64,000 bases of DNA from an uncultured Pseudomonadota bacterium. Its GTDB lineage: Bacteria > Myxococcota_A > UBA796 > SXON01. The translations under genes and the position numbers were made by a program. The stretch covers positions 1 through 64,000 of the forward strand of contig CAISIK010000192.1 in assembly GCA_903885375.1 (NCBI GenBank), given 5' to 3'. Positions 1 to 64,000 of this stretch are shown one piece after another. The notes under the pieces are model-generated. The model did no database searches. It saw only the letters and a program-made list of their open reading frames with translations, and was not told the origin of the DNA. Positions within the stretch are counted from its first letter, which is position 1. Each line of letters starts with the position of its first letter.

Positions 1-436
1 CGGGGCGCGGCGCGGCGCGCGGCGCCGGCTCGGGCACCGGCCGGCTCGCCACGGGCGGGCGAGGCAACGCCGGAGGGCGGACGCCCGGCAGGTCGCTCCA
101 GCCTGAGCCGACGTCGGAGGCGTGGAGCAGGCTCTGCGCGAGGAAGCAGGCGGCCTCGCGAGCGCTGCGGGTGCGCGGTGGCGCGATGGTGGCCTCGCGC
201 CAGCGCCCGTCGGCGCCGTGGGCGCGGATTCGCCAGCGGGCCCCTTCGTCGAGGAGCTGGATGGCGGGTGTGGCGGTGCGCGGGGCGGGCTGGAGCCCGG
301 CGAGGGCGAGCGCGCCCTCCCAGCGCGTTGCGGGCTCGCCGGCCGGCAGCGCCACGAGCACGGGAGCGGCGTGCGCCTGGGTGGCGAGGAGCAGGACGGC
401 GACGGCGGCAAGAAAACGACGGACCTGCGACGGCAC
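1..436 (-). CDS. Exported protein of unknown function, 3' end outside window
   Basis: Read on the minus strand from a GTG, the frame stays open for 145 codons and runs off the left edge, so only the N-terminal part is visible. It begins with a typical Sec signal peptide: a basic start (PSQVRR), a hydrophobic core (FLAAVAVLLLATQ) and a probable cleavage after AHA near residue 22. The mature part is rich in Ala, Pro and Arg and includes the stretch SAREAACFLAQSLL. I recognise no family. The GTG was chosen because it lies just ahead of the signal peptide; no clear Shine-Dalgarno sequence precedes it. The overlapping plus-strand frames lack such features and look like GC-driven shadows. The gene is divergent from the next lipoprotein gene. 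A periplasmic or surface location is inferred from the signal only. Confidence 0.6.
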   Translation of the reverse strand, partial: MPSQVRRFLAAVAVLLLATQAHAAPVLVALPAGEPATRWEGALALAGLQPAPRTATPAIQLLDEGARWRIRAHGADGRWREATIAPPRTRSAREAACFLAQSLLHASDVGSGWSDLPGVRPPALPRPPVASRPVPEPAPRAAPRP

Positions 437-541
437 GGGGCGTGCATAGCCCACGCGTGACGGATGCGGCTCGGAAGCGCAACGACGGGGGATAGTTCCC
501 GCCCCCGCCGGTCACCAACAGACGAACCCCGGACGCTTTCC

Positions 542-1759
542 ATGCTCTCCCTGCTCGTCTCCCTCCTCGCTCTCGGCTGCGCCTCCACGAAGATCGAAAC
601 CGACTCCGGGTCGGGCCCCACCGACACTGGCACCGACACCGGCACCGACGACTCCGGCTCCGGCCTCGTGGACGCCGACGGCGACGGGTACCTCGACACC
701 GTGGACTGCAACGACGACGACCCCGCCATCCACCCCGGCGCCGCCGACCCCGCGGGCGATGGCATCGACCAGGACTGTGATGGCGGCGACGACACGACGG
801 GCCCCGTCGATGGGGACGCCGACGGCTACCTCGACACGGTGGACTGCGACGACGCCGACGCCGACGTGAACCCCGGTGCCACCGACATCCCCGACGACGG
901 CATCGACCAGGACTGCAGCGGCGCCGACGCGACGGTGACGGTCGATGATGCCGATGGCGACGGCTTTCCCGAGGCGGTGGACTGCAACGACGCCGACTCC
1001 ACCGTTCACCCCGGCGCCGCCGACCCCGCGGGCGACGGCGTGGACCAGGACTGCGACGGCGCGGACGACGCTGTCGGCGCCGACGAGGATGGGGATGGCC
1101 ACGCCTCGGAGGCCTTCGCGGGCGATGACTGCGACGACACCGATCCCTCCGTGCACCCCGGCGCGGTCGAGACCCGCGGCGACGACGTGGACGGGGACTG
1201 CGACGGCGCCGACTTCGGCGTGGACCTGCTCGTGGAGGGCGACCTCGTGATCAGCGAGATCATGTACGACCCCGATCAGGTGAGCGACAGCGACGGCGAG
1301 TGGTTCGAGGTCTACAACACCACGGGGCACAGCGTGAACCTCGAGGGCCTGATGGCGGCGGACGACGGCGCCTTCGACGCCGCGGACATCTTCACCGTGT
1401 CCGGCGTGCTCCTCGCCGACGTGGGTGGGCGCCTCGTCTTCACCGCCAACGGCGACACCCTGGCGAACGGCGGCATCACCGCCGACTACGACTACGCTGC
1501 CGGCGGCGTGAGTTTCAACAACTCCGGCGACGAGCTGCTGCTGGGGGTGACGGTGGGCGGCGCGGTCGATGTCATCGACGGCGTGTCCTTCGTGGAGGCC
1601 TCGGGCTGGCCGGCCGCCAAGGGCGCCAGCATCGAGCTGAACGACCGCAAGGTGACCAGCTCCGACAACGACTCCGCCGCCAACTGGTGCATGGCCACCA
1701 GCCGGGCCGGGTCGAACTCGGACATGGGCTCGCCGGGCGCAGTCTCCAGCGGCTGCTGA
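542..1759 (+). CDS. Lipoprotein with MopE-like calcium repeats and a lamin-tail domain
   Basis: Predicted 405-residue lipoprotein. The ATG was chosen because it begins a lipoprotein signal ending in LLALGC, with Cys13 as the lipidated residue; an in-frame ATG 26 codons upstream would put an arginine-rich leader before it. Residues about 43-215 hold four Asp-rich units of the type DADGDGYLDTVDCNDDD followed by a DGIDQDCDG motif, as in MopE/thrombospondin-type-3 calcium-binding repeats; each unit carries a pair of cysteines. From about residue 225 comes a lamin-tail domain (LTD), recognisable from VISEIMYDP and GEWFEVYN. Such surface proteins are common in Myxococcota and often bind calcium. 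The function is probably structural or adhesive at the cell surface; this is inference. It converges on flhB across a strong hairpin. Confidence 0.85.
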   Translation: MLSLLVSLLALGCASTKIETDSGSGPTDTGTDTGTDDSGSGLVDADGDGYLDTVDCNDDDPAIHPGAADPAGDGIDQDCDGGDDTTGPVDGDADGYLDTVDCDDADADVNPGATDIPDDGIDQDCSGADATVTVDDADGDGFPEAVDCNDADSTVHPGAADPAGDGVDQDCDGADDAVGADEDGDGHASEAFAGDDCDDTDPSVHPGAVETRGDDVDGDCDGADFGVDLLVEGDLVISEIMYDPDQVSDSDGEWFEVYNTTGHSVNLEGLMAADDGAFDAADIFTVSGVLLADVGGRLVFTANGDTLANGGITADYDYAAGGVSFNNSGDELLLGVTVGGAVDVIDGVSFVEASGWPAAKGASIELNDRKVTSSDNDSAANWCMATSRAGSNSDMGSPGAVSSGC

Positions 1760-1784
1760 GTGGATAGCGCCGCCCAGCGCGCCG

Positions 1785-1834
1785 CAACGCGCCCCTGCCC
1801 TGTCGAACCCCAGCGGACGGGCAGACGCGCGTTG
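1785..1834. terminator. Long imperfect hairpin between convergent genes
   Basis: CAACGCGC pairs with GCGCGTTG eight bases on each side, then after a two-base internal loop CTGCCC pairs with GGGCAG, then GTC with GAC, leaving an 11-base loop. It lies between the stop of the MopE-like lipoprotein gene and the stop of flhB. No run of T follows in either direction. A bidirectional terminator is the simplest reading, inferred from position and structure. Confidence 0.5.
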
Positions 1835-1854
1835 CCCCCACCACGTTCGCAAGC

Positions 1855-2940
1855 TCAGCGCAGCCGCATCGCCCCGCGGGCCTGGGCCCGGCGGCGGTAC
1901 ACGATGGCGAGGAGCTGGGCCACGGCGCCGTAGAACTCGGCGGGGATGGGCAGGCCCAGCTTGGCGCGGGCGTACAGGCCGCGGGCCAGGGGACGGTTCT
2001 CGATGATCGGGATTTCGTGCCGCGTGGCTTCGGCGCGGATCTTGAGCGCGATGAGGTCGAGGCCGCGGGCCACCACCACGGGGGCGCGCCCTTCCTCCTT
2101 CCGGTAGCGCAGCGCCACGGCGTAGTGCGTGGGGTTCACCACCACCACGTCGGCCTCCTTCACGCGCGTGAGCATCTGGCCCATCGCGATCTGCCGCGCG
2201 ATCTGCTTGCGCTTGCCCTTGATCTTCGGGTCGCCTTCCTGCTCCTTGTGCTCCTTTCGCGCCTCCTCCTTCGTCATCATCATTTCCTGCTGCAGACGCC
2301 ACCATTGCCAGCCATAGTCGGCGGCGCCGATGGCAAGCCCCACCGGGATGACCCGCTGCAGGAAGGCGGTCACCAGCTCCACGAGGTAGGCAGCCTGGGC
2401 ACGGGCGCCGAGCGAAGCGAGGATGGGGAGCGCGTCGAGGTGCGCCGACACCGCGCTCCAGGCGGCCCAGCCGATGGCCGAGCCCACGAGCAGGCTCTTC
2501 GCGAGCTGGATCCACGGCTGGGAGCTCATGAACTGGCTCTGGAAGTTGGTGAGCGGATCGAGCCGCTCCCACTTCGGTTCCAGGGCACCCACCGCCATGT
2601 TGAAGTTGTTCAGCAGGAGCCCGGCGAGCGCCGAGGTGAAGCTGCCAGCGGTGAGCACGATGAGGAGCGGCGGGCCCACGTTCAGGAAGATCGCGGCGGT
2701 GATCAGGTGCACGTCGGAGCTGGTGAGCTCGGAGTCCGAGAGGTGCTGCCGGAGCGCGTCGAATACGGCGTGGAAGGCATCGCCGAAGCTCGCCGTCGTC
2801 AGGAGGAGCGCGGTACCGCCGGCGGCGAGGCCGATGCCGGCGAGGAGCTCCTTGCTCTGCGCAACCTTGCCCTCGTCCCGGAATTGTTGGATCTTCCGTT
2901 CACTTGGGGCTTCTGTTTTTTCGGCATCACTTTCAGCCAC
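1855..2940 (-). CDS. flhB: Flagellar export switch protein FlhB
   Basis: 361 residues, normal for FlhB. Four hydrophobic segments precede a cytoplasmic domain. The autocleavage motif NPTH sits at residues 269-272, as in the classical protein, in the context VVVVNPTHYAVALRY. The N-terminus (ESDAEKTEAPSERK) is typical. FlhB is the inner-membrane gate component that switches the flagellar type III apparatus from rod/hook to filament substrates. It is the last gene of the cluster; its start overlaps the end of fliR by 8 bases, implying translational coupling. flhA, which usually accompanies flhB, does not follow it and must lie elsewhere. Confidence 0.97.
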   Translation of the reverse strand: MAESDAEKTEAPSERKIQQFRDEGKVAQSKELLAGIGLAAGGTALLLTTASFGDAFHAVFDALRQHLSDSELTSSDVHLITAAIFLNVGPPLLIVLTAGSFTSALAGLLLNNFNMAVGALEPKWERLDPLTNFQSQFMSSQPWIQLAKSLLVGSAIGWAAWSAVSAHLDALPILASLGARAQAAYLVELVTAFLQRVIPVGLAIGAADYGWQWWRLQQEMMMTKEEARKEHKEQEGDPKIKGKRKQIARQIAMGQMLTRVKEADVVVVNPTHYAVALRYRKEEGRAPVVVARGLDLIALKIRAEATRHEIPIIENRPLARGLYARAKLGLPIPAEFYGAVAQLLAIVYRRRAQARGAMRLR

Positions 2941-3709
2941 CGCCCATGGCCTCCACGATGCGGGCCACCGGCGCCCAGACGCCCTGGAGCGCCGTGGCTT
3001 CGACCTGCAGCATCACCGGGAGGGTGAGGCCGAGAACGAGCAGCCCGAGGCCGATGGTCACGAGGGGACCGATGGAGAAGAAGAGCTGGAGACCCGGCGC
3101 CATGCGCCCGAGGACCATCAGCGAGAGGTTCACCACCAGCGTGAAGAAGATCATCGGGCCGGCGAGCTGGGCGCCCAGGGCGATCACGCTGGCGGCCACA
3201 TCGAAGAGCACCGGGCCGGCCGCGAGCGGCGCCATCACCATCCCCGGGGGCACCGTCAGGAGCGAGGCGCCGAGGGCCCGAACGCAGCCGAGGTGCATGT
3301 CGAGCCCGAAGAAGAGCCCGGTCGCGAGCACCTGCGCGAGCGCGCCGAGCGTGCTGCCGTGCGTGCCCGTCATCGGGTCGAGCATCTGGGCCATCGTGAG
3401 GCCGATCTTGTTGCTGATGAGCTCGGAGGCCATGGCCACGGCGCCCGTGAACAGGGCCACCGCAAAGCCCATCGCCACCCCCATCGCCACCTCGCCGAGC
3501 GAGCAGACCACAAGGTCCGGCACGGTGGCCGGCACGTGGGCGCGCGTGGCGGTCGGGTACAGGATGGCGGCCAGCGGCAGGGCCACGGCCATGCGCACCA
3601 TCTTCGGCACGCCCTGGTTTCCGGTGACGGGCAGCGCCATCAGCATGGCGGCCATGCGCGAGAAGACGAGGAACCCCACCACCAGGGGAGTGAGGTCCAT
3701 CGCGTTCAT
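2933..3709 (-). CDS. fliR: Flagellar export gate protein FliR
   Basis: 258 residues with about six membrane-spanning stretches, matching FliR of the type III export gate, where it assembles with FliP and FliQ in the MS ring. Recognisable features are an N-terminal hydrophobic helix (LTPLVVGFLVFSRMAAMLMALP) and the conserved region around SELISNKIGLTMAQMLDP. It overlaps fliQ by four bases at its start and flhB at its end. The gene order fliP-fliQ-fliR-flhB is the standard one. No unusual features. Confidence 0.96.
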   Translation of the reverse strand: MNAMDLTPLVVGFLVFSRMAAMLMALPVTGNQGVPKMVRMAVALPLAAILYPTATRAHVPATVPDLVVCSLGEVAMGVAMGFAVALFTGAVAMASELISNKIGLTMAQMLDPMTGTHGSTLGALAQVLATGLFFGLDMHLGCVRALGASLLTVPPGMVMAPLAAGPVLFDVAASVIALGAQLAGPMIFFTLVVNLSLMVLGRMAPGLQLFFSIGPLVTIGLGLLVLGLTLPVMLQVEATALQGVWAPVARIVEAMGGG

Positions 3710-3993
3710 CCGGGGTTCGCCTCGCCGGACACGGCGGTCGGGGCCCGGTCGAACGAGCGGGTGGCGTAGGCCACCGTCTGCTCGAGCATCCAGCCGCCAC
3801 CCACCGCGAGCACGCCGAGCACGGCCACGAACTTGGGCAGGAAGCTCAGCGTCTGCTCGTGCACCTGGGTGACCGCCTGCAGGAGCGACACGATGGAGCC
3901 GACCACGAGCGACACCACCAGCACCGGCGCTGCGAGCAGGAGCGCCATGCGCATGGCCTCCTGGCCGATCCGCATCACCTCGCTCGGCGTCAT
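3706..3993 (-). CDS. fliQ: Flagellar export gate protein FliQ
   Basis: 95 residues with two transmembrane helices, the normal size for FliQ. The start MTPSEVMRIGQEAMRMALL and the central VGSIVSLLQAVTQVHEQTLSFLPK are diagnostic; the latter is the most conserved part of the family. FliQ wraps the FliP-FliR helix of the export gate. The ATG was chosen because it begins the conserved N-terminal helix and overlaps the fliP stop by four bases, the pattern used throughout this cluster. Confidence 0.96.
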   Translation of the reverse strand: MTPSEVMRIGQEAMRMALLLAAPVLVVSLVVGSIVSLLQAVTQVHEQTLSFLPKFVAVLGVLAVGGGWMLEQTVAYATRSFDRAPTAVSGEANPG

Positions 3994-4736
3994 CGGACCA
4001 CCCCCGCCGCGAGGTCGCGGACGATGAGCGCCCAGCCGTCCATCAGCACGAACACGATGATCTTGAAGGGCAAGGACACCACCACCGGGGGCAGCATCAT
4101 CATGCCCATGCCGACGAGCACGCTCGACACCACGAGGTCGATGACCAGGAAGGGGACGAAGACGTAGATGGTGGTGATGAAGGCGCTCTTGAGCTCGCTG
4201 AGCACGAAGGCGCTCACCACTGCCGGCGTCGGCACATCGTCGAGGGTCTGCGGCGTGGGAATCCGCGCCACCTCGAGGATGACGCCCATGTCGCTGCGGC
4301 GGGTGTTCGCGAACATGAAGCCGCGCATCGGGTCGAGCGTGTCGTGCATGGCCACCTCGGCGGTGGTCTGGCCCGACAGGTATGGCGACATGCCGCCCTC
4401 CCAGGCCTTCGTGAGCGTGGGCTGCATCACCACGAGCGAGAGGAAGAGCGAGAGGCCGACGATGACCTGGTTCGGCGGCGACTGCTGCAGGCCGAGCGCC
4501 TGGCGGAGCATCGAGAGCACCACCACGAAGCGCACGAAGGGGGTCATCACCACCAGCATCGCGGGGATGAACGACATCCCGGAGAGCATGAGGAGGAGGC
4601 GAACCGCGCTCGAAGCGGGCGTCTGGTTCACCCCTTCCGCGAGCTCGGCCACCAGGGCCGCGCCGGGCTCGGCGACGGTGACGGCCGCGCCCACCTCGGC
4701 CGCGTGGGCCATCGCGGTGAGCAGGAGCGGGATCAT
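3990..4736 (-). CDS. fliP: Flagellar export gate protein FliP
   Basis: 248 residues. A cleavable signal peptide (IPLLLTAMAHAAE), usual for FliP, precedes the conserved core: SSAVRLLLMLSGMSFIPAMLVV, the QSPPNQVIVGLSLFLS segment and the C-terminal helices around LPPVVVSLPFKIIVFVLMDGW. FliP forms the pentameric ring of the export gate in the inner membrane. It overlaps both fliO and fliQ by four bases, so the run fliO-fliP-fliQ-fliR-flhB appears to be translated as one coupled unit. Confidence 0.97.
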   Translation of the reverse strand: MIPLLLTAMAHAAEVGAAVTVAEPGAALVAELAEGVNQTPASSAVRLLLMLSGMSFIPAMLVVMTPFVRFVVVLSMLRQALGLQQSPPNQVIVGLSLFLSLVVMQPTLTKAWEGGMSPYLSGQTTAEVAMHDTLDPMRGFMFANTRRSDMGVILEVARIPTPQTLDDVPTPAVVSAFVLSELKSAFITTIYVFVPFLVIDLVVSSVLVGMGMMMLPPVVVSLPFKIIVFVLMDGWALIVRDLAAGVVR

Positions 4737-6091
4737 CGGCCACCCACCGCGGCGGTGATGGCTTCGAAGCGGCGCTTCAGGCCGTCGGCGCGGGTGGGGC
4801 CGTTGCCGTTGACCACGGCGCGCTCGGGCTCGGCCTGCGCGTTGCGGAGGCGGGCGAGCAGCTCGTGGGTGGGGGGCACCTCGGCGGTGGCGGCCGCGCG
4901 CTCTTCCGCGAGGCGAAGGCGGGGGCCCGCGGTCGGGGCGACGAGGCTCGGGTCGCGGAGCGCGGGCCCCACGAACTGGCGGGACGCCATCGGCGCGGGC
5001 TGCGCGGGAACCGCGCCGCCGAGCGAAGGGGCGGTGAACATCGAGCGGGCCGACGGGCGAGCCGCGGGGGACGGGGGAGCCGTCAGGACCGGAGCGGGCG
5101 CCGCGAGCGGCGTCGGGGCGACGACCGCCGCGGCCGGGGCGACCTCCGGTGCCGCAGGTGCCACGGTCACCGCGGGCTTCGCCGGGCGGCGGGCCGCGGT
5201 CGGCAGGGTTTCCTTCACCAGGGCGGAGAGGCCGCTCGGGCGGGCGGCGGGTGCCACCGCCGGTGCGGGGGCCGGCTTGGGGGCCACCGTGCGGAGGCCG
5301 ATGGGCGTGGGCTCGTCGGCCGCGGGCAGGCGGGGGGCCGCCAGGACCACCGGTGCGGGTGTGGCGGCGCGCAGCGGGGGCGCGGCGGGGCCGACCACCT
5401 CGCGCAGCGGCGTTGCGGAGGCCGGCTTGCGCGAGGAGAAGCGGGGGCCGCGGGGCGAGCGCCGGGGGGCGGCCGCGGGCTCGAACTCGGCGAGGAGCTC
5501 GGCGGTGGTTCGGTCGGGTTCCGGCGCGAGGTCTTCCGGGTTGAAGAAGCGGGCGCCTTCGGTGCGGGGCGCGGCCTGCCGCTCCTGGAGCACATCACCG
5601 AGGAGCTGCGCGAACTCGTCCACCGGCGCGAGGGCTGCGGGCGTGGCCGCCGCGGGGGCGTCGTCTTCGCGTTCGGGCGGCAGGGTCACGAAAACCGGCG
5701 TGGCGGCCACGGGGGCGGCGGTTTCGACGAGGCCGAGGTCGTTGAGCAGGTTCAGGGAGCCGTTGGCGCTGCCGAGCAGCAGGCGGCGCGTGCCGCCGGC
5801 GGCGTCGGGGACCTCCACCAGCACCAGCGAGCTCTTGTCGCCGAGCGACTGACGCTGCACCACGCGCATCCCCACGGGGGCGGCGCCGTTGGCACGCTTG
5901 CGGAGCTGCCAGGCGGCGAGGAGTCCGCCGCCGGAGAGCAGCGCCGGCCAGGCCCAGCCGCCGGCGGGCACCGCGCCCGGCTCGGCCGCGGCGGCCTCGA
6001 CCGTGGCGCCCTCGGCGGTGAAGAGGCGGTCGAACTGGCCGACCGGCTCCTCCGCGAAGGCCATGGTGGCCAGCAACAGGAGGGGGCTCAC
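4733..6091 (-). CDS. fliO: FliO with a very long Pro/Ala-rich cytoplasmic tail
   Basis: 452 residues, whereas FliO is usually 100-250. The first 20 residues look like a signal peptide (SPLLLLATMAFAEE). A single transmembrane segment follows at about residues 46-62, then the short FliO fold (RVVQRQSLGDKSSLVLVEV ... RLLLGSANGSLNLL). After about residue 130 the protein becomes a low-complexity region rich in Ala, Pro, Arg and Glu, ending with a more ordinary sequence (ELLARLRNAQAEPERAV). FliO assists FliP ring assembly. Identification rests on the core and on the position between fliN and fliP; the tail is the odd part and its role is unknown. Confidence 0.85.
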   Translation of the reverse strand: MSPLLLLATMAFAEEPVGQFDRLFTAEGATVEAAAAEPGAVPAGGWAWPALLSGGGLLAAWQLRKRANGAAPVGMRVVQRQSLGDKSSLVLVEVPDAAGGTRRLLLGSANGSLNLLNDLGLVETAAPVAATPVFVTLPPEREDDAPAAATPAALAPVDEFAQLLGDVLQERQAAPRTEGARFFNPEDLAPEPDRTTAELLAEFEPAAAPRRSPRGPRFSSRKPASATPLREVVGPAAPPLRAATPAPVVLAAPRLPAADEPTPIGLRTVAPKPAPAPAVAPAARPSGLSALVKETLPTAARRPAKPAVTVAPAAPEVAPAAAVVAPTPLAAPAPVLTAPPSPAARPSARSMFTAPSLGGAVPAQPAPMASRQFVGPALRDPSLVAPTAGPRLRLAEERAAATAEVPPTHELLARLRNAQAEPERAVVNGNGPTRADGLKRRFEAITAAVGGR

Positions 6092-6351
6092 GACGCGCTC
6101 CGCACGGCTTCATCGACCAGCTCGGTGATGCGGAGCGCCATCTTGTCGCCCACCATCACCACTTCGCCGCGGGCCAGCACCTTGCCGCCCACGACCACAT
6201 CGAGCGGGGCGTCGCTGCCGCGGCTCAGGTCCACGACATCGTCGCGGTCGAGCTCGGCGAGCTGGCGAATCGTGAGCCGGGTGCGCCCGAGCTCGACGAT
6301 GACCTCCACGGGGAGGTCGGAGAGGAATCCAATCTGGTTTCGGTCCGACAT
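6088..6351 (-). CDS. fliN: Flagellar motor switch protein FliN
   Basis: 87 residues, one SpoA/SURF domain. The motifs LSDLPVEVIVELGRTRLTI, LDVVVGGKVLARGEVVMVGDK and ALRITEL are typical of FliN, which stacks under FliM in the C-ring. An SD sequence (GGAGG) lies upstream at a good distance. It overlaps fliO by four bases. A sigma-28-like promoter motif lies about 20 bases upstream, so fliN is probably the first gene of a separate transcript covering fliN-O-P-Q-R-flhB. Confidence 0.96.
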   Translation of the reverse strand: MSDRNQIGFLSDLPVEVIVELGRTRLTIRQLAELDRDDVVDLSRGSDAPLDVVVGGKVLARGEVVMVGDKMALRITELVDEAVRSAS

Positions 6352-6371
6352 CGGTACCTCCGATGTCTACT

Positions 6372-6398
6372 GCTTCGGTCACCCTCGCCGGGGCTTTA
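6372..6398 (-). promoter_or_regulatory. FliA (sigma-28)-like promoter motif upstream of fliN
   Basis: On the minus strand TAAA is followed after exactly 15 bases by ACCGAAGC; the FliA consensus is TAAA-N15-GCCGATAA. It sits in the short gap between fliM and fliN, about 20 bases before the fliN start, with a GGAGG ribosome site between. Twenty-seven bases here are nearly identical to the copy before fliF, including the spacer GCCCCGGCGAGGGTG. Transcription from it is inferred. Confidence 0.6.
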
Positions 6399-6406
6399 GC
6401 GTCGAC

Positions 6407-7285
6407 TCATGCAATTGCAGAAATGAGTGCCATCCGCCGCTCCACGCGGAAGCAGCGCACGCCGTCGCAGGCCCCCGGCTCGCCCGCGAACGACGCCTTG
6501 CCGTTCACCACGGCCTGCACCTCGCTCACCGAGCCGAGCGTGAGCTCGTCGCCCACGCGGAGCTTGCGGAGCGCGCCGAGGCTGGACTGCAGGCGGGTGA
6601 GCTCGACCACCAGCTCCACCTCGCAGCCCATCAGTCGTTCGTAGTTCGACTCGCGCCGGCTGGCGGCCTGGGCCAGCGCCGGGGCGTCGGACGCGCTCAC
6701 GAGGCCGCGCAGCATGCTGGCGGGCAGGGCCACGGTGAGCCGACCCATGGGGTCCTCCTCGGGTCCACACTCGAGCACGCAGGCCACCACGCCGCCGCCG
6801 AAGCCGGCGTCGCTCAGACCGAGGCGGTTGCCGGCGGCGGGCCGCCCCACGAGGTGGGGCGCCGGGCGCGAGGGCCAGTGCGACTCGATGGCGCCGTACA
6901 GCTCCTCGGCCATGCGGCTCGCCACGCGCAGCTCCACGTCGGTAGCCGCGCGCTCGTAGGTGAGGCCGATCCCGAGCCCTTGCGGATCGCCGAAGAGGCG
7001 CGCCGTGAGTCGCTCGAGCAGGGGGCCTTCGAAAACGGTGAAGCCCGTGGCCTGGCCCCGATCCACGTAGAATGGGCTCCACGCCGCGCCCTGCTGGATC
7101 TCGACCTCCTCGGTCAGCTCGGCGGGGCTCATCAGGCGCACCTGCACCAGCCGCACGGCGGTGTCGGTGCCCGAGCGCGTGAGCATGCGGGTGCGCAGTC
7201 GGCGCACGGCGTGCCGGAGGCATTCTTCGACCAGCGGCACCGCGGCCTGGAGTTCACGATCCTGCGTGAGCATGGCGGTCGACAT
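6407..7285 (-). CDS. fliM: Flagellar motor switch protein FliM lacking the N-terminal CheY-binding motif
   Basis: 292 residues, about 40 fewer than a usual FliM. The middle domain and the C-terminal SpoA domain are present, the latter with YERLMGCEVELVVELTRL and LRVGDELTLGSVSEVQAVVNGK. The usual beginning, LSQxEIDALL, which binds phosphorylated CheY, is absent: the protein begins STAMLTQDRELQAAVPLV and goes straight into the CheC/FliY-like domain region. The start codon overlaps the fliL stop by one base, so a missed upstream exon-like extension is unlikely. Identification as FliM is firm from order (fliL-fliM-fliN) and domains. Confidence 0.9.
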   Translation of the reverse strand: MSTAMLTQDRELQAAVPLVEECLRHAVRRLRTRMLTRSGTDTAVRLVQVRLMSPAELTEEVEIQQGAAWSPFYVDRGQATGFTVFEGPLLERLTARLFGDPQGLGIGLTYERAATDVELRVASRMAEELYGAIESHWPSRPAPHLVGRPAAGNRLGLSDAGFGGGVVACVLECGPEEDPMGRLTVALPASMLRGLVSASDAPALAQAASRRESNYERLMGCEVELVVELTRLQSSLGALRKLRVGDELTLGSVSEVQAVVNGKASFAGEPGACDGVRCFRVERRMALISAIA

Positions 7286-7899
7286 CAGCTCACCACGAAG
7301 GAGGTCAGGTAGACGGCGTGCACCACCACCGGGTCCGCGACGCCGTTGATCCGGGTCAGGAGCTCGTCCTTCAGCCTCGTCTTGCCGTCGGTGCCCTCGA
7401 GCTCGGTCCAGGTGTAGTCGCTCACCGCGGTGTTGATGCTGTCCCGGAGCCGCGGCGTGAGGCTCTCAAGCGAGCCGGTCGCGGAGGGATCGGCCTCGAG
7501 GGCGACCTCCATCTGCAGGATGCGCCCGCCGCCGCTGCCCCGCAGGTTCACCGTGAAGCGACCGAGCGAGGTGATGCCGGTGGCACCCGTCGCCGAGGCC
7601 GCGGGTGCCGCGGCCGTGGCGCCGTGCTCGGCCGCGGGCTCACCGTGTCCTTCGGCGGCCGGCGCGCCATGTTCCTCGGCCGCCGCCTCTGCGGGCTTGC
7701 CGTGCCCTTCGGTCGGCGCTTCGCCGTGGCCGGCTTCGGCCGAGGCTTCCTCGCCGGCTTCGCCGTGCGTCGACTTCTCGCCGCCGCCCATCATCATGCT
7801 CGCGCCGAATCCCCCGCCGAGGCCGAGCAACAGCACGCCCACCAGCGGGATCGCCGCCTTGAGCTTGCTCGGCGGCGGGGTTTCGAGTTCGTCGTCCAT
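7285..7899 (-). CDS. fliL: Flagellar basal-body-associated protein FliL
   Basis: 204 residues. A short cytoplasmic N-terminus and one transmembrane helix (residues about 15-36) lead into a linker of repeated HGE/HGK/HGA units rich in Ala and Glu (about 40-95), then the FliL periplasmic domain with SLGRFTVNLRGSGGGRILQMEVALE and a C-terminal DPVVVHAVYLTSFVVS. FliL forms a ring around the stator units and supports torque; its fold is related to stomatin/SPFH proteins, which is notable because a true SPFH gene lies in the same cluster. The linker is longer than usual. Confidence 0.92.
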   Translation of the reverse strand: MDDELETPPPSKLKAAIPLVGVLLLGLGGGFGASMMMGGGEKSTHGEAGEEASAEAGHGEAPTEGHGKPAEAAAEEHGAPAAEGHGEPAAEHGATAAAPAASATGATGITSLGRFTVNLRGSGGGRILQMEVALEADPSATGSLESLTPRLRDSINTAVSDYTWTELEGTDGKTRLKDELLTRINGVADPVVVHAVYLTSFVVS

Positions 7900-7927
7900 G
7901 GCAGTACCTCGACGGTGCGGGTGAGGA

Positions 7928-9268
7928 TCAGATGAGCTGGAGGAGGGTCTGCAGGGTGTCGTTGGCCGTGCTGATCACCTTGCTGTTCGCCTGGTAGGAC
8001 CGCTGCGCGGTGATCATCGACACGAATTCCGACTCGAGGTCCACGTTGGACTTCTCCAGCGCGTTGCCGGTGATGCTGCCGCGGCCGCCGGTGCCCGCCG
8101 CCCCGATGGCGGGGTCGCCCGCGTCGGGGGTGGCGCGGAAGAGGGCGTTGCCCACGCGCTCCAGGCCGGCGTCGCCGCCGAAGGTCGCGATGCCCACGCG
8201 GCCCACATCCACCTGCTCGCCGTTGGTGTAGGAGCCGACCACCGTGCCGTCCTCGCTTACCGACAGGCTCGAGAGCTCGCCGGTCATCGAGCCGTTCTGG
8301 TCGAGCGCCACCAGCGCGCTGGCGCCGCCGCCCATCGTGAGGCTGCCCTCGGTCTCCGCGCCGGCCGCGTCCATCCCGAAGTCGAAGGTGAGCTGCGGGG
8401 TGGTGGAGCCGAGGTAGTTCCAGCCGGTGGTGGCGGAGGTGTCGGTCTGCGTCACGGCGGAGACGGCGCCGTTGGAGTCGAAGGTGACGGTGCCCGAGGA
8501 CAGCTCGAACGCGCTGCCGGTCTCGGTGGCGAAGGGGGCGCCGGTGCTGTCGTACACCTCGCTCGCATCGCTCACCGCGCGCCAGCTCCACTCGTTGGCG
8601 CCGGAGCGCTCAAAAAGGATGGTCACGTCGTGGCCGACGCCGAGGCTGTCGTAGATGGTGGTCGACGTGGTGAAGTCGGCGGCCTCGCCGGCATCCACGA
8701 GGCTGCTCGCGCCGGCGCCGGTGCCGTAGAAGTCCAATGCCGCGAGCTCGGTGCCGATCTCCTCGTCGCCGGAGAGGTTCGCTTCGATGGTGACGGTGTC
8801 CGTGGCGGTGCCAGGGATGCCCTTGGTGGGGATCTTCAGGTCGCCGAGCGCGGCGGAGACGCCGTCGCCGTTGCCGGAGTAGCCTTGCACCCGCAGGCCG
8901 TTGGCGTTGGTCACGTATCCTTCGTCGTCGAAGCCGAAGTTGCCGGCGCGGGTGTAGTAGGACTGGTCGCCGTCGTTCACCACGAAGAAGCCCTTGCCCA
9001 CGATAGCCATGTCCAGGGCGTTGCCGCTGGACTCGAGCGAGCCCTGCCCGAAGAGGGTGGCCACCTGCGAGGTGGCGGCGCCGCCGCCGATCTGGCCGCC
9101 GCCCGCCGTGCCGAACACGTGCTGCGGCATGAAGTCGGCGAAGGAGGCGCGGCCGCCCTTGTACCCGGTGGTGTTCAGGTTCGCGATGTTGTCGCCGATC
9201 ACGCTCATCCAGGTGGTCGAGACGCCGAGGCCGGCCGAGCCGGTGTTCATCGTGGAAAAGAGGGACAT
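7928..9268 (-). CDS. flgE: Flagellar hook protein FlgE
   Basis: 446 residues, normal for FlgE. The N-terminus (SLFSTMNTGSAGLGV, then GDNIANLNTTGYKGGRASF) is the rod/hook-family helix motif. LDMAIVGKGFFVV and the C-terminal EKSNVDLESEFVSMITAQRSYQANSKVIST are diagnostic of FlgE/FlgF/FlgG, and the size plus linkage to flgD and fliK identify the hook subunit. It is exported by the flagellar type III system. The 105-base gap upstream has a small hairpin in the leader but no convincing promoter that I can identify. Confidence 0.95.
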   Translation of the reverse strand: MSLFSTMNTGSAGLGVSTTWMSVIGDNIANLNTTGYKGGRASFADFMPQHVFGTAGGGQIGGGAATSQVATLFGQGSLESSGNALDMAIVGKGFFVVNDGDQSYYTRAGNFGFDDEGYVTNANGLRVQGYSGNGDGVSAALGDLKIPTKGIPGTATDTVTIEANLSGDEEIGTELAALDFYGTGAGASSLVDAGEAADFTTSTTIYDSLGVGHDVTILFERSGANEWSWRAVSDASEVYDSTGAPFATETGSAFELSSGTVTFDSNGAVSAVTQTDTSATTGWNYLGSTTPQLTFDFGMDAAGAETEGSLTMGGGASALVALDQNGSMTGELSSLSVSEDGTVVGSYTNGEQVDVGRVGIATFGGDAGLERVGNALFRATPDAGDPAIGAAGTGGRGSITGNALEKSNVDLESEFVSMITAQRSYQANSKVISTANDTLQTLLQLI

Positions 9269-9291
9269 GTGGGTTCTCCGGGGTGGGATGA

Positions 9292-9312
9292 CGCTCCCCA
9301 GGCAAGGGAGTG
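9292..9312. other. Small hairpin in the flgE leader
   Basis: CGCTCCC and GGGAGTG form a seven-pair stem (one G-T) around a seven-base loop, about 25 bases upstream of flgE. On the plus strand it is followed by TCGTTTT. It could be an antisense-strand terminator or a leader structure. Function is unproven. Confidence 0.3.
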
Positions 9313-9373
9313 TCGTTTTCCGGGCCCCCTTGGAAAATCCTTGGTCCAGCCCGGGAAGTGTGTCGATGGGCGC

Positions 9374-9781
9374 CTAGCGGACGACCACCGTGGAATCGAT
9401 GTTGGTGAAGATGTTGCCGATGGCCTCCTGCCGACTCAGGGCAGTGATCACTTTTCGGTCGGACACGCCGACAATGAAGGCATTTTCACCGAGAAGGACG
9501 AGGCTCTCGCGGGAGCCCTTCTTCTGGAGCTGATCCATCGCACGGCCGAGCTCTTCGACGTCGTCGGCATCGAGCTCGATCCCGCGGGAAGCGAGACGGG
9601 CCTGCGCGTGCTTGGTGAAGGTGACCCCGCCGGCGGAATCCGCGACCGGCGCCGGACGCGCGGACGCCGCGGGACGCAACAGGGCGTCGAGCGTGTCCCC
9701 GAACCCCGGCAGGCCGTCCGAGCGGCTGGGGCCGGCCGGGAGTGGGCCGAGTCCACCGATCCGATCGAGACCCTGGATCAT
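9374..9781 (-). CDS. Flagellar operon protein (TIGR02530/DUF3766-like)
   Basis: 135 residues. The C-terminal two thirds (FTKHAQARLASRGIELDADD to ALSRQEAIGNIFTNIDSTVVV) match the small protein family found between flgD and flgE in many bacteria. The family has no settled function; it is thought to act in hook assembly because of its invariant position. The N-terminal 50 residues are Pro/Arg-rich linker. The start overlaps the flgD stop by four bases, implying coupled translation. Confidence 0.85.
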   Translation of the reverse strand: MIQGLDRIGGLGPLPAGPSRSDGLPGFGDTLDALLRPAASARPAPVADSAGGVTFTKHAQARLASRGIELDADDVEELGRAMDQLQKKGSRESLVLLGENAFIVGVSDRKVITALSRQEAIGNIFTNIDSTVVVR

Positions 9782-10449
9782 TCGGCCTCCTCGAGGCTCT
9801 GCACGCTGGCGAGCTCAACGGGGACGCCATCGATGGTGAGCATGGGTGAGCCACTGGAGAGGTCCATGCCGTCGATGCGGCCGACCATCTGTTCGGTGAC
9901 CTCGACCGCGTCGCCGTTGACGTCCTTCGCCTCGACGGTGAAGGTGTAGTCGCCCTCGGGACACACATCCCCGTTCTGGTCTTTTCCGTCCCAGGTCCAC
10001 GAACCATCGCCGGCCGGGATGGCGCCGATGTCCTTGGAGGCCACCACCACCCCGTCTTCGTTGGTGATGGTGATGGTGGCGGTGGAGGCGGAGGTGGCGG
10101 CATCGAAGTGCACGGCCTCGTCGCCGGAGCCCGCGTAGTGGAAGGTGTCGCCGGTGGCCACCACGTCCTTGCCGATGAGGCCGGTGAGCGCGGCGTTGTT
10201 CATCGACATGTTCACCATGTAGAGCGACTCCATCCCGGAGCTCAGGCCCTGCAGCTGCTCCAGCGAGGAGAACTGCGCGAGCTGGGCCACGAACTCGGAG
10301 TTCTCCATCGGGTTCAGCGGGTCCTGGTGCTGAAGCTGCGTGGTGAGCAGACGCAGGAAGGCGTCCTTGTCCAGGTCGCTCGTGCCCCCGGCGGACGCGG
10401 TCTGGGCCGCGAGGTCGGAGGCGGAGGTGGTGCCGGCGATGCTGGTCAT
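9778..10449 (-). CDS. flgD: Hook-capping protein FlgD
   Basis: 223 residues. The N-terminal capping region (LDKDAFLRLLTTQLQHQDPLNP, then ENSEFVAQLAQFSSLEQL) is diagnostic. It is followed by the FlgD Ig-like/tudor region with GSWTWDGKDQNGDVCPEGDYTFTV. FlgD caps the growing hook so that FlgE can polymerise. An in-frame start 20 codons upstream exists, but the chosen ATG begins just after a sigma-28-like promoter motif and gives a normal FlgD N-terminus. No convincing Shine-Dalgarno sequence precedes this ATG, so the mRNA may be leaderless. Confidence 0.93.
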   Translation of the reverse strand: MTSIAGTTSASDLAAQTASAGGTSDLDKDAFLRLLTTQLQHQDPLNPMENSEFVAQLAQFSSLEQLQGLSSGMESLYMVNMSMNNAALTGLIGKDVVATGDTFHYAGSGDEAVHFDAATSASTATITITNEDGVVVASKDIGAIPAGDGSWTWDGKDQNGDVCPEGDYTFTVEAKDVNGDAVEVTEQMVGRIDGMDLSSGSPMLTIDGVPVELASVQSLEEAE

Positions 10450-10456
10450 GTGGGGC

Positions 10457-10483
10457 TCATCGGGCAGGAGGTTCGCGACTTGA
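10457..10483 (-). promoter_or_regulatory. FliA-like promoter motif upstream of flgD
   Basis: Minus strand: TCAA, 15 bases, CCCGATGA, then 7 bases to the flgD ATG. It overlaps the end of fliK. The same boxes and spacing occur at five other places in this cluster. With normal FliA geometry the transcript would begin at or next to the start codon. Confidence 0.55.
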
Positions 10484-10486
10484 GGC

Positions 10487-11659
10487 TCAGGCCGAAAGAT
10501 CGAGCCCACGGCGGCGGGTCACGACCGCCGCGGGTGCGCGCGCCGCGCGGCTGGTGCGGGGGGCCGGCCAGGGGGGGGCTTCCTCGCGGCGTCCCTCCCG
10601 TTCGTGGCCGCCCTGGCCGAAGCTGGCGTTCGACGCATCGGCGGTGGCGCGGACCGGTGCGCTCGCGTCGGGGCGCTCGAGCGCCTCGAAGTGCAGTTGG
10701 TTCAGCGTGACGCCTTCACCGCGGAGCCGCTCCCGAAGCTCACCGGCGGCCTGGCGCACGGCGTCGTGGAGGTTGGCGTCGCCGCGGAGCACGAGGCCCA
10801 GCTCGTTGCCGCGGCGGAGGACATCCACTTCCCAGCGCCCGAGCACGTCGTCGAGGTGGACGGTGATGCCGTCCGCCACGCCGGCCTGCGCGTCCATCAG
10901 CATGGAGGCGGCGGCGGCGCGGTCGGCGGCGAGACCCGGCTCGAGGGCCATCGCGGAGCTCGCCACCTCGGCAGGAATGAGCGTAAAGCCCGTGGAGGCC
11001 GGCGTGGTGAAGGCGGCGTGCGTCACGGCCGGGGCGTCCTGGGGCGAGTCCCCTTGCGGCTGCGACCCACCCTCCTGTCCCGATCCGTCGGCTTCGTCCC
11101 GGCGCTCGGGCGCGTCGGGGCCGCCGGCTTCGGGCCCGGAGGGGGTACGCCCCGCGGTGGGCTCGGTGGCCCGCTCCGCCGGTCGGGGCAGCTCGAAGAC
11201 CTCGCCGAGGTCGCGGATGGGGTCGACGGGCATGGGGGTGACCATCCGCGTGCTGGCCTCGGCAGCGGTCAGGCGCGTCACGGCGAGGCGGACGTCCATG
11301 TCAACGAGGGTCTGCTGCACGCCGCCGAGCGCCCGCTGTCCCGCGGAGGGTGCGGGGTTGTCCCCCTTGAACAAACGGGGACGATCCGTGCGGTCCGGAG
11401 CGGGGAAGTCGAGCAGGAAGAGCCCGCCCGCGGTCGACTCCGCTTCAGGCTCCTCCGATCCGGATCGCTCCCGCTCGCCCGAGTCCCGCTTCGGCGGGGC
11501 CTCGTCGCGGGCCGCCACGACCGGCCGCCGCGGCGCGGGAAGGGCGATGCGCGCCGTGGACTCCGAGGCATCGAGCAGGGCGTCGAAGCCCGGCGGGGTG
11601 CCCCGGTCCGACGCGGGGGGCTCCGGGAGGCGGGCGTCGAGGCGGGTGGCGAGGATCAT
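10487..11659 (-). CDS. fliK: Flagellar hook-length control protein FliK
   Basis: 390 residues. The N-terminal half is low-complexity, rich in Pro, Arg, Glu and Ser, as expected of the ruler part of FliK. The C-terminal domain, about residues 265-350, contains the FliK core (ITVHLDDVLGRWEVDVLRRGNELGLVLRG ... LRERLRGEGVTLNQLHFEAL), resembling Flg_hook. The chosen ATG overlaps the upstream motE-like gene by four bases; a much longer frame upstream is the shadow of that gene. FliK sets hook length and triggers the FlhB switch. Position just before flgD is standard. Confidence 0.85.
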   Translation of the reverse strand: MILATRLDARLPEPPASDRGTPPGFDALLDASESTARIALPAPRRPVVAARDEAPPKRDSGERERSGSEEPEAESTAGGLFLLDFPAPDRTDRPRLFKGDNPAPSAGQRALGGVQQTLVDMDVRLAVTRLTAAEASTRMVTPMPVDPIRDLGEVFELPRPAERATEPTAGRTPSGPEAGGPDAPERRDEADGSGQEGGSQPQGDSPQDAPAVTHAAFTTPASTGFTLIPAEVASSAMALEPGLAADRAAAASMLMDAQAGVADGITVHLDDVLGRWEVDVLRRGNELGLVLRGDANLHDAVRQAAGELRERLRGEGVTLNQLHFEALERPDASAPVRATADASNASFGQGGHEREGRREEAPPWPAPRTSRAARAPAAVVTRRRGLDLSA

Positions 11660-12249
11660 GGAATCTCCAGCGTGACGGGCGCGGTCATGCGTTCGGCGAG
11701 TCGGGCTGCCTGGGCCGGGGGCAGCGCCGCGAGGAGCTTGCCGGCCTTCTTCCGGTTCATCCGGTCGAGCACCTCGACCGCGAGGGCTTCGTCGAGCGCG
11801 GCGAACATGGCGGACACGCCGGAGGGCCGGTTGGCCTCGATCATCTTCACGAGCCCATCCACCCGGGCGTCCCGCTCGGCGTCCGCCTTGCCGAGCAGCG
11901 CTTCCACGGCGGCGCGGGTGCGCTCGAGCTCGGCGAGGCGCTCGGTGAGGCGGGTCTCCGCGGCGGCCATCTCCGCGCGCTGGGCGTCGGCGGCGTGCTC
12001 GCGGCCCTCCAGCTCGCGTTCGCGGCGGCGGAGGTCCTCGGCGAGCTGGTGGGCGCCCTGCTGTTCGAGGGTGCAGTACTGCTCGATGGCCACGACGTCG
12101 GGCTTGGGGGTCGAGGAGGCGTTCGCGATGGCCACCGTCCCGGTGCCGAGCAGGAGGAGGGCGGCACCGAAGCCGAAGGCGAGGAGGTGGGGGCGGCGGT
12201 TCACGGGTCCGGGTTCGGCCCACGGGTCGTCGACTTGAGGGGGGTTCAC
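11656..12249 (-). CDS. MotE-like periplasmic flagellar protein
   Basis: 197 residues: one transmembrane segment (about 22-43), a long charged coiled coil (about 60-130) and a C-terminal helical domain with SAMFAALDEALAVEVLDRMNRKKAGKLLAALPPAQAARLAERM. This is the MotE-like (COG3334) layout, a chaperone for flagellar motor components, here between fliJ and fliK as in many bacteria. Two starts are possible: a GTG that overlaps the fliJ stop (used here) and a GTG 15 codons later, immediately before the transmembrane segment and 7 bases after a sigma-28-like motif. Both may be used. The exact partner is not shown by the sequence. Confidence 0.8.
   Translation of the reverse strand: MNPPQVDDPWAEPGPVNRRPHLLAFGFGAALLLLGTGTVAIANASSTPKPDVVAIEQYCTLEQQGAHQLAEDLRRRERELEGREHAADAQRAEMAAAETRLTERLAELERTRAAVEALLGKADAERDARVDGLVKMIEANRPSGVSAMFAALDEALAVEVLDRMNRKKAGKLLAALPPAQAARLAERMTAPVTLEIP
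12212..12238 (-). promoter_or_regulatory. FliA-like promoter motif at the start of the motE-like gene
   Basis: Minus strand: TCAA, 15 bases, GCCGAACC, then 7 bases to an in-frame GTG at 12204 that begins just before the transmembrane helix. The motif lies inside the longest reading of the gene, so a transcript from it would use the internal GTG. Confidence 0.45.
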
Positions 12250-12665
12250 GGCTGCCCTCCAGACCGGCGACCCAGCTCGTCCATGCGGCTGTGGTCGCGC
12301 TTCTGCGCCTCGCGCTCGGCTTCCGTCTTCTTCCGCTCGATCACGTGGTCGATCGCGAGCTCGTCACGAACCCGCGCGGTGTGGTGCGTCCGCTTGACCT
12401 CGACCTCGCGTTCGCGCTGGAGGAGGCGGGCCGCCTCGCGGCGCTCCAGGACCTCCTGCCGGGCGCGGAACTCGTGGTAGCTGACGAGCGACACCGTGTC
12501 GGTAGGGTCGAAGGAGGCGCGCGCGTCGGCGGTGGCCGCGCGGATGTTGGACAGCTTCTGGGCCTGCGCGTCCCGCTCGTCCTCGGCGCGCCGGACGGCC
12601 GCCTGGGACTCCTCGCGGGCGGCCCGGCGGAGACGAAGCAGGGTGGGGAGGGCGCTGGGTGGCAT
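12246..12665 (-). CDS. fliJ: Flagellar export chaperone FliJ
   Basis: 139 residues, almost wholly coiled coil, beginning LPTLLRLRRAAREESQ, as in FliJ, the stalk subunit of the FliI-FliH export ATPase. Position after fliI (with one inserted gene) and before motE/fliK is standard. The ATG follows a sigma-28-like motif by six bases; the GGGGAGG sequence there is only one base from the ATG, too close to serve as a normal ribosome site, so a leaderless transcript is possible. Confidence 0.88.
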   Translation of the reverse strand: MPPSALPTLLRLRRAAREESQAAVRRAEDERDAQAQKLSNIRAATADARASFDPTDTVSLVSYHEFRARQEVLERREAARLLQREREVEVKRTHHTARVRDELAIDHVIERKKTEAEREAQKRDHSRMDELGRRSGGQP

Positions 12666-12671
12666 GCCTCC

Positions 12672-12698
12672 CCATCGGTCAGGCGCGCGCTCGCTTGA
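12672..12698 (-). promoter_or_regulatory. FliA-like promoter motif upstream of fliJ
   Basis: Minus strand: TCAA, 15 bases, ACCGATGG, then 6 bases to the fliJ ATG. It lies in the short gap between the SPFH gene and fliJ. The downstream box is identical in sequence to the one before fliF. Confidence 0.6.
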
Positions 12699-12726
12699 GC
12701 GTCCTCCCCGAACTCCCCCCCGCGCC

Positions 12727-13674
12727 TCAGTCCTTGGGCGGGAGGGCCTGAAGCCCCATCATCCGCTTCATCGTGTCCTGCATGGCGTCGGTCGAGCCAT
12801 CGAGGAAGATCACGTTGCCCTTGCCCTGTTCGGCGAAGTGCTTCAGCGACTCCGTCCACATGGAGAAGAGGATGAAGCTCACGTCGAGGTTCGCCTTCTG
12901 CATCTCCTGCGCCGCCTCCGTCATGCCGCGCGCCACCTCGTGGCGGAAGAGCGCGATGCCCTGGCCGCGGAGCTGGGCGGCGAGACGCTCGGCTTCGGCC
13001 GCGATCTTGATCGCGTTGCCTTCGGCCTCCGCCTGCTTGGTCTTGGTGATGAGGAGGGCCTGGCCTTCGTTCTCGGCGGCGGCCTTGAGGTTGCTGGACG
13101 CCACGACCTTCGCCATCGAGCGGAGGATTTCGTCGTCGAACGTGATGTCGTTCATCTGCAGGTCGATGAGGTGGTAGCCCCAGTCGGCGAGGGCGTTGTC
13201 GAGCTGCTCCTTCACCGATTCGATGATCTCGCGGCGGAGACGGAGGATTTCCGCCTGCTTCTTCGTGGCCACATAGGCGCGGACCGAACCTTCCACCGAA
13301 CGTACGAGCGCCGTCATGAACGAGCGGTCGTCCACGAACTTGAACGCCACGTTCATGATGGTGTCCTCTTCCTGGTTCAGCACCGAGTACAGCAGCATCG
13401 CCTGGAAGTGCACGTTGGCCTGGTCGACCGTGGTGGCCTGGAAGGCCAGCTCGGCCGACCGGTTCTGCACCGAAAGGCGCATGGCCAGCGACTCCACGAT
13501 GGGGAACTTGAAGTTCAGGCCCGGTCGGAGGATGCGACCGAACTTGCCGAACCGGGTGATGATCCCGACCGTGCCCTGCTGGACGGTGACGAAGCTGCCG
13601 CCCATCAGGATGAGGATGATGAAGCCGACGAAGCTGGCGCCGACGAGCCCGAGGAAGCCGATGAGTTCAGTCAT
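12727..13674 (-). CDS. SPFH/stomatin-prohibitin family membrane protein
   Basis: 315 residues. One N-terminal transmembrane helix (about 5-28) leads into a Band 7/SPFH domain (TVQQGTVGIITRFGKFGRIL, then RLSVQNRSAEL) and a long helical C-terminal part (AAAENEGQALLITKTKQAEAEGNAIKIAAEAERLAAQ), the standard stomatin/HflK layout. Such proteins form large rings or microdomains in the inner membrane. It lies between fliI and fliJ in the same orientation, an unusual place. Because FliL has a stomatin-like fold and rings the stator, a role around the motor or export gate is a reasonable inference, but a general membrane-scaffold role is equally possible. Confidence 0.85.
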   Translation of the reverse strand: MTELIGFLGLVGASFVGFIILILMGGSFVTVQQGTVGIITRFGKFGRILRPGLNFKFPIVESLAMRLSVQNRSAELAFQATTVDQANVHFQAMLLYSVLNQEEDTIMNVAFKFVDDRSFMTALVRSVEGSVRAYVATKKQAEILRLRREIIESVKEQLDNALADWGYHLIDLQMNDITFDDEILRSMAKVVASSNLKAAAENEGQALLITKTKQAEAEGNAIKIAAEAERLAAQLRGQGIALFRHEVARGMTEAAQEMQKANLDVSFILFSMWTESLKHFAEQGKGNVIFLDGSTDAMQDTMKRMMGLQALPPKD

Positions 13675-13708
13675 GGGCCGCAAGTAGCCCAGCCTCCGCG
13701 CGACTTCA

Positions 13709-15016
13709 CTAGCGAAGCAGGGCTTCCATGCCGGAAAGCGTGTCGGAGAACGGAATCGCGTCGTGCATCCCCTGCCCGAGCCAGGCGTGGATACGGTCGA
13801 TCCGGGCCACGGCGGCATCGACCTGCGGGTTGCTGCCGGTCTTGTACGCCCCAAGTCGCACGAGCTCCTCGTTCTGCGCCCAGGTGTTCAGGAGCGAGCG
13901 CACCTTCCGCGCGGCCGCGCAGTGTTCCGGCGTGGCCACCACGTCCATCACGCGCGAGATGCTCGCGAGCACGTCCACGGCCGGGAAGCGGGCCTGGGCC
14001 GCGATCTTCCGGCTGAGCACCACGTGACCGTCCACGATGCCGCGCACCGCGTCGCCGACCGGATCGGCCTCCACGTCGTCGCCGTCCACCAGCACCGTGT
14101 ACAGCGCCGTGATGCTGCCCCCGTGCGCGCCGGGGCCGGCACGCTCGAGCAGGCGGGGAAGGAGTGAGAAGCAGGAGGGCGTGTATCCCCGGGTGGTGGG
14201 GGGCTCGCCCACCGACAGGCCGATCTGGCGCTGGGCCATGGCGAGCCGGGTGACGCTGTCCATCATGAGCATGACCTCGCGGCCTTGGTCGCGGAAGAAC
14301 TCGGCCACCGCCATCGCGAGGAACGCGCCCCGCAGTTGGAGCACGGGTGCCTTGTCGCTCGTGACGACCACCACCACGCTGCGGCGCAGCCCCTCCGGGC
14401 CGAGCACATCCTCGATGAACTCGCGCACTTCCCGACCACGTTCACCGATAAGGGCGATCACGTTCACGTCGGCGCTGCTGCGCCGGGCGATCATGCCCAT
14501 CAACGTGCTCTTGCCCACGCCGGAGCCGGCCATCAGGCCCACGCGCTGCCCGAGGCCGAGGGTGAGGAGCCCATCGAGGACGCGGACGCCCGTGGTGAGG
14601 GACTTTCGCACCAGGCTGCGGGACATGGCGTCGGGCGGCGGCGCATGCAGCGGGACGGACTGCAGGCCCACGATGGGCCCCTTTCCGTCGAGCGGCGCGC
14701 CGAAACCATCGATGACCCGGCCGCGGAGCGCTTCGCCCACCTGGGCGGTGGGTTGGGTCCCGGTGCCGTGAACGGTTGCGCCGTGGCGAACACCGTCGAG
14801 GGAGTCGAAGGGCATCAGCAGCACGCGCCCGTCCTTGAACCCGACGGTCTCGGCGAGCCCCACGCCAGACACGCGCGCCACCTCGCCGATCCGGGCTCCG
14901 GGAAGGTCGGCGGTGAGCAGGGTGCCTTGAACGGACACGACGCGGCCCGAGCGGGCGAAAGCGGGAGCGGCTTCCCAGCGCGCGCCGAGCGCGCCAAGGT
15001 TGAGGAGCGCGCTCAT
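13709..15016 (-). CDS. fliI: Flagellum-specific export ATPase FliI
   Basis: 435 residues, normal for FliI. Walker A GSGVGKST is at residues 164-171, and Walker B lies in REVMLMMDSVTRLAMAQRQIG. PTTRGYTPSCFSLLPRLLERAG and GSITALYTVLVDGDD are family signatures that separate FliI from F1 beta subunits. It powers unloading of chaperone-substrate complexes at the export gate together with FliH and FliJ. It overlaps fliH by four bases. Confidence 0.97.
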   Translation of the reverse strand: MSALLNLGALGARWEAAPAFARSGRVVSVQGTLLTADLPGARIGEVARVSGVGLAETVGFKDGRVLLMPFDSLDGVRHGATVHGTGTQPTAQVGEALRGRVIDGFGAPLDGKGPIVGLQSVPLHAPPPDAMSRSLVRKSLTTGVRVLDGLLTLGLGQRVGLMAGSGVGKSTLMGMIARRSSADVNVIALIGERGREVREFIEDVLGPEGLRRSVVVVVTSDKAPVLQLRGAFLAMAVAEFFRDQGREVMLMMDSVTRLAMAQRQIGLSVGEPPTTRGYTPSCFSLLPRLLERAGPGAHGGSITALYTVLVDGDDVEADPVGDAVRGIVDGHVVLSRKIAAQARFPAVDVLASISRVMDVVATPEHCAAARKVRSLLNTWAQNEELVRLGAYKTGSNPQVDAAVARIDRIHAWLGQGMHDAIPFSDTLSGMEALLR

Positions 15017-15792
15017 CCGGTGCGTCGCCAGGCCGCGAGCTCGTCGGCCAGCGTGGAGAGGCTGCCCGACATCGTGGCTTCCACGCGGGTTCCTTCACCT
15101 TCGGCGATGCAGCCGGCGTGCACCGACGCATCGGGGACGACGCGAACGCCGCCCGACACCGCCGCGGCCACCCGCTCCACATCCTCGGGGTTCACCCGCA
15201 CGATCAGCGCGGTACCGCCGAGGGCGTCGACACATTCGTTCACCAGCCCCTCGAGCACGCCGGGGCTCACCTGCAGCGCGCGACCGGCGAGCCGTCGCGC
15301 GGCGGTGAGGACGATCTCGCCCGCTTCGGCTCGGAGCTCGCTGGCGGCCCGCTCGCGGAGGTGACCGAGCTCGCCGATCATGCGGCCGAACCGCTGGGAG
15401 TTGCTCGCCGCCGCAGTCTCGGCGGCGGTCGCGGACGCCAGCGCCATCTGGTGCTCGGTGTGTGCGAGGCGGAGCACCTCGTCGTGCTGCTTGCGTTGCT
15501 CCACGAGCGTGGCCTCGAGCTCGGCGATGCGGGCTTCGAGCTCGGCTTCGCGCCCCGCGGAGGGAACCCGTACCACGGGCGGCGTGGCTACTTCGGGCGC
15601 CTCGGCGGGCGCGGCGGCCTCCATCGGCGCCGACTCGATGTGCGTGGCCGCCACGGGCACCCCCGATACGAAGGCGCTGCGGCCCGGCGTCATCGGGACG
15701 AACTGGCGCTGGCCGCCGGGGCGCACAAACGCGCTGGGGGCGAAGCTGCCGCGGGAGGGCAGGGACTGGTACTCCGGGGCCGCGCGCTGCAT
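15013..15792 (-). CDS. fliH: Flagellar assembly protein FliH
   Basis: 259 residues. After a disordered Pro-rich N-terminus, a coiled coil (about 90-150, starting AELEARIAELEATLVEQRK) leads into the C-terminal FliH/HrpE-type domain (AGEIVLTAARRLAGRALQVSPGVLEGLV ... IVRVNPEDVERVAA). FliH is the stator-like partner of FliI. Identification rests on the domain pattern and the fliG-fliH-fliI order. The ATG is six bases downstream of a sigma-28-like motif; the AGGA in between is too close for normal ribosome binding. Confidence 0.9.
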   Translation of the reverse strand: MQRAAPEYQSLPSRGSFAPSAFVRPGGQRQFVPMTPGRSAFVSGVPVAATHIESAPMEAAAPAEAPEVATPPVVRVPSAGREAELEARIAELEATLVEQRKQHDEVLRLAHTEHQMALASATAAETAAASNSQRFGRMIGELGHLRERAASELRAEAGEIVLTAARRLAGRALQVSPGVLEGLVNECVDALGGTALIVRVNPEDVERVAAAVSGGVRVVPDASVHAGCIAEGEGTRVEATMSGSLSTLADELAAWRRTG

Positions 15793-15798
15793 GTTCCT

Positions 15799-15825
15799 TC
15801 ATCGGTCGGCCCGTCCAGAGGTTGA
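15799..15825 (-). promoter_or_regulatory. FliA-like promoter motif upstream of fliH
   Basis: Minus strand: TCAA, 15 bases, ACCGATGA, then 6 bases to the fliH ATG. It lies in the 139-base gap after fliG, downstream of a strong hairpin, so fliH appears to begin a new transcript. Confidence 0.6.
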
Positions 15826-15879
15826 GCGGTGTCCCCCAACTTCGTGCACGTCGTGCGAAAGCGAGCCCCGAAACGGCGA

Positions 15880-15911
15880 CGCCCCGGCCGGCACGAGGCG
15901 CGGTCGGGGCG
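15880..15911 (-). terminator. GC-rich hairpin between fliG and fliH
   Basis: CGCCCCGGCCG and CGGTCGGGGCG form an eleven-pair stem (one G-T) with a ten-base loop. It follows the fliG stop and precedes the fliH promoter motif. There is only a weak T-rich stretch downstream. It may end or attenuate the fliF-fliG transcript. Confidence 0.4.
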
Positions 15912-15931
15912 GTCGGACGGCCCGGCGGGGC

Positions 15932-16987
15932 TCAGTGTTCTTCTTCTTCCGGTCCGGTGATGAGCACGATCACGCCGTCGTCGTGGAGCCGCTGCGCCGC
16001 GGCGGTGACGTTCTCCTGGGCGGTGCGGAGCTGGGCCTTCCGCGGGTTGCCAAGCACGTCCATCTCGTCCTGGAGGTCTGCGGCCGCGCGGCTCGACAGG
16101 TTCTTCAGGAAACGGCCGCGCATCTCGGGCGAAGCCCCCTTGAGCGCCATGACGAGGTCGGCGCGCTCCACCACCCGCAGGAGCGCCTGGATGGCCCGAT
16201 CGTCGAGGGTGACGAGGTCCTCGAACACCACCATGAGGCGCTGGAGCCGGTCGGCGAGCTCGTTGCCCTCGTCGCGGAGCCGCACGATGACGGTCTGGTT
16301 CTTCTCGCGCGGGAGGCGACCGAGGATGCGGGCGGTGGTCTGCGCGCCGCCGATCGGCAGCGGGTCGTCCTGGTCTTCCAGCGCCCGCCGAACCGAGTCC
16401 TCGACATCGTCCGCCAACGCGCCGCTCACCCGCTCGGCGCGGGCCATGCGAACGGTGAGGTCGTACTGCGCCTCCTCGGGGAGGATGGCCAGCACGCGGG
16501 AGGCGTTCTCGGGCCCCATGCGGAGGAGCGCCACGGCCTGGACCTGCGGGTGTTCGTCGCGCAACACCGATGCGATGGCGTTGGTGCTCTTGGCCTTGAT
16601 GAAGGCTTCGAAGTCCCCGCCCACGCGGCGGCGGATCGCGCCGGCGACCACGTGGCGGCGCCCCTCGTCCACCAGCTCGGGCAGCACGTCTTGCGCGAAG
16701 TCGCGCCCGGTGATGGGCACGAGTGACACACTCTGGAGGCTCACGATGAAGTCGCCGACCACGCTCTCGATCACCCCGTCGGGAATGCTCTGGACCGAGG
16801 CGATCGCCATGCCGAGCTTCTTCACCTCGTCGTCGGACAGGAGCCGCAGCACCTCGCGAGCTGTCTCGCGCTGGAGGTACATCACGAGGATGGCGGCCTT
16901 CTCGATGCCGGTCAGGGCGCTGGCGTCCACACGGGGCGCGGCCTCGGGCGCGGGGGCAGGGGCGGACTGGCGGGCGGCGTTGGCCAT
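15932..16987 (-). CDS. fliG: Flagellar motor switch protein FliG
   Basis: 351 residues. The N-terminal domain begins TGIEKAAILVMYLQRETAREVL; the EHPQ motif is at residues 145-148; the C-terminal torque domain (FEDLVTLDDRAIQALLRVVERADLVMALKGASPEM) carries the charged residues that face the stator. A Pro/Ala-rich extension of about 20 residues precedes the core. FliG joins the MS ring to the C-ring and transmits torque. Only 8 bases separate it from fliF. Confidence 0.97.
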   Translation of the reverse strand: MANAARQSAPAPAPEAAPRVDASALTGIEKAAILVMYLQRETAREVLRLLSDDEVKKLGMAIASVQSIPDGVIESVVGDFIVSLQSVSLVPITGRDFAQDVLPELVDEGRRHVVAGAIRRRVGGDFEAFIKAKSTNAIASVLRDEHPQVQAVALLRMGPENASRVLAILPEEAQYDLTVRMARAERVSGALADDVEDSVRRALEDQDDPLPIGGAQTTARILGRLPREKNQTVIVRLRDEGNELADRLQRLMVVFEDLVTLDDRAIQALLRVVERADLVMALKGASPEMRGRFLKNLSSRAAADLQDEMDVLGNPRKAQLRTAQENVTAAAQRLHDDGVIVLITGPEEEEH

Positions 16988-16995
16988 CGGGGCTC

Positions 16996-18621
16996 CTAGC
17001 TGCGGACCCAGCGCCGGAGGACTTCCGCGCTGTGGCCGGTTTCACGATTCACGAGCTCGCTCACGTCGGCGGCGCTGACGTGCTTGAAGCTGTCCACCTG
17101 CTTGCGGAGGCGGGCCGCGAGGTCCACGACCTTGTCGTCGTCATCCCCTTCGGCGGCGGCTGCGTAGGCCGCGGCTCCCCGGAGGGCCGCACCGTTCGGG
17201 CGGGCGGTGACGGGCTGCCCGTCTTCCTGCACGAGCTCGCCCTCGGCATTGCGCCGGGTGCCGGCCTGCTGGGCCTGGAGCGTCCGTACCAGCGGGCGCA
17301 CGAGCATGAGGAAGGTGAGCATCACGGCCACGAGGGCCACGCCGGCCGGGAGCAGCCGCTCCCAGGGGAACACGGCGGTGGCCGTGGCCTCGCTCAGGGT
17401 CTCCTCGGCGAAGGGCACGAAGCTCACCACCACCTGGTCGCCGCGGGTCGTGTCCGCGCCGATGGCGGCGAGGGCGGCCTTCTCGAGCGTGGCCTGGTAG
17501 GCCCCCGGGTCCATGCCGCCGGCGGTGGCGATGGCCGTCACGGCCGCGCTGTCGAGGAACACGGCCGCGCTCACCCGCTTCAACGAGCCCGCCGGCTTCG
17601 TGGTGGTGGTGCTGCTGGTCGTGTACTGGTACTGGGTGTCGGTCTCTTCGCGCTTGCGGGCCACACCCGTGGAGGTCGCGCCGATGGCCGACTGGGGCTG
17701 GTTGCTCTGCACGCCCGCTTCGCCGCCGTTGGTGGCGGTCGAGCCGCCCGAGCTGTTCTGGTCGGACTCCGACTTCTCGCGGAGCGCTGCGGCGCTGTCG
17801 GGGTCGACGGCGTTCACGGTGCTCTGGGTGCTCGTCTGGTCGAGCTCCACGGAAACGCTGACGCGAACCCGGTCGGGCGAGCCGAGCACCGCGGCGAGCG
17901 CGGCGGTGGCCTGTTCCTCGAGCCGCTTGGCCCGCTTGGTGGCGTCGTCGCCGCCGGTCGTCTCCGGGGTGCTGTCGCCGGACCAGATGAGCCGCCCGGT
18001 GCGCTGGTCCACCACGGTGACGTCCTGGTCGGTCATCCCCGCCACGCTGTGGCTCACGAGGAGGGCAATGGACTTGCCGAGGTCGCGGTTGAGGGTCACG
18101 CCGTCGTCGCTCTTCACGCTCACCGAGGCCGAGCTGCGGGCGGTGTCGCCGAGGAAGCCGTTGCCGGTGCGGAGGTTGAGGAGCACGCGGCTCGCGGCGA
18201 TGCCGTCGATGCCGTTGATCTGGAGGATGAGCTCCTCCTGAAGCATCTTCTGCTTCTGGAGGCCTTCCTGGAAGGGGGTGATCCAGGGGTCGAGCTGGTC
18301 TACGCCGCTCAGGCCCACGAGCCCATGGCTGCCGGCCGCCTCCTTCTTGGCGGAGCCGAGGTCCTGGGCGAGCACTTCGAGGCTCTGGCCGTCGGTGCCC
18401 ACGCGCCACTGCACGCCGGCGGTGGAGAGGCGGTCCTGCACCTGGGCGCGGGTGTCGGCGTCGGAGATGCGGGTCAGCGTCGTCCAGTCGGGCTGGCTGG
18501 CCCAGAAGCCGACCGCCACGAGGGAGAGGAGCGAGGCGCCGACCGCGCCGCCGAGGACGCGGCGCCGGGAGGCGTCGAGGCCGCTCCAGAAGGTCGCGAG
18601 TTGTTGGCGGTAGTCCTGCAC
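16996..18621 (-). CDS. fliF: Flagellar MS-ring protein FliF
   Basis: 541 residues from this GTG. Two transmembrane helices flank a periplasmic region: the first near residues 20-45 (GAVGASLLSLVAVGFWASQP), the second near the C-terminus (LLPAGVALVAVMLTFLML). Ring-building motifs include WRVGTDGQSLEVLAQDLGSA, MLQEELILQINGIDGIAASR and VSVSVELDQTST; the C-terminus binds FliG. No ATG is available. Another GTG ten codons upstream is possible, but it lies inside the sigma-28-like promoter box, so the downstream GTG is preferred. FliF is the first gene of the cluster; fliE and the rod genes are not upstream. Confidence 0.93.
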   Translation of the reverse strand: MQDYRQQLATFWSGLDASRRRVLGGAVGASLLSLVAVGFWASQPDWTTLTRISDADTRAQVQDRLSTAGVQWRVGTDGQSLEVLAQDLGSAKKEAAGSHGLVGLSGVDQLDPWITPFQEGLQKQKMLQEELILQINGIDGIAASRVLLNLRTGNGFLGDTARSSASVSVKSDDGVTLNRDLGKSIALLVSHSVAGMTDQDVTVVDQRTGRLIWSGDSTPETTGGDDATKRAKRLEEQATAALAAVLGSPDRVRVSVSVELDQTSTQSTVNAVDPDSAAALREKSESDQNSSGGSTATNGGEAGVQSNQPQSAIGATSTGVARKREETDTQYQYTTSSTTTTKPAGSLKRVSAAVFLDSAAVTAIATAGGMDPGAYQATLEKAALAAIGADTTRGDQVVVSFVPFAEETLSEATATAVFPWERLLPAGVALVAVMLTFLMLVRPLVRTLQAQQAGTRRNAEGELVQEDGQPVTARPNGAALRGAAAYAAAAEGDDDDKVVDLAARLRKQVDSFKHVSAADVSELVNRETGHSAEVLRRWVRS

Positions 18622-18640
18622 GGGGTTCGTCTCTGGCCTG

Positions 18641-18667
18641 CCATCGGTCACCCCCGCCGGGGCTTGA
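18641..18667 (-). promoter_or_regulatory. FliA-like promoter motif upstream of fliF
   Basis: Minus strand: TCAA, 15 bases (GCCCCGGCGGGGGTG), ACCGATGG, then 19 bases to the fliF GTG used here. The spacer and both boxes are nearly identical to those before fliN. It lies in the divergent region shared with the PH-domain gene. Confidence 0.6.
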
Positions 18668-18717
18668 GTCCGTCGATCGATCTTTTTCGCACGGCGGCGA
18701 TACATCTGCGGGAGACG

Positions 18718-19245
18718 ATGCAAGAAGCCCCACGAATGCTGCTTCCCGCGCCCCTGCCCCGGCGGGCGAAGCTCCTCGGCGGCGTGGCCCTGGCCGCGTT
18801 CCTGGTGGCGTTCGGGGCACTTCTTCGGGATGCCTGGCTCGGAAACGCCCTCGGACCGGCGGCCGGCTTCAGCGTGGGCATCGGCCTCAGTCTCCTGTGG
18901 GCGCTCGCGGATGCACCGCTCCGCTACGAGCTCACCGACGACGCCCTCGTGGTGGTGACCCGCCTGCGCCGCGTGCGTCGCCCGCGGCTCCCGTTGCGCT
19001 TCGTCGGCGCGCTCGGCCGCGACCGGTTCGCCATCAACGGGGGTTTCGGCTGGTACGGCTGGTTCCGCGGCGAAGGCGGCACGGTGCGGGCCTGGGTCAC
19101 CGATCCGGCGTGCGTCTGGGTGATGGAAGGGGAGCACCCCACGGCGATTTCACCGGTGGAAGGGGCGATGTGCAGTGGCCTGTCCGCTGGGGTTCCGGGC
19201 CACCTCGGCACATCGCGCGCGCCCGGGGCGCCGCCGCCTGGCTAG
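18718..19245 (+). CDS. Small membrane protein with a bacterial PH-like domain
   Basis: 175 residues. After a short basic start, two hydrophobic segments (KLLGGVALAAFLVAFGALL and PAAGFSVGIGLSLLWALA) lead to a soluble region beginning ELTDDALVVVTRLRRVR and including NGGFGWYGWFRGEGGTVRAWVTDP then WVMEGEHPTAISP, a pattern seen in bacterial PH (bPH) domain proteins. Function is unknown. It is divergent from fliF. A GGGAG ribosome site sits three bases before the ATG, which is tight; an ATG six codons on is the alternative. Its stop codon overlaps that of the convergent flavin reductase gene. Confidence 0.75.
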   Translation: MQEAPRMLLPAPLPRRAKLLGGVALAAFLVAFGALLRDAWLGNALGPAAGFSVGIGLSLLWALADAPLRYELTDDALVVVTRLRRVRRPRLPLRFVGALGRDRFAINGGFGWYGWFRGEGGTVRAWVTDPACVWVMEGEHPTAISPVEGAMCSGLSAGVPGHLGTSRAPGAPPPG

Positions 19246-19712
19246 GGGAGCGGCACCAGGTCGCGGTACTTGCCCTGCGAGTACACGAGCGGGATGCCCT
19301 CCCGGTGCCCCGCCGCCACGACCTGACCGACGAAGAGCGTGTGGTCGCCGGCGTCGTGAGCGGCGAAGGGCATGCACTCCACCCACGCGAGCGCGCCGGC
19401 GAGGTGGGGGGGGCCGCTCTGTTCGCCCTCCCAGCGAACCTCCGCTTCGCCGTAGCCGGCGAAGTGGCCGGAGAGCGCGGCCTGGTCGTGGGCGAGGATG
19501 CTGGCGGACCAGCGGGCGCCATGCAGCAGGTGCGCGTGCATGTGCGCCTTCTTCCCCACGCTCACGAGGACCAGCGGCGGGTCCAACGACACCGACAGGA
19601 AGGCGCTCGCGGTCATGCCGCGCTGCCCTTCGCCATCGTTGACGGCAATAACGGTGACGCCGGACGCGAACCGGCCGAGGGCCTGCTTGAAGTCTTGGGG
19701 GGAGAGGCTCAT
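19242..19712 (-). CDS. Flavin reductase-like FMN-binding protein
   Basis: 156 residues, one flavin reductase-like split-barrel domain. SPQDFKQALGRFASGVTVIAV, then MTASAFLSVSLDPPLVLVSV and the C-terminal PLVYSQGKYRDL are typical of the HpaC/ActVB group, which supply reduced flavin to two-component monooxygenases. The ATG was chosen because it begins the conserved N-terminal helix. No monooxygenase partner is adjacent. A link to the aromatic genes further along is possible but unsupported. Confidence 0.88.
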   Translation of the reverse strand: MSLSPQDFKQALGRFASGVTVIAVNDGEGQRGMTASAFLSVSLDPPLVLVSVGKKAHMHAHLLHGARWSASILAHDQAALSGHFAGYGEAEVRWEGEQSGPPHLAGALAWVECMPFAAHDAGDHTLFVGQVVAAGHREGIPLVYSQGKYRDLVPLP

Positions 19713-19758
19713 ACGGCGCAACCTATCCGGAGCCCGACGGTTTGGGCTATCGTGGCGC

Positions 19759-20748
19759 ATGCTCCTTCTCCCCATCGCGGCCGCGCTCGCGGTCGATGCC
19801 GATGTCCAGATCACCCTCCCCGACGAAGCGCGCGAGGCCGGCATGGACGAGGCCGAGCTGGAGGCGCAGCTCAAGAGCGCCATCGGCGAGGGGCTGCGCA
19901 CCGCCGACATGGGCGCCTACATGACCCAGATGGCCGATGCCAATGTGCTCAGCGCGAAGGGCATGGGCGCCGACTACGGCTCGGACATGCAGCGTTTCGC
20001 GTTCGGCGGCGCGTTCGGCACGGCGGTGAGCGGGGCCGGCGCCGCGCTTGACGGTGGCACAGCGGAGGGTCTGCCCGAAACGGGGTTCGCGCTGCAGGTC
20101 GGGGCGATGGCGGGCCTCAATTTCGGCGCCTTCTCCGAGAAGGACAGCGCGCTGCGGAGGTTCAAGCTCTACGTGAACGGCATGAGCGCGAAGACCCAGC
20201 GCGCGCCGTTTTCGGCGACCTTCCTCAACTACGGCGCCCACCTGCAGATCAAGCTGGTGAAGGGCGGCGAAAAGACCGACGGCATCCGCTGGGGCGGTCT
20301 CGATCTGACCGGCGGTTACGAATACTCAAGCTACGAACTGGTGTTGGAGGAGAGCATGCCCATCTCCACCAACGGGCTCGAATGGGATGCCTCGGGGAGC
20401 TACACGTTGCGCGCCGTGGCGCAGAGCATCCCGGCCGAGCTCTCCACCAACCTGCACATCTTCGTGGTGACGGCGTTCGCGGGCGTGGGGCTCGACACGA
20501 ACCTGTCGGGCTCGGCGGAGAGCGCCGTGAAGGTCGGCGGGCCCATCACGCTGGACTACGAAGGGCAGCAGGCCGACGTGGGCTCCGCCACGCTCTCGCT
20601 CACCGAAACGGGAGAGGCGGGCAAGTACAGCCCCCGGGCATTCGTTGGTGTGCAGGCCGACATTCTCGCGCTCAAGGTGTACGGCCAGCTCAACGTGACG
20701 CTCGACCAGAGCGTGGGTGGGCATGTGGGCGTGCGCTTCGTGCTGTAG
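19759..20748 (+). CDS. Putative outer-membrane or periplasmic protein, unknown family
   Basis: 329 residues starting with a signal peptide (LLLPIAAALAVDA). The mature part has a helical N-terminus (DEAREAGMDEAELEAQLKSAIGEGL), then alternating beta-rich segments such as FALQVGAMAGLNFGAF, LQIKLVKGG and a C-terminal LKVYGQLNVTLDQSVGGHVGVRFVL ending in an aromatic/hydrophobic strand, as in outer-membrane barrels. I do not recognise the family. Its stop overlaps the GTG start of the following phosphoesterase by one base, so the two are probably cotranslated. Confidence 0.7.
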   Translation: MLLLPIAAALAVDADVQITLPDEAREAGMDEAELEAQLKSAIGEGLRTADMGAYMTQMADANVLSAKGMGADYGSDMQRFAFGGAFGTAVSGAGAALDGGTAEGLPETGFALQVGAMAGLNFGAFSEKDSALRRFKLYVNGMSAKTQRAPFSATFLNYGAHLQIKLVKGGEKTDGIRWGGLDLTGGYEYSSYELVLEESMPISTNGLEWDASGSYTLRAVAQSIPAELSTNLHIFVVTAFAGVGLDTNLSGSAESAVKVGGPITLDYEGQQADVGSATLSLTETGEAGKYSPRAFVGVQADILALKVYGQLNVTLDQSVGGHVGVRFVL

Positions 20749-21650
20749 TGAGACTTCTCCACGTGACCGACACGCACCTCGGGGTGGACCGGTGGTTCGT
20801 GGGTTCGCCGCGGGGCTGGCGCCGCGCCGACGATCACCTCGCATCGCTGCGGGCCGCTCTGGCGCCGGCGTTCGCGGGCGAGGTGAACCTCGTCGTGCAC
20901 ACCGGTGACCTGTTCGACCGGTCGCTGCCTCCCGCGCGCGCCATCGAGGAGGCGCGGGTGCTCCTCACCGAGCTCGGCCGGTGCGTGCCGGTGGTGGTCA
21001 TGCCGGGAAACCACGACCGGCGGGGGCTCCTCGGCTCGGTGGGAAGCGGTATTTCCGGGGTGCAGGTGGTGGACGAGGCGGCGCGGGTCGAGGTGGCCGG
21101 CTTGCGGTTAGGGGTGGTTCCCTGGCTGGCGCTGGCGGCCGACTGGGCCAGCGCCGCGGCGCGCGCCTGCGCGGGTGGGGTGGACTTCCTGCTCGCGCAC
21201 CAGGCGTTCGACGGGTGCCGCGTGAACCGGTTCACCTTCCGCGCCGGCCGCCACCCCGACACGGTCGGGCCCGAGCACCTCCCGAAGGGAGTCACCCGGG
21301 TTCTGTCGGGGCACATCCACCCGCGGCAGTCCCTCCGCTACGGCGAAGCCACGGTCGTCTTTCCGGGCTCGTCGGAGCGGACCTCCTTTACGGAGGCCGA
21401 CGAGGTGAAGAGCACGGTGACGTGGGAGCTGGATCGCGAGGTGCGATGGGTATTCACGGCGCTCCCCGTGCGGCCGATGCAGGTGGTGGCGCATCCCTCG
21501 GCGTTGGGAACGATACAGGCTGATACACTCGTACGGCTCACGGGTGCGGCCCGGACCCGGGAGTTCGAGCGGGAGGTGGTTCGGGCCGGGGCCTGGGTGG
21601 AGCCATGGAAGGAGCCGGACCGGCAGGTGGCCCTGTTTTCGATGCGCTGA
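20748..21650 (+). CDS. Metallophosphoesterase of the SbcD/Mre11 type
   Basis: 300 residues with all calcineurin-like metal motifs in order: DTHLG near residue 10, GDLFDR near 52, GNHDR near 88, LAHQ near 150 and GHIH near 190. Similarity is closest in style to SbcD-like DNA-repair nucleases, but the SbcD C-terminal cap is short and no SbcC ATPase lies nearby, so the substrate is uncertain. The GTG start overlaps the stop of the upstream gene. The gene converges on the ABC transporter gene, with a 12-base palindrome at the junction. Confidence 0.85.
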   Translation: MRLLHVTDTHLGVDRWFVGSPRGWRRADDHLASLRAALAPAFAGEVNLVVHTGDLFDRSLPPARAIEEARVLLTELGRCVPVVVMPGNHDRRGLLGSVGSGISGVQVVDEAARVEVAGLRLGVVPWLALAADWASAAARACAGGVDFLLAHQAFDGCRVNRFTFRAGRHPDTVGPEHLPKGVTRVLSGHIHPRQSLRYGEATVVFPGSSERTSFTEADEVKSTVTWELDREVRWVFTALPVRPMQVVAHPSALGTIQADTLVRLTGAARTREFEREVVRAGAWVEPWKEPDRQVALFSMR

Positions 21651-21653
21651 CTG

Positions 21654-23474
21654 CTACCGGTAGCCCTCGGCCTGCAGCGAGAACAGGCGGGCGTACCTGC
21701 CATCGAGCGCCATCAACGAGGTGTGGTCGCCATCCTCCACCATCCTTCCCCCGTGAAGCACGATGATGCGGTCGGCCATGCGCACCGTGCTGAAGCGGTG
21801 CGAGATGAGCACGGCGATCTGGTCGTGGGTGAGCTCGCGCACCCGATCGAAGATCTGCGCCTCGGCCTCCGCGTCCATGGCGCTGGTGGGCTCGTCGAAC
21901 ACGAGCACGCGGGCGCCCTGACGCATGAACGCGCGGGCGAGCGCCACCTTCTGCCACTGTCCGATGGACAGCTCCCGTCCGTCCTTGAACCACTTGCCGA
22001 GCTGGCTCTTGAAGCCGGCCGGCATCTCGTCGATGAACGGTGTGGCCATCCCCTTGTCGGCGGCCACACGTTGCCCGGCTTCATCCTCCAGCCGCTCGCG
22101 GTCGCCCACCCCGATGTTCTCGCCCACCGTGAGCTGGTACTTCACGAAGTCCTGGAAGATGACGCCGAGGCGCTCGCGCAGCGCGTGCGGGTGCCACTCG
22201 CGGAGGTCCAGCCCCTCCAGCATCACCTGCCCCGAGGTCGGGGTGTAGAGCCCCGTCAGGAGCTTGATCAGCGTGGTTTTTCCGCTCCCGTTGTGGCCGA
22301 CGATCGCGAGCCGCGTGCCGCTCGGCACGTGCAGGGTGAGGGACTCCACCGCGGCTGCGCTCGCGCCCGGGTAGGTGAAGCTCACGTTGTCGAAACGCAC
22401 GCCGTCGTCGGGGAGGGGGCCGCTCCGGGCGGTGCCGGCCGGGCGGACGATCTTCATCGCGAGGAAGGCTTCGAGATCGGCCATGTAGAGGCTGTCCTCG
22501 TACACGCCGCCGATGGCCTGGAGGCTTGCCCCGAGGGCGGCCTGCCCCTGCTTGAAGACCAGCAGGTACATCGTCATCCCGCCGAGCGTGATGCTCCCGG
22601 TGATGGCCGAGGCCGCGATCCACCCGTAAGCGCCGTACAGCGCCAGCGTGGAGAGCGCACCGAGGAGCAATCCCCAGGCGCCCCGACGGAGCACGAGCGC
22701 CCGCTCCTCGGTGAAGATCTTGTGGAATATCCGGTCGTACCGCTCCACGAGGTCGGGGCCGATCCCGAGCAGCTTCACCTCCTTCGCGTGGTCCTCCCGG
22801 GCCACGACCACCTCGAGGTAGTTCTGCATGCGCACGTCGGCGCTGCGCCAGGAGAACAGGGCGTGGGATTGGCCGGCGAAACGGGTTTCCGCCAAGAAGG
22901 AGGGCAGCGCGGCGAGGGTGAGGCCCAGCACGGCGAGGGGGGAGAACGCCACGAGGATGGCGCCCTGGCTCACGAGGCTCACGACGTTCTGCACCAGCCC
23001 GAGCGCCTGGCGCACGAGCCCGAGCGGCCGCCGTGACGCCTCCCTGCGGGCGCGGGTCATGCGGTCGTAGGTGTCGCTGTCCTCGAAGTCGGGGAGCTCG
23101 AGCTCCAGCGCCTTCTTCAGGATCATGACGTTCACGGTGTTCCCGAGCACGGCACGCATCAGCGTGTCGCACATCTCCGCGCCGCGGCGCATGGCGGACA
23201 GAAGGATGATCAACCCGCCTTCGATGGCCACCCACCGCAGGGCGGCTTGCCGATCGGCTGCTGCGCCCGTCCGGGTTGCGAGGAGCACGCCATCCACGAT
23301 CTGCTTGCCCACCCAGGCCAGCCCCGCGGGGACGAGGCCGGATGCCAACGTCAGCGCGGCGAGCGTGAGAAACAGCACGGGGCTCGTATTCCAAACGAGC
23401 CCGGCCGCCATGCGGGTGAGGCGGGCCACCTGACGGGCGCGCGCCCAGGCGCCCGACTTCGGAGGGCTCACCAC
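21654..23474 (-). CDS. ABC exporter, fused permease and ATPase
   Basis: 606 residues: a six-helix ABC transporter permease domain (about 20-330) followed by an ATPase domain. Walker A GHNGSGKT is at residues 393-400, the signature is LSIGQWQKVALARA, Walker B VLVFDEPTSAMD, and the switch region ends in ISHRFS. It is a type IV exporter half-transporter that would act as a homodimer. The substrate cannot be read from sequence. The GTG start is one base from the selD stop, so it appears to be transcribed with bioA and selD. Confidence 0.9.
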   Translation of the reverse strand: MVSPPKSGAWARARQVARLTRMAAGLVWNTSPVLFLTLAALTLASGLVPAGLAWVGKQIVDGVLLATRTGAAADRQAALRWVAIEGGLIILLSAMRRGAEMCDTLMRAVLGNTVNVMILKKALELELPDFEDSDTYDRMTRARREASRRPLGLVRQALGLVQNVVSLVSQGAILVAFSPLAVLGLTLAALPSFLAETRFAGQSHALFSWRSADVRMQNYLEVVVAREDHAKEVKLLGIGPDLVERYDRIFHKIFTEERALVLRRGAWGLLLGALSTLALYGAYGWIAASAITGSITLGGMTMYLLVFKQGQAALGASLQAIGGVYEDSLYMADLEAFLAMKIVRPAGTARSGPLPDDGVRFDNVSFTYPGASAAAVESLTLHVPSGTRLAIVGHNGSGKTTLIKLLTGLYTPTSGQVMLEGLDLREWHPHALRERLGVIFQDFVKYQLTVGENIGVGDRERLEDEAGQRVAADKGMATPFIDEMPAGFKSQLGKWFKDGRELSIGQWQKVALARAFMRQGARVLVFDEPTSAMDAEAEAQIFDRVRELTHDQIAVLISHRFSTVRMADRIIVLHGGRMVEDGDHTSLMALDGRYARLFSLQAEGYR

Positions 23475-23475
23475 G

Positions 23476-24537
23476 TCAATGGGAGCGACCGGCGTGGATA
23501 TGCATCCGCGGGCCGCTCGAACGTTCGCGGAGGCGGCCGATCACGGCGTTGGCGAGGGCACCCTTGCGCTCCAGGTCCTCGAGCACGGCCGTGAGCCGAT
23601 CGTCGGGGACGGCGAGGATGAGGCCGCCGGAGGTCTGCGGGTCGGCGAGGATCGGCTTCGCGAGCGCCGGGAGGTCCGGCGACCAAACGGCGTTCTTTCC
23701 GTAGTGCGCGAGGTTGCGGCCGGTCGCGCCGGGAAAGACGCCCGCCTCGATGTGCTCGCCCACACCGGGGAGCAACGGGAGGCTCCCGAACCACAGGTCG
23801 ACGTCGAGGTCCGCGCCGACGGCCATCTCGTGCACGTGACCGAGGACGCCGAACCCCGTCACGTCGGTGGCGCAGCGGAGCCCGTGGGCCTGCGCAACCT
23901 CCGAAGGGATGCGGTTGAGGAAGGTCGCGACCCGCACGAACTCGGCGTACTGCTCGGGCGTGATGACCTCTCGTTTCACGGCGCTGGCGAGCGACCCGCT
24001 GCCCACGGGCTTGGTGAGCACCAGCCAATCCCCGGCGCGCCCGCGGTCGTTGCGGAGGATGCGATCGGGGTGCACGAGCCCGGTGACCGAGAGCCCGAAC
24101 TTCATCTCCTCATCGTCGATGCTGTGGCCGCCCGCGATGGGAATACCGGCTTCGGCACACACCTCTGCGCCGCCCGCGAGCACTTCGCCCATCACCTCCG
24201 GGGCGACCTTCTTCAGCGGCAGGCCCACGATGGCGAGCGCGAGGATGGGCCGCCCGCCCATGGCGTACACATCCGAGATGCTGTTGGCCGCGGCGATGCG
24301 CCCGTAGTCCCGCGGGTCGTCCACCACCGGCATGAAGAAGTCGAGCGTCTGCACGATCGCCTGGTCCGCACTGATCCGGTAGACGGCGGCATCGTCGCTC
24401 GTCTGGATCCCCACGAGCAGCTCGGGGGGCACGGTGCGTGGCAATCGGGCCAGCATGCGTTCCAGGTCCGCCGGACCCAGCTTGCATCCTCAGCCACCAC
24501 CATGCGAATACTGGGTGAGGCGGATGCGATCGGGCAT
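23476..24537 (-). CDS. selD: Selenide, water dikinase, a selenoprotein (Sec at codon 16)
   Basis: 353 residues if the in-frame TGA at 24492-24490 is read as selenocysteine. SelD makes selenophosphate from selenide and ATP. The start is MPDRIRLTQYSHGGG, then U16, then GCK: the active-site loop seen in SelD as HGGG(C/U)GCK, with the catalytic Lys19 three residues later. Downstream are the usual AIRS-type motifs: QTSDDAAVYRI, NSISDVYAMGGRP, GHSIDDEEMKFG and LVLTKPVGSG. Without recoding, only residues 28 onward would be made and the active site lost. A hairpin follows the TGA. It lies 9 bases after bioA. The selA, selB and tRNA-Sec genes must be elsewhere. Confidence 0.95.
24465..24489 (-). promoter_or_regulatory. 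Putative bacterial SECIS hairpin of selD
   Basis: Directly after the in-frame TGA, GGTCC pairs perfectly with GGACC around a GGC loop; the apex is 18-20 bases downstream of the codon, the usual distance for a bacterial SECIS element that binds SelB. The stem is short, so further weak pairs probably extend it. Assigned by position and structure; SelB binding is inferred. Confidence 0.55.
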
Positions 24538-24546
24538 GGAATGGCC

Positions 24547-25887
24547 CTATCGCGGGAGCCCCGACTCGTCCGCCGCCGGGGAGGCGCCGAGCACGTCCAC
24601 AAGGGCGGCCTCCACCGCGCGGGTGAGCGTGTGGAGCTCGGGCGCCTCCATCACCAGCGGCGGCATGAGCATCACGGTGTCGCCGAGGTTGCGCACGATG
24701 GCGCCGTGCTTCCGGGCGGCCAGCGAGACCCGGTGCCCCACCCGCGCCTCGGCGGGAAAGCCGGAGCCGTCGGGCCCGCGGAGCACCAGGCCGCCCATCA
24801 TCCCAAGGTGACGCCGCTCGTGGATGCAGGGGTGGGCGACTGCATCGAGCGCCCGGCGGAGCTCGGCGGCGCGCCCGGGGAGGCGCTCGACGAGCCGCGT
24901 TTCTTCGATGACGTCGAGCGTGGCGAGGGCGGCCGCCACGGCAAGCGGGTTCCCCGTGTAGGTGTGGCCGTGGAAGAAGGTGCGGTATTCCGGGTAGGGG
25001 CCGCGGAAGTGGTCGTAGACGGCGTTCGTGGTCAGCGTGGCGGCGAGGGGGAGGTATCCGCCCGTGATGGCCTTCGCGAGGCACAGGAAGTCCGGCCGCA
25101 CCGATACCTGGTCGGCGGCGAAGAGCGTCCCGAGGCGGCCGAAGCCCGTGGCCACCTCGTCGAACACCACGTAGGCGCCGGCGGCTCGCGCGAGGGTGCC
25201 CAGCGCGTCGAGGAAGGCCACGCTGTGCCGGCGGAGGCCCGCCGCGCCTTGCACCAACGGCTCCACCACGAGGGCCGCCAGCTCGTGGCCATGCTGGGCG
25301 AAGAGCTCGCGCGCGCGTTCGAGGCAGGCCGCCTCCTCGGCGGCTTCGGCCCGCTCGGGCGAAGGCAGCCGCACCGCTTCGAAGAGAAGTGGGCGGTATA
25401 CGGCATGAAACAGGTCGATCCCGCCGAGTGATACACTTCCGACTGTATCACCGTGGTAGGCCTCGTTGAGCGCGGCAAAGCGGGTCCGCTGGCGGTCCCC
25501 CCGCTGCTGGCAGGCCTGGAAGGCCATCTTCAGCGCCACCTCCACCGCCGTCGAACCACTGTCGCTGTAGAACACGCGGTCGAGCCCGGTGAGCGCGCAG
25601 AGCCGCTCGGCGTGTTCCACCGCGCCGGGGTGGGTGAGGCCGAGCAGGGTGGTGTGGGCGATACGGTCGAGCTGCGCGCGCACGGCGGCGTCGAGCTTCG
25701 GGTGGCGGTGCCCGAGGATGTTGCACCACAATGACGATGTGCCGTCCAGATAGCGCCGCCCCTCGGTGTCGATGAGCCAGACGCCCTCTCCCCGTTCGAT
25801 CACCCGGTTCTGCTCCGCGCGCTCCCACTCGTCGGCCTGGGTGAAGGGGTGCCAGAGGTGGGCATAGTCGCGAGAAAGCCAGCGCAT
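24547..25887 (-). CDS. bioA: Adenosylmethionine-8-amino-7-oxononanoate aminotransferase
   Basis: 446 residues, a class III PLP aminotransferase. The start LSRDYAHLWHPFTQADEW is characteristic of BioA. Other signatures are DGTSSLWCNILGHRHP, FYSDSGSTAVEVALKMA, ALNEAYHGDTVGS, VFDEVATGFGRLG and AKAITGGYLPLAATL, which contains the PLP lysine. It transfers an amino group from S-adenosylmethionine to form 7,8-diaminopelargonate in biotin synthesis. No other bio gene is adjacent. It is followed closely by selD and the ABC exporter, and is divergent from sat. Confidence 0.93.
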   Translation of the reverse strand: MRWLSRDYAHLWHPFTQADEWERAEQNRVIERGEGVWLIDTEGRRYLDGTSSLWCNILGHRHPKLDAAVRAQLDRIAHTTLLGLTHPGAVEHAERLCALTGLDRVFYSDSGSTAVEVALKMAFQACQQRGDRQRTRFAALNEAYHGDTVGSVSLGGIDLFHAVYRPLLFEAVRLPSPERAEAAEEAACLERARELFAQHGHELAALVVEPLVQGAAGLRRHSVAFLDALGTLARAAGAYVVFDEVATGFGRLGTLFAADQVSVRPDFLCLAKAITGGYLPLAATLTTNAVYDHFRGPYPEYRTFFHGHTYTGNPLAVAAALATLDVIEETRLVERLPGRAAELRRALDAVAHPCIHERRHLGMMGGLVLRGPDGSGFPAEARVGHRVSLAARKHGAIVRNLGDTVMLMPPLVMEAPELHTLTRAVEAALVDVLGASPAADESGLPR

Positions 25888-25954
25888 CCGGCGGGCTAAC
25901 CCGTGGCGCCGACCTCCCGGGCGCGGTAGAAGCCGGCCGAATCCCCGAGAGATC

Positions 25955-27214
25955 ATGGCCCTCGTTCCCGTTCATGGCGGTCTTTCCGCCCCCGTCGACC
26001 GCTTCCTCCGCTTCAACCAGAAGTCGGCCCTCCTCGCCGAGAGCGGTGGCATGGCGCGCATCGCCGTCACCGATGCCGACCTGTCGGTCGTGTACCGCAT
26101 CGCGGATGGCACGCTCTCCCCGCTCACCGGGTTCATGGACGAGGCCACCTTCAACCGGGTGCTCGACGAGAAGAACATCGTTCGGAACGGCGTGAAGTAC
26201 GCCTGGACCATCCCGATGGCCCTCCCGGTCACCGAGGACGAGGCCGCCGCGCTCAAGCCGGGCAGCCGCGCCGCGCTGGTGAACTCCGCGGGCGAGGTGT
26301 TCGGCACCATCGCCGTGTCGAGCGTTTTCGGGTGGGACAAGCAGCGCTACGTGGAGAAGGTCTACGGCACGAGCCGGCTCGATCACCCCGGCGCTTCCAT
26401 CGCCACCGACGATGCGCGCGGCACCCTCGTGGGCGGCGACCTCAGCATCCTCCCCGCCAGCCGCAACCTCGAGTACGGCGATCTCCTCCTCTCGCCGGGC
26501 GCCACCCGCCAGATGATCGCCGAGCGCGGCTTCGAAGCGGCCCTCGCCTTCCAGACCCGCAACCCGCTCCACCGCGCCCACGAGTACGCGCTGGTGTACG
26601 GTGTGGAGCAGCTCACCCGCAGCGGCCTTTACGCCGGTGTGGTGCTCAACCCGCTCGTCGGCCAGCTCAAGAGCGACGACGTGGATGCCTCCACCCGCGT
26701 TCGCACCTACCGGATGCTGCGCAACCGCCGCCTGCTCGGCCAGGGCGACAGCGATCGCGACCTCTGGAGCAAGGTCGGCTACGACCTCAACGACGTGTTC
26801 GAGCTCGTCTGCCTCGACATGAAGATGTTCTACGGCGGCCCCTCCGAGGCGGTGATGCACAGCATCTACCGTCAGAACCACGGCTTCTCGCATATCGTCA
26901 TCGGCCGCAAGCACGCGGATGCGCCCTACTTCGACAAGTCGGCCATCTGGGGCGACTTCGATGCGCAGACGATCTTCGAGGCGCTCCCCGGCGAGCTGCA
27001 CACCCGCCCGGTGAAGGTGGGCTTTGCCGCCTTCTACGAGAGCGTGGACCGGGTGGACCTCATGGAGAACCACCCCGGCGAGAAGCCCTACAGCATCTCG
27101 GGCACCATCATGCGGGAGCAGCTCCTCGGCGGCGAGCGCCCCGATGCGCGCATCATCCGCGGCGATGTGGCCGACGTGCTCATCGAGGCCTACAAGGCCA
27201 AGGCCGGCCAGTAG
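25955..27214 (+). CDS. sat: Sulfate adenylyltransferase (ATP sulfurylase)
   Basis: 419 residues, normal for the monofunctional Sat. The nucleotide-binding motif is FQTRNPLHRAHE (QxRNP and HxxH), followed by LNPLVGQLKSDDV and the loop HIVIGRKHADAP, with ENHPGEKPYSISGTIMREQL near the end. It converts sulfate and ATP to adenosine 5'-phosphosulfate and pyrophosphate; the homooligomeric type occurs in sulfur oxidisers, sulfate reducers and many assimilating bacteria. No APS kinase or APS reductase gene is nearby, so the direction of use is open. It converges on hcrB through a perfect hairpin. Confidence 0.95.
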   Translation: MALVPVHGGLSAPVDRFLRFNQKSALLAESGGMARIAVTDADLSVVYRIADGTLSPLTGFMDEATFNRVLDEKNIVRNGVKYAWTIPMALPVTEDEAAALKPGSRAALVNSAGEVFGTIAVSSVFGWDKQRYVEKVYGTSRLDHPGASIATDDARGTLVGGDLSILPASRNLEYGDLLLSPGATRQMIAERGFEAALAFQTRNPLHRAHEYALVYGVEQLTRSGLYAGVVLNPLVGQLKSDDVDASTRVRTYRMLRNRRLLGQGDSDRDLWSKVGYDLNDVFELVCLDMKMFYGGPSEAVMHSIYRQNHGFSHIVIGRKHADAPYFDKSAIWGDFDAQTIFEALPGELHTRPVKVGFAAFYESVDRVDLMENHPGEKPYSISGTIMREQLLGGERPDARIIRGDVADVLIEAYKAKAGQ

Positions 27215-27225
27215 GCGTTGGTGCT

Positions 27226-27248
27226 CCTGCCGGCCTCAGGCCGGCAGG
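27226..27248. terminator. Perfect 10-bp hairpin between sat and hcrB
   Basis: CCTGCCGGCC and GGCCGGCAGG pair perfectly around a three-base loop, TCA, which is the hcrB stop codon read on the other strand. It begins 12 bases after the sat stop. No T tract follows in either direction. Probably a bidirectional end signal for two convergent transcripts. Confidence 0.55.
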
Positions 27249-28156
27249 CTGGCCAGCGCGCGCGCCACCTCGACCCGCAGCATCCGCTTCCGCCACGTGG
27301 AGGCCTGCTGGTGCGTGGGGAGGGGCTGCACCGCCTTGTGAACGGCGTCCGCCAGCGCTTCGCGCGTGGGCGCGGCGACCCGGATGGGCTGGGGGGCCAC
27401 GGCCGAGATCACGGCTTCCCAACCCTCCGGGGTAGGGGCCACGGCGGTGAGGAGGAGGCCGTAGTCGATGGCAGCGCGCTGACGCAGCTTGCGGAAGGCC
27501 ACGGCGCGCTGGGGGGCCGGTACCTCCACGCGCACCAGCACTGCGCCGGGGGGGCAGCGCGGGCCTTCCCGACCATCCTCGGGGTACAGCTCGCCTACCG
27601 CGATGGGAAGTTCGCCGTTGGGGGTGGCGAAGACCGCGGTGGCGCCGAGCAGCATCAGCACCGGCACCGTATCGGCGCTGTGGGCGGCGTAGCAGCCGGC
27701 TCCACGCGGAGCCACATGGCAGAGGGTGCCCTCACACTTGAGGCAGCCGCCCAGCGCGGCCCGCCAGCCGGAGGGCTGGTTGTAATACATGCACCGTGTA
27801 TCGAGCATCAGGTTGCCACCCAGCGTGGCCATGCCCTGGATGGTGGGCGTGGCCACGCTGCCTAGCGCGAGGGCCAACGACGGAAAGTGCGTGCGCACCT
27901 CGGCGTGGCGCGCCAGCTCGCGCAGGGAGAGGGCGGCCCCGAGGCTCAGCGAGTGGTCGGCTCCCACCCGGAGCGTGCGGAGCTCCGGCACCCGCCGCGT
28001 GGACACGAGGGTGCCGGGGCGGAAGATCCGGTGCTTCATCGAGGGGAGCAGGTCGGTACCACCGGCGACGAGCCGGGCGCCCGGCTCGGCTGCGAGGCGA
28101 ACCAGGTCGGGGAGCCGGTCGGGCGCCTCCCAGGAGAATCGGGGGAGTGGGAGCAT
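27236..28156 (-). CDS. hcrB: 4-hydroxybenzoyl-CoA reductase, FAD and [4Fe-4S] subunit HcrB
   Basis: 306 residues. The FAD-binding domain of the molybdenum hydroxylase family is seen from ARLVAGGTDLLPSM and MATLGGNLMLDTRC. Residues about 122-155 form the insertion that sets HcrB apart from xanthine dehydrogenase subunits, with Cys122, Cys138, Cys146 and Cys155 able to bind an extra [4Fe-4S] cluster; a fifth, Cys141, lies between. From memory this is the spacing in the Thauera enzyme. The cluster reverses electron flow so that low-potential ferredoxin can drive reductive removal of the phenolic hydroxyl. The ATG overlaps the hcrA stop by one base. Last gene of hcrC-hcrA-hcrB. Confidence 0.93.
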   Translation of the reverse strand: MLPLPRFSWEAPDRLPDLVRLAAEPGARLVAGGTDLLPSMKHRIFRPGTLVSTRRVPELRTLRVGADHSLSLGAALSLRELARHAEVRTHFPSLALALGSVATPTIQGMATLGGNLMLDTRCMYYNQPSGWRAALGGCLKCEGTLCHVAPRGAGCYAAHSADTVPVLMLLGATAVFATPNGELPIAVGELYPEDGREGPRCPPGAVLVRVEVPAPQRAVAFRKLRQRAAIDYGLLLTAVAPTPEGWEAVISAVAPQPIRVAAPTREALADAVHKAVQPLPTHQQASTWRKRMLRVEVARALASLPA

Positions 28157-30489
28157 CAGGGGGGGCCTCCGCGCGCCCGGGCATCGAGGGCCCGGAGCAC
28201 CCGTTCGGGCGTGAACGGCGGCTGGTGCAACCACACGCCGCTGGCATCGAAGATCGCGTTGGCGATGGCGGGAACCGTGCTCAACTGGGGGCCTTCACCC
28301 GCCTCCTTCGCGCCCAGCGGACCCTCCGGATCGTGCGATTCGATCGCGAAGACGGTGACCTCGGGGCTCTCATGCACCGTTGGCAGCTTGTATTCGAGGA
28401 TGCTGGGCGCCCGGATGAGCCCACCGGGGAGGTAGCGCTGCTCCTCGCAGAGGGCCTCGCCCACGCCCATGTACACGCAGCCTTCGATCTGGCCCTCCAC
28501 CACCGCGAGGTTCAGCACCCGGCCGCAGTCATGGGCCACCCAGATGCGCTCCACCGCCACCATGCCCGTCTCCTCGTCCACCACCACCTCCGCGACCTGC
28601 GCGGTGAAGGAGTAGGCCGGGGAGGGGCCCACCGACTGGCGGCGGAACCGACTGCCGATCTTCGGCGGGGTGTAGCCACCTGCGTTCACGAGGGGGCCAC
28701 TCTTCTCCTCGGCCAGCCAGACGGCATCCACCCATGACACATCGGATGTGTCGGTACCCACCCGAGGCCCATCACCGCGATCGGCGTGGCCCGGGCGACC
28801 GAACGACACCTCCGCGGGATCGCAGCCGAGCTTTTCGGCCACCGCCGCCACGATCCGCTCCCGGAGCGGGTTCACCGCGAGCAGGGCGGCGTTGCCCGCC
28901 ATGAAGGTGACCCGGCTGGAGTAGCTGCCGAGGTCCACGGGGGTGAGCGACGTGTCCCCCTCCAGCACACGGATGTCGGCGGGGTGCAGGCCGAGCCGGT
29001 GGGCCACGAGGCCGGCGAGCATGTGGTTGCTGCCCTGGCCCACGTCGGCCGTGCCGCTGTAGACCACCACCTCGCCCGACCGATCGATCTTGATCTGGAC
29101 CGTGCTGTGCGGCATCTCGTTCTGGTAGATGGGGTGCAGGGCGCCGCACATGTACGCGCTCGTGGCGATGCCCAGGCCGCGACCGGGCCCCAGCTTGCCA
29201 CGCCGTTCAGTGTACCCGCTCGCCTGGACCACGGCATCGATGCAGGCCTGGATGCCTACCGAGGTGACGCGGAGCCCGTTGCAGGTTTCGCTGTTCGCTT
29301 CGACACAGTTGTCGCGGCGCATGGCGGCCGGATCGAGGCCGAGGCGACCCGCGGCGCGGTCGAGCAGGACCTCCAGCGCGAAGCGTGGCTGGATGGCGCC
29401 GTGCCCACGCTTCGGCCCGCACGGCGGCTTGTTGGTGTAAAGGCGGTGCGACTCGAACCGGTAGTTCTCAAGCTGGTAGGGAAGTGGCATGAAGACGCCC
29501 AGGTAGTAGCTCGTGACCACGCCGTAGCTGGCGTAGGCGCCGCCATCGGCCCAGGCCTTGAAGTCCACCGCGGTGATGCGGCCCTCCGCCGAGAACCCCA
29601 TCTTGAGCCACATCCGGGTGGGGTGCCGCCCTCGGTGGGCCAGGAAGACCTCCTCGCGCTCGAGCACGATTCGCACCGGTCGGCCGAGCTTGCGGGCCAG
29701 GTGGGACGCGCAGATGTCCGAGCAGAAGGGGTCGCACTTTCCGCCGTAGCCGGCACCCACCGCGGGCTTGATCAGCCGCACGTCCTGGTCGCGGAGGCCC
29801 AGCACGCGGGCGACATCGCGGTGAACGTAGTGGGGGTTCTGGGTGCTGCTCCACAACGTGAGCTTCCCATCAGGCTCCACGCGCGCCAGCGCCGCGTGGC
29901 TCTCCAACGCGACGTGCGTGCTGCCCGGGTAGTCGAAGTTCTCTTCAAGCACCACCGCCGCCTCGGCGAAGCCCGCATCCACGTTGCCGTAGTTCTGGTG
30001 CACCCGGCGGAGGATGTTGCTGGGCTTGCGCGCGTATTCGTGGATGGTGGGGCGGGCCGGATCGAGCGCGGCCTCGATGGTGAGGATCGCCTCGATGTCC
30101 TCGTACTCCACTCGCACGGCCTCGCAGGCACGGTGGGCGGTTTCGGGGTCGAGCGCGGCGATACATACCACCGGCTCGCCGATGTATCGAACCTTCCCGA
30201 CCGCGAGGGCCGTTTCATCCTGGGCGACCGGGATGACGCCGTAGCGACGCGGCAGTTCTTCCCCGACACAATGCCCCACCACGCCGGGGATGGCCAGGGC
30301 CGCATCGAGGTGGATGCGGACGATGCGCGCGTGGGCGCGGGTGGAACGCACGAACTTGGCGTGCACCATCCGCGGCAGCTTCAGGTCGGCGACGAAGAGG
30401 GCGGCGCCGCTGATGCGCTCGCGGCCATCGATCTTGGCGCCGTAGCTGCCGATGGGGTCGGGAACAGGGGTGGGCTGGCGCACGCTCAC
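28156..30489 (-). CDS. hcrA: 4-hydroxybenzoyl-CoA reductase, molybdenum subunit HcrA
   Basis: 777 residues from a GTG that overlaps the hcrC stop (GTGA). It is the large molybdopterin-binding subunit: N-terminal ab hammerhead domain (DGRERISGAALFVADLKLP), then the cofactor-binding part with AGYGGKCDPFCSDICASHLA, HRGRHPTRMWLKMGF, NKPPCGPKRGHG, GTADVGQGSNHM and TPVDLGSYSSRVTFMAGNAAL, and the final LGAKEAGEGPQLSTVPAI. These segments match 4-hydroxybenzoyl-CoA reductase more closely than xanthine or CO dehydrogenases. It reduces 4-hydroxybenzoyl-CoA to benzoyl-CoA. A much longer upstream reading in the same frame is a shadow of hcrC. Confidence 0.93.
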   Translation of the reverse strand: MSVRQPTPVPDPIGSYGAKIDGRERISGAALFVADLKLPRMVHAKFVRSTRAHARIVRIHLDAALAIPGVVGHCVGEELPRRYGVIPVAQDETALAVGKVRYIGEPVVCIAALDPETAHRACEAVRVEYEDIEAILTIEAALDPARPTIHEYARKPSNILRRVHQNYGNVDAGFAEAAVVLEENFDYPGSTHVALESHAALARVEPDGKLTLWSSTQNPHYVHRDVARVLGLRDQDVRLIKPAVGAGYGGKCDPFCSDICASHLARKLGRPVRIVLEREEVFLAHRGRHPTRMWLKMGFSAEGRITAVDFKAWADGGAYASYGVVTSYYLGVFMPLPYQLENYRFESHRLYTNKPPCGPKRGHGAIQPRFALEVLLDRAAGRLGLDPAAMRRDNCVEANSETCNGLRVTSVGIQACIDAVVQASGYTERRGKLGPGRGLGIATSAYMCGALHPIYQNEMPHSTVQIKIDRSGEVVVYSGTADVGQGSNHMLAGLVAHRLGLHPADIRVLEGDTSLTPVDLGSYSSRVTFMAGNAALLAVNPLRERIVAAVAEKLGCDPAEVSFGRPGHADRGDGPRVGTDTSDVSWVDAVWLAEEKSGPLVNAGGYTPPKIGSRFRRQSVGPSPAYSFTAQVAEVVVDEETGMVAVERIWVAHDCGRVLNLAVVEGQIEGCVYMGVGEALCEEQRYLPGGLIRAPSILEYKLPTVHESPEVTVFAIESHDPEGPLGAKEAGEGPQLSTVPAIANAIFDASGVWLHQPPFTPERVLRALDARARGGPP

Positions 30490-30968
30490 GCGGGGTTCCT
30501 CATGCGCGCCTGGGCATCCCGTGCGGCCGCGAGGATTTTCACATAGCCGGTACAACGGCAGATATTGCTCCCCAACGCGTGCCGGAGCGAGGCTTCGTCG
30601 GCCTCGGGTTCTTCGGTGAAGAGGTGGGTGAGGGTCATCACGAACCCCGGGGTGCAGTAGCCGCACTGGGCGGCAACATGGTGGTCGAACGCCGCCTGGA
30701 TGGCGCTGGGCTGCCCGCCCACTGCCACGCCCTCGATGGTGTCCACGTGCTCGCCGGCACAATCGGCCGCCACCGTGATGCACGCCAGCCGGGGGAGGCC
30801 GTTCACCAGTACGGTGCAGGCCCCGCAGTCGCCCACGTCGCAGCCGTGTTTGGTGCCGGTCAGGCCGAGGTCCTCGCGCAGGAGCTCGAGGAGGGTGCGC
30901 GAGGCGGGAACGAGCGCCCGGGCGGGTTCGCCGTTCACGACGAGGTGCAGCACGAGCTCGTTCGACAT
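30486..30968 (-). CDS. hcrC: 4-hydroxybenzoyl-CoA reductase, [2Fe-2S] subunit HcrC
   Basis: 160 residues, the normal size. The plant-type ferredoxin cluster lies in TKHGCDVGDCGACTVLVNG plus a later Cys, and the second [2Fe-2S] cluster in QCGYCTPGFVM and NICRCTGY. It passes electrons between HcrB and the molybdenum centre of HcrA. The ATG was chosen to give the standard N-terminus (SNELVLHLVVNGEP); upstream frame extension is spurious. First gene of the hcr operon, divergent from the FHA-domain gene. No good ribosome site precedes the ATG. Confidence 0.93.
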   Translation of the reverse strand: MSNELVLHLVVNGEPARALVPASRTLLELLREDLGLTGTKHGCDVGDCGACTVLVNGLPRLACITVAADCAGEHVDTIEGVAVGGQPSAIQAAFDHHVAAQCGYCTPGFVMTLTHLFTEEPEADEASLRHALGSNICRCTGYVKILAAARDAQARMRNPA

Positions 30969-31056
30969 GCGTGCAACTAACGCGGCGGGGGCGCCGGCAC
31001 CCCGGCCGCTCGTCGCGGCGGACGCGTCGGTTACGCCGACGAAACAGGGAGGCAAC

Positions 31057-31950
31057 TTGGTCGTACGTCCGCAGGCGTGGCTGTCGGTGGGAGGAGCCGA
31101 TCCGGTGGCAATCTTCCCGGGGGGACTCATCGGGCGGTTGAACAGCGCCGAGGTCCGGGTGGCCGACCCGCGGGTACCCGAGGCCGCGGGGCTCGTTTCG
31201 CTTCGTGGTCGGGAGTTGTACCTCCTGAGCCTGCGGAACGCGCTGCTCGTGGACGGTGCGCCCGAGGACGACCTCCTGCTCACCGCCGGCCTGCGCTTTT
31301 CCCTCGCCGGTGCGGTGGAGGTGGAGGTGACGCGGGTGGACCTCCCCGCGCGTGTGCTCGCGCTCCGAATGCCCGGCCAGCTCCGGGAGCTCTGCTCCTC
31401 GGTCTACAGTTTTGTCGCCACGCCCGAGTTTGACATCGTCCCGGGGTTTCTCGACGATTCCCCCGGTCGCGTCTGGAGCACCGCGGAGGGTTGGATGATC
31501 GACCTCGGTCAGGGGCCGCGCGCCCTGAAGCTGGGGCAGTCCTTCGTGGTGGGGGAGCACCCGGTGGAGGTGACCGACGCGGCCGTGGAGGAGCTGGCCG
31601 TGCTCGCCACCCAAGCGCGCGTGCGTCCGCTGGTCATCACGGTGCGCACCACGTCGGCCGTGGTGTCCAGCGTGGGGCGAAGCCCACTGCCCATCGATGG
31701 CCTGCCGGCGGAGCTGCTCACCGAGCTCGCCCTCGCCGGTCAGCCGCTGGCGTGGGAACCGCTGGCGCAGGGCCTGTGGGGAAAGCGGCAGGGCAACACG
31801 CTGCGGATGAGCTGGGACCGCGCCCTTCGCCGCCTGCGTGAGCGGCTGCGCGAGGGAGGGGTGCGCGAGAACCTCATCCGCGCCGACGGGCGGGGCAACT
31901 TCGAGCTCTTCCTCCTCCCCGGCGACCGGGTGGTGGACGAGTCGGGCTAA
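31057..31950 (+). CDS. FHA-like domain protein with a C-terminal winged-helix-like region
   Basis: 297 residues from a TTG preceded by GGAGG four bases upstream. The first 95 residues (AEVRVADPRVPEAAGLVSLRG, then LYLLSLRNALLVDG) resemble an FHA phosphopeptide-binding domain. The C-terminal 80 residues (ELALAGQPLAWEPLAQGLWG, then RMSWDRALRRLRERLREGG and NFELFLLPGDRVV) have the helix-strand pattern of an OmpR-type winged helix, including a recognition-like basic helix. I infer a signalling or regulatory protein responding to Ser/Thr phosphorylation; the domains are suggested by pattern, not a database match. It sits between the hcr and box operons and is divergent from hcrC. Confidence 0.65.
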   Translation: MVVRPQAWLSVGGADPVAIFPGGLIGRLNSAEVRVADPRVPEAAGLVSLRGRELYLLSLRNALLVDGAPEDDLLLTAGLRFSLAGAVEVEVTRVDLPARVLALRMPGQLRELCSSVYSFVATPEFDIVPGFLDDSPGRVWSTAEGWMIDLGQGPRALKLGQSFVVGEHPVEVTDAAVEELAVLATQARVRPLVITVRTTSAVVSSVGRSPLPIDGLPAELLTELALAGQPLAWEPLAQGLWGKRQGNTLRMSWDRALRRLRERLREGGVRENLIRADGRGNFELFLLPGDRVVDESG

Positions 31951-32240
31951 TCGCGCGCCAGCGCCTGACGGGCCTCGGCGGGGGAGACCTCACGGCCATC
32001 CAGCCAGACACGGTCCGCGGCCGCGTCCAGAAGCTCCACGGGTAGCATTCGACGATGGCACCACAGGAGCAACCGGAGGACCTCGCCATCCCGGCCGGTG
32101 CGCTCGATGCGCAGGCGGGCGCCGGGCGAGCTCACCACGGCGCGTTCGACCCGCTTGCGGGAGGCGGACACCGCCACCCGCCGCGGATCGTCGGCGGGGC
32201 CGAGATCGAGGAGCCGATCGAGCCGGGACCGCAGGCCCAA
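31947..32240 (-). CDS. Hypothetical small basic protein downstream of boxB
   Basis: 97 residues from a TTG 4 bases after the boxB stop; a GTG about 19 codons later is an alternative. Composition is Arg- and Leu-rich with plausible alternating strands (RVAVSASRKRVERAVVSSPG, RLRIERTG, EVLRLLLWCHRRML) and a charged tail. No family recognised. Its TAG overlaps the TAA of the convergent FHA gene. Close spacing to boxB suggests it belongs to the box transcript. Reality as a protein is likely but unproven, and the start is weak. Confidence 0.45.
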   Translation of the reverse strand: MGLRSRLDRLLDLGPADDPRRVAVSASRKRVERAVVSSPGARLRIERTGRDGEVLRLLLWCHRRMLPVELLDAAADRVWLDGREVSPAEARQALARD

Positions 32241-32244
32241 CGAG

Positions 32245-33669
32245 TCAGACCGCCGGCGGGCGGACGTACTCGAACTCCACGGGGTTGCCGTGGATGCCAC
32301 GCCGGGGAGCGGCGATCCAGTTCGCCATCTGGCCGGGGTCCTCCACACGGTGCATCAGGCTCGCGACGTAGGCGCGGTCCTCATCGGAGGGGAGCCATTC
32401 CGACAGGTGGCGCGCGTGCTCCGTGGCGTCCATCAACTGGCCCTGCGGGTTGAAGGGCAGGTTGGCGTAGATGCCCTGCCGGCGGAAGAAGCGGCTCGAG
32501 GGCAGCGTGATGCGCTCGGACACGCCCTCCTCTTCGAGCGCCTGGTTCCAGCGGCGCACCACGCGCTCGGTGTCCTTCATGTAGGCATCGCGGAGCACTT
32601 CGTTCATGGCATTGCGGAGGGGCACGTCCCTTTCCGTAAGCTTGCCCTGCTCCACCACGGCCATCTTGTGCCATTGGTTCAGCGCGGTGTGCTCCTCGTA
32701 GTCCTTGGCCTCCGCCCAGCGCCCCTTGAGGCCGGCGCCGAAGAAGTCGGCGGCGTTGGTGGAGATCTCGGAACCGAAGAGGTCGAGGCTGTAGCAGTAC
32801 CAGTAGTTGATCCAGCGCTGCGTCATCGCGATGGGGATGCCGCCCTGCGCGCGGGCATCGCCGTTGCGGTCGACCTTGGCGAGCTGCGCGCCGCGGCGGA
32901 GCACACGTTCCACGCCGGTTTCACCCACGCTGAGGTGGTGCGCTTCTTCCGTGAGCATGAAGCGGCAGGTGCGCGAAAGCGGATCGAACCCCGACTCGGC
33001 GAGCGCGCCGAGCTGGTACTTCCCATCGCGGTCGGTGAAGCAGGTGAAACAGAAGAAGGTGAGCCAGTCCGGGCACGGCTGGTTGAACGCATCGAGGATG
33101 CGGGGCTTGTCGGCATCACCCGCCCGGCGGGCGAGCAGGTCGTCGGCCTCGTCGCGGCCATCCTTTCCGAAGTGGGCGTGCAGCAGATACACCATGGCCC
33201 ACAGGTGCCGGCCTTCTTCGACGTTCACCTGGAAGAGGTTGCGCATGTCGTAGACGGACGGCGCGGTGAGGCCGAGCCAACGCTGCTGCTCCACGCTCGC
33301 CGGCTCGGTGTCGGCCTGCGTCACGATGATGCGGCGAAGCACGTTGCGGTACTCGCCAGGGACTTCCTGCCACACCGGCTCGCCCATGTGGTCGCCGAAG
33401 GGGATCCGGCGGTCGGCCACGGGATCGGCGAGGAAGATGCCCCAGCGATACTCCGGCATGCGGACGTAGCCGAACTGCGCCCAGCCGCCGGGCTCGGTGC
33501 TGACGGCGGTTCGCAGGTACACGTCGTGGAGCTGGAAGCTCTCCGGACCCATCTGGTTCCACCAGTCGAGGTACGCGGGCTGCCACTTCTCGAGGGCGCG
33601 CTGAAGGCGCTTGTCGGAGTCGAGGTTGACGTTGTTGGGGATCAGGCTCTGGTAGTCGATGTCGGCCAT
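32245..33669 (-). CDS. boxB: Benzoyl-CoA 2,3-epoxidase oxygenase subunit BoxB
   Basis: 474 residues, the usual BoxB length. BoxB is a soluble diiron oxygenase that, with the reductase BoxA, converts benzoyl-CoA to 2,3-epoxybenzoyl-CoA using molecular oxygen. Typical segments are the start DIDYQSLIPNNVNLDSD, KWQPAYLDWW, the ligand helices QVNVEEGRHLWAMVYLL (E and ExxH) and MLTEEAHHLSVGETG, and QRWINYWYCYSLDLFG. The Shine-Dalgarno region and ATG fit the family start. It follows boxC by 25 bases. boxA is not present nearby, so the electron donor is encoded elsewhere or replaced. Confidence 0.95.
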   Translation of the reverse strand: MADIDYQSLIPNNVNLDSDKRLQRALEKWQPAYLDWWNQMGPESFQLHDVYLRTAVSTEPGGWAQFGYVRMPEYRWGIFLADPVADRRIPFGDHMGEPVWQEVPGEYRNVLRRIIVTQADTEPASVEQQRWLGLTAPSVYDMRNLFQVNVEEGRHLWAMVYLLHAHFGKDGRDEADDLLARRAGDADKPRILDAFNQPCPDWLTFFCFTCFTDRDGKYQLGALAESGFDPLSRTCRFMLTEEAHHLSVGETGVERVLRRGAQLAKVDRNGDARAQGGIPIAMTQRWINYWYCYSLDLFGSEISTNAADFFGAGLKGRWAEAKDYEEHTALNQWHKMAVVEQGKLTERDVPLRNAMNEVLRDAYMKDTERVVRRWNQALEEEGVSERITLPSSRFFRRQGIYANLPFNPQGQLMDATEHARHLSEWLPSDEDRAYVASLMHRVEDPGQMANWIAAPRRGIHGNPVEFEYVRPPAV

Positions 33670-33694
33670 GACGAGGCTCCCGGTGGAGGTGGGT

Positions 33695-35323
33695 TCAGGT
33701 GCGCTTGTAGTCGTAGACAGGGCGCTCGGGGGCGCCGAACATCTTGAGGGCTCCGCGTTCGCCAACGGCGTTGGGGCGCTGGAAGATCCAGTTCTGCCAG
33801 GCGGTGAGCCGCCCGTAGATCTTGTTGTCCATGGACTCCGGGCCGCCGAAGCGGAGGTTCTGCTCCATGCCGGTGAGGGCATCGGGCGAGAGGCTGGCGC
33901 GCTCCTCGATGGCGATGCGCACCTCGTCTTCGTAGTCGATCTCGTCGGGAGTCAGGGTGACGAGGCCGAGCTCGCTCGCCATGTCAGCATCGATCTCGCC
34001 GCCACGTGCGAGCACGCGGCCGGGCGCCGAAGCATCCCCCGGGTAGCGCGCCTGGAGGCGGGTGAGACCCGAGTGCATCGGGAAGAGACCGCCCGATACA
34101 TCCGTGACACACACGGCGTTATCCCCATCGTCATCCTCCAGCATGTAGCTACGATCCGCCGCGAGGACGATCTCGAACAGCGAGCCGGCGAAGGCGTTGC
34201 CCGGCTCGACGAGCGCGAAGATCGACTTGGCCATGTTGTCGAGGCGGCGGAGCACGCGCGCCTGGAAGCGCTGCACTTCGCGGCCGAACCAGCCCTGGCC
34301 GGCGAGCGCGGTGTCGGCCTCCACCACGGCCTTGCGGCTGCCGGTGGTCTTGAACACGAGGAGGCCGATGTCGAGGTTGTTCACCCGGAGCCGGAGCAGC
34401 GCATCATCGAGCTCGCGCCAGGCGCGGAGCGACCAGGTGGCGCTGGTGGTGGTGGGTGCGCTGTCGGGCGCGCGCATCGTGATGTGGGCGATGCGGGCCT
34501 CGCGGTCGAACCGCACGTTCACGTAGCGGTAGTCGAGGTTGTCCGCGTCGGTCCACGTGGGCTCGAGGGGCTCGAGCGGCACCGGCCGCGCGTCGGGCGC
34601 CATGGGATTCGCCGCGGCAACGGCGGTCGCGCGCTCATCGACCGAGGCCTGCCACTTGCTCCGGGGGAAGGCGGCATCGACAAACCCGAACTTCACGGCA
34701 TCGCGTGCCTTGAAGCCTTCCGCCTTGGTGCAGAAGACGTCGGCCATGTCGCGCCGCACCTTCCGCTTGTCGGTGAGCCGGGTGAGGCCGCCGGTGCCCG
34801 GAAGCACGCCGAGCAGCGGAACCTCGGGCAGGGAAACGGCCGAGTTCCCATCGTCGATCAAGTAGATCTCCTTGCAGGCCATCGCGAGCTCGTAGCCCCC
34901 GCCGGAGGCCGTGCCGTTGAGGGCGGCGATGAACACCGCACCGTCCTGGGCGGTCGCCTCCTCGATGCCGCTGCGCGTCTCGTTGGTGAACTTGCAGAAG
35001 TTCACCTTGAACGCATGGCTCGACTGGGCGAGCATGCGGATGTTGGCGCCCGCGCAGAAGATCTTGTCGTAGCCGCCGGTGAGGACCACCGCGCGCACGC
35101 CGGGGTGTTCGAAACGAAGGCGCTGCACCGCGTCGGCCAGCTCCACATCCACCCCGAGGTCGTAGCTGTTCAGCTTCAGCTCGTACTTGCCGGGCCACAT
35201 TCCGCCATCTTCCTGCACCTTCATGGTGAGGGTAGCCACGGCACCTTTCACGGCGAGCGACCAGTGAACGTACCGGGAGGGGTGGGTTTCGAAGTTCACG
35301 GTGGGGTACGCGATCTCAGCCAT
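33695..35323 (-). CDS. boxC: 2,3-epoxybenzoyl-CoA dihydrolase BoxC
   Basis: 542 residues, normal for BoxC, a member of the enoyl-CoA hydratase (crotonase) superfamily with a long divergent C-terminal half. The N-terminal half has the crotonase pattern: VVLTGGYDKIFCAGANIRML and FIAALNGTASGGGYELAMACK. The C-terminal half includes AHITMRAPDSAP and FALVEPGNAFAGSLFEIVLAADRSY. It opens the epoxide ring by adding two waters, releasing formate and giving a semialdehyde-CoA. It is the first gene of boxC-boxB and starts just after a strong promoter divergent from boxR. Confidence 0.95.
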   Translation of the reverse strand: MAEIAYPTVNFETHPSRYVHWSLAVKGAVATLTMKVQEDGGMWPGKYELKLNSYDLGVDVELADAVQRLRFEHPGVRAVVLTGGYDKIFCAGANIRMLAQSSHAFKVNFCKFTNETRSGIEEATAQDGAVFIAALNGTASGGGYELAMACKEIYLIDDGNSAVSLPEVPLLGVLPGTGGLTRLTDKRKVRRDMADVFCTKAEGFKARDAVKFGFVDAAFPRSKWQASVDERATAVAAANPMAPDARPVPLEPLEPTWTDADNLDYRYVNVRFDREARIAHITMRAPDSAPTTTSATWSLRAWRELDDALLRLRVNNLDIGLLVFKTTGSRKAVVEADTALAGQGWFGREVQRFQARVLRRLDNMAKSIFALVEPGNAFAGSLFEIVLAADRSYMLEDDDGDNAVCVTDVSGGLFPMHSGLTRLQARYPGDASAPGRVLARGGEIDADMASELGLVTLTPDEIDYEDEVRIAIEERASLSPDALTGMEQNLRFGGPESMDNKIYGRLTAWQNWIFQRPNAVGERGALKMFGAPERPVYDYKRT

Positions 35324-35346
35324 GGGTCCTGGGTCCGGGGTGCGGT

Positions 35347-35375
35347 AGTATACTGCACGTTCTATTCTTGCTCAA
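35347..35375 (-). promoter_or_regulatory. Sigma-70 promoter of boxC-boxB
   Basis: Minus strand: -35 TTGAGC, 17-base spacer, -10 TATACT, ending 23 bases before the boxC ATG, so a leader of about 17 bases carrying AGGA is expected. The -10 lies in the palindrome AGTATACT next to a TGCA. Such TGCA elements are reported in BoxR/BzdR operators, so repression here by BoxR and relief by benzoyl-CoA is a reasonable inference. Confidence 0.65.
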
Positions 35376-35397
35376 GCGGCGATGTGTGCAATATACT
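35368..35397 (+). promoter_or_regulatory. Sigma-70 promoter of boxR
   Basis: Plus strand: -35 TTGCTC, 18-base spacer, -10 TATACT, overlapping the boxC promoter back to back. The sequence TATACTGC occurs at both -10 regions (35349 and 35392), 43 bases apart or about four helical turns, and a TGCA lies just before the second. This fits one BoxR dimer or tetramer controlling both directions. Confidence 0.55.
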
Positions 35398-35428
35398 GCC
35401 TCACATGAGCGTGCTGTCGGGAGACGAG

Positions 35429-36235
35429 ATGTTGCGTCGCGTGGGCGTGCGGGTGCGGGCGCTCCGGGAGCGCAGGGGCCTGACCCAGGCGGCGCTTTCC
35501 CGGCGTTCGGGCGTGAGCCTGCGCTTCCTCGCCGACGTGGAACGAGGTGGGGCGAACGCGAGCCTGCTCCGCATGGCCGAGCTGGCCGTGGCTCTGGAGG
35601 TGTCGCTGGCCGAGCTTGTGGCCACGGCGGGCCCCGTGCCCGACTCGGTGGCCCGGTTCGCACTCTTGAGCCCCGACGAGCGGGCCGAACGCCTCGGTCG
35701 GCCCCGTCAGGCGCTCGTGTTCGTGGGCATGCGGGGCGCGGGCAAATCCACGGTGGGTCGGGCGGTGGCCACGCGGATGGGCGCCCCGTTCGTGGAGGTG
35801 GACGAGGCGATCGAAGCCCGGGCGATGATGCCGTTGGGCACGCTGTTTTCCGAGCACGGCGTGGAGCGGTACCGGGCACTCGAGTCGATGGTGGTGGAGG
35901 AGCTCCTCGGAGGCGGCGATCGAGTGGTGCTCGCCACCGGCGGGTCGCTCGTTACGCAGCCGGAGCTGTGGGCGCTCGTGCGGCGCCAGTCGCGAACGGT
36001 GTGGCTGCGCGCCCGCCCGGAATCCCACCTGCGCCGGGTGGAGGCCCAGGGAGATTCGCGCCCCACGCACGGTCGGGCGGATGCGCTGGCGGAGCTCCGG
36101 CGGCTGCTCGCCGCGCGCGAACCCGCCTACGCCCAGGCCGATCTCACGATCGACACCGACCGTCTCGATCGACTGGAGACCGTGTGGGCGGTGCTCGGCT
36201 GGCTGGGAGAAGGGGAGGCGGGCGGGGAAGCCTGA
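35429..36235 (+). CDS. boxR: BoxR/BzdR-type regulator: XRE helix-turn-helix fused to a shikimate-kinase-like domain
   Basis: 268 residues. The N-terminal XRE domain (RVRALRERRGLTQAALSRRSG, then VSLRFLADVERGGANASLL) is joined to a shikimate-kinase-like domain with Walker A GMRGAGKST and the following DEAIEARAMMP and LATGGSLVT. In BoxR and BzdR this domain binds benzoyl-CoA as the inducer. The position divergent from boxC supports the assignment. The chosen ATG has GGGAG five bases upstream; an ATG eight codons earlier would require a leaderless transcript from the mapped -10. A plain shikimate kinase is ruled out by the helix-turn-helix domain. Confidence 0.93.
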   Translation: MLRRVGVRVRALRERRGLTQAALSRRSGVSLRFLADVERGGANASLLRMAELAVALEVSLAELVATAGPVPDSVARFALLSPDERAERLGRPRQALVFVGMRGAGKSTVGRAVATRMGAPFVEVDEAIEARAMMPLGTLFSEHGVERYRALESMVVEELLGGGDRVVLATGGSLVTQPELWALVRRQSRTVWLRARPESHLRRVEAQGDSRPTHGRADALAELRRLLAAREPAYAQADLTIDTDRLDRLETVWAVLGWLGEGEAGGEA

Positions 36236-36245
36236 ATCCCGCCCG
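36219..36245. terminator. Hairpin spanning the boxR stop codon
   Basis: CGGGCGGG and CCCGCCCG pair perfectly around an 11-base loop that contains the boxR stop codon. It lies between boxR and the convergent spondin-domain gene, whose stop is 7 bases beyond. No T tract. Probable bidirectional end signal. Confidence 0.5.
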
Positions 36246-36251
36246 GGCCGC

Positions 36252-36953
36252 CTAGTCCTGGAGCGTGGCGGCGACGCTTACGAAGTCAAGCGGGTCGGGG
36301 TAGGTCCACCCCTCGACATCGAGCCCGTCGATCCGCGCGACGGACCGCTCCACGGCTTCGCCGGTGTTCGCCTCGGCTTGCCGCGGGGCCTGGTTCTCGC
36401 CCACCCCTGGCTCCTCGTTGCGCTCCGTGCCGGCGTCGAACAGGGAGAGCGGGATGGGGGCCACGCTGCCGTCGGGACGGAGCACACTCACCCCACCCGG
36501 CGGGGTGGAGACGAGCACGTCGTTGGACTGGCCGAACATGGCCACGTAGCTCAGGCGTTCGTCGCTACGCAGGGAGATGACTTGACTGGCGTGGCCGCCC
36601 GGACCCATGGCGGCGTTTTCGTAGGTGGCTTCGTCCTGCGCGGCGAGGACCACCACGGCGGACACCTCCGGCGTGTCGGCCAGCAGGGCAGCCAGCGCGT
36701 TGGGATCGCCATCCTCGGCGAGCGACTCGAGCGGGGTGCCGGCCACGGCATCGCCGGCATGGAAGAGGGTCCAGGCGGAATCGTGGACCACCAGTACGCC
36801 CGGTGCGATCACGATGTCCACCGCGCCCGCCGAGGTGGACAGCGCGCCCGGGGCCGAGATGTTGTCGAGAGAAACGAGGAGATCAGCGGAGGCGACCCCG
36901 CTGTCGGAGTCGGAATTGGTGCGGTCGCACGCCAGAAGCAGCAGGAGAACCAT
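36252..36953 (-). CDS. Spondin-domain lipoprotein
   Basis: 233 residues. The lipoprotein signal MVLLLLLAC puts the lipidated Cys at residue 9. The rest is one spondin domain: DLLVSLDNISAPGALST, IAPGVLVVHDSAWTLFHAGDAV, GPGGHASQVISL and RLSYVAMFGQSNDVLVS, all familiar from bacterial spondin proteins. The domain family is linked to extracellular binding; the bacterial role is unknown. The ATG was chosen for the lipobox. Divergent from the Pro-rich membrane protein gene. Confidence 0.85.
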   Translation of the reverse strand: MVLLLLLACDRTNSDSDSGVASADLLVSLDNISAPGALSTSAGAVDIVIAPGVLVVHDSAWTLFHAGDAVAGTPLESLAEDGDPNALAALLADTPEVSAVVVLAAQDEATYENAAMGPGGHASQVISLRSDERLSYVAMFGQSNDVLVSTPPGGVSVLRPDGSVAPIPLSLFDAGTERNEEPGVGENQAPRQAEANTGEAVERSVARIDGLDVEGWTYPDPLDFVSVAATLQD

Positions 36954-37000
36954 GCGCCCATGATGCCACGGCCCGGAGCCGCGTGCGCTACGTTCGGGGC

Positions 37001-38617
37001 ATGGCTGGTTCAGCGTTGGAAACGCGCCTGCAGGCGCGCGCGGCGGATGATGCGGTGGTGCGTTCGGTGAGGGCGATCCTGCAGTGGTTGCCCGGCGATG
37101 GCGACCTCCCGGAGTGGTCGGACTTCGAGTCGGGCGTGGCCGCGCTCGGTCGGGGCGACGCCGCCAAGGCGCGGCAGCACGCCGACGACGAGGCGGCCTC
37201 CCGCGCGCTTCGCGCCACCGACGCACTCGATGAGGGCGAGGACATCGTCTCCATCGCGAGCGGCGTGGGATCGGCGCTGCGCCTTGCGTTCGCCGGCGGG
37301 AGCGCGAGCGTTCCCGGCGGTCTGGAGGCCATGCTGGTTCGCCAGCGGTCGGATGCGGCCGACAAGCTGCTGGGCGTGTCCGTGGCGCTCGGTCGTTGTT
37401 TCCCGGGAAATCCGGAGGAAGCGCTCGCGCGTACCCGCGCCCTCCCGAGCGGGGAGGTGCTGCTTCGCTGGCTGGCGGGCGTCGAGCTCTTCCTTCCCTT
37501 CGTCGGCGAGACGGTGCGCGCTGCGCCTGCCGACTGGCTCGAACGGGAGCGGACGGCCGCGCTCGCGCGGGTGGGTGGGGCGATGACCCCGGGCGAGCTC
37601 GCCGAAGCCGAGGCGATCCGTCCCCACCTGCTGGCGGAGCTGCTCCCGCGGGTGGAGCGGCTGGCCGAGACGCCGCTGGACGTCGCCCAGCTTGGGTTCA
37701 AGCACCTCCCCCGGCTGGCCGGGGTTGTGGACGGGGCAGGCGCCGTGGCCGCGGGGGCCGTGGACTTCCTGCCGGTGTACCGCCTCCTCGGCGAACGTTT
37801 CGTGGCCGAGGCCCTGCTCGATGGGGCGGGTTGGAGTCCGACGCTCGTCCCGCACCCCTTCGGCGCCGGCGACGATGCGGCTCCCCAGATGGAGTTCGTG
37901 GTGCCCCCCGAGCTGCGCACCAGCATGGGCGAGCCGCCCCCCGAAGTGGAGCCTTCCCCAGTCGTCGAGCCTCCCCCGCTCGTCGAGCCGCCCGCACCCG
38001 CTCCGGCGCCGCCACCCGCTCCTGTGCCTGCCGCCGTCCCCGCTCCGGTGCCGCCGCCCGCCCCCGCGCCGGCCGCGCGGACCGTGTCGGAGCCTCCCTC
38101 GGCCGCGGAGGCGCGTGAACAGCGCGTGGAACCTCCGGCCCGGCAGGCGGCACCGGCTGTTGAACGGAAGGCCCCGGCGCCCGCGCCGCCCCCGCCGAAG
38201 TCGAAGCCGGCGCGACACCCCGCCCTCCCGCCCACGCGCGAATCGTCCCGCGGCCCAGGGCTTTTCGGCCTCGGGGTGGGCGCGCTCGTCGTCCTCGGAC
38301 TGCTGTGCGGGGGCGGGGCCGTGGCCCTCGGGGGTGCGTGGTGGTTGTCGGCCCAATCCGGCTCCAACCCGGCGCCCGTCCCGGCGCCCGTCCCGGTTCC
38401 CGTGGCAGCGCCGGCCCCGACCGCTCCGACGTACCCCTTGGTGCCGCCGGCCCCGGTTGCACCCCCTCCGGTCGTGCCCGCGCCCACGCCTCCGGCACCC
38501 GCGCCCGTTGCGGCTCCGGCGCCCGCTCCCACCCCGGCCCCGGCCCCGGCGCCGAAGCGGGGTTCCAAGAGCGGCAAGCCCTTCAAGCCGGGCAACAAGG
38601 ACCGCCCCCGGCGCTGA
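37001..38617 (+). CDS. Large Pro/Ala-rich protein with one transmembrane helix
   Basis: 538 residues. A mainly helical N-terminal domain of about 290 residues has no family I recognise (starts AGSALETRLQARAADDAVV; includes VALGRCFPGNPEEALAR and LAETPLDVAQLGFKHLPRLAG). A Pro/Ala/Glu-rich linker follows, then a single transmembrane helix at about residues 423-449 (GLGVGALVVLGLLCGGGAVA) and an 89-residue Pro/Ala tail ending in a basic KSGKPFKPGNKDRPRR. With no signal peptide, the N-terminal domain is probably cytoplasmic and the tail periplasmic. Low-complexity tails of this kind often cross the cell wall region. Function unknown. Confidence 0.75.
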   Translation: MAGSALETRLQARAADDAVVRSVRAILQWLPGDGDLPEWSDFESGVAALGRGDAAKARQHADDEAASRALRATDALDEGEDIVSIASGVGSALRLAFAGGSASVPGGLEAMLVRQRSDAADKLLGVSVALGRCFPGNPEEALARTRALPSGEVLLRWLAGVELFLPFVGETVRAAPADWLERERTAALARVGGAMTPGELAEAEAIRPHLLAELLPRVERLAETPLDVAQLGFKHLPRLAGVVDGAGAVAAGAVDFLPVYRLLGERFVAEALLDGAGWSPTLVPHPFGAGDDAAPQMEFVVPPELRTSMGEPPPEVEPSPVVEPPPLVEPPAPAPAPPPAPVPAAVPAPVPPPAPAPAARTVSEPPSAAEAREQRVEPPARQAAPAVERKAPAPAPPPPKSKPARHPALPPTRESSRGPGLFGLGVGALVVLGLLCGGGAVALGGAWWLSAQSGSNPAPVPAPVPVPVAAPAPTAPTYPLVPPAPVAPPPVVPAPTPPAPAPVAAPAPAPTPAPAPAPKRGSKSGKPFKPGNKDRPRR

Positions 38618-38658
38618 CCCCGCCGCCGGTCGCCGCGGGCGCCACCCCGGCGCGGCGC

Positions 38659-39402
38659 TCAGCCCAGCGGGACGAGCAGCAGCGGCGGCTGGAAGAAGGG
38701 GATCGCCACCGGTGGCCCGTTCTCGCCCGGCCGATACGCCTGCGCCTCCAGCTTCACGCCGCCCTTCGCCACCCGGTCACCCGGAGCAAGGCAGGCGCCC
38801 TCGATGAGATCGAGCGCCATGTGATGCACCAACGCGCGCACGGACTCCGCCCCCGCCGGGGCCACGAACGCGATGAGATCGGGGCGACCGAACTTGGTGA
38901 GGCCGAGGGTGTGGACCACCTCGATACCCTCCTCGCCGGTACCGTCGCGGTTCACGTTCCACGCGGCCGCCAACGCGGGCAGGGCGGGGTCGGCCGCGAG
39001 GGCTCCCGGCCCCGGGCTCCACCGCATCGCGAACGAGTCCCAGACGGCGAGCCCGCCGGCGCGGAGGATCACCCGCACGGCGGCCCAGGCCGACTGCAGC
39101 GCGGAGAAGTCGGCGCCGCTGGCGGTTTCGCCGCCCACCACGTACCAGGCCGAGGCCTCGTCGAGCCCGGGGGGCGCATCGGGGTCCGCGGCCAGGCCGT
39201 CGGCCCATTCGCCGAACTCCGGCGCGAGGAGGCGCTCGAACACCTGGACGGACAGGCCCTCCGCAAGCGCGGGCATCGGGGAGCCCTCGGCCAGGAGCGC
39301 GAACTCGAGCGCCACGGTGGACTTCGCGAAGACCACGAACTCGACGGTGGCCACACCACCGCCGGGAACAAAGAGCGGCCGGGGCCACGGAGGGAAGGGC
39401 AT
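38659..39402 (-). CDS. Hypothetical protein
   Basis: 247 residues, no signal peptide and no transmembrane helix. Readable segments are ATVEFVVFAKSTVALEFALL, ASAWYVVGGETASGADF and GLTKFGRPDLIAFV, which suggest a globular mixed alpha/beta protein, with loose resemblance to DUF4261-type proteins. I cannot name a function. It follows the SGNH hydrolase gene by 8 bases on the same strand, so the two are probably cotranscribed. Confidence 0.65.
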   Translation of the reverse strand: MPFPPWPRPLFVPGGGVATVEFVVFAKSTVALEFALLAEGSPMPALAEGLSVQVFERLLAPEFGEWADGLAADPDAPPGLDEASAWYVVGGETASGADFSALQSAWAAVRVILRAGGLAVWDSFAMRWSPGPGALAADPALPALAAAWNVNRDGTGEEGIEVVHTLGLTKFGRPDLIAFVAPAGAESVRALVHHMALDLIEGACLAPGDRVAKGGVKLEAQAYRPGENGPPVAIPFFQPPLLLVPLG

Positions 39403-39410
39403 TCGCCCCG

Positions 39411-40364
39411 CTATCGCGCGCCCGCGGGGGGCAGCATGGGGCCGAGCCAGTCCGCCACGGCCTCGCCCACGACGACGTGGCCCTGCGGCGAGGGGTGCTC
39501 CCAATCCGAGGAGTCCGCCGCGAACCAGGCGCGCTCCGGCCCGGTGCGGAGCGCGGGGAGGGTGGAGAGGTAGGGGATGGACAGGGAGTCCAGCAGGCGC
39601 GATTGCCGCTCGGCCCGCTCCAGCGCGCTCGCACACCGGGCCGCGCCGCCCGCCCGGGCCTCGCAGGCAGCGAGATCGGGCTCGGCGAGGACATGCGGCA
39701 CGAGCAGGACCACGAAGAGCGGCACGCCCGCCGTGGCCGTGGCCTCCTTCAGCGCGAGGAGCGCCGCCCGGTACCGGTCGGGAGCTTCCCGTTCTTCAAA
39801 GCCGCGGGTGCGCCAGGCCCCCTCCACGCGCCGCCACAGCGACCACCGGGTGCCGGGACCGTCTGGACCACCCACCCAGGCCGGCATCGCCGATCGCCCG
39901 ACGGTGATGAGCTCGGTGGGCACGAGGTCGTTGCCGTAGGTGCCGAAAACCACGGCGTCGGGGCCGTAGCGCCAGCCGATGGCGCGGAGCGTGGCGAGGG
40001 ACTGTTCAGCGTCGTATCCGTAGTGGGACAGGTTGACGGCTTCCCAGGGGGCACCGAGCCGCGCCTCCATCACGCGCGGCCACGCTTCGGCCGCGCTCCC
40101 CGTGCCCCACGTCATCGAATCGCCCAGCACCACGATTCGCCGCACGCCCGCGGGCGGCGCCTCGGGCAGCTCGCGCTCCAGGAACCCGCTCCGGTTGGTG
40201 CCGTGGGTGCCCCCGCGCGTGGAGAACCGGCGACCATCCGTGGGAAACTCGAGCGTGTCATCGGCGTACCGCGCAAGCGCCTCGGCGCCGCCAAGGGCGA
40301 CGCCGAGGGAACTCACGGCCAGGAGGGCGCGTTGGAGCCGGGTTGACACAAGGCGGTGTATCAC
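39411..40364 (-). CDS. SGNH/GDSL hydrolase, membrane-anchored
   Basis: 317 residues from a GTG. An N-terminal hydrophobic helix (ALLAVSSLGVALGGAEAL) anchors or exports the protein. The SGNH blocks are present: VVLGDSMTWG with the nucleophile Ser, FGTYGNDL with Gly and Asn, and near the end DWEHPSPQGHVVVGEA with the Asp-His pair. Enzymes of this layout act on acyl or acetyl esters of surface polysaccharides. Substrate unknown. A second, larger SGNH protein is encoded near 52 kb. A GTG five codons later is another possible start. Confidence 0.8.
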   Translation of the reverse strand: MIHRLVSTRLQRALLAVSSLGVALGGAEALARYADDTLEFPTDGRRFSTRGGTHGTNRSGFLERELPEAPPAGVRRIVVLGDSMTWGTGSAAEAWPRVMEARLGAPWEAVNLSHYGYDAEQSLATLRAIGWRYGPDAVVFGTYGNDLVPTELITVGRSAMPAWVGGPDGPGTRWSLWRRVEGAWRTRGFEEREAPDRYRAALLALKEATATAGVPLFVVLLVPHVLAEPDLAACEARAGGAARCASALERAERQSRLLDSLSIPYLSTLPALRTGPERAWFAADSSDWEHPSPQGHVVVGEAVADWLGPMLPPAGAR

Positions 40365-40472
40365 GGCGTCTCGCCCGCGCGGGCGTGCTGGGCGCCTTCG
40401 GGGCGCCGAGCCCGGAATAGGGGCGGCGATCCAAGCCCGGCGATGATACCGCGCCGCCCTCTGCGAGCGACC

Positions 40473-42122
40473 ATGCCTTTCGAGACCGCCCACCCGCCCC
40501 TTGCTCGCGCGCTTGCCGCCAAGGGTTACGCCGAGCCCACGCCGGTGCAGGCCGCGATCCTGGATGCCAGCCACGGCTCGCGCGACCTGCTCGTCTCCGC
40601 ACAGACCGGCTCCGGCAAGACCGTGGCCTTCGGCCTCGCGTTCGCCCCGACCCTGCTGGGGGCCGAGGAGAAGTTCGGCGCCGCCCGCGCCCCGCTCGCC
40701 CTGGTCATCGCGCCCACTCGCGAGCTGGCGCTGCAGGTTCAGCGGGAGCTCGGGTGGCTCTACGCCGGCACCGGCGCACGCGTCGTGGCCTGCGTGGGTG
40801 GCATGGATGTGCGCCGCGAGGCCTTCCAGCTCGAGCAGGGTGCCCACATCGTGGTGGGCACGCCGGGCCGGCTGTGCGACCACCTCGATCGCGGCCGCCT
40901 CAAGCTCGACAGTGTGGTGGCGCTCGTTCTCGACGAAGCCGACGAGATGCTCGACCTCGGCTTCCGCGACGAGCTCGAGCACTTGATGCAGGCCACCCCT
41001 CCCGACCGCCGAACGCTGATGTTCAGCGCCACGGTGCCGGAGGGGATCGAGGCCCTCGCTCGCCGCTACCAGCGTGATGCCGCGCGCGTGGCCGTGGCGA
41101 TGGGCGAACAGCACGCCGACATCGAGTACCGCGCCGTCGTGGTGGTCCCTCGGGAGACCGAGCGCGTGGTCGTGAACATCCTCCGGTTCGTGGATGCCCC
41201 CGGCGCCCTCGTCTTCTGCCGCACCCGCGATGGCGTGAACCGTATGCACCAGGAGCTCGTGGAGCGCGGTTTTGCCGCGGTGGCGCTCTCCGGCGAGCTC
41301 GGTCAGGCCGAGCGAAACCGGGCGCTCCAGGCCCTTCGGGACCGTCGGGCGCGGGTCTGCGTGGCCACCGACGTGGCCGCTCGTGGCCTCGACCTCCCCG
41401 ACCTCGGTCTCGTCGTTCACGTGGAGGTGCCCACCGACGCCGCCACGCTCACCCACCGCAGCGGCCGCACCGGCCGTGCCGGCCGCAAGGGCCTCGCCGT
41501 GGTACTCGTGCCGGGGGCGCGGCAGCGGTACGCCCAGCGCCTCTTCCACGATGCCAACGTGGAGCCCCGCTGGATGGGGCCCCCGAGCGCGGAGGACATC
41601 CGCCACCGCGATGAGGAGGCGCTCCGCAAGGGCGTGCAGGAGCTCGCGGCCGACGTGCCCGAGGAGGACCTCGTCGTGGCCCGGGAGCTGCTCACGAACG
41701 GCGATGCCGAACGGATGGTGGCGGCGCTCGTGCGCTTCCAGCGCGCCAAGCTCCCGGCCCCCGAGGAGGTGAGCGAGTGGAACCCGCCCGCGCCGCGCAA
41801 GGAACGCGCCCCGGGGGCGCCCCGCCCCACCACCAGCTACGAGGGCCCCCCCCGTGAGCCGGAGGACGACAACCTCCCGCCCGGCGCCTGGTTCCGCATC
41901 AACGTGGGGCACGCCCACCGCGCTGATCCCAAGTGGCTCTTGCCGATGCTGTGTCGTCGGGGCGGCATCCAGAAGCAGCACATCGGCGGCTTCCGCGTGC
42001 TCCGGCACGAAACCCGCGTGCTCATCCACCCCTCGGTGGCGGAGAAGTTCGCGCGGGCCGTGCAGCGACCCGATCCGGCCGATCCCAACATCCGGGTCGT
42101 GCCCTGGTTCGGTCAGGCCTGA
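40473..42122 (+). CDS. DEAD-box RNA helicase with a DbpA-type RNA-binding domain
   Basis: 549 residues. Helicase motifs in order: TPVQAAIL (Q motif), AQTGSGKT (I), PTRELALQ (Ia), GTPGR, DEAD (II), SAT (III), then VFCRTRDGVNRM, VATDVAARGLDLP and HRSGRTGRAGRKG (VI). A charged Pro-rich linker leads to a C-terminal domain (WFRINVGHAHRADPKWLLPMLCRRGG to NIRVVPW) of the DbpA RNA-binding type found in CsdA/DeaD and DbpA helicases. It probably works in ribosome assembly or mRNA turnover. An ATG ten codons earlier is possible; the chosen one gives the normal family start. Confidence 0.92.
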   Translation: MPFETAHPPLARALAAKGYAEPTPVQAAILDASHGSRDLLVSAQTGSGKTVAFGLAFAPTLLGAEEKFGAARAPLALVIAPTRELALQVQRELGWLYAGTGARVVACVGGMDVRREAFQLEQGAHIVVGTPGRLCDHLDRGRLKLDSVVALVLDEADEMLDLGFRDELEHLMQATPPDRRTLMFSATVPEGIEALARRYQRDAARVAVAMGEQHADIEYRAVVVVPRETERVVVNILRFVDAPGALVFCRTRDGVNRMHQELVERGFAAVALSGELGQAERNRALQALRDRRARVCVATDVAARGLDLPDLGLVVHVEVPTDAATLTHRSGRTGRAGRKGLAVVLVPGARQRYAQRLFHDANVEPRWMGPPSAEDIRHRDEEALRKGVQELAADVPEEDLVVARELLTNGDAERMVAALVRFQRAKLPAPEEVSEWNPPAPRKERAPGAPRPTTSYEGPPREPEDDNLPPGAWFRINVGHAHRADPKWLLPMLCRRGGIQKQHIGGFRVLRHETRVLIHPSVAEKFARAVQRPDPADPNIRVVPWFGQA

Positions 42123-42150
42123 GGCTTCGCCCGCAGCGTTTGGCTCGGGC

Positions 42151-42627
42151 TCAGAACCGGTGGTCGAGCATCGCCTTGAAGCTGCCGCCGCCCTCGCCGG
42201 CTTCGAAGGCGCAGGTGATGGTGGTGGTGGGCGAGCGCACCGTCACCCCGCCATCGCCACCGGAAACGTGCTCGATGTCGCCGAGCAGGATGGTCTGGGC
42301 CCCGGAAGCCGGGGAGAGGCGCACCACCTTGTCGCCCACGATCGCGCAGGCGGCGGTGCCGGAAGCATTCTCGGCGTGGAAGGCATCGGGCATCTCCTCG
42401 GTGCCGAGCAGGCCGGCCGCGCGGAGGGGGCGGAGCATCGCCGGGTCGACCAGGCCGCCGTAGCTCACGCGGTTCGGCGAGAGGCTCTGGCCGCCCACGA
42501 CGAGGGAGTACCAGGAGATGCTCACGCCCACGACGCCCACCACGCAGATCAGCGCGAGGAGCGCCACATAGGCGGCGAGGCCCAGCCCGGGCAGCATCGG
42601 CGGGGAGGTTTCTGGCGCGTCGGGCAT
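42151..42627 (-). CDS. Hypothetical single-pass membrane protein
   Basis: 158 residues. A transmembrane helix at about residues 14-36 (GLGLAAYVALLALICVVGVVG) is followed by a soluble domain with short beta-like segments (GTAACAIVGDKVVRLSP, GGVTVRSPTTTITCAFEAG). No family recognised. Its start region overlaps the longest possible reading of the divergent thiD gene, which is one reason to prefer the later thiD start. Confidence 0.65.
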   Translation of the reverse strand: MPDAPETSPPMLPGLGLAAYVALLALICVVGVVGVSISWYSLVVGGQSLSPNRVSYGGLVDPAMLRPLRAAGLLGTEEMPDAFHAENASGTAACAIVGDKVVRLSPASGAQTILLGDIEHVSGGDGGVTVRSPTTTITCAFEAGEGGGSFKAMLDHRF

Positions 42628-42652
42628 GGCACCAGGGGGTTATCCCGGCGCC

Positions 42653-43405
42653 GTGGGACTTTACACGGCGCTCTCGGTGGCGGGCTCGGATCCGGGCGGG
42701 GGCGCGGGCATCCAGGCCGATCTCAAGACCTTTCATGACCGTGGGGTGTACGGGATGGCCGCCATCACCGCCCTCACCGTGCAGAACACCCACGGCGTTC
42801 GGGAGATCGACGCCGTGTCGGGTCGGGTGGTGGGCGCGCAGGTGGCCGCGGTCTTCGACGACCTGCCGGTGCACGCCGTGAAGGTGGGCATGGTGTTGAG
42901 CGAGGATGTGATACATGAGCTGTGTCATGTGTTGGCTCGCCGGCCCGAGGGCGTGCCGGTCGTGGTTGATCCGGTGATGCTCGCCAAGGACGGCACGCCG
43001 CTCCTGGCCCCCTCCGCGCTTCGACTCTACGTAGACCGGCTCCTCCCCCTCGCTACACTCGTCACGCCCAACCTCCCGGAGCGCGCCGTGCTCGCCGCGA
43101 TGGGCTGGCGCCCCTCCCGGGCGGTGCTCACCAAGGGTGGGCACGCCGAGGGTACCTGGGTGGTGGATGAGCTCGAAGCCGAAGGGCAGGTCCACCGGTG
43201 GCGGCATCGTCGCACGCCCTCGGCGCATACGCACGGCACGGGCTGCACGCTGAGCGCGGCCATCACGGCCGATCTGGCCCGGGGTGTGCCGCTGGTCGAG
43301 GCGGTCGGCCGCTCGATCCGCTACGTCTCGCGGCTCATTCGGGAGGCGAAGGCGGGCCTGGGGGGAGGGAAGGGCCCCCTGTGGCATGGGTTGCGGGACC
43401 GGTAG
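42653..43405 (+). CDS. thiD: Hydroxymethylpyrimidine/phosphomethylpyrimidine kinase
   Basis: 250 residues from a GTG that gives the family start GLYTALSVAGSDPGGGAGIQADLKTF. Other ThiD signatures are GVYGMAAITALTVQNTHGV, VKVGMVLSEDVI, VVVDPVMLAKDGTPLL, LVTPNLPERAVLA and the anion-hole motif HTHGTGCTLSAAITADLA. It phosphorylates HMP and HMP-phosphate in thiamin synthesis. An ATG nine codons earlier would collide with the divergent gene. The 3' end overlaps a minus-strand gene by 71 bases. No other thi gene is adjacent. Confidence 0.92.
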   Translation: MGLYTALSVAGSDPGGGAGIQADLKTFHDRGVYGMAAITALTVQNTHGVREIDAVSGRVVGAQVAAVFDDLPVHAVKVGMVLSEDVIHELCHVLARRPEGVPVVVDPVMLAKDGTPLLAPSALRLYVDRLLPLATLVTPNLPERAVLAAMGWRPSRAVLTKGGHAEGTWVVDELEAEGQVHRWRHRRTPSAHTHGTGCTLSAAITADLARGVPLVEAVGRSIRYVSRLIREAKAGLGGGKGPLWHGLRDR

Positions 43406-43712
43406 GGGCCACCGGCCACTGCGAACGCTGGGTGGCCAGCGCCGAGTCGTAGTCCGACTGCCGCTCCACCACGCCGCGGGGCTGGGCCAGCACGAGCGCG
43501 GGAGCGTTCGTGGCGAGCAGCATCTGCACCCCCGTGGTGGCATCGCGCAGGAGGTACACGGCGGCCTCGCGTGCGTGGGGCTCTGGCACCACCAGCCACA
43601 TCTCCCGGGTTCGTTCGGGATCGATGCGCAGGTTTCCGCGCGGATCGTGCGTGAAGATCGCGGCCGGCCCCTCGTGGAAACAACGTTCGTCGAACGTGGA
43701 GGCGAACCGCAT
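43335..43712 (-). CDS. Hypothetical protein, last gene of the vWA/OMP/TPR cluster
   Basis: 125 residues. The first 95 are ordinary globular sequence (REMWLVVPEPHAREAAVYLL, GVQMLLATNAPALVLAQPRG); the last 30 are Pro/Gly-rich and overlap the thiD 3' end. The ATG overlaps the stop of the 29-residue gene upstream (TGATG), indicating coupled translation. No family recognised. The overlap with thiD lowers confidence in the exact C-terminus but not in the gene. Confidence 0.55.
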   Translation of the reverse strand: MRFASTFDERCFHEGPAAIFTHDPRGNLRIDPERTREMWLVVPEPHAREAAVYLLRDATTGVQMLLATNAPALVLAQPRGVVERQSDYDSALATQRSQWPVAPTGPATHATGGPSLPPGPPSPPE

Positions 43713-43801
43713 CAGGCGTCGGGGGCGAGCTGGATGAGCCAGATACTCAGGCCCACCACGCCGAGCACCGACAGGAGCCCTACGACGGTGGCGAGTACCA
43801 T
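43712..43801 (-). CDS. 29-residue single-pass membrane peptide
   Basis: A short gene not detected by length-limited gene finding. It starts 3 bases after the stop of the TPR gene and its TGA overlaps the ATG of the next gene. The peptide is MVLATVVGLLSVLGVVGLSI followed by WLIQLAPDA: one hydrophobic helix of about 22 residues and a short acidic end. Perfect spacing to both neighbours and a clean membrane helix argue that it is translated. It may be an accessory subunit of the envelope complex encoded upstream. No homologue recognised. Confidence 0.55.
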   Translation of the reverse strand: MVLATVVGLLSVLGVVGLSIWLIQLAPDA

Positions 43802-43804
43802 CGG

Positions 43805-45379
43805 CTACTTCACGCTCGAGCGCATCGTCGCCGGGCAGGAAGGCACGACGTCGACCTTGTAGTAGCCGATCTCATCGGCCCAGAACTCTCCTTCGAACGG
43901 CCACTCCTGCCAGCCCTTGCGAATCCGCTCGGTGCGCTTCACCGCCTTGGCGGCCTCGAGCTCCTTGCCGGTGAGGGCGGCCTGCTCGAACATCTGCTGC
44001 TTCATCCGCAGGATGTCGAGGATGAACATCTCGCTGTTGGCGAGCATCCCCTGCAGCTCGGACTGCTGCGCCGCGAAGCGCGCCTTCACGCGCTCGCCCT
44101 CGGCCTCGATGAGCGCATCCCGCCGGGTTTCGAGCCACGTACGCGCGCTGTCGGAGAAGGGGTTGCTCGCGATGGACTTCATCCGTTTGAGCTCGTCGTT
44201 GGCGGAGGCGACCGCCTCCACGCTTTTGCCGAAGCGTTCTTCGCTGGCCCAGGGGCGCCAGAGCATCTCGGGAAGGTCGCCCGTCTTGCCGTTGCGGCGG
44301 TAGGTGCGGGCCGCCTCGAAGGCCTCCGTGGCGCTCATCTTGTCCGCCGACTTGAGCGCGGTGTGCACCGGCTTGTACTTCTCCGCGAAGTGGGCCATCT
44401 GGGCCTCCGCCTCCGGGAACTTGCACAGGAGGAACATGCTGTAGATGCGCAGCAGGTCCGCTTCCGGGTAGTACCAGGTGGAGAAGAAGCCCGAGTCGAA
44501 GGGGAGGAGCTGGGCGAGCGAGCCGTTGAGATCATCCACCCGGAAGTGGGCCCACGCGCGCTCGAACTGCGCATCGGGCCAGTACTCGCTGGCGCGGGAC
44601 ACCCGGCTGTAGGACTCGATGGCCCGGGGATAGTTGCCAGCGCCGTACCACGTGCGGGCCGTGTTGATCTGCACGCTGTCGACCCAACGGGCATCCCGAC
44701 CGCGGCCGCTGGACACGGCGGACTCGAAGGCCTTGAGCGCATCTTCGTGTCGGGCCTGCTGGTTGAGCACGATGCCCTCGAGCACCTTGGCATCGGCCCA
44801 CAGCGGATCGCCCGCCTTGACCATCAGCAGGATGCCGCTCGCCGAGCCCCACTTGCCCTCGCGTACGTTCTCCTTGGCGGCGAGGTAGGCCATCTGGCCG
44901 CGCACATCGTCGGTGCGGGCGAGGCCGAGGTTGCCCGCGAAGGGCTTCTGGAGGATGCTCAGGTCGCCCACGCGGGAGGCGATCTCGATCGCCGTGGGCA
45001 CCCGGAGGCTGACCTCGTTCACATTGGTGTCGGATGCGGTTTCGAAGGCCCGCGCGTAGGCGCACAGGGCCGCATAGGGCAACTTCATCTCGTTGAGGAG
45101 ATCGCCGAGGCGCGCGTAGGCTTCGCCGTGGAACTCCGCGAGCGAGGCATCCTCCACGATGATCACGAGCGCATCGGCCGCGCGGGCCTTGCTGCCCGAC
45201 GCCACCTCGCGGTCGTAGTCGGCGAAGGCCGTCCCGCGCTGTTTGGCCTCCTTCTTCGAGAGCTCCGCCGGCTCGGCCGCGCTGGGCTTCTCGGGCTCCT
45301 TCACGGGCTTCTTGTCCTTCGGGCCCGCCCACGCCGTGGCGCAGAAGAGGAGCCCCAACCAGAGGGGCGCCCGAGTCAC
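43805..45379 (-). CDS. Exported TPR-repeat protein, possibly GltC-like
   Basis: 524 residues from a GTG overlapping the stop of the upstream barrel gene (GTGA). A signal peptide (APLWLGLLFCATAWA) precedes a Lys/Glu/Pro-rich stretch, then helical repeats of TPR type (AYARLGDLLNEMKLPYAALCAYARAFE, RHEDALKAFESAVSSG, NYPRAIESYSRVSRASEYWPDAQFERAWAHF). The C-terminus has coiled coil and ends WQEWPFEGEFWADEIGYYKV. An outer-membrane barrel gene followed by a TPR gene recalls the gltB-gltA-gltC genes of myxobacterial gliding; that comparison is an inference from memory. Periplasmic location is expected. Confidence 0.75.
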   Translation of the reverse strand: MTRAPLWLGLLFCATAWAGPKDKKPVKEPEKPSAAEPAELSKKEAKQRGTAFADYDREVASGSKARAADALVIIVEDASLAEFHGEAYARLGDLLNEMKLPYAALCAYARAFETASDTNVNEVSLRVPTAIEIASRVGDLSILQKPFAGNLGLARTDDVRGQMAYLAAKENVREGKWGSASGILLMVKAGDPLWADAKVLEGIVLNQQARHEDALKAFESAVSSGRGRDARWVDSVQINTARTWYGAGNYPRAIESYSRVSRASEYWPDAQFERAWAHFRVDDLNGSLAQLLPFDSGFFSTWYYPEADLLRIYSMFLLCKFPEAEAQMAHFAEKYKPVHTALKSADKMSATEAFEAARTYRRNGKTGDLPEMLWRPWASEERFGKSVEAVASANDELKRMKSIASNPFSDSARTWLETRRDALIEAEGERVKARFAAQQSELQGMLANSEMFILDILRMKQQMFEQAALTGKELEAAKAVKRTERIRKGWQEWPFEGEFWADEIGYYKVDVVPSCPATMRSSVK

Positions 45380-46047
45380 TTGCTGCCCCCGCTCAGGAGG
45401 CTCAGCCCGAGGCCGATGCCCACGTTCTGCTTGAAGCCCCAGGTGTCGCTCTGGGAGCGGTGCTCCAGCATCATGCTGTCGCGCAGCTCGAGGCGAAGCA
45501 GCGAGGTCTTCGAGAGGTAGAGGCGCGTGCCGATACCCACGGGGAGCGTGGGGGAGACGGTGACATCGCCCGGCGGGAGGAGCGACTGCTCCAGCGTGGC
45601 CCCGAGGCCACCCAGCAGGTACACGTCGTGGTGAACGACCTTCTTCCCGCCGAGGTTCATCTTGGCGTAGGCGAGGGTGTACTGCACATCCACCTCGGCG
45701 CTCGCGAGGTAGCGATAGGCCTCGACGGCCACGCCGTACGTGGGGCCGGCCAGCTCGGTATACACGGCGTTCTCGAGGCCATAGCCGCCGGCGAGCTGAA
45801 GCTCGACGCCGACGGTGTCGGAGAAGTGCTTGGTGCCGGACAGCGCGAGCTGGGGCGCGATGGTGTAGCCATCGAAGGGCATCACGGCGAGCATGGCACC
45901 CAGCTCCAGCGTGCCATCCTTGCGGTAGAGCATCTTCTGCACGACCTTGACCTCGGAGTTCTTGAGCACTCCGATGTCGAGAGTGTCCTTGGCGACGTCC
46001 TTGGTGAGGTCGGCGGCGAGCGCGAGCGAAGCGGTGAGCAGCAGCAT
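45376..46047 (-). CDS. Outer-membrane beta-barrel protein (myxobacterial type)
   Basis: 223 residues. Signal peptide MLLLTASLALAADL, then a short conserved region and about eight amphipathic strands (TLELGAMLAVMPFDGYTIAPQLAL, VGVELQLAGGYGLENAVYTEL, YGVAVEAYRYLASAEVDVQYTLA, HHDVYLLGGLGATLEQSL, RLYLSKTSLLRLELRDSMML) ending in a terminal strand VGIGLGLSLL. The pattern matches the outer-membrane beta-barrel domain family (TIGR04565-like) common in Myxococcota. Function probably structural. Between the vWA lipoprotein gene and the TPR gene. Confidence 0.8.
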   Translation of the reverse strand: MLLLTASLALAADLTKDVAKDTLDIGVLKNSEVKVVQKMLYRKDGTLELGAMLAVMPFDGYTIAPQLALSGTKHFSDTVGVELQLAGGYGLENAVYTELAGPTYGVAVEAYRYLASAEVDVQYTLAYAKMNLGGKKVVHHDVYLLGGLGATLEQSLLPPGDVTVSPTLPVGIGTRLYLSKTSLLRLELRDSMMLEHRSQSDTWGFKQNVGIGLGLSLLSGGSK

Positions 46048-46064
46048 GGAAGGGAGGGCCTCGC

Positions 46065-47372
46065 CTAGATGGGGAGTTGGCGCGGAACGCCGCCGAGGGG
46101 GCGGTAGTAGATGCGCACGTCGGAGTTGTAGTCGGGGATGGCCGTGCCGTGGAAGGACACCGCGTTCTCGGAGGCGTCGTACGTCCAGCCATCGCCCCAC
46201 ACGGCGGTGCCGGCTTCGACCGTGCCGGACACCAGCGCCGACTCATCCACTTCCACGCTGTCGGTGAAGACGCGGATGGTGGAGACGTCGGGCACGCCCT
46301 GGAGCACGAAGGAGGTGAGCTGGTTGTTCAGCAGCTCGCCGAGCTTGGTGAGGTTGTCGCCCCAGTCGGTGGGGGCGCAGCCGTTTTCCTGGTCGCTGAG
46401 GTCGATGTAGCGGCCGGCGGTGGCGCTCGTGGCCAGCTGGTAGCGCTCCACCCCCCACGTCTGGGCGCCGTTGAGGCAGCTGCCATCGTTGTCGTGGTAG
46501 GCGGGGCCGATCACCGCGAAGCGGACCGGGTTGGGGAACTCGGCGAAGAGATCGAGGTACAGCGTGGGGTCGCTGTCGGCGGTCGGCACGCGGCGGCTGC
46601 CATCGCCTTCGTCGGTGACGATGACGACGAGGGTGTTGGCCTCGGGGCGGATGAAGTCGGCCACGGAGCCGGCATCGCCATCGGAGATCGGGGCATCCTC
46701 GGCCCAGCAGCCATCCGGGGGGTTCGGCGAGGCGCGGCAGAGCGTGTCGAGCGCGGCCTCGAGGCCCTCTTCGGTGCCGGCGCCCTCGTCGGTGACCCAG
46801 CCCGAGGGGCAGAGACACTCGAGGAACTCCCTCGGGATTTCATCGCCCTCGGGCAGCGGGCAGGAGCCATCCTCGGCCGCCGCGTAGCCCGGTTCGGTGG
46901 AGAGGTCCGACTCCTTCCAGTAGACCGTGTTGCACACCAGGTTGGTGCGGAAGCTGGTGGCCACATCGGCATCGCCGCGCTTCACGACCGACGGGCTGCC
47001 CGTGAGGGTGCCGGCCTCGCCATCATCGACGCCCGCCGTGGGGCCGGTGGCGTAGTTCGCGCTCGTGGTGGTGATGGCGAGCTGGTAGTCGATGATCGAG
47101 CCGTTCTCGGTGCTTTCCCGCACGTAGTTGTCGACGGCATCGCCCAGGGTTTCGCGCGGGACTTCGGAGCCTTCGGCGCTCGTGAGCTGGCCGAGGAAGG
47201 TTTCGAAGTTCAGCGCGAGCGCGCTCGACTCCTCCTTCATGGACCCCGAGGAGTCGATCACGAAGAGGATGTCGGCGTTGTTGTTGAACGTGGCCTGTTC
47301 GAAACCCGTGACCCGGAACAGCTCGTAGCTGTTGCAACCGGTCAGAAGCGTGAGAGGCAGCAAGAGCGACAT
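46065..47372 (-). CDS. Lipoprotein with a von Willebrand factor A domain
   Basis: 435 residues. The lipobox LLTGC makes Cys13 the lipidated residue. ADILFVIDSSGSM contains the metal-binding DxSxS motif at residues 40-44, with the rest of the MIDAS site later (NTLVVIVTDEGDG). A Cys-rich insertion of about 100 residues separates the parts. The ATG was preferred to a GTG three codons earlier because a GGAG lies eight bases before it. Such lipoproteins bind protein partners through a divalent metal. First gene of a tightly spaced five-gene cluster on this strand. Confidence 0.85.
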   Translation of the reverse strand: MSLLLPLTLLTGCNSYELFRVTGFEQATFNNNADILFVIDSSGSMKEESSALALNFETFLGQLTSAEGSEVPRETLGDAVDNYVRESTENGSIIDYQLAITTTSANYATGPTAGVDDGEAGTLTGSPSVVKRGDADVATSFRTNLVCNTVYWKESDLSTEPGYAAAEDGSCPLPEGDEIPREFLECLCPSGWVTDEGAGTEEGLEAALDTLCRASPNPPDGCWAEDAPISDGDAGSVADFIRPEANTLVVIVTDEGDGSRRVPTADSDPTLYLDLFAEFPNPVRFAVIGPAYHDNDGSCLNGAQTWGVERYQLATSATAGRYIDLSDQENGCAPTDWGDNLTKLGELLNNQLTSFVLQGVPDVSTIRVFTDSVEVDESALVSGTVEAGTAVWGDGWTYDASENAVSFHGTAIPDYNSDVRIYYRPLGGVPRQLPI

Positions 47373-47452
47373 GCTCTGCACTCCGAGGTGAGGCGCATCC
47401 TACCGCCTTCGCGACCGCCACGGCAACCGGGACGGCCGACGGCGGCCTGCAG

Positions 47453-48874
47453 TCACATCTTCTTGACCAGCGAGTTCACCGCGTTGAAGGTCGTGGTGAC
47501 CTGGTGGTGGATGCGGATTCCCTTCTTCTGGTGGTACTTCAACAGTTCCGACCAGATGTTGGTGATCTCCGCGCGCACCTCGGCGTAGCTGCGCGACTCG
47601 ACCAGCGCACGAAGACGCTCGACGGCCGGGGGAAGCTCGGCCTCGGCGTAGCAGTCGACGATGCGCTGCACCGTATGGGCGAGCTGGTCGTGCATCGGGT
47701 GTTCGGCGGCGCCCGAGAGCGGATCGCTGTCCGGAACCGCCTCGACCGGCGGGGGGGGCGCGGCCACCTCGACCACGACGGGCATGCTGACCGACGTCGG
47801 CATCTCCACCATGGGCTCCCAGCTGGTGGGGGCGGACACGTACTCGGGTGCGGCGCGCGCGGGGGCCACGGCGGCCGGCGCGGGGCCGGCGGGTTCGCTC
47901 TCGGCATCCACGGTCGGCGCCGCGTAGACCGGCACTTCGGGCGCGGCCTCGACGGCGGCCTCGACGACCGGCTCCGGAGCGGCCTCTACCACCGGCTCGG
48001 GCTCGGGTTCGGGTTCCGGCGCGGGTTCGGGCTCCACGACATGCACCGGCGCGGCACGAACGGCCCGGTGGTGCCGCTCCGCGGGCGCGACGCGCGGCGC
48101 TTCCTCCGTTTCCTCCGGCGCGGCGGCGCCGGCGCGCCCCCCGCCGATCTGGGCGGCGGGATCGAGCGGGCTGAGGCCGCGGTCGGCGAGGAAGCCATCG
48201 GCGCTGCCGAACATCTCCGCGTACTCGGTGAGGCGGAAGCCGCCCTTCACGGAGCTCGCGGCGAGCTCGTTGAGGCTCTCGATCACCGCGGCTCGACCGC
48301 TGGTGGTCGGGCTGAGGTGCACTTCGGGCGCCACGACGGCATCCACTTGCAGCCGGACCTCGCCGACCGTGATCCGGGTGTCCGCCTGTACGCCCTTCGC
48401 GGTGAGGGTGCCGCCGTTGAACCGGAGGGTGCGGGCGCGCAGCACGCCGGCGCTGACATCGCCGTGGAACAGCGCATCGCCGCCGAGAGTGGGCGTCTGG
48501 AGCTGGGCGGCGCCCTCGACCGAGAGGTTGCCCCCCACCCGCAGGGTGGGCACGGAAAGGCCGCGCGCCGCGTGCAGGTTGCCACCGACCTCCAAGGAGG
48601 CCACGTCGATCTCGCCGCCCACGTGCACCGAGCCGCCAGCCCGAACGTACGCGGCACGGAGGTCGCCCGCCACGCGAACGTTGCCGTGCGCCTCGACGTG
48701 GCCTACCGACTCGCCGCTGGCCAACGAGACGTTGCCGCCGTGGCTCACCACCCGACGAATCGGGCGACCACCAATGGAGGCTGGCAGCACAATGTCGCCG
48801 GCGAATTCGATGCTCACGCCATCGTCGTCGACCTTCAGGTCGACGTCTTCGGGGAACACAAAGGATTGGGCCAT
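47453..48874 (-). CDS. Bactofilin-like polymer protein with a long Pro/Glu-rich linker
   Basis: 473 residues. Residues about 20-190 repeat short beta segments with Gly/Val spacing (VRVAGDLRAAYVRAGGSVHVGGEIDVASLEVGG), typical of the right-handed beta-helix of bactofilins and DUF342/FapA-like proteins. A central linker is rich in Glu, Pro and Ala (EPEPAPEPEPEPEPVVEA). The last 90 residues form a helical domain (AEHPMHDQLAHTVQRIVDCYAEAEL to TTTFNAVNSLVKKM). Bactofilins polymerise without nucleotide and scaffold envelope machinery. The helical C-terminal domain is not usual for them. It lies 80 bases before the vWA lipoprotein gene. Confidence 0.7.
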   Translation of the reverse strand: MAQSFVFPEDVDLKVDDDGVSIEFAGDIVLPASIGGRPIRRVVSHGGNVSLASGESVGHVEAHGNVRVAGDLRAAYVRAGGSVHVGGEIDVASLEVGGNLHAARGLSVPTLRVGGNLSVEGAAQLQTPTLGGDALFHGDVSAGVLRARTLRFNGGTLTAKGVQADTRITVGEVRLQVDAVVAPEVHLSPTTSGRAAVIESLNELAASSVKGGFRLTEYAEMFGSADGFLADRGLSPLDPAAQIGGGRAGAAAPEETEEAPRVAPAERHHRAVRAAPVHVVEPEPAPEPEPEPEPVVEAAPEPVVEAAVEAAPEVPVYAAPTVDAESEPAGPAPAAVAPARAAPEYVSAPTSWEPMVEMPTSVSMPVVVEVAAPPPPVEAVPDSDPLSGAAEHPMHDQLAHTVQRIVDCYAEAELPPAVERLRALVESRSYAEVRAEITNIWSELLKYHQKKGIRIHHQVTTTFNAVNSLVKKM

Positions 48875-49150
48875 GGGGTCTCCGCCGGGAGCGCCGAACG
48901 TAGGGCGCCCGGGCGGACCCGTCAACCGTTCAGGGGCGCTCGTCCTCGCATGACGCGTGCTTTACGAGGCGAGCCGTCGCTCGAGGGGGTGCGCTTCCGC
49001 GCGCGCCCCGATGGGCGGCACCCCGCCAGGAATGCCGGAGGTTCCCTCGGCCCTCGCCCTTCTGTCGGCCCTCGCCCCGGGCGCAACCGCCCGCTTGGGC
49101 TTGCGTTCCGGCCGCCGACTTGGCACACTGCCGGTGCTCAAGGTTGCCCC

Positions 49151-49810
49151 ATGCTGTCGTTCCTCCTCCTTCTCGCCGCCTGTCCCACCGACGTCCCCGA
49201 AGCCGGGGTGCCCGCCGCCACCGATGCGCCCGTCGGCCAGCCCCCCGCCGACGGGAGCCCCGCCGGCTCGCCCGGTGATCCCGGCTCGCCCTCCCCCTCC
49301 GGCAACACCGAGCCGCTGAAGGTGGAGCCCGGCCAGGGTGTGAAGCTCACGGGCACCGCCACGTTCGAGGGCACCGCCGAGGGCACCGTGCGCCTCGACG
49401 TGCTCAAGCAGGGCACCTCGATGCCGGAGCTGGTGTATTCGACCACCCTCGAGAAGCTCGGTCCCTTCGAGGTGGAGCTCCCCAAGAACTTCGGCAGCGT
49501 GCAGGTCACCGTCTTCGTGGACACCACGGGGGATGGCCCCACGGTGGGCGAGCCGATGGCCGCCAGCGGCTTCATCGAGATCGGCGAAACGCCCCCCGCC
49601 CCGCTTGCGCTCGCGCTCGGCAAGCTCGAAGCCGGTACGGGTGGTCCGCCGCCGCCGGGCGTGCCCCCGGGGGGTGGTGAAGGGGCGCCTCCCGGTGGCG
49701 CTCCGCCCGCAGGCGCGCCTCCGGCCGGCGGCGCGGTGGAGGGCGGTCCCCCTCCGGGCGCAATGCCCCCCGCGGGCGCTCCTGGCACGCCCCCGGCCGC
49801 GCCCGGGTAG
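49151..49810 (+). CDS. Lipoprotein with Pro/Gly-rich ends
   Basis: 219 residues. Lipobox LLLLAAC makes Cys11 the lipid anchor. A Pro/Gly/Ser-rich stretch, a beta-sandwich-like core of about 100 residues (VKLTGTATFEGTAEGTVRLDVL, FEVELPKNFGSVQVTVFVDTTGDGP) and a C-terminal Pro/Gly-rich repeat region (PPAGAPPAGG types) follow. The 276 bases upstream of the gene contain no gene I can support. Family not recognised; the core resembles small carbohydrate- or protein-binding sandwich domains only in outline. Confidence 0.7.
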   Translation: MLSFLLLLAACPTDVPEAGVPAATDAPVGQPPADGSPAGSPGDPGSPSPSGNTEPLKVEPGQGVKLTGTATFEGTAEGTVRLDVLKQGTSMPELVYSTTLEKLGPFEVELPKNFGSVQVTVFVDTTGDGPTVGEPMAASGFIEIGETPPAPLALALGKLEAGTGGPPPPGVPPGGGEGAPPGGAPPAGAPPAGGAVEGGPPPGAMPPAGAPGTPPAAPG

Positions 49811-49819
49811 TTCGCGAAC

Positions 49820-49850
49820 GGGGAGGGCGCTTCGGAATCGCGCCCTCCCT
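49820..49850. terminator. Perfect 10-bp hairpin between convergent genes
   Basis: GGGAGGGCGC and GCGCCCTCCC pair perfectly around the nine-base loop TTCGGAATC, with one extra G-T pair outside. It lies 10 bases after the lipoprotein stop and 6 bases before the end of the repeat-protein gene on the other strand. No T tract. Probable bidirectional end signal. Confidence 0.55.
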
Positions 49851-49855
49851 CCCGC

Positions 49856-51031
49856 TCAGTCGGCGTCGGCCCCGAGGGGCGCGTACGCCGCCTTGTAGAA
49901 GTAGTAGCTGCTGCCGTCATCGCAGCTCACCTGGCCGCCGTGCCATTCCGGGTCGCGGAACGTGCTCTGCTCGCCGGCGGTGCAAATCTTCCCGATCATG
50001 GTGGCGCGGTCGGCGTAGTAGGCGTCGTCCGTCGCGATGTCGGCGATCTTGAAGCGCCGGCCCGCGCGGATGGAGCGCTTGATGTGGCGACCGGGGAGGG
50101 CGCCCGCGTCGGGAGCGACCGCCGCGGCCCCGCCGCCACTGCCGAGCACGGTGTAGGCGGCCTTGTAGAAGTAATAGCTCTCCCCGCCGCAGTGGGCCGG
50201 CCCGCCGTGCCAGCTGCCGTCCTTGAACGAGCTCTCCTCGTCGAGCGTGCAGATCTTGCCGATGATGGAGCTGCGCGTGCTGTAGTAGGCATCCTCGCTG
50301 TGGATGTCGGCGATCTTCACCCGGCTGCCCGACGGCACCGGGTAGGTGGCCACCCCGGCCACCCCGGCCGCCGCGGCCGCGCCGCCCCCGCCGGCCGGCC
50401 GCGCGGCGGCAACCTGCTCCTCGTACGCCGCCTTGTAGAAGTAGTAGGTCGAGCCATCGTCGCACGACACGCCGCCGCCGTGCCATTCGGCATCCTTGAA
50501 CGAGCTCTCCTCGGTGAGGGTACACAGCTTGCCGAGCATCGTGCTCCGGTCGCTGTAGTAGGCATCGTCGGCGTGGATGTCGAGCACCTTGACTCGCGTG
50601 CCGTTCGGCAGCGCGCGGGTGGCACGGAGGCCGGGGATGGCGGGCACGAGCGAGCCGGTGGGAACGGCGACCGCGGGGGCGGCGCCGAGATCGACGTAGG
50701 CGGCCTTGTAGAAGTAGTAGGTGGAGCCGTTGCCGCAGTCCTTGACCGAGCCGCCCTGCCAGCCATCGCCGTTGTAGGTGCTCGCGCCGTCCGTCACGCA
50801 GATCTGGCCTTCGATGCTGGCGCGGTCGGCGTAGTAGGCATCCTCCGAGCTGATCTCCGAGACGCGGACCTGGTGGCCGGCCGCAACCGCGAACATCGCG
50901 CGCCCATCGGCCGGAGGGGTGGACAGGCCCGGGTCGATCCCGGCTTCCTTGAGCACTTTTTCGAAGTCGCCGCCGCAGCAGCAGAAGCCGGCGGCGAGGA
51001 GGACGGTGGCAACGGGCAGAAGGAGCTTCAC
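49856..51031 (-). CDS. Exported protein with four copies of an unrecognised Cys/Tyr repeat
   Basis: 391 residues. A signal-like start (KLLLPVATVLLAAGFCCCGG) may be a lipoprotein signal, although the residue before the first Cys is not typical. Four units follow at about residues 54-112, 146-203, 237-293 and 327-383. Each unit has a hydrophobic strand (VKIADIHSEDAYY), an Arg/Ser segment, GKIC, a WHGG motif, a second Cys and the closing motif YYFYKAAY. The paired cysteines probably form one disulfide per unit. Linkers between units are Ala/Gly/Pro-rich. I do not know this repeat. The layout suggests a string of small extracellular binding domains. Confidence 0.8.
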   Translation of the reverse strand: MKLLLPVATVLLAAGFCCCGGDFEKVLKEAGIDPGLSTPPADGRAMFAVAAGHQVRVSEISSEDAYYADRASIEGQICVTDGASTYNGDGWQGGSVKDCGNGSTYYFYKAAYVDLGAAPAVAVPTGSLVPAIPGLRATRALPNGTRVKVLDIHADDAYYSDRSTMLGKLCTLTEESSFKDAEWHGGGVSCDDGSTYYFYKAAYEEQVAAARPAGGGGAAAAAGVAGVATYPVPSGSRVKIADIHSEDAYYSTRSSIIGKICTLDEESSFKDGSWHGGPAHCGGESYYFYKAAYTVLGSGGGAAAVAPDAGALPGRHIKRSIRAGRRFKIADIATDDAYYADRATMIGKICTAGEQSTFRDPEWHGGQVSCDDGSSYYFYKAAYAPLGADAD

Positions 51032-51118
51032 GGAAACATCCGGGGGGAGGGGTTGGCTTTATCGCGTCCATTCGGTGTCGGCGATATCCGACGGCGCACC
51101 GTGGTAGGTTGGGCGCCC

Positions 51119-51886
51119 ATGCTGCTGCTGCTGGCCTGCCAGACGTCGGATCCGCCACCGCCGCCCGACTTCGACGAGGCGGTACACCTCGCCTTCCGCA
51201 CCTTCGAGTCGGGTACCGATGCGGAGCTGGGCGCCCTCGTGCTGGTCATGGAGAGCGAGATCGACGCCGAGCTCGACCTGGCGGGTGATGTGAACAGCCG
51301 CTACTTCCTGCCCTCGCCGCTCGCCGCCGCCGACCTCGAGGGCCTCGAGGTCCCCGATCGTGACCCGGCGCTCGCGCTGACGAGCGCCGTGGCCAGGCTC
51401 AGCAGCTTTCCCCGCGAACGGCACGTGCCGCTCGCCCTGTTCGAGGACCAGACGCCGTTGGAACCGCAGTGTCCCAGCCACTACGTCCGCTCGTTCGAGG
51501 AAGGGGAGGACTGCTGGCCGGACTGCATGCTCCGCACGGAGAACGACCTCACCAAGGAGAGCGGCATCTTCGTGGCCGACTACGTGCTCCCCAAGCTCTA
51601 CCGTCCCATCCCGCTGGAGGATGGCCGCACCGCCACCATCACCCGCACCTGGACCCGCGACACGGTGGTGGCCCGCGAGGACGCCGCACGGATCGAGCAG
51701 AGCGAGAGCTTCGAGTTCTTCCTCGACCGGCCCGATGGCAGCGGGGCGCTGCGCATGATGGCCGTGTGGTCGGAGACCATCTTCGTGGACCTGGAGCTCG
51801 AGGACTGGGTGGTGGAGGGGACCATCCGCGCCGGCACCGACTCCATCTTCGTGCGCCAGGACGAGTGGCTGGCCGCCCAGCCCTGA
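51119..51886 (+). CDS. Lipoprotein of unknown function
   Basis: 255 residues starting MLLLLAC, so Cys7 is the probable lipid anchor, followed by a Pro-rich spacer. The body is acidic with segments such as AFRTFESGTDAELGALVLVMES, CPSHYVRSFEEGEDCWPDCML (three cysteines) and RMMAVWSETIFVDLELEDWVV. No family recognised. Divergent from the four-repeat protein gene; its stop codon lies within a 16-base palindrome that also contains the stop of the convergent Mpo1-like gene. Confidence 0.7.
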   Translation: MLLLLACQTSDPPPPPDFDEAVHLAFRTFESGTDAELGALVLVMESEIDAELDLAGDVNSRYFLPSPLAAADLEGLEVPDRDPALALTSAVARLSSFPRERHVPLALFEDQTPLEPQCPSHYVRSFEEGEDCWPDCMLRTENDLTKESGIFVADYVLPKLYRPIPLEDGRTATITRTWTRDTVVAREDAARIEQSESFEFFLDRPDGSGALRMMAVWSETIFVDLELEDWVVEGTIRAGTDSIFVRQDEWLAAQP

Positions 51887-51897
51887 GCGCGCTCAGG
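51882..51897. terminator. 16-bp palindrome containing two convergent stop codons
   Basis: CCTGAGCG directly followed by its reverse complement CGCTCAGG. The TGA of the plus-strand lipoprotein gene and the TGA of the minus-strand Mpo1-like gene sit symmetrically in the two arms. In RNA a six-pair stem with a CGCG loop can form. A weak bidirectional end signal is possible. Confidence 0.35.
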
Positions 51898-52213
51898 AGG
51901 TGGCGGGCCCCCACAGGCGGCCGCTGAGCATGTAGCGGTACATCCGGTAGTCGCCGCGGAGCGACCACAGGGGGTGGCGGAAGGTGGCCGGCCGGTTCTT
52001 CTCCACGAGAAAGTGGCCCGCCCACGCGAACCCGTAGCCGGCGACCGGGCAGGCGAGGAGCCAACGGGCATCCAGCGCCGCGATCGCGCCCAGCAGGATG
52101 AGGTTCACGAGCGTGGTGCCCACGAAGTGCAGGCGCCGGTTGAGCACGTTGCGGTGCTCGGAGAGGTAGTAGGGCCAGAACTCCTCGAAGTTCTTGAAGT
52201 CGGCGGTTTGCAT
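51893..52213 (-). CDS. Mpo1-like (DUF962) membrane protein
   Basis: 106 residues, the usual size. FKNFEEFWPYYLSEHRNVLNRRLHFVGT carries the conserved histidines of the family (H20 and H29), and GYGFAWAGHFLVEKNRPATFRHPLWSLRGD carries the others. Two to three hydrophobic segments lie between. The yeast member is a membrane iron-dependent dioxygenase of fatty acid alpha-oxidation; bacterial members are uncharacterised. Divergent from the large SGNH protein gene. Confidence 0.92.
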   Translation of the reverse strand: MQTADFKNFEEFWPYYLSEHRNVLNRRLHFVGTTLVNLILLGAIAALDARWLLACPVAGYGFAWAGHFLVEKNRPATFRHPLWSLRGDYRMYRYMLSGRLWGPATS

Positions 52214-52282
52214 CGGGGCGACGTAGCGCGCCGGAGGGTGCGGGAACAGCGCCCGGCGCGCCGAGGACCGATAGGAGCGCGG

Positions 52283-54496
52283 ATGCCCTCCCGCGTTCGC
52301 GTCGTCGGACTCCTCTTCGCGAGCACCCTCCTGGCGCTGGTCGCCGCCGAGGCCGGCTTCCGTTTGGCCGACGACGGCGCCTTCCCTCACCTCAACGTGT
52401 ACGAGCCGGACGCCGCGCTCGGCACGCGGCTCAAGCCGGGCGCATCCCAGCGGGTGTCGTTCCACGGCAATCCGGTGACCGACGTACGCATCAACGCCTC
52501 CGGCTTCCGAGGGGCGGACTGGCCGGTGCCTGCCGCGGGGGAGATCGTCGTCGTAGGCGACTCGCAGGCCTTCGGACTCGGCGTGGCCGAGGGGGAGAGC
52601 ATCCCGGCGGGCATCGCCACCGCCACGGGGCGCCCCACGCTCAACGCCGGCGTGCCCACTTACGGGCCGCAGGAGTACCTCGCGGTGATCACGCGGCTGC
52701 TCGCCGAACGCAAGCCTGCCACGGTGGTCCTCCTCGTGAATGTGGCCAACGACTTCTTCGAGCTCGCCCGTCCGAACGCCGAGCGTCACCGGGTGTGGGA
52801 CGGTTGGGCCGTGCGCGCGGAGACGATGCCGCGAGAGGTGGTGGACTTCCCCGGTCGCCAACTCCTGTTTCGGGACTCGCACCTCGTCTTCGCCTTGCGC
52901 CGGGTGCTCTCCACGCCACCCGAAGGCGCAGGGCGCGGGCTGCCGTCCGAAGGTTCGGCCGAGGATGTCCTCGGGGTGGAGAGCGTACCGGGAGGCGCCT
53001 CCGCGTCGGAGCTGCACTCCCTCGTGGCCGGCTCCGGCTCGGCACCCGAGTCGCCGATCCTCCTGGCCGGCTCGGCGCGTGGGGCTGCCGAGGCCCGGGA
53101 GGAGGCCTGGCAGGCGCTCTTCTGGGAGCGGGAGCATTTCCTTCCCGGCTGGAGCCCCGACGACCCGCTCGCGCTGCAGGCTGTGGCCCAGCACAACCGT
53201 CCGGGGGACATCGTCGTCGAGGCGGACGCGGAGAGCGGACGTTCGGTTCCGGTCACGGCGGAGCTCCTCCGGAAGGCCGTGTCCATGCAGCGGACGCTCG
53301 TGGACGAGGCGCGCAAGTGGCTGGCGGCCCACCCCGGCGATGCCGAAGCCGGCGCGGTCCGGGAGAAGCTCGCGGCCTACGACAAGGCCGAGGCCGAGCG
53401 GATCGCGCTCGCTTCGCGCCTGCCCGGCGGCCTCGAGGCCTCGCCCCTCGCCGGTTTCGTGATCGCGGCCCGCGACCGGTGCGAGGCGGCGGGCGCGGAG
53501 CTGGTGGTGGCGGCGCTCCCGCTCGACGTGCAGGTGTCGCCCGGCGAGTGGGCCAAGTACGGGGCCCCCCCGCAGGACATGACGGAGACGCGAGCGCTCC
53601 TCACCGACCTCGTTTCGGCCTCGCACCACGCCGGCGTTCGGGCGGTGGACCTCACCGATGCCCTCGCCGCCGCCGAGCCCGGCGCCTTCCTCGACGGCGA
53701 CCTCCACCTCTCTCCGAAGGGCACGGCGGCGGTGTCGGCGGCCCTCTCGCGCACGCTCGCCGAGCCGGCGCCGCTCGCCCGCCCCGCCGGCGGTCTCCCC
53801 GAGGGGCGTTCGCGTCTCCCCAGCCCCGCCGAGTTCACGCTCGACACGGAGATCACGGTGAAGGGCTCTACGCGCAATCGCTGCTCCACGCGGCGCGTGC
53901 GGGAGTGGTTGTACGTGGAGTGTGTCGGGCTTCCGGAGGGCTACGGCGGCTGGGTGGAGGGCACGCCGCCCACCGTGGCGGTGCTCGAAGGCCCCCTCGA
54001 ACGGGCCACCGCGCGGGACCGGGAGTCGGCCCGGCTGCTCCTGCCCCTCCTGCCCGGCCGGAACGCGCGCGTGGCCTTCACGTGGTCGGTCGCGGGGATG
54101 GCTGCCCCTGCCGAGGGCGACGACCCCCCCTGGGCGAAGGGGCGCCGGGAGCAGCTCGTGGTGGGCTGGGAAGGCCAGGAGCCGACGATCGGTTTTGTGC
54201 CGCTCGCGGAGCCCGCCGAGACGGCGCCGATCCCGCCGGGCGCCGCGAGGTGCCTCGATGAGCTGTGGACGCTCCCGCGCTGGACGAACGCCACCCTCGG
54301 CTGCGCCGACGCCTACCCCGACACCTGCACGGCCCTCCTCGACTGCGCGCTCGGTCTGGGCACCTCTCCGCCGGTCTGCCCGGAAACCAGCGCCGCCGCG
54401 GGCTCCTCGGGCTGGTGCTACGCCCTCTGCGATGCCCACACGCCCTGCGCCGTCGGCGTGTGCACCCCCTGGCAGGGCGGGCACCTGTGCATGTGA
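52283..54496 (+). CDS. Large SGNH/AlgX-type hydrolase with a Cys-rich tail
   Basis: 737 residues. AGGAG lies five bases before the ATG. An N-terminal transmembrane or signal helix (VRVVGLLFASTLLALVAAEAG) leads to an SGNH fold: IVVVGDSQAFGLG with the Ser, VLLVNVANDFFELARP, and near residue 475 GDLHLSPKGTAAV with the Asp-x-x-His pair. A long insertion (about 190-380) and a C-terminal 230-residue extension are extra. The last 75 residues carry about ten cysteines (LGCADAYPDTCTALLDCALG, WCYALCDAHTPCAVGVCTPW), suggesting a disulfide-rich domain. Related proteins acetylate or deacetylate surface sugars. Substrate unknown. Confidence 0.75.
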   Translation: MPSRVRVVGLLFASTLLALVAAEAGFRLADDGAFPHLNVYEPDAALGTRLKPGASQRVSFHGNPVTDVRINASGFRGADWPVPAAGEIVVVGDSQAFGLGVAEGESIPAGIATATGRPTLNAGVPTYGPQEYLAVITRLLAERKPATVVLLVNVANDFFELARPNAERHRVWDGWAVRAETMPREVVDFPGRQLLFRDSHLVFALRRVLSTPPEGAGRGLPSEGSAEDVLGVESVPGGASASELHSLVAGSGSAPESPILLAGSARGAAEAREEAWQALFWEREHFLPGWSPDDPLALQAVAQHNRPGDIVVEADAESGRSVPVTAELLRKAVSMQRTLVDEARKWLAAHPGDAEAGAVREKLAAYDKAEAERIALASRLPGGLEASPLAGFVIAARDRCEAAGAELVVAALPLDVQVSPGEWAKYGAPPQDMTETRALLTDLVSASHHAGVRAVDLTDALAAAEPGAFLDGDLHLSPKGTAAVSAALSRTLAEPAPLARPAGGLPEGRSRLPSPAEFTLDTEITVKGSTRNRCSTRRVREWLYVECVGLPEGYGGWVEGTPPTVAVLEGPLERATARDRESARLLLPLLPGRNARVAFTWSVAGMAAPAEGDDPPWAKGRREQLVVGWEGQEPTIGFVPLAEPAETAPIPPGAARCLDELWTLPRWTNATLGCADAYPDTCTALLDCALGLGTSPPVCPETSAAAGSSGWCYALCDAHTPCAVGVCTPWQGGHLCM

Positions 54497-54609
54497 GCCG
54501 CGCGCAGGTGTGGGCGGTCCTGATCCCGGTCGGGCTCGTCTTCACCTGCGCCGGGGTCTTGTTCGTACTGGAGCGGCTGCGGGGCGCCGGCGGGTACGCC
54601 GCGTTCTGA
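54493..54609 (+). CDS. 38-residue single-pass membrane peptide
   Basis: The GTG start overlaps the stop codon of the large SGNH gene (ATGTGA), so translation is probably coupled. The peptide has one hydrophobic helix (VWAVLIPVGLVFTCAGVLFVL) followed by a basic ERLRG segment and a short tail. It may be a small partner of the SGNH protein. No family recognised; the gene is supported by its overlap and clean membrane helix only. Confidence 0.45.
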   Translation: MSRAQVWAVLIPVGLVFTCAGVLFVLERLRGAGGYAAF

Positions 54610-54615
54610 CACCGC

Positions 54616-55872
54616 TCACAGCCCTTCGATCTGGACCTTGTACCGATCGATCTGCCGCTGCATGGCCTCCGGCTCGCCGATGAGCGTGAGCGCCGCGTTG
54701 GGGCATACCCACCAGCAGTAGAGACACTGCACGCAGTCCGGAAGGTCGATTTTGACGCCGATCTCCTCCACGCGCAGGCCCGTGGGGCAGAAGTCCTCGC
54801 ATTTCCGGCACGTCCCGCACGCCGAGGGGTTTCGCGACACGAGTTGGAGGGTGTCGTCCTCGAGCGAGTACACGTCCTGGGTGATGCGCGCGCGGTAGGC
54901 CAGCTCCGCCACCGCCGGCTGCGAAACGATGGGGCGAACGGCCTTCTTCAGCCAGAGGAGCCGCGGGGACTCCGACAGCTCCGCGAGGCGGCTCCGGGGG
55001 GGTGCCAGCTCGATCGCGGCGATCCGAGGCACCTCGCGGGACACGCGCTCCAGGAGATCGGCAGACACCACCCCCGCCGTGAGCGCGTGCTGGAGGTAGG
55101 GCACCCGCGCCGTCGGCATCCCCACGAGCTGCGCCATGACGCAATCGTTGAGGAAGGGATCGTCGGCCATGGCGAGGAGCCCCACCCGCACCGGCGAACC
55201 GTCCCCCGGGCCGTTCCCCTCCATCCCCACGAGGCCGTCCACGAGGATCAGATCGGCCTGCACCACCTCGCTCAGCGCGAAGATGTTGCGACCGAGGTTC
55301 TGGTGCATGTGTCGTTTGTCCTGCCCGACACAGATGCCCACCCAGTTCTTCATCGCGCAGGAGAGACCGGCCTCCGCGTGGGTCTTGATCTTGGGGACGG
55401 AGATGAGGAAGTCCGCGTCGAGCACGGTGGTGGCCACGAGCGGCTCGGCGCCATCGTGCAGCACGATGCGCCGCCCTTCATCGCGGTTGAGATCGACCGT
55501 GCGGACCGAGTAGCGGCTCGCGAGGCGATCGAGCCGCAGGCGCCGAAACGTGGAGATGTTCCGCCGTTCGATGCCCACGTTGCTGCCGTCGGCCACGGTG
55601 AGGTCGGTGTACCCCCTCGCCCGCAGCGCCTCGATCAGCGCGGCGAGCACGCGCAGATCGGCGCAGTTGCCGGTGAGCGCCACCAGGTCGTTGTTGAGGT
55701 TGGGCTTGATGACCACCCGGGCGTGCTTGTTGGCCGGGAGCTTCGTTTCCCACTCGCCGAGCAGGGCCTCCACCGAGGCGAAGACCTCCGCCCGCGTCCA
55801 CGCCGGGCGCACGGACACGCGGCCCCGCGAGTGGACGAATTCGAGCGGAAGCGCGGCGGGCGGAGCGGTCAC
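54616..55872 (-). CDS. DUF362 protein with two [4Fe-4S] ferredoxin motifs
   Basis: 418 residues. The DUF362 domain is seen from ARVVIKPNLNN, LRARGYTDLTVADGSN, DFLISVPKIKTHAEAGLSCAMKNWVG and ILVDGLVGMEGNGPGDG. The last 90 residues hold two clusters, CGTCRKCEDFCP and CVQCLYCWWVCP, each a classical CxxCxxCxxxCP site. Family members are redox proteins of unknown reaction. It might supply low-potential electrons, but no link to the hcr genes is shown. Converges on the 38-residue gene with only 6 bases between. Confidence 0.88.
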   Translation of the reverse strand: MTAPPAALPLEFVHSRGRVSVRPAWTRAEVFASVEALLGEWETKLPANKHARVVIKPNLNNDLVALTGNCADLRVLAALIEALRARGYTDLTVADGSNVGIERRNISTFRRLRLDRLASRYSVRTVDLNRDEGRRIVLHDGAEPLVATTVLDADFLISVPKIKTHAEAGLSCAMKNWVGICVGQDKRHMHQNLGRNIFALSEVVQADLILVDGLVGMEGNGPGDGSPVRVGLLAMADDPFLNDCVMAQLVGMPTARVPYLQHALTAGVVSADLLERVSREVPRIAAIELAPPRSRLAELSESPRLLWLKKAVRPIVSQPAVAELAYRARITQDVYSLEDDTLQLVSRNPSACGTCRKCEDFCPTGLRVEEIGVKIDLPDCVQCLYCWWVCPNAALTLIGEPEAMQRQIDRYKVQIEGL

Positions 55873-56014
55873 GCCCGGAGCTTAGCCGCCGGGCGCGGGG
55901 TCGGCTCAGCGAACCGAAGCGGCGGGAGCCAAGGAAAGGGGGCGAGGCGCCGCGACCGTTCGCTGGGGGAGCGTGCCCGCCTGCGCCTCGCGCTGCGATA
56001 CGGGGCGCGGCATC

Positions 56015-56905
56015 GTGCCTGTCGCGCTTTCCCCCACCATCGATGCTCCCGGCATCCACCTCCTGCACAAGCCCTCGGGGCCGAGCAGCAAGGCCGTGCT
56101 GGACGGCGTGCGCGGCCGCGTCACGCTGAGCCACGGCGGGGCGCTCGACCCCTTCGCCGAGGGCCTGCTCCTCGCGCTCGCGGGCGAGGCCACGCGGTTG
56201 TTTCCCTACCTGCACGGCATTCCCAAGGTGTACGAGGCGGAGGTGCGCTGGGGGCGGGAAACGGACACGGGAGATCCGCACGGTGTCACTGTCGCGGAGG
56301 GGTCGGCGGCCACGCTCACGCCGGCGGCGGCCGAGGCGGCGCTCACCGCGTTCGTGGGCTGGCAGGAGCAGGTGCCGCCGGCCACGAGCAACAAGCGCGT
56401 GGATGGCGAGCGCGCCTGGGTGCGCGCGCATCGGGGCGAGGCGGTGGTGGTCCCGCCCTCCCGGGTGTACCTGCACGCGGCGGAGTGGCTGGCACACGAG
56501 CTGCCCGACCGGAGCCGCCTGCGCCTCGTGGTGGCCGGCGGCTTCTACGTGCGGAGCCTCGTGCGCGACCTCGGGCGTGCGCTGGGGGTGCCGGCCCATC
56601 TCGGCGGCCTCGTGCGAACGGCGATCGGTCCCTGGGGGTGTCCGTCGCCCGGCGCGCCCCTCCAGCGCATCCAGGGCGAAGCCCTCCTCCCGTGGTGCGC
56701 CTCCCGGCGGCTGACCGCCGCCGAACGGCGCACCGCCCTCGCCTCCGGCCCGCTGCCCGGCGGGGGCCTCCGGCCGCCTCCCTGGCCGCTCGCCTCCGGC
56801 TTCCCGGAGCCCCCCGTCCGCCTCCTCTGCGAAGGCCGGCTCGTGGCGCTCGCCCACGCCGGCGACCCGCTGGTGCCCCACACGGTCTTCTCCCGCGGGC
56901 TGTGA
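56015..56905 (+). CDS. truB: tRNA pseudouridine synthase TruB-like protein
   Basis: 296 residues from this GTG; a GTG 14 codons upstream with a purine-rich sequence close by is an alternative. TruB signatures: PGIHLLHKPSGPSS, LSHGGALDPFAEGLLLALAGEATRL with the catalytic Asp45, YEAEVRWGRETDTGDPHG and GFYVRSLVRDLGRALGVPAHLGGLVRTAIGP. It makes pseudouridine 55 in tRNA. The insertion VGWQEQVPPATSNKRVDGERAW is also typical. The C-terminal domain is Pro/Arg-rich. It usually sits with rpsO and rbfA, which are not here. Confidence 0.9.
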   Translation: MPVALSPTIDAPGIHLLHKPSGPSSKAVLDGVRGRVTLSHGGALDPFAEGLLLALAGEATRLFPYLHGIPKVYEAEVRWGRETDTGDPHGVTVAEGSAATLTPAAAEAALTAFVGWQEQVPPATSNKRVDGERAWVRAHRGEAVVVPPSRVYLHAAEWLAHELPDRSRLRLVVAGGFYVRSLVRDLGRALGVPAHLGGLVRTAIGPWGCPSPGAPLQRIQGEALLPWCASRRLTAAERRTALASGPLPGGGLRPPPWPLASGFPEPPVRLLCEGRLVALAHAGDPLVPHTVFSRGL

Positions 56906-56913
56906 GCGGGCGG

Positions 56914-56933
56914 GGGAGGGGTTCGCCCCATCC
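56914..56933. terminator. Hairpin with TTCG loop between truB and the SRPBCC gene
   Basis: GGGG-TTCG-CCCC forms a stem with a stable tetraloop, continued after an A-A mismatch by three more pairs (one G-T). It lies 8 bases after the truB stop and before the convergent SRPBCC gene end. No T tract. Probable end signal. Confidence 0.45.
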
Positions 56934-56960
56934 GGCGATGAAAACGCGATGCCGACTCGC

Positions 56961-57807
56961 TCAGCTCGACAGCACCGACTCGAGGCGGGCGTAGGAGGCC
57001 TCCATGCCGCCTACCATGCCCGTACCGAGCACCATGTCGCGCAGCTCCTTCGAGGGGTAGGTGATCACGAGCGTGATGCGGGTGCGTTCGCCGGGGAGAG
57101 GCGCCAGCACGAGCTCGTTCACCGTGCCCGGCCCCTCCATGCCGATCATCGTTTCGGTGCTCACGGCGCGACGGGGCGGCTCGACTTCGCGGAGCTCGCC
57201 CATGAAGCCGAACCGGGCGCTTCCATCGGTGGCTTCCCACTCGTACCGGTAGGTCTGCCCCACGAGGGTGGCCACCTCGCACACCGGCATCGTCCAACCC
57301 TCGGGACCGAGCATCCACCGCTGGAGGAGGGCCGCCTCGTGGTGGGCGCGCCACACCTGCTGGAGGCTGCCGCGCACCTCGCGGGTGATGCGTACGTGGG
57401 TGTCGTCGAGCACTTCCAGCGCAGTATTGGCGACGCTGGCGCGGAGGTCGGCCACCACGCCGTCCATCTGTGCGAGCGCCGCGCGCATGCCCTCCATCAT
57501 GCCCATGGCCACGAGGCGCTCCATCGCCTCGACGCTCGGGAAGCGGGTCAAGAGCACGAAGCGGGAGCCCGAGGGAATGGCTTCGAAGCGCGCCTGCATC
57601 GTGCAGCCGGGCAGGTCGCGATTGGGGGTGCCGTCGGGGTTGCAGAAGCCATCCTCGACCTCGAAGCCGCGGCCCGGGTCCACCGAGAGAAAACTCCAGT
57701 AGCCCACGCTGGACTCGCCGTTCGGGCCGGTCATGCGGTACGGGGTACTCGCCCACCACGGTGAGCGTGAGGGCGGCGGGGTCGGACGAGACGGACACGA
57801 TGGGCAC
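56961..57807 (-). pseudogene. Tandem SRPBCC (AHSA1-type) protein gene with internal deletion and frameshift
   Basis: The GTG at 57807, 3 bases after the arsR-type stop, begins the usual family start PIVSVSSDPAALTLTVVGEYPV. The next family segment, RMTGPNGESSVGYWSFLS, is in a different frame only a few bases on. The roughly 40 residues that normally lie between (helix and the GGR strand) are missing. From there the frame is intact: the rest of the first domain, then a second SRPBCC domain (RITREVRGSLQQVWRAHHEAALLQRWMLGPEGW to YPSKELRDMVLGTGMVGGME). A 257-residue product from the ATG at 57734 is conceivable. The deletion appears to have joined two TACC repeats. Annotated as a probable pseudogene. 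Confidence 0.7.
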
Positions 57808-57810
57808 GGA

Positions 57811-58146
57811 CTACTCCTTGGCGGGGACGAGGATGGAATCGAGCTGGCTGAAGCGGGCTTCCCAGAGGCGTTCGAGCTCGACCAGCACGGCGCGCGCGCG
57901 CGCAACCTGCGCGGGCTCCGCGCGCACGAGGCGCTCGCGACCCTGCGCGGTCTTGCGCACGAGCCCGGCCGCTTCGAGCACGGCCACGTGCTTCTGCACG
58001 GCGGCAAAGGACATCTCGTAGCGTTCGGCGAGCTCGCTCACCGACGCGGGCGCCGACAGCGTGCGCCGCAGGATGTCCCGGCGGCTCGGATCGGCGAGCG
58101 CGCGGAACAGGCGGTCGAGGGCGGGGTCGGCGAGTTCTACAACCAT
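57811..58146 (-). CDS. ArsR-family transcriptional regulator
   Basis: 111 residues, one winged-helix domain: LFRALADPSRRDILRRTL, VSELAERYEMSFAAVQKHVAVLEAAGLV and the wing RKTAQGRERLVRAEP. No cysteine pair for metal binding is visible, as is usual for the subgroup paired with SRPBCC (AHSA1) genes. The ATG lies in an AT-richer stretch (ACCATATGGTTGTAC) containing the palindrome ACCATATGGT, a possible autoregulatory site. It is followed by the damaged SRPBCC gene, its usual partner. Confidence 0.9.
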   Translation of the reverse strand: MVVELADPALDRLFRALADPSRRDILRRTLSAPASVSELAERYEMSFAAVQKHVAVLEAAGLVRKTAQGRERLVRAEPAQVARARAVLVELERLWEARFSQLDSILVPAKE

Positions 58147-58201
58147 ATGGTTGTACGTTAGTGCGGGGGGCCGCGGCGCGCAAGTCGCCGCCTGCGCCCC
58201 C

Positions 58202-58975
58202 TCAGCGCCGCGCGCACCGGGCGAGGGCATCGATCGGCAGCGGCGCATCGGTGCGGAGCTGCACGAGGGAGCGCGCGAGGAGCGCCGCTTCGCGCCCGGC
58301 GGCGAGGCGCGCCGGCAGCGAACGGGCGCCGCGCAGGGGGAGGGCCGCGACGGCGTCGGGTTCGGCGAGCATGTGGTCGAGGCTGCCGAGCACGCCGAGC
58401 AGCGCTGCGGCGGTGCGGGCGCCGATGCCGGGCACCCCCCGCACGCCATCGCTGGCATCGCCGACGAGCGCGAGGAAGTCGACGACCTGGTGCGGGTGGA
58501 CGCCGAGGCGCACGAAGACATCGGCGGCATCGACGTTCCACTGGCGGCTCGAGTCCACCACGCGCACGGCGGGCGGGGCGTCGGTGACGAGCTGGAAGAG
58601 GTCCTTGTCGGCGGCGTGGATCACGACGGGGAGCCCCTCGCCGCGGGCGAGGCCGGTGAGGGTGGCGGCGAAGTCGTCGGCCTCGAAGCGGGGGTGGCCG
58701 AAGACGGCGATGCCGCTCGCTTCGGCGCGGTCGGCGAAGTCGTCGAAGATCGCGATGAGGTCGTGGTCGGCGGCCACGCGGTGGGCCTTGTAGAGCGGGT
58801 CGAGGTCACGACGGAAGGTGTCGAGGCTCCGGTCCATCACCACGGCGGCGTGGCTGGAGGCGGCCACGAGGCGCACGAGCTGCCGGTGGGCCGTGGGGCC
58901 CGCGTTGGGGACACCGGCGAACCACGGACGCAGGACCAGCGCGGTGCCATCGACGATCAGGAGCTCGGGGCGCAC
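58202..58975 (-). CDS. 5'-3' exonuclease of the FEN/PolI N-terminal type
   Basis: 257 residues from a GTG. The metal-binding acidic residues are visible in LLIVDGTALVLRPWF, RFEADDFAATL and HAADKDLFQLV; the helix-hairpin-helix (H3TH) motif is GDASDGVRGVPGIGARTAAALLG. It resembles the stand-alone exonuclease domain of DNA polymerase I, which removes RNA primers and flaps. The N-terminus is short. It starts 5 bases after the RsmI-like gene ends, so both are probably cotranscribed. Confidence 0.88.
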   Translation of the reverse strand: MRPELLIVDGTALVLRPWFAGVPNAGPTAHRQLVRLVAASSHAAVVMDRSLDTFRRDLDPLYKAHRVAADHDLIAIFDDFADRAEASGIAVFGHPRFEADDFAATLTGLARGEGLPVVIHAADKDLFQLVTDAPPAVRVVDSSRQWNVDAADVFVRLGVHPHQVVDFLALVGDASDGVRGVPGIGARTAAALLGVLGSLDHMLAEPDAVAALPLRGARSLPARLAAGREAALLARSLVQLRTDAPLPIDALARCARR

Positions 58976-58980
58976 CGGCG

Positions 58981-59769
58981 CTACCGCAGCGCCGTGGTGA
59001 GCGTCCACCACGCGCGCGGGTGCCAGCCGAGGAGGCGCGCGCTCACGAACAGCACGCAGGGCGCCTCGGCCGGCGGCGGGCTCTGGAGCACGGCCTCGGG
59101 GGCGCCGGTCGTGGTGCGCTCCTCGGGCCGCGTGAGCGAGGCGCACACCACGAGCTCGCAGCGGAGCCAGCGCATGCGGGCGAGGCGTTCGGCCAGCTCC
59201 ACCACGTCGGCGCCGGTGCTGAGGAGCGCGACGGCGTGCTCGCGGATGGAGAGCCGCTCGATCCACCCGAGCGCCTCGCGGAGCTTGCGCTCGCGCTGTT
59301 CGGGCGGCGCGGTGGTGACCCCGAGGAAGGTGACCCGGTCGAGCTCCAGGCCGGAGGCGAGGAGCGCGGCGCCGATCACCGACGTACCGCCGAGGGAGCG
59401 GACAGGAACGTCCGGGCGGGTTTCGCGCACCGCACGCACCACGGCGGCGCCCGGGTCGGCATAGCCGGGGATGCCCTCGTCGACGCCGAAGAGCAGCACG
59501 GTGCCGCCTTCATCGAGGGTAGCGAGGATGCGGGCGGAGGCCTCCGCCGGCAGGGGGCCGGTGGGGATGAAGGCCACGGGACGGACCGGGAGCGACAGCC
59601 GCGCCTGCACGTGGGCGAGGCCGTGCTCGGAGCCCGCCTCCACCACGAGGAGCGCCGCGGTGCGCAGGGCCTCCACGACCCGCAGGGAGAGGTCGTTCGG
59701 CTCGCCGAGGTGCCCGGGCCCGAGCAGCAGTCGGCCGCCGGCGGGACGCGCAGGAGCGGACTGGGCCAT
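58981..59769 (-). CDS. Divergent tetrapyrrole-methylase-fold protein, RsmI-like
   Basis: 262 residues. GRLLLGPGHLGEPNDLSLRV and LLFGVDEGIPGYADPGAAVV correspond to the RsmI segments for SAM binding (the TPIGN and DxGTPxxSDPG regions), and LGGTSVIGAALLASGLELDRVTFLG follows the family pattern. RsmI methylates C1402 of 16S rRNA with RsmH. Several canonical residues differ, so another methyltransferase function is possible. An ATG two codons after a GTG was chosen as start. Confidence 0.72.
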   Translation of the reverse strand: MAQSAPARPAGGRLLLGPGHLGEPNDLSLRVVEALRTAALLVVEAGSEHGLAHVQARLSLPVRPVAFIPTGPLPAEASARILATLDEGGTVLLFGVDEGIPGYADPGAAVVRAVRETRPDVPVRSLGGTSVIGAALLASGLELDRVTFLGVTTAPPEQRERKLREALGWIERLSIREHAVALLSTGADVVELAERLARMRWLRCELVVCASLTRPEERTTTGAPEAVLQSPPPAEAPCVLFVSARLLGWHPRAWWTLTTALR

Positions 59770-59875
59770 GCTCACGAACTAACCGACGGCGAGGGCCCCG
59801 GCCGCGCCGCAATCCGCGGCGACGCCCCTCGCCCCATGGCAACGGGGAACCGCGGATTGCCCCCCCAGCCCTCTG

Positions 59876-61363
59876 CTACACGCACACCGCCGGGCGACGG
59901 CCGATCCAGGGACGGGCCCGTTCGAGCTGGCCGGCGAGCTGGAAGAGCAGGCCATCGCGCCCCAGGCCGCTCGCGAACTGCATTCCGATGGGCAGGCCGC
60001 CCGTGGACATCCCCAGCGGGACGGACATGGCGGGCACACCGGTCATGTTGAAGAGCTGGGTGTTGGGGACGCGCTCGAGGCTCTTGTCGGCGAGGTCGTG
60101 GAGGAGCTTGAGCATCACCGGGCGGACCGGGGCGGAGCGGAGCACGCCGAGGCCGAAACGTTCGACGGGCTTGAGCGCGCCCTCGCCGAGCCGGGCGGGC
60201 GGGTGCGCCATGGTGGGGAGGAGGATGACGTCGAAACGCTGGAAGAAGGCGGCCAGTTCACGGCCCGCGGTCTGGGCGATGTCGCGGCTCCGCTGCAGGT
60301 CGGCGGCGGAGAGCATGTGGCCCAGCTGGTGGAGGAACCAGGTGGGCGGCTCGAATTCCGCGGGGTCGAGGGGGCGGCCGGCGAGCTTCGGGAGGCGCTC
60401 CAGGGTGGCGGCCACGCTCGCGGCGACCTGGCTGAGGTAGGCGAGCACGAGGGCGTCGCGGTCGAAGGCGGGGCGCGCGACCTCGACGTGGTGACCGAGC
60501 CCGGTGAGGAGCGCGGCGGTTTCTTCGAGGGTGGCGGCGCAGTCGGGGTGCGTGGTGCGGCCGAAGAGGCTCTCGCGGCAGAGGGCGATGCGGAGCGGGG
60601 CGGGATCGGAGGCCAGCTCCTTCACGAAGGGGCGCGCGGGCGTGGGGCCGCAGTACGGGTCGCCCGCGGCCGGGCCGCGGAGGGCGTCGAGGATGGCGGC
60701 GCTGTCGCGGACGGAGCGGGTGAGGGCGCCCGGGGAGACAAAACCGCCCCAGCCCTCGCCGGCATCGGGGCCCACGGGCAGGAGGCCGCGACTGGCCTTC
60801 ATCCCGAACAGTCCGCAAGCGGCGGCCGGAATCCGGATGGACCCACCGCCATCGCCCGCATGGCCCACCGGGATGGCACGGGCGGCGACGAGGGCGGCGC
60901 TCCCGCCGCTGGAGCCGCCGGGGGTGTGCGCCACGTTCCAGGGGTTGTGGGTGGCGCCGCGCCACTCGGGCTCGGTGGTGCCGAGGATTCCCAGCTCCGG
61001 ACAGTTGGTCTTGGCCACGGGGATGAAGCCGGCGCGCTTGAAGCGGGCGATGAGCTCGCCATCCCGGGGCGCCACGTAGTGTCGCAGAAAGCGCGTGCCC
61101 ATCGTGTAGGGCGCGTCGGCGAGCGCGCCGTCGAGGTCCTTCACCACCATGGGCACCCCGCGGAAGGGGCCCTCCGGGAGCTCGGCGAGCGCCGTGTTCC
61201 TCGCGCTCTCGTGGGTGGCGTGGACGACGGCGTGGAGGGCCGGATCGACCGCCGCGATGGCCTCGATGGCGGCTTCCACCAGGGCACCCGGCGAAACCTC
61301 TCCCTTCCGGATGAGCTCGGCGAGCCCGGTGGCGTCATGTTCGGCAAACTGGTTGGGGGTCAT
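59876..61363 (-). CDS. Amidase signature family hydrolase
   Basis: 495 residues with the complete Ser-cisSer-Lys triad: Lys75 in VPMVVKDLDG, Ser151 in TPGGSSGGSAAL and Ser175 in HAGDGGGSIRIPAA. The rest follows the amidase fold, ending with GVPAMSVPLGMSTGGLPIGMQF. The family hydrolyses amides from simple acetamide-like substrates to peptide and tRNA-linked amides; the sequence does not show which. It is not a GatA with neighbours, since gatB and gatC are absent. The ATG gives the standard N-terminus. Confidence 0.9.
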   Translation of the reverse strand: MTPNQFAEHDATGLAELIRKGEVSPGALVEAAIEAIAAVDPALHAVVHATHESARNTALAELPEGPFRGVPMVVKDLDGALADAPYTMGTRFLRHYVAPRDGELIARFKRAGFIPVAKTNCPELGILGTTEPEWRGATHNPWNVAHTPGGSSGGSAALVAARAIPVGHAGDGGGSIRIPAAACGLFGMKASRGLLPVGPDAGEGWGGFVSPGALTRSVRDSAAILDALRGPAAGDPYCGPTPARPFVKELASDPAPLRIALCRESLFGRTTHPDCAATLEETAALLTGLGHHVEVARPAFDRDALVLAYLSQVAASVAATLERLPKLAGRPLDPAEFEPPTWFLHQLGHMLSAADLQRSRDIAQTAGRELAAFFQRFDVILLPTMAHPPARLGEGALKPVERFGLGVLRSAPVRPVMLKLLHDLADKSLERVPNTQLFNMTGVPAMSVPLGMSTGGLPIGMQFASGLGRDGLLFQLAGQLERARPWIGRRPAVCV

Positions 61364-61495
61364 GCCGGCGAAGCTAACGGGCGGGATGAGGCCTGCGTGC
61401 GTGGGCCTGGGCGCTCGTGGCCTGTGGGCGAGGCGAGGGGACGATGCCACCCCCTTGCCGCGACGGCGCGCGACCCGATGCGTGCTGCCCGGCGG

Positions 61496-62791
61496 TCAGG
61501 GCGGCGTGAGTTTCGTGTAGTAGATGTCGGTCTTGCCGCGGGTGCCCTGCGCCCAGACCACGTGGAAGTTGCCCTTGCTGTCGGCCGCCATGGAGGGCAG
61601 CTCTGGCGTTCCCGAGCCGATGGCGGCTGCCCGGCGCGGAGGATCCCAGCCGTTCCCGCGGTTGAAGCTGTACAGAAGCTCGCCGGTGGTGCTGCCCTGC
61701 CACCCCCAGACGATGCACACCACGTTTCCGGCCGCGGCGAGGAAGGGGTCGTAGTGGTAGCCGCCGAAGCCGCTGGCGAGATCGACGGACTCGCCCCAGG
61801 CGCCGGGCTTGCCCGCGCGGGCGTACACGTGCCGCGGAAAGCCACGGACCTTGTGGAACCAGGTGAGCCAGTCGCGGCCATCCGCGGTGAAGGCGAAGTG
61901 CACCCGCTCGCCCGGGTGGGAGGTGGCGGAGATGTTCTCGGGTGCGGAGAAGGTGCCGTTGCGTCCCTCCGATACGAACACGGTCGTCTCCGACTGCCCG
62001 GCGCCTTCGTCCCATCCCGCCAGCACCGAGCCATCGGGGCGCGACATCACGTTGGTGTGCCAGGCGTCGGTGGTGGGGTTGCTGACGGCCACGGGCTCGC
62101 TCCAGGTGCCGTCCTTGCGCCACCGCCAGTTGGCGATGAACCGGTACTGGGGGCCGAGCTGCTTGCCGATGTAGTTGAAGGCGACATCGTCGTTGCCGGC
62201 CCAGGCGATGTGCCCGGAGCCGCTCTCGTGGTCGCCGTCGGGAGTGAGGGCGACCGGCGCCTCCCAGACGCCGGCGGCGCTGCGCTCGCGGAACCACGTC
62301 TGGCTGCGGAAGTCGGCGCCGGCGTGGTCGTAGCTGACCCACACCCGCCCGTCGGGCCGGACCACGACGTCGGGCCCCCAGTTGCGACCCTCCAGCGGGG
62401 AGACCGCCTCGGGGGCCGACCAGGCGTTGCCGTCGGTGCTGGTCTGGTACCGGACGACATCCCCCGCTTCCTGATGGTCGTAGTACACGGCGTGGAGGGT
62501 GTCGCCGGGACCCACCTCGATCTGGGCGCGGAACCCTCCCGTCACCCCGTTGCTGACGCGGACGGCAGGGCTCGCCGCGGCGCCCATCTCGGGCGCGGGC
62601 CCCGGAGGGGGAGGGGTGTCGTGGAACACGGGGTAGCCGGTGGGGTCCTGGAGCGCGCCGCCCGAGCCGGGCGGGGCGCCGGCACCCGGCTGCCCAGCCA
62701 GCGGCGGTCCGACCGGGCCCTGGCCAGGTGGCGGGGCGGGCTTCGGGGCGGGTTCGTTCTGGCAGGCGAGCAGGGCGATGGCGAGGAGCAT
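61496..62791 (-). CDS. Lipoprotein with a BNR/sialidase-like beta-propeller
   Basis: 431 residues. MLLAIALLAC makes Cys10 the lipid anchor, followed by a Pro/Gly-rich linker of about 60 residues. From about residue 75 repeating blades appear (YQTSTDGNAWSAPEAVSPLEG, WRWRKDGTWSEPVAVSNPTTD, FVSEGRNGTFSAPENISA, YARAGKPGAWGESVDLASG), each with a W-SxP or similar turn as in BNR/Asp-box propellers. No catalytic residues of sialidases are evident, so a binding role is more likely. The 280 bases upstream contain only a hairpin. Confidence 0.8.
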   Translation of the reverse strand: MLLAIALLACQNEPAPKPAPPPGQGPVGPPLAGQPGAGAPPGSGGALQDPTGYPVFHDTPPPPGPAPEMGAAASPAVRVSNGVTGGFRAQIEVGPGDTLHAVYYDHQEAGDVVRYQTSTDGNAWSAPEAVSPLEGRNWGPDVVVRPDGRVWVSYDHAGADFRSQTWFRERSAAGVWEAPVALTPDGDHESGSGHIAWAGNDDVAFNYIGKQLGPQYRFIANWRWRKDGTWSEPVAVSNPTTDAWHTNVMSRPDGSVLAGWDEGAGQSETTVFVSEGRNGTFSAPENISATSHPGERVHFAFTADGRDWLTWFHKVRGFPRHVYARAGKPGAWGESVDLASGFGGYHYDPFLAAAGNVVCIVWGWQGSTTGELLYSFNRGNGWDPPRRAAAIGSGTPELPSMAADSKGNFHVVWAQGTRGKTDIYYTKLTPP

Positions 62792-63004
62792 GGGAGGACT
62801 CGTCGGGAAGCGGGGAGGGGCCCCGGAGGATGGGTTGCCGTGGGTGGCCGAGCGGAAGCCGGACGACTTCCGGCGCAGCCTGGGGAGGAACGCGTTTCGG
62901 CCGCCAGCCGCCCAGTGGTGGACCTCGCCCCGGCCTTCATGTCGTGCCGCACCACGGCGGGAGGGATGTGCACCACGTCGGGACCCACCTTGGAGCTTCG
63001 GGTG

Positions 63005-63021
63005 GGGAGCGTAACGCTCCC
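63005..63021 (-). terminator. Perfect hairpin after the CAP-domain gene
   Basis: GGGAGCG and CGCTCCC pair perfectly around a TAA loop in the 280-base gap between the CAP-domain gene and the propeller lipoprotein gene. No T tract follows on the minus strand. It may separate the two transcripts. I see no gene in the rest of the gap. Confidence 0.4.
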
Positions 63022-63071
63022 GGGCAGCGGCTCCTCCCCGCAGGCGAGGTGGCGCACCCACCGACAGGGGC

Positions 63072-64000
63072 TCAGCGGATCGGTAGCGGCTCGCCCTGCG
63101 GAAAGACCATCGCCTCCCACACCACGTACACCCGGCGCTCGGGCGAGGGCTCCGTGGCCGCGCCGATGCTCAGGTGCGTGCACTCCTTGCAGAGCACGTT
63201 CGCGAGGTGACCGGGGGAGGCGAGGAGCGCTTCCCAGGCCTCGGCGGTGGTGTCGGCGACCGCGAGGTTCTCGTAGTAGTGGCCCCGCGGGTACCAGCTT
63301 TGGGTGGCTCGGCCCGGCACGCCGGGGCAGGCCCGGGAGTCGTGGGCCACGATGCCGGCCACCGAAAGGCAGGCCGCCTGCTCACGCACGAGCGGCTCGA
63401 AGGTGGTGAAGCGGGTGAGCGGCGCGAGCCCGTTGGCCCTGCGGAGCCCGTTGACCGAGGCGTAGAGGCTGTCCACCACCGTGAGCGGATCCTCGCGCGG
63501 TGGCTTTGTGGGGAGCGGCGCGAGCATCGGGGCGTCGCCACCTACGAACACGCCGAAGAGGAGCTCCACGCGGTCGCCATCCACCACCTCGAACCGGTGC
63601 TCGCCGGGCTCGTCGAGGTCGCCCACCCAGCGGGTTTCGCCGGGGGCGAGCGCGAGCGCTCGCCACGCCCCGGAGGGAGAGACCACGAAGAGCCGAGCGT
63701 TCTTCGCGCCCTCCACGCGGAGGCCCACGCCCTTGCCGGGGTCCACGCGGGAGGGGAGCGGGTCGGGGTTGACGCGCCGCGGGCTCCAGCCGAGCACCCA
63801 CCAGCGCTGGCCATCGGCGAAGTCCCGCCAGGCCCATCCGACATCCACGGGCTCTCCGCGCGGCACCCCCTCGAGCAACGCGGCCGGGAGCTCGGTGCCG
63901 CCGAGGACCCGGACGAACCGGGCCGCGCCCGGGTAGCGCCCCGCCGCCAGCGCACCCCGCACGGCGGCGGTGGTGAGGCGGGCCTCGGGGCTGGTTGCGG
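63072..64000 (-). CDS. CAP-domain (SCP/PR1) protein, 5' end outside window
   Basis: At least 309 residues are visible; the frame is open to the right edge, so the true start lies beyond it. The C-terminal 130 residues form a CAP domain: SLYASVNGLRRANGLAPLTR, VAGIVAHDSRACPG, HYYENLAVADTTAEAWEALL, SPGHLANVLCKECTHLSIGA and YVVWEAMVF. The His and Glu residues of the usual cavity are present. The preceding part is a beta-rich domain (VGLRVEGAKNARLFVVSPSG). CAP proteins are extracytoplasmic and of varied function. Confidence 0.85.
   Translation of the reverse strand, partial: ATSPEARLTTAAVRGALAAGRYPGAARFVRVLGGTELPAALLEGVPRGEPVDVGWAWRDFADGQRWWVLGWSPRRVNPDPLPSRVDPGKGVGLRVEGAKNARLFVVSPSGAWRALALAPGETRWVGDLDEPGEHRFEVVDGDRVELLFGVFVGGDAPMLAPLPTKPPREDPLTVVDSLYASVNGLRRANGLAPLTRFTTFEPLVREQAACLSVAGIVAHDSRACPGVPGRATQSWYPRGHYYENLAVADTTAEAWEALLASPGHLANVLCKECTHLSIGAATEPSPERRVYVVWEAMVFPQGEPLPIR

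Follow-up and report, generated by a model that had tools for sequence, protein, structure and literature searches.

The selD gene on the minus strand of the window, the whole 64,000-nt stretch of DNA analysed here, almost certainly encodes a selenocysteine (Sec)-containing selenophosphate synthetase (SelD/SPS2) in which UGA at codon 16 would specify Sec, as judged from sequence comparisons. The complete coding sequence, with 353 codons plus the stop, occupies positions 23476..24537, as deduced from reading of the frame, family profiles and alignment with the SelD structure 3u0o. From the start ATG (24537-24535) the frame reads MPDRIRLTQYSHGGG, followed by a TGA codon (24492-24490) and then by GCKLGPADLERML..., ending with a stop codon at 23478-23476 and containing no other in-frame TGA. 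The original prediction had proposed this UGA at codon 16 without indicating a strand, and had anticipated that automatic annotation would start past it and lose the active site. Indeed, the standard-code ORF starts at the ATG at 24456 and comprises 326 aa, leaving out the 15 codons 5′ of the UGA (24493..24537) and the N-terminal active-site loop. Correcting the annotation matters, since otherwise a key selenium enzyme is deprived of its active site.

When the TGA was read through, the 353-aa product gave full-length matches to the NCBIfam models PRK00943 (423.7 bits) and TIGR00476 (389.5 bits), exceeding in both cases the model cut-offs (299 and 125 bits, respectively). Alignment with 3u0o (E-value 3.6e-92) paired residue 16, corresponding to the UGA, with a Cys, and matched GGG-U-GCK of the deduced product to GAGCGCK of the structure (GCGCK motif), the neighbouring Lys also being present. 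This agrees with the prediction of a SelD active-site loop with Sec in place of Cys. Gene bioA (24547..25887, minus strand; TIGR00508, 480 bits) ends 9 nt before the start of selD, and both genes are adjacent in eight genomes of the genus, including the source genome. Just past the end of selD begins a gene for an ABC transporter (21654..23474, minus strand; PF00005), which we consider a neighbour only and which did not adjoin selD in any of the relatives checked.

The assignment of Sec to codon 16 is based on the presence of TGA in relatives and of Cys in homologues. The codon is TGA in the source genome and in the 10 others of the genus (11 of 11), and also in G010, from another genus, and in G055 and G060-G062, from other families of the order; Sec-SelD forms are present in more distant relatives too. 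In relatives G011 and G007 the codon is TGC, and SelD shows 64 % and 61 % identity, respectively, to these Cys forms. In a quick tree of the sampled SelD sequences, the distribution of Sec and Cys forms needs four changes, whose direction is not established. A search for selB in G007 did not retrieve any match at E ≤ 1e-40, and G011 retains this gene; the combination of a Cys-SelD with selB in G011 may correspond to a Sec/Cys swap that kept the machinery. Additionally, MAG contigs deposited in GenBank under the title Klebsiella pneumoniae match stretches of G018 and G011 letter for letter, and these titles look wrong.

The 15 codons preceding the UGA are probably translated, because changes there are almost exclusively synonymous: among 10 genomes of the genus, the amino acid varies at codon 5 alone (I/L) and most degenerate codons vary synonymously. 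Past the UGA, codons 18–25 are frozen at the DNA level wherever the amino acid is fixed. Comparison of 11 Sec-SelD genes revealed a single codon at six of the seven invariant residues in codons 17–26, as opposed to 13 of 162 elsewhere in the gene, with no random draw out of 20000 giving a mean as high; the same positions did not show an excess of frozen codons in 76 Cys-SelD genes (P 0.21). Codon 21 is invariably GGT in the 11 Sec genes, and GGT accounts for 9 % of the Gly codons of the window. Codon 14 (24496-24498), two codons 5′ of the UGA, is also GGT in 11 of 11 close Sec genes though this codon is rare here, which may reflect a further RNA constraint 5′ of the UGA.

Downstream of the UGA there is a putative SECIS hairpin, CUGGGUCC-GGC-GGACCUGG (24462..24480, minus strand; -9.7 kcal/mol), identified by its fold, the freezing of codons and compensatory change; its loop begins 17 nt past the UGA, and it includes the GGTCC/GGACC pairing originally predicted at SECIS distance. 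A possible lower stem, UGC/GCA, would extend the structure to 24456..24486 (-13.5 kcal/mol), and is lost in some relatives. The limits published for bacterial SECIS elements (bSECIS) are a loop of 3–9 nt, a stem of 4–16 bp, a distance of 16–37 nt from the UGA, a G within the first two loop positions and an MFE of at most -7.5 kcal/mol (PMC13188914); the selD hairpin, with a loop of 3 nt that starts with G and a stem of 8 bp, lies inside all of them. The bSECIS model is matched at 9.8 % of the coding positions sampled in the window, whose DNA is 71 % GC, and hairpins as good as that of selD occur at 3.7 % of them. In a shuffle test within its 61-nt context the hairpin stood out little (z -1.5), and we therefore took conservation as evidence instead. 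By itself the hairpin is weak evidence, and its conservation in relatives raises it above chance. In 15 of 15 Sec genes, the first loop nucleotide is G and the second is G or U. In G010 the outer C-G pair is replaced by G-C through the changes L20V and E26Q, and in G060 a G.U pair became A-U and a U.G pair became U-A. Pairing is imperfect in a few of the 15 genes, with one outer pair broken in two of them and the innermost pair in another one. In the Cys relatives G011 and G007, the hairpin is broken by loss of three to four of its eight pairs. Selection at the DNA level thus adds to the agreement with the published model in the search for a bacterial SECIS that had been advised. We did not find any Rfam family matching this hairpin. 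An alternative mini-hairpin, GCUG-GGUC-CGGC, was discarded, because its loop, at 12 nt past the UGA, is closer than the published limits allow and because its pairing is disrupted in G060, a genome in which most of the longer stem is preserved.

The source genome (6.0 Mb in 224 contigs, about 90 % complete) contains selA (465 bits, contig C27), selB (297 bits, contig C128; with both the SelB-wing_2 and SelB-wing_3 Pfam domains) and a tRNA-Sec (65 bits, contig C175; reported by ARAGORN as SeC with anticodon tca), all three on separate contigs. These are the genes whose presence had been put forward as a check of the implied Sec system, and the lineage very probably has a working one, with eight candidate selenoproteins so far. 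Gene ybbB (YbbB/SelU), for the selenouridine trait, had no match in 22 genomes of the family, the E. coli positive control being detected; therefore, this trait is not the reason for the presence of selD here.

Besides selD, the candidates are seven genes of the source genome (L175 2102, G000:C5; L182 720, C219; L183 908, C76; L184 758 and 1528, C207; L185 569, C126; L186 671, C27), coding for a formate dehydrogenase alpha subunit, five AhpC/TSA-type proteins, two of them in tandem, and a SelW-like protein. In all seven the UGA occupies the position of a redox cysteine, or the active site in the case of formate dehydrogenase, and is close to a hairpin whose loop is of the GG or GU type. The formate dehydrogenase contains NNIDSCNRT-U-HAPSV, and its GGUCU loop is situated 18 nt past the UGA in a SECIS that differs in sequence from the selD hairpin. 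In the AhpC/TSA-type proteins the UGA takes the place of the first redox cysteine (PWUPVC, YGUTKEGC, FWUGSC in two of them, and FGULFC), and the SelW-like protein has the motif CVSU. Including selD, each of the eight UGAs precedes a stem with a loop beginning 17–21 nt away, and seven of the eight hairpins pass the energy limit, that of the SelW-like gene falling short at -6.3. Genus-level conservation of the UGA was examined, among these seven, for formate dehydrogenase alone, and two relatives have a UGA in this gene, which on inspection occupies the same residue. When the window was scanned by codon usage for other read-through genes, only ordinary gene ends were retrieved; since selD was missed as well, this result does not argue against their presence.

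The TGA is one base from TGC or TGT and the assembly is fragmented into 224 contigs, as would suit a Cys selD altered by a sequencing error or by a lesion in a pseudogene. However, its conservation, which extends throughout the genus and to further genera and families of the order, refutes such an origin, and the remainder of the frame is uninterrupted, with the score of a full SelD, making an error or lesion extremely improbable and dispelling the concern, raised with the original prediction, that the codon was in fact TGC or TGT. Translation from the ATG at 24456, as obtained by standard ORF calling, would yield a short SelD that lacks the active-site loop and has some other role; we give hardly any credence to this product, since the codons 5′ of the UGA evolve as coding sequence, those flanking it make up the SelD active-site loop, and the hairpin is under selection.

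The UGA could also be read as another amino acid, by a genome-wide change of code or by readthrough without selenium, and non-Sec readthrough of an SPS UGA has been proposed for insect SPS1 (PMC4561486). Nevertheless, TGA ends 37 of the 50 called genes in the window and, being still the usual stop, speaks against a change of code; moreover, the Sec machinery is complete in this genome, and Cys replaces the residue in relatives, as expected for Sec. The probability of this alternative is thus next to nil, and we favour Sec at codon 16.

With Sec at codon 16, and by comparison with the family, the ribosome would reach the UGA and SelB carrying Sec-tRNA-Sec would bind the downstream hairpin, so that Sec would be inserted in place of termination. 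As a part of the N-terminal Se-binding loop, Sec would play the role of the catalytic Cys in the conversion of selenide and ATP to selenophosphate, a catalysis presumed from the other members of the family. Because selenophosphate would feed SelA, SelD would require its own product for its own synthesis. It is conceivable, although rather unlikely, that the UGA not only provides a better catalyst but also serves as a selenium switch: low selenium would then cause early termination of SelD and turn off the selenoproteome, and with enough selenium SelD would be self-maintaining. If so, the Cys/Sec swaps in close relatives would mark switched versus constant use of selenium.

Sec-SelD is already a known selenoprotein family, occurring in many bacteria. 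The Sec-containing form represents 19 % of the SelD genes in a reference set of 223 genomes (PMC4561486), and is included in listed selenoproteomes such as those of Anaeromyxobacter and Geobacter (PMC1794560). The gene described here is a well-supported further member, which resembles bacterial Sec-SelD (SPS2) in having Sec at the Cys position of the N-terminal loop and a SECIS just 3′ of the UGA; it does not differ in kind, and what is new is the lineage and the occurrence of Sec and Cys forms within one family. The enzyme family and the loop are shared with Cys SelD (E. coli type, 3u0o; G011 and G007), whereas G011 and G007 have TGC and no SECIS hairpin and the gene in the window has TGA and the hairpin. 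The existence of Cys and Sec selD genes in close relatives, without and with the hairpin, provides a natural comparison for the retention or loss of SECIS elements.

Elsewhere in the window, positions 27236-36235 contain a block for aromatic degradation, including a three-subunit molybdenum enzyme similar to 4-hydroxybenzoyl-CoA reductase, boxB and boxC, together with a regulator that has a shikimate-kinase-like domain and resembles that of anaerobic benzoate catabolism.
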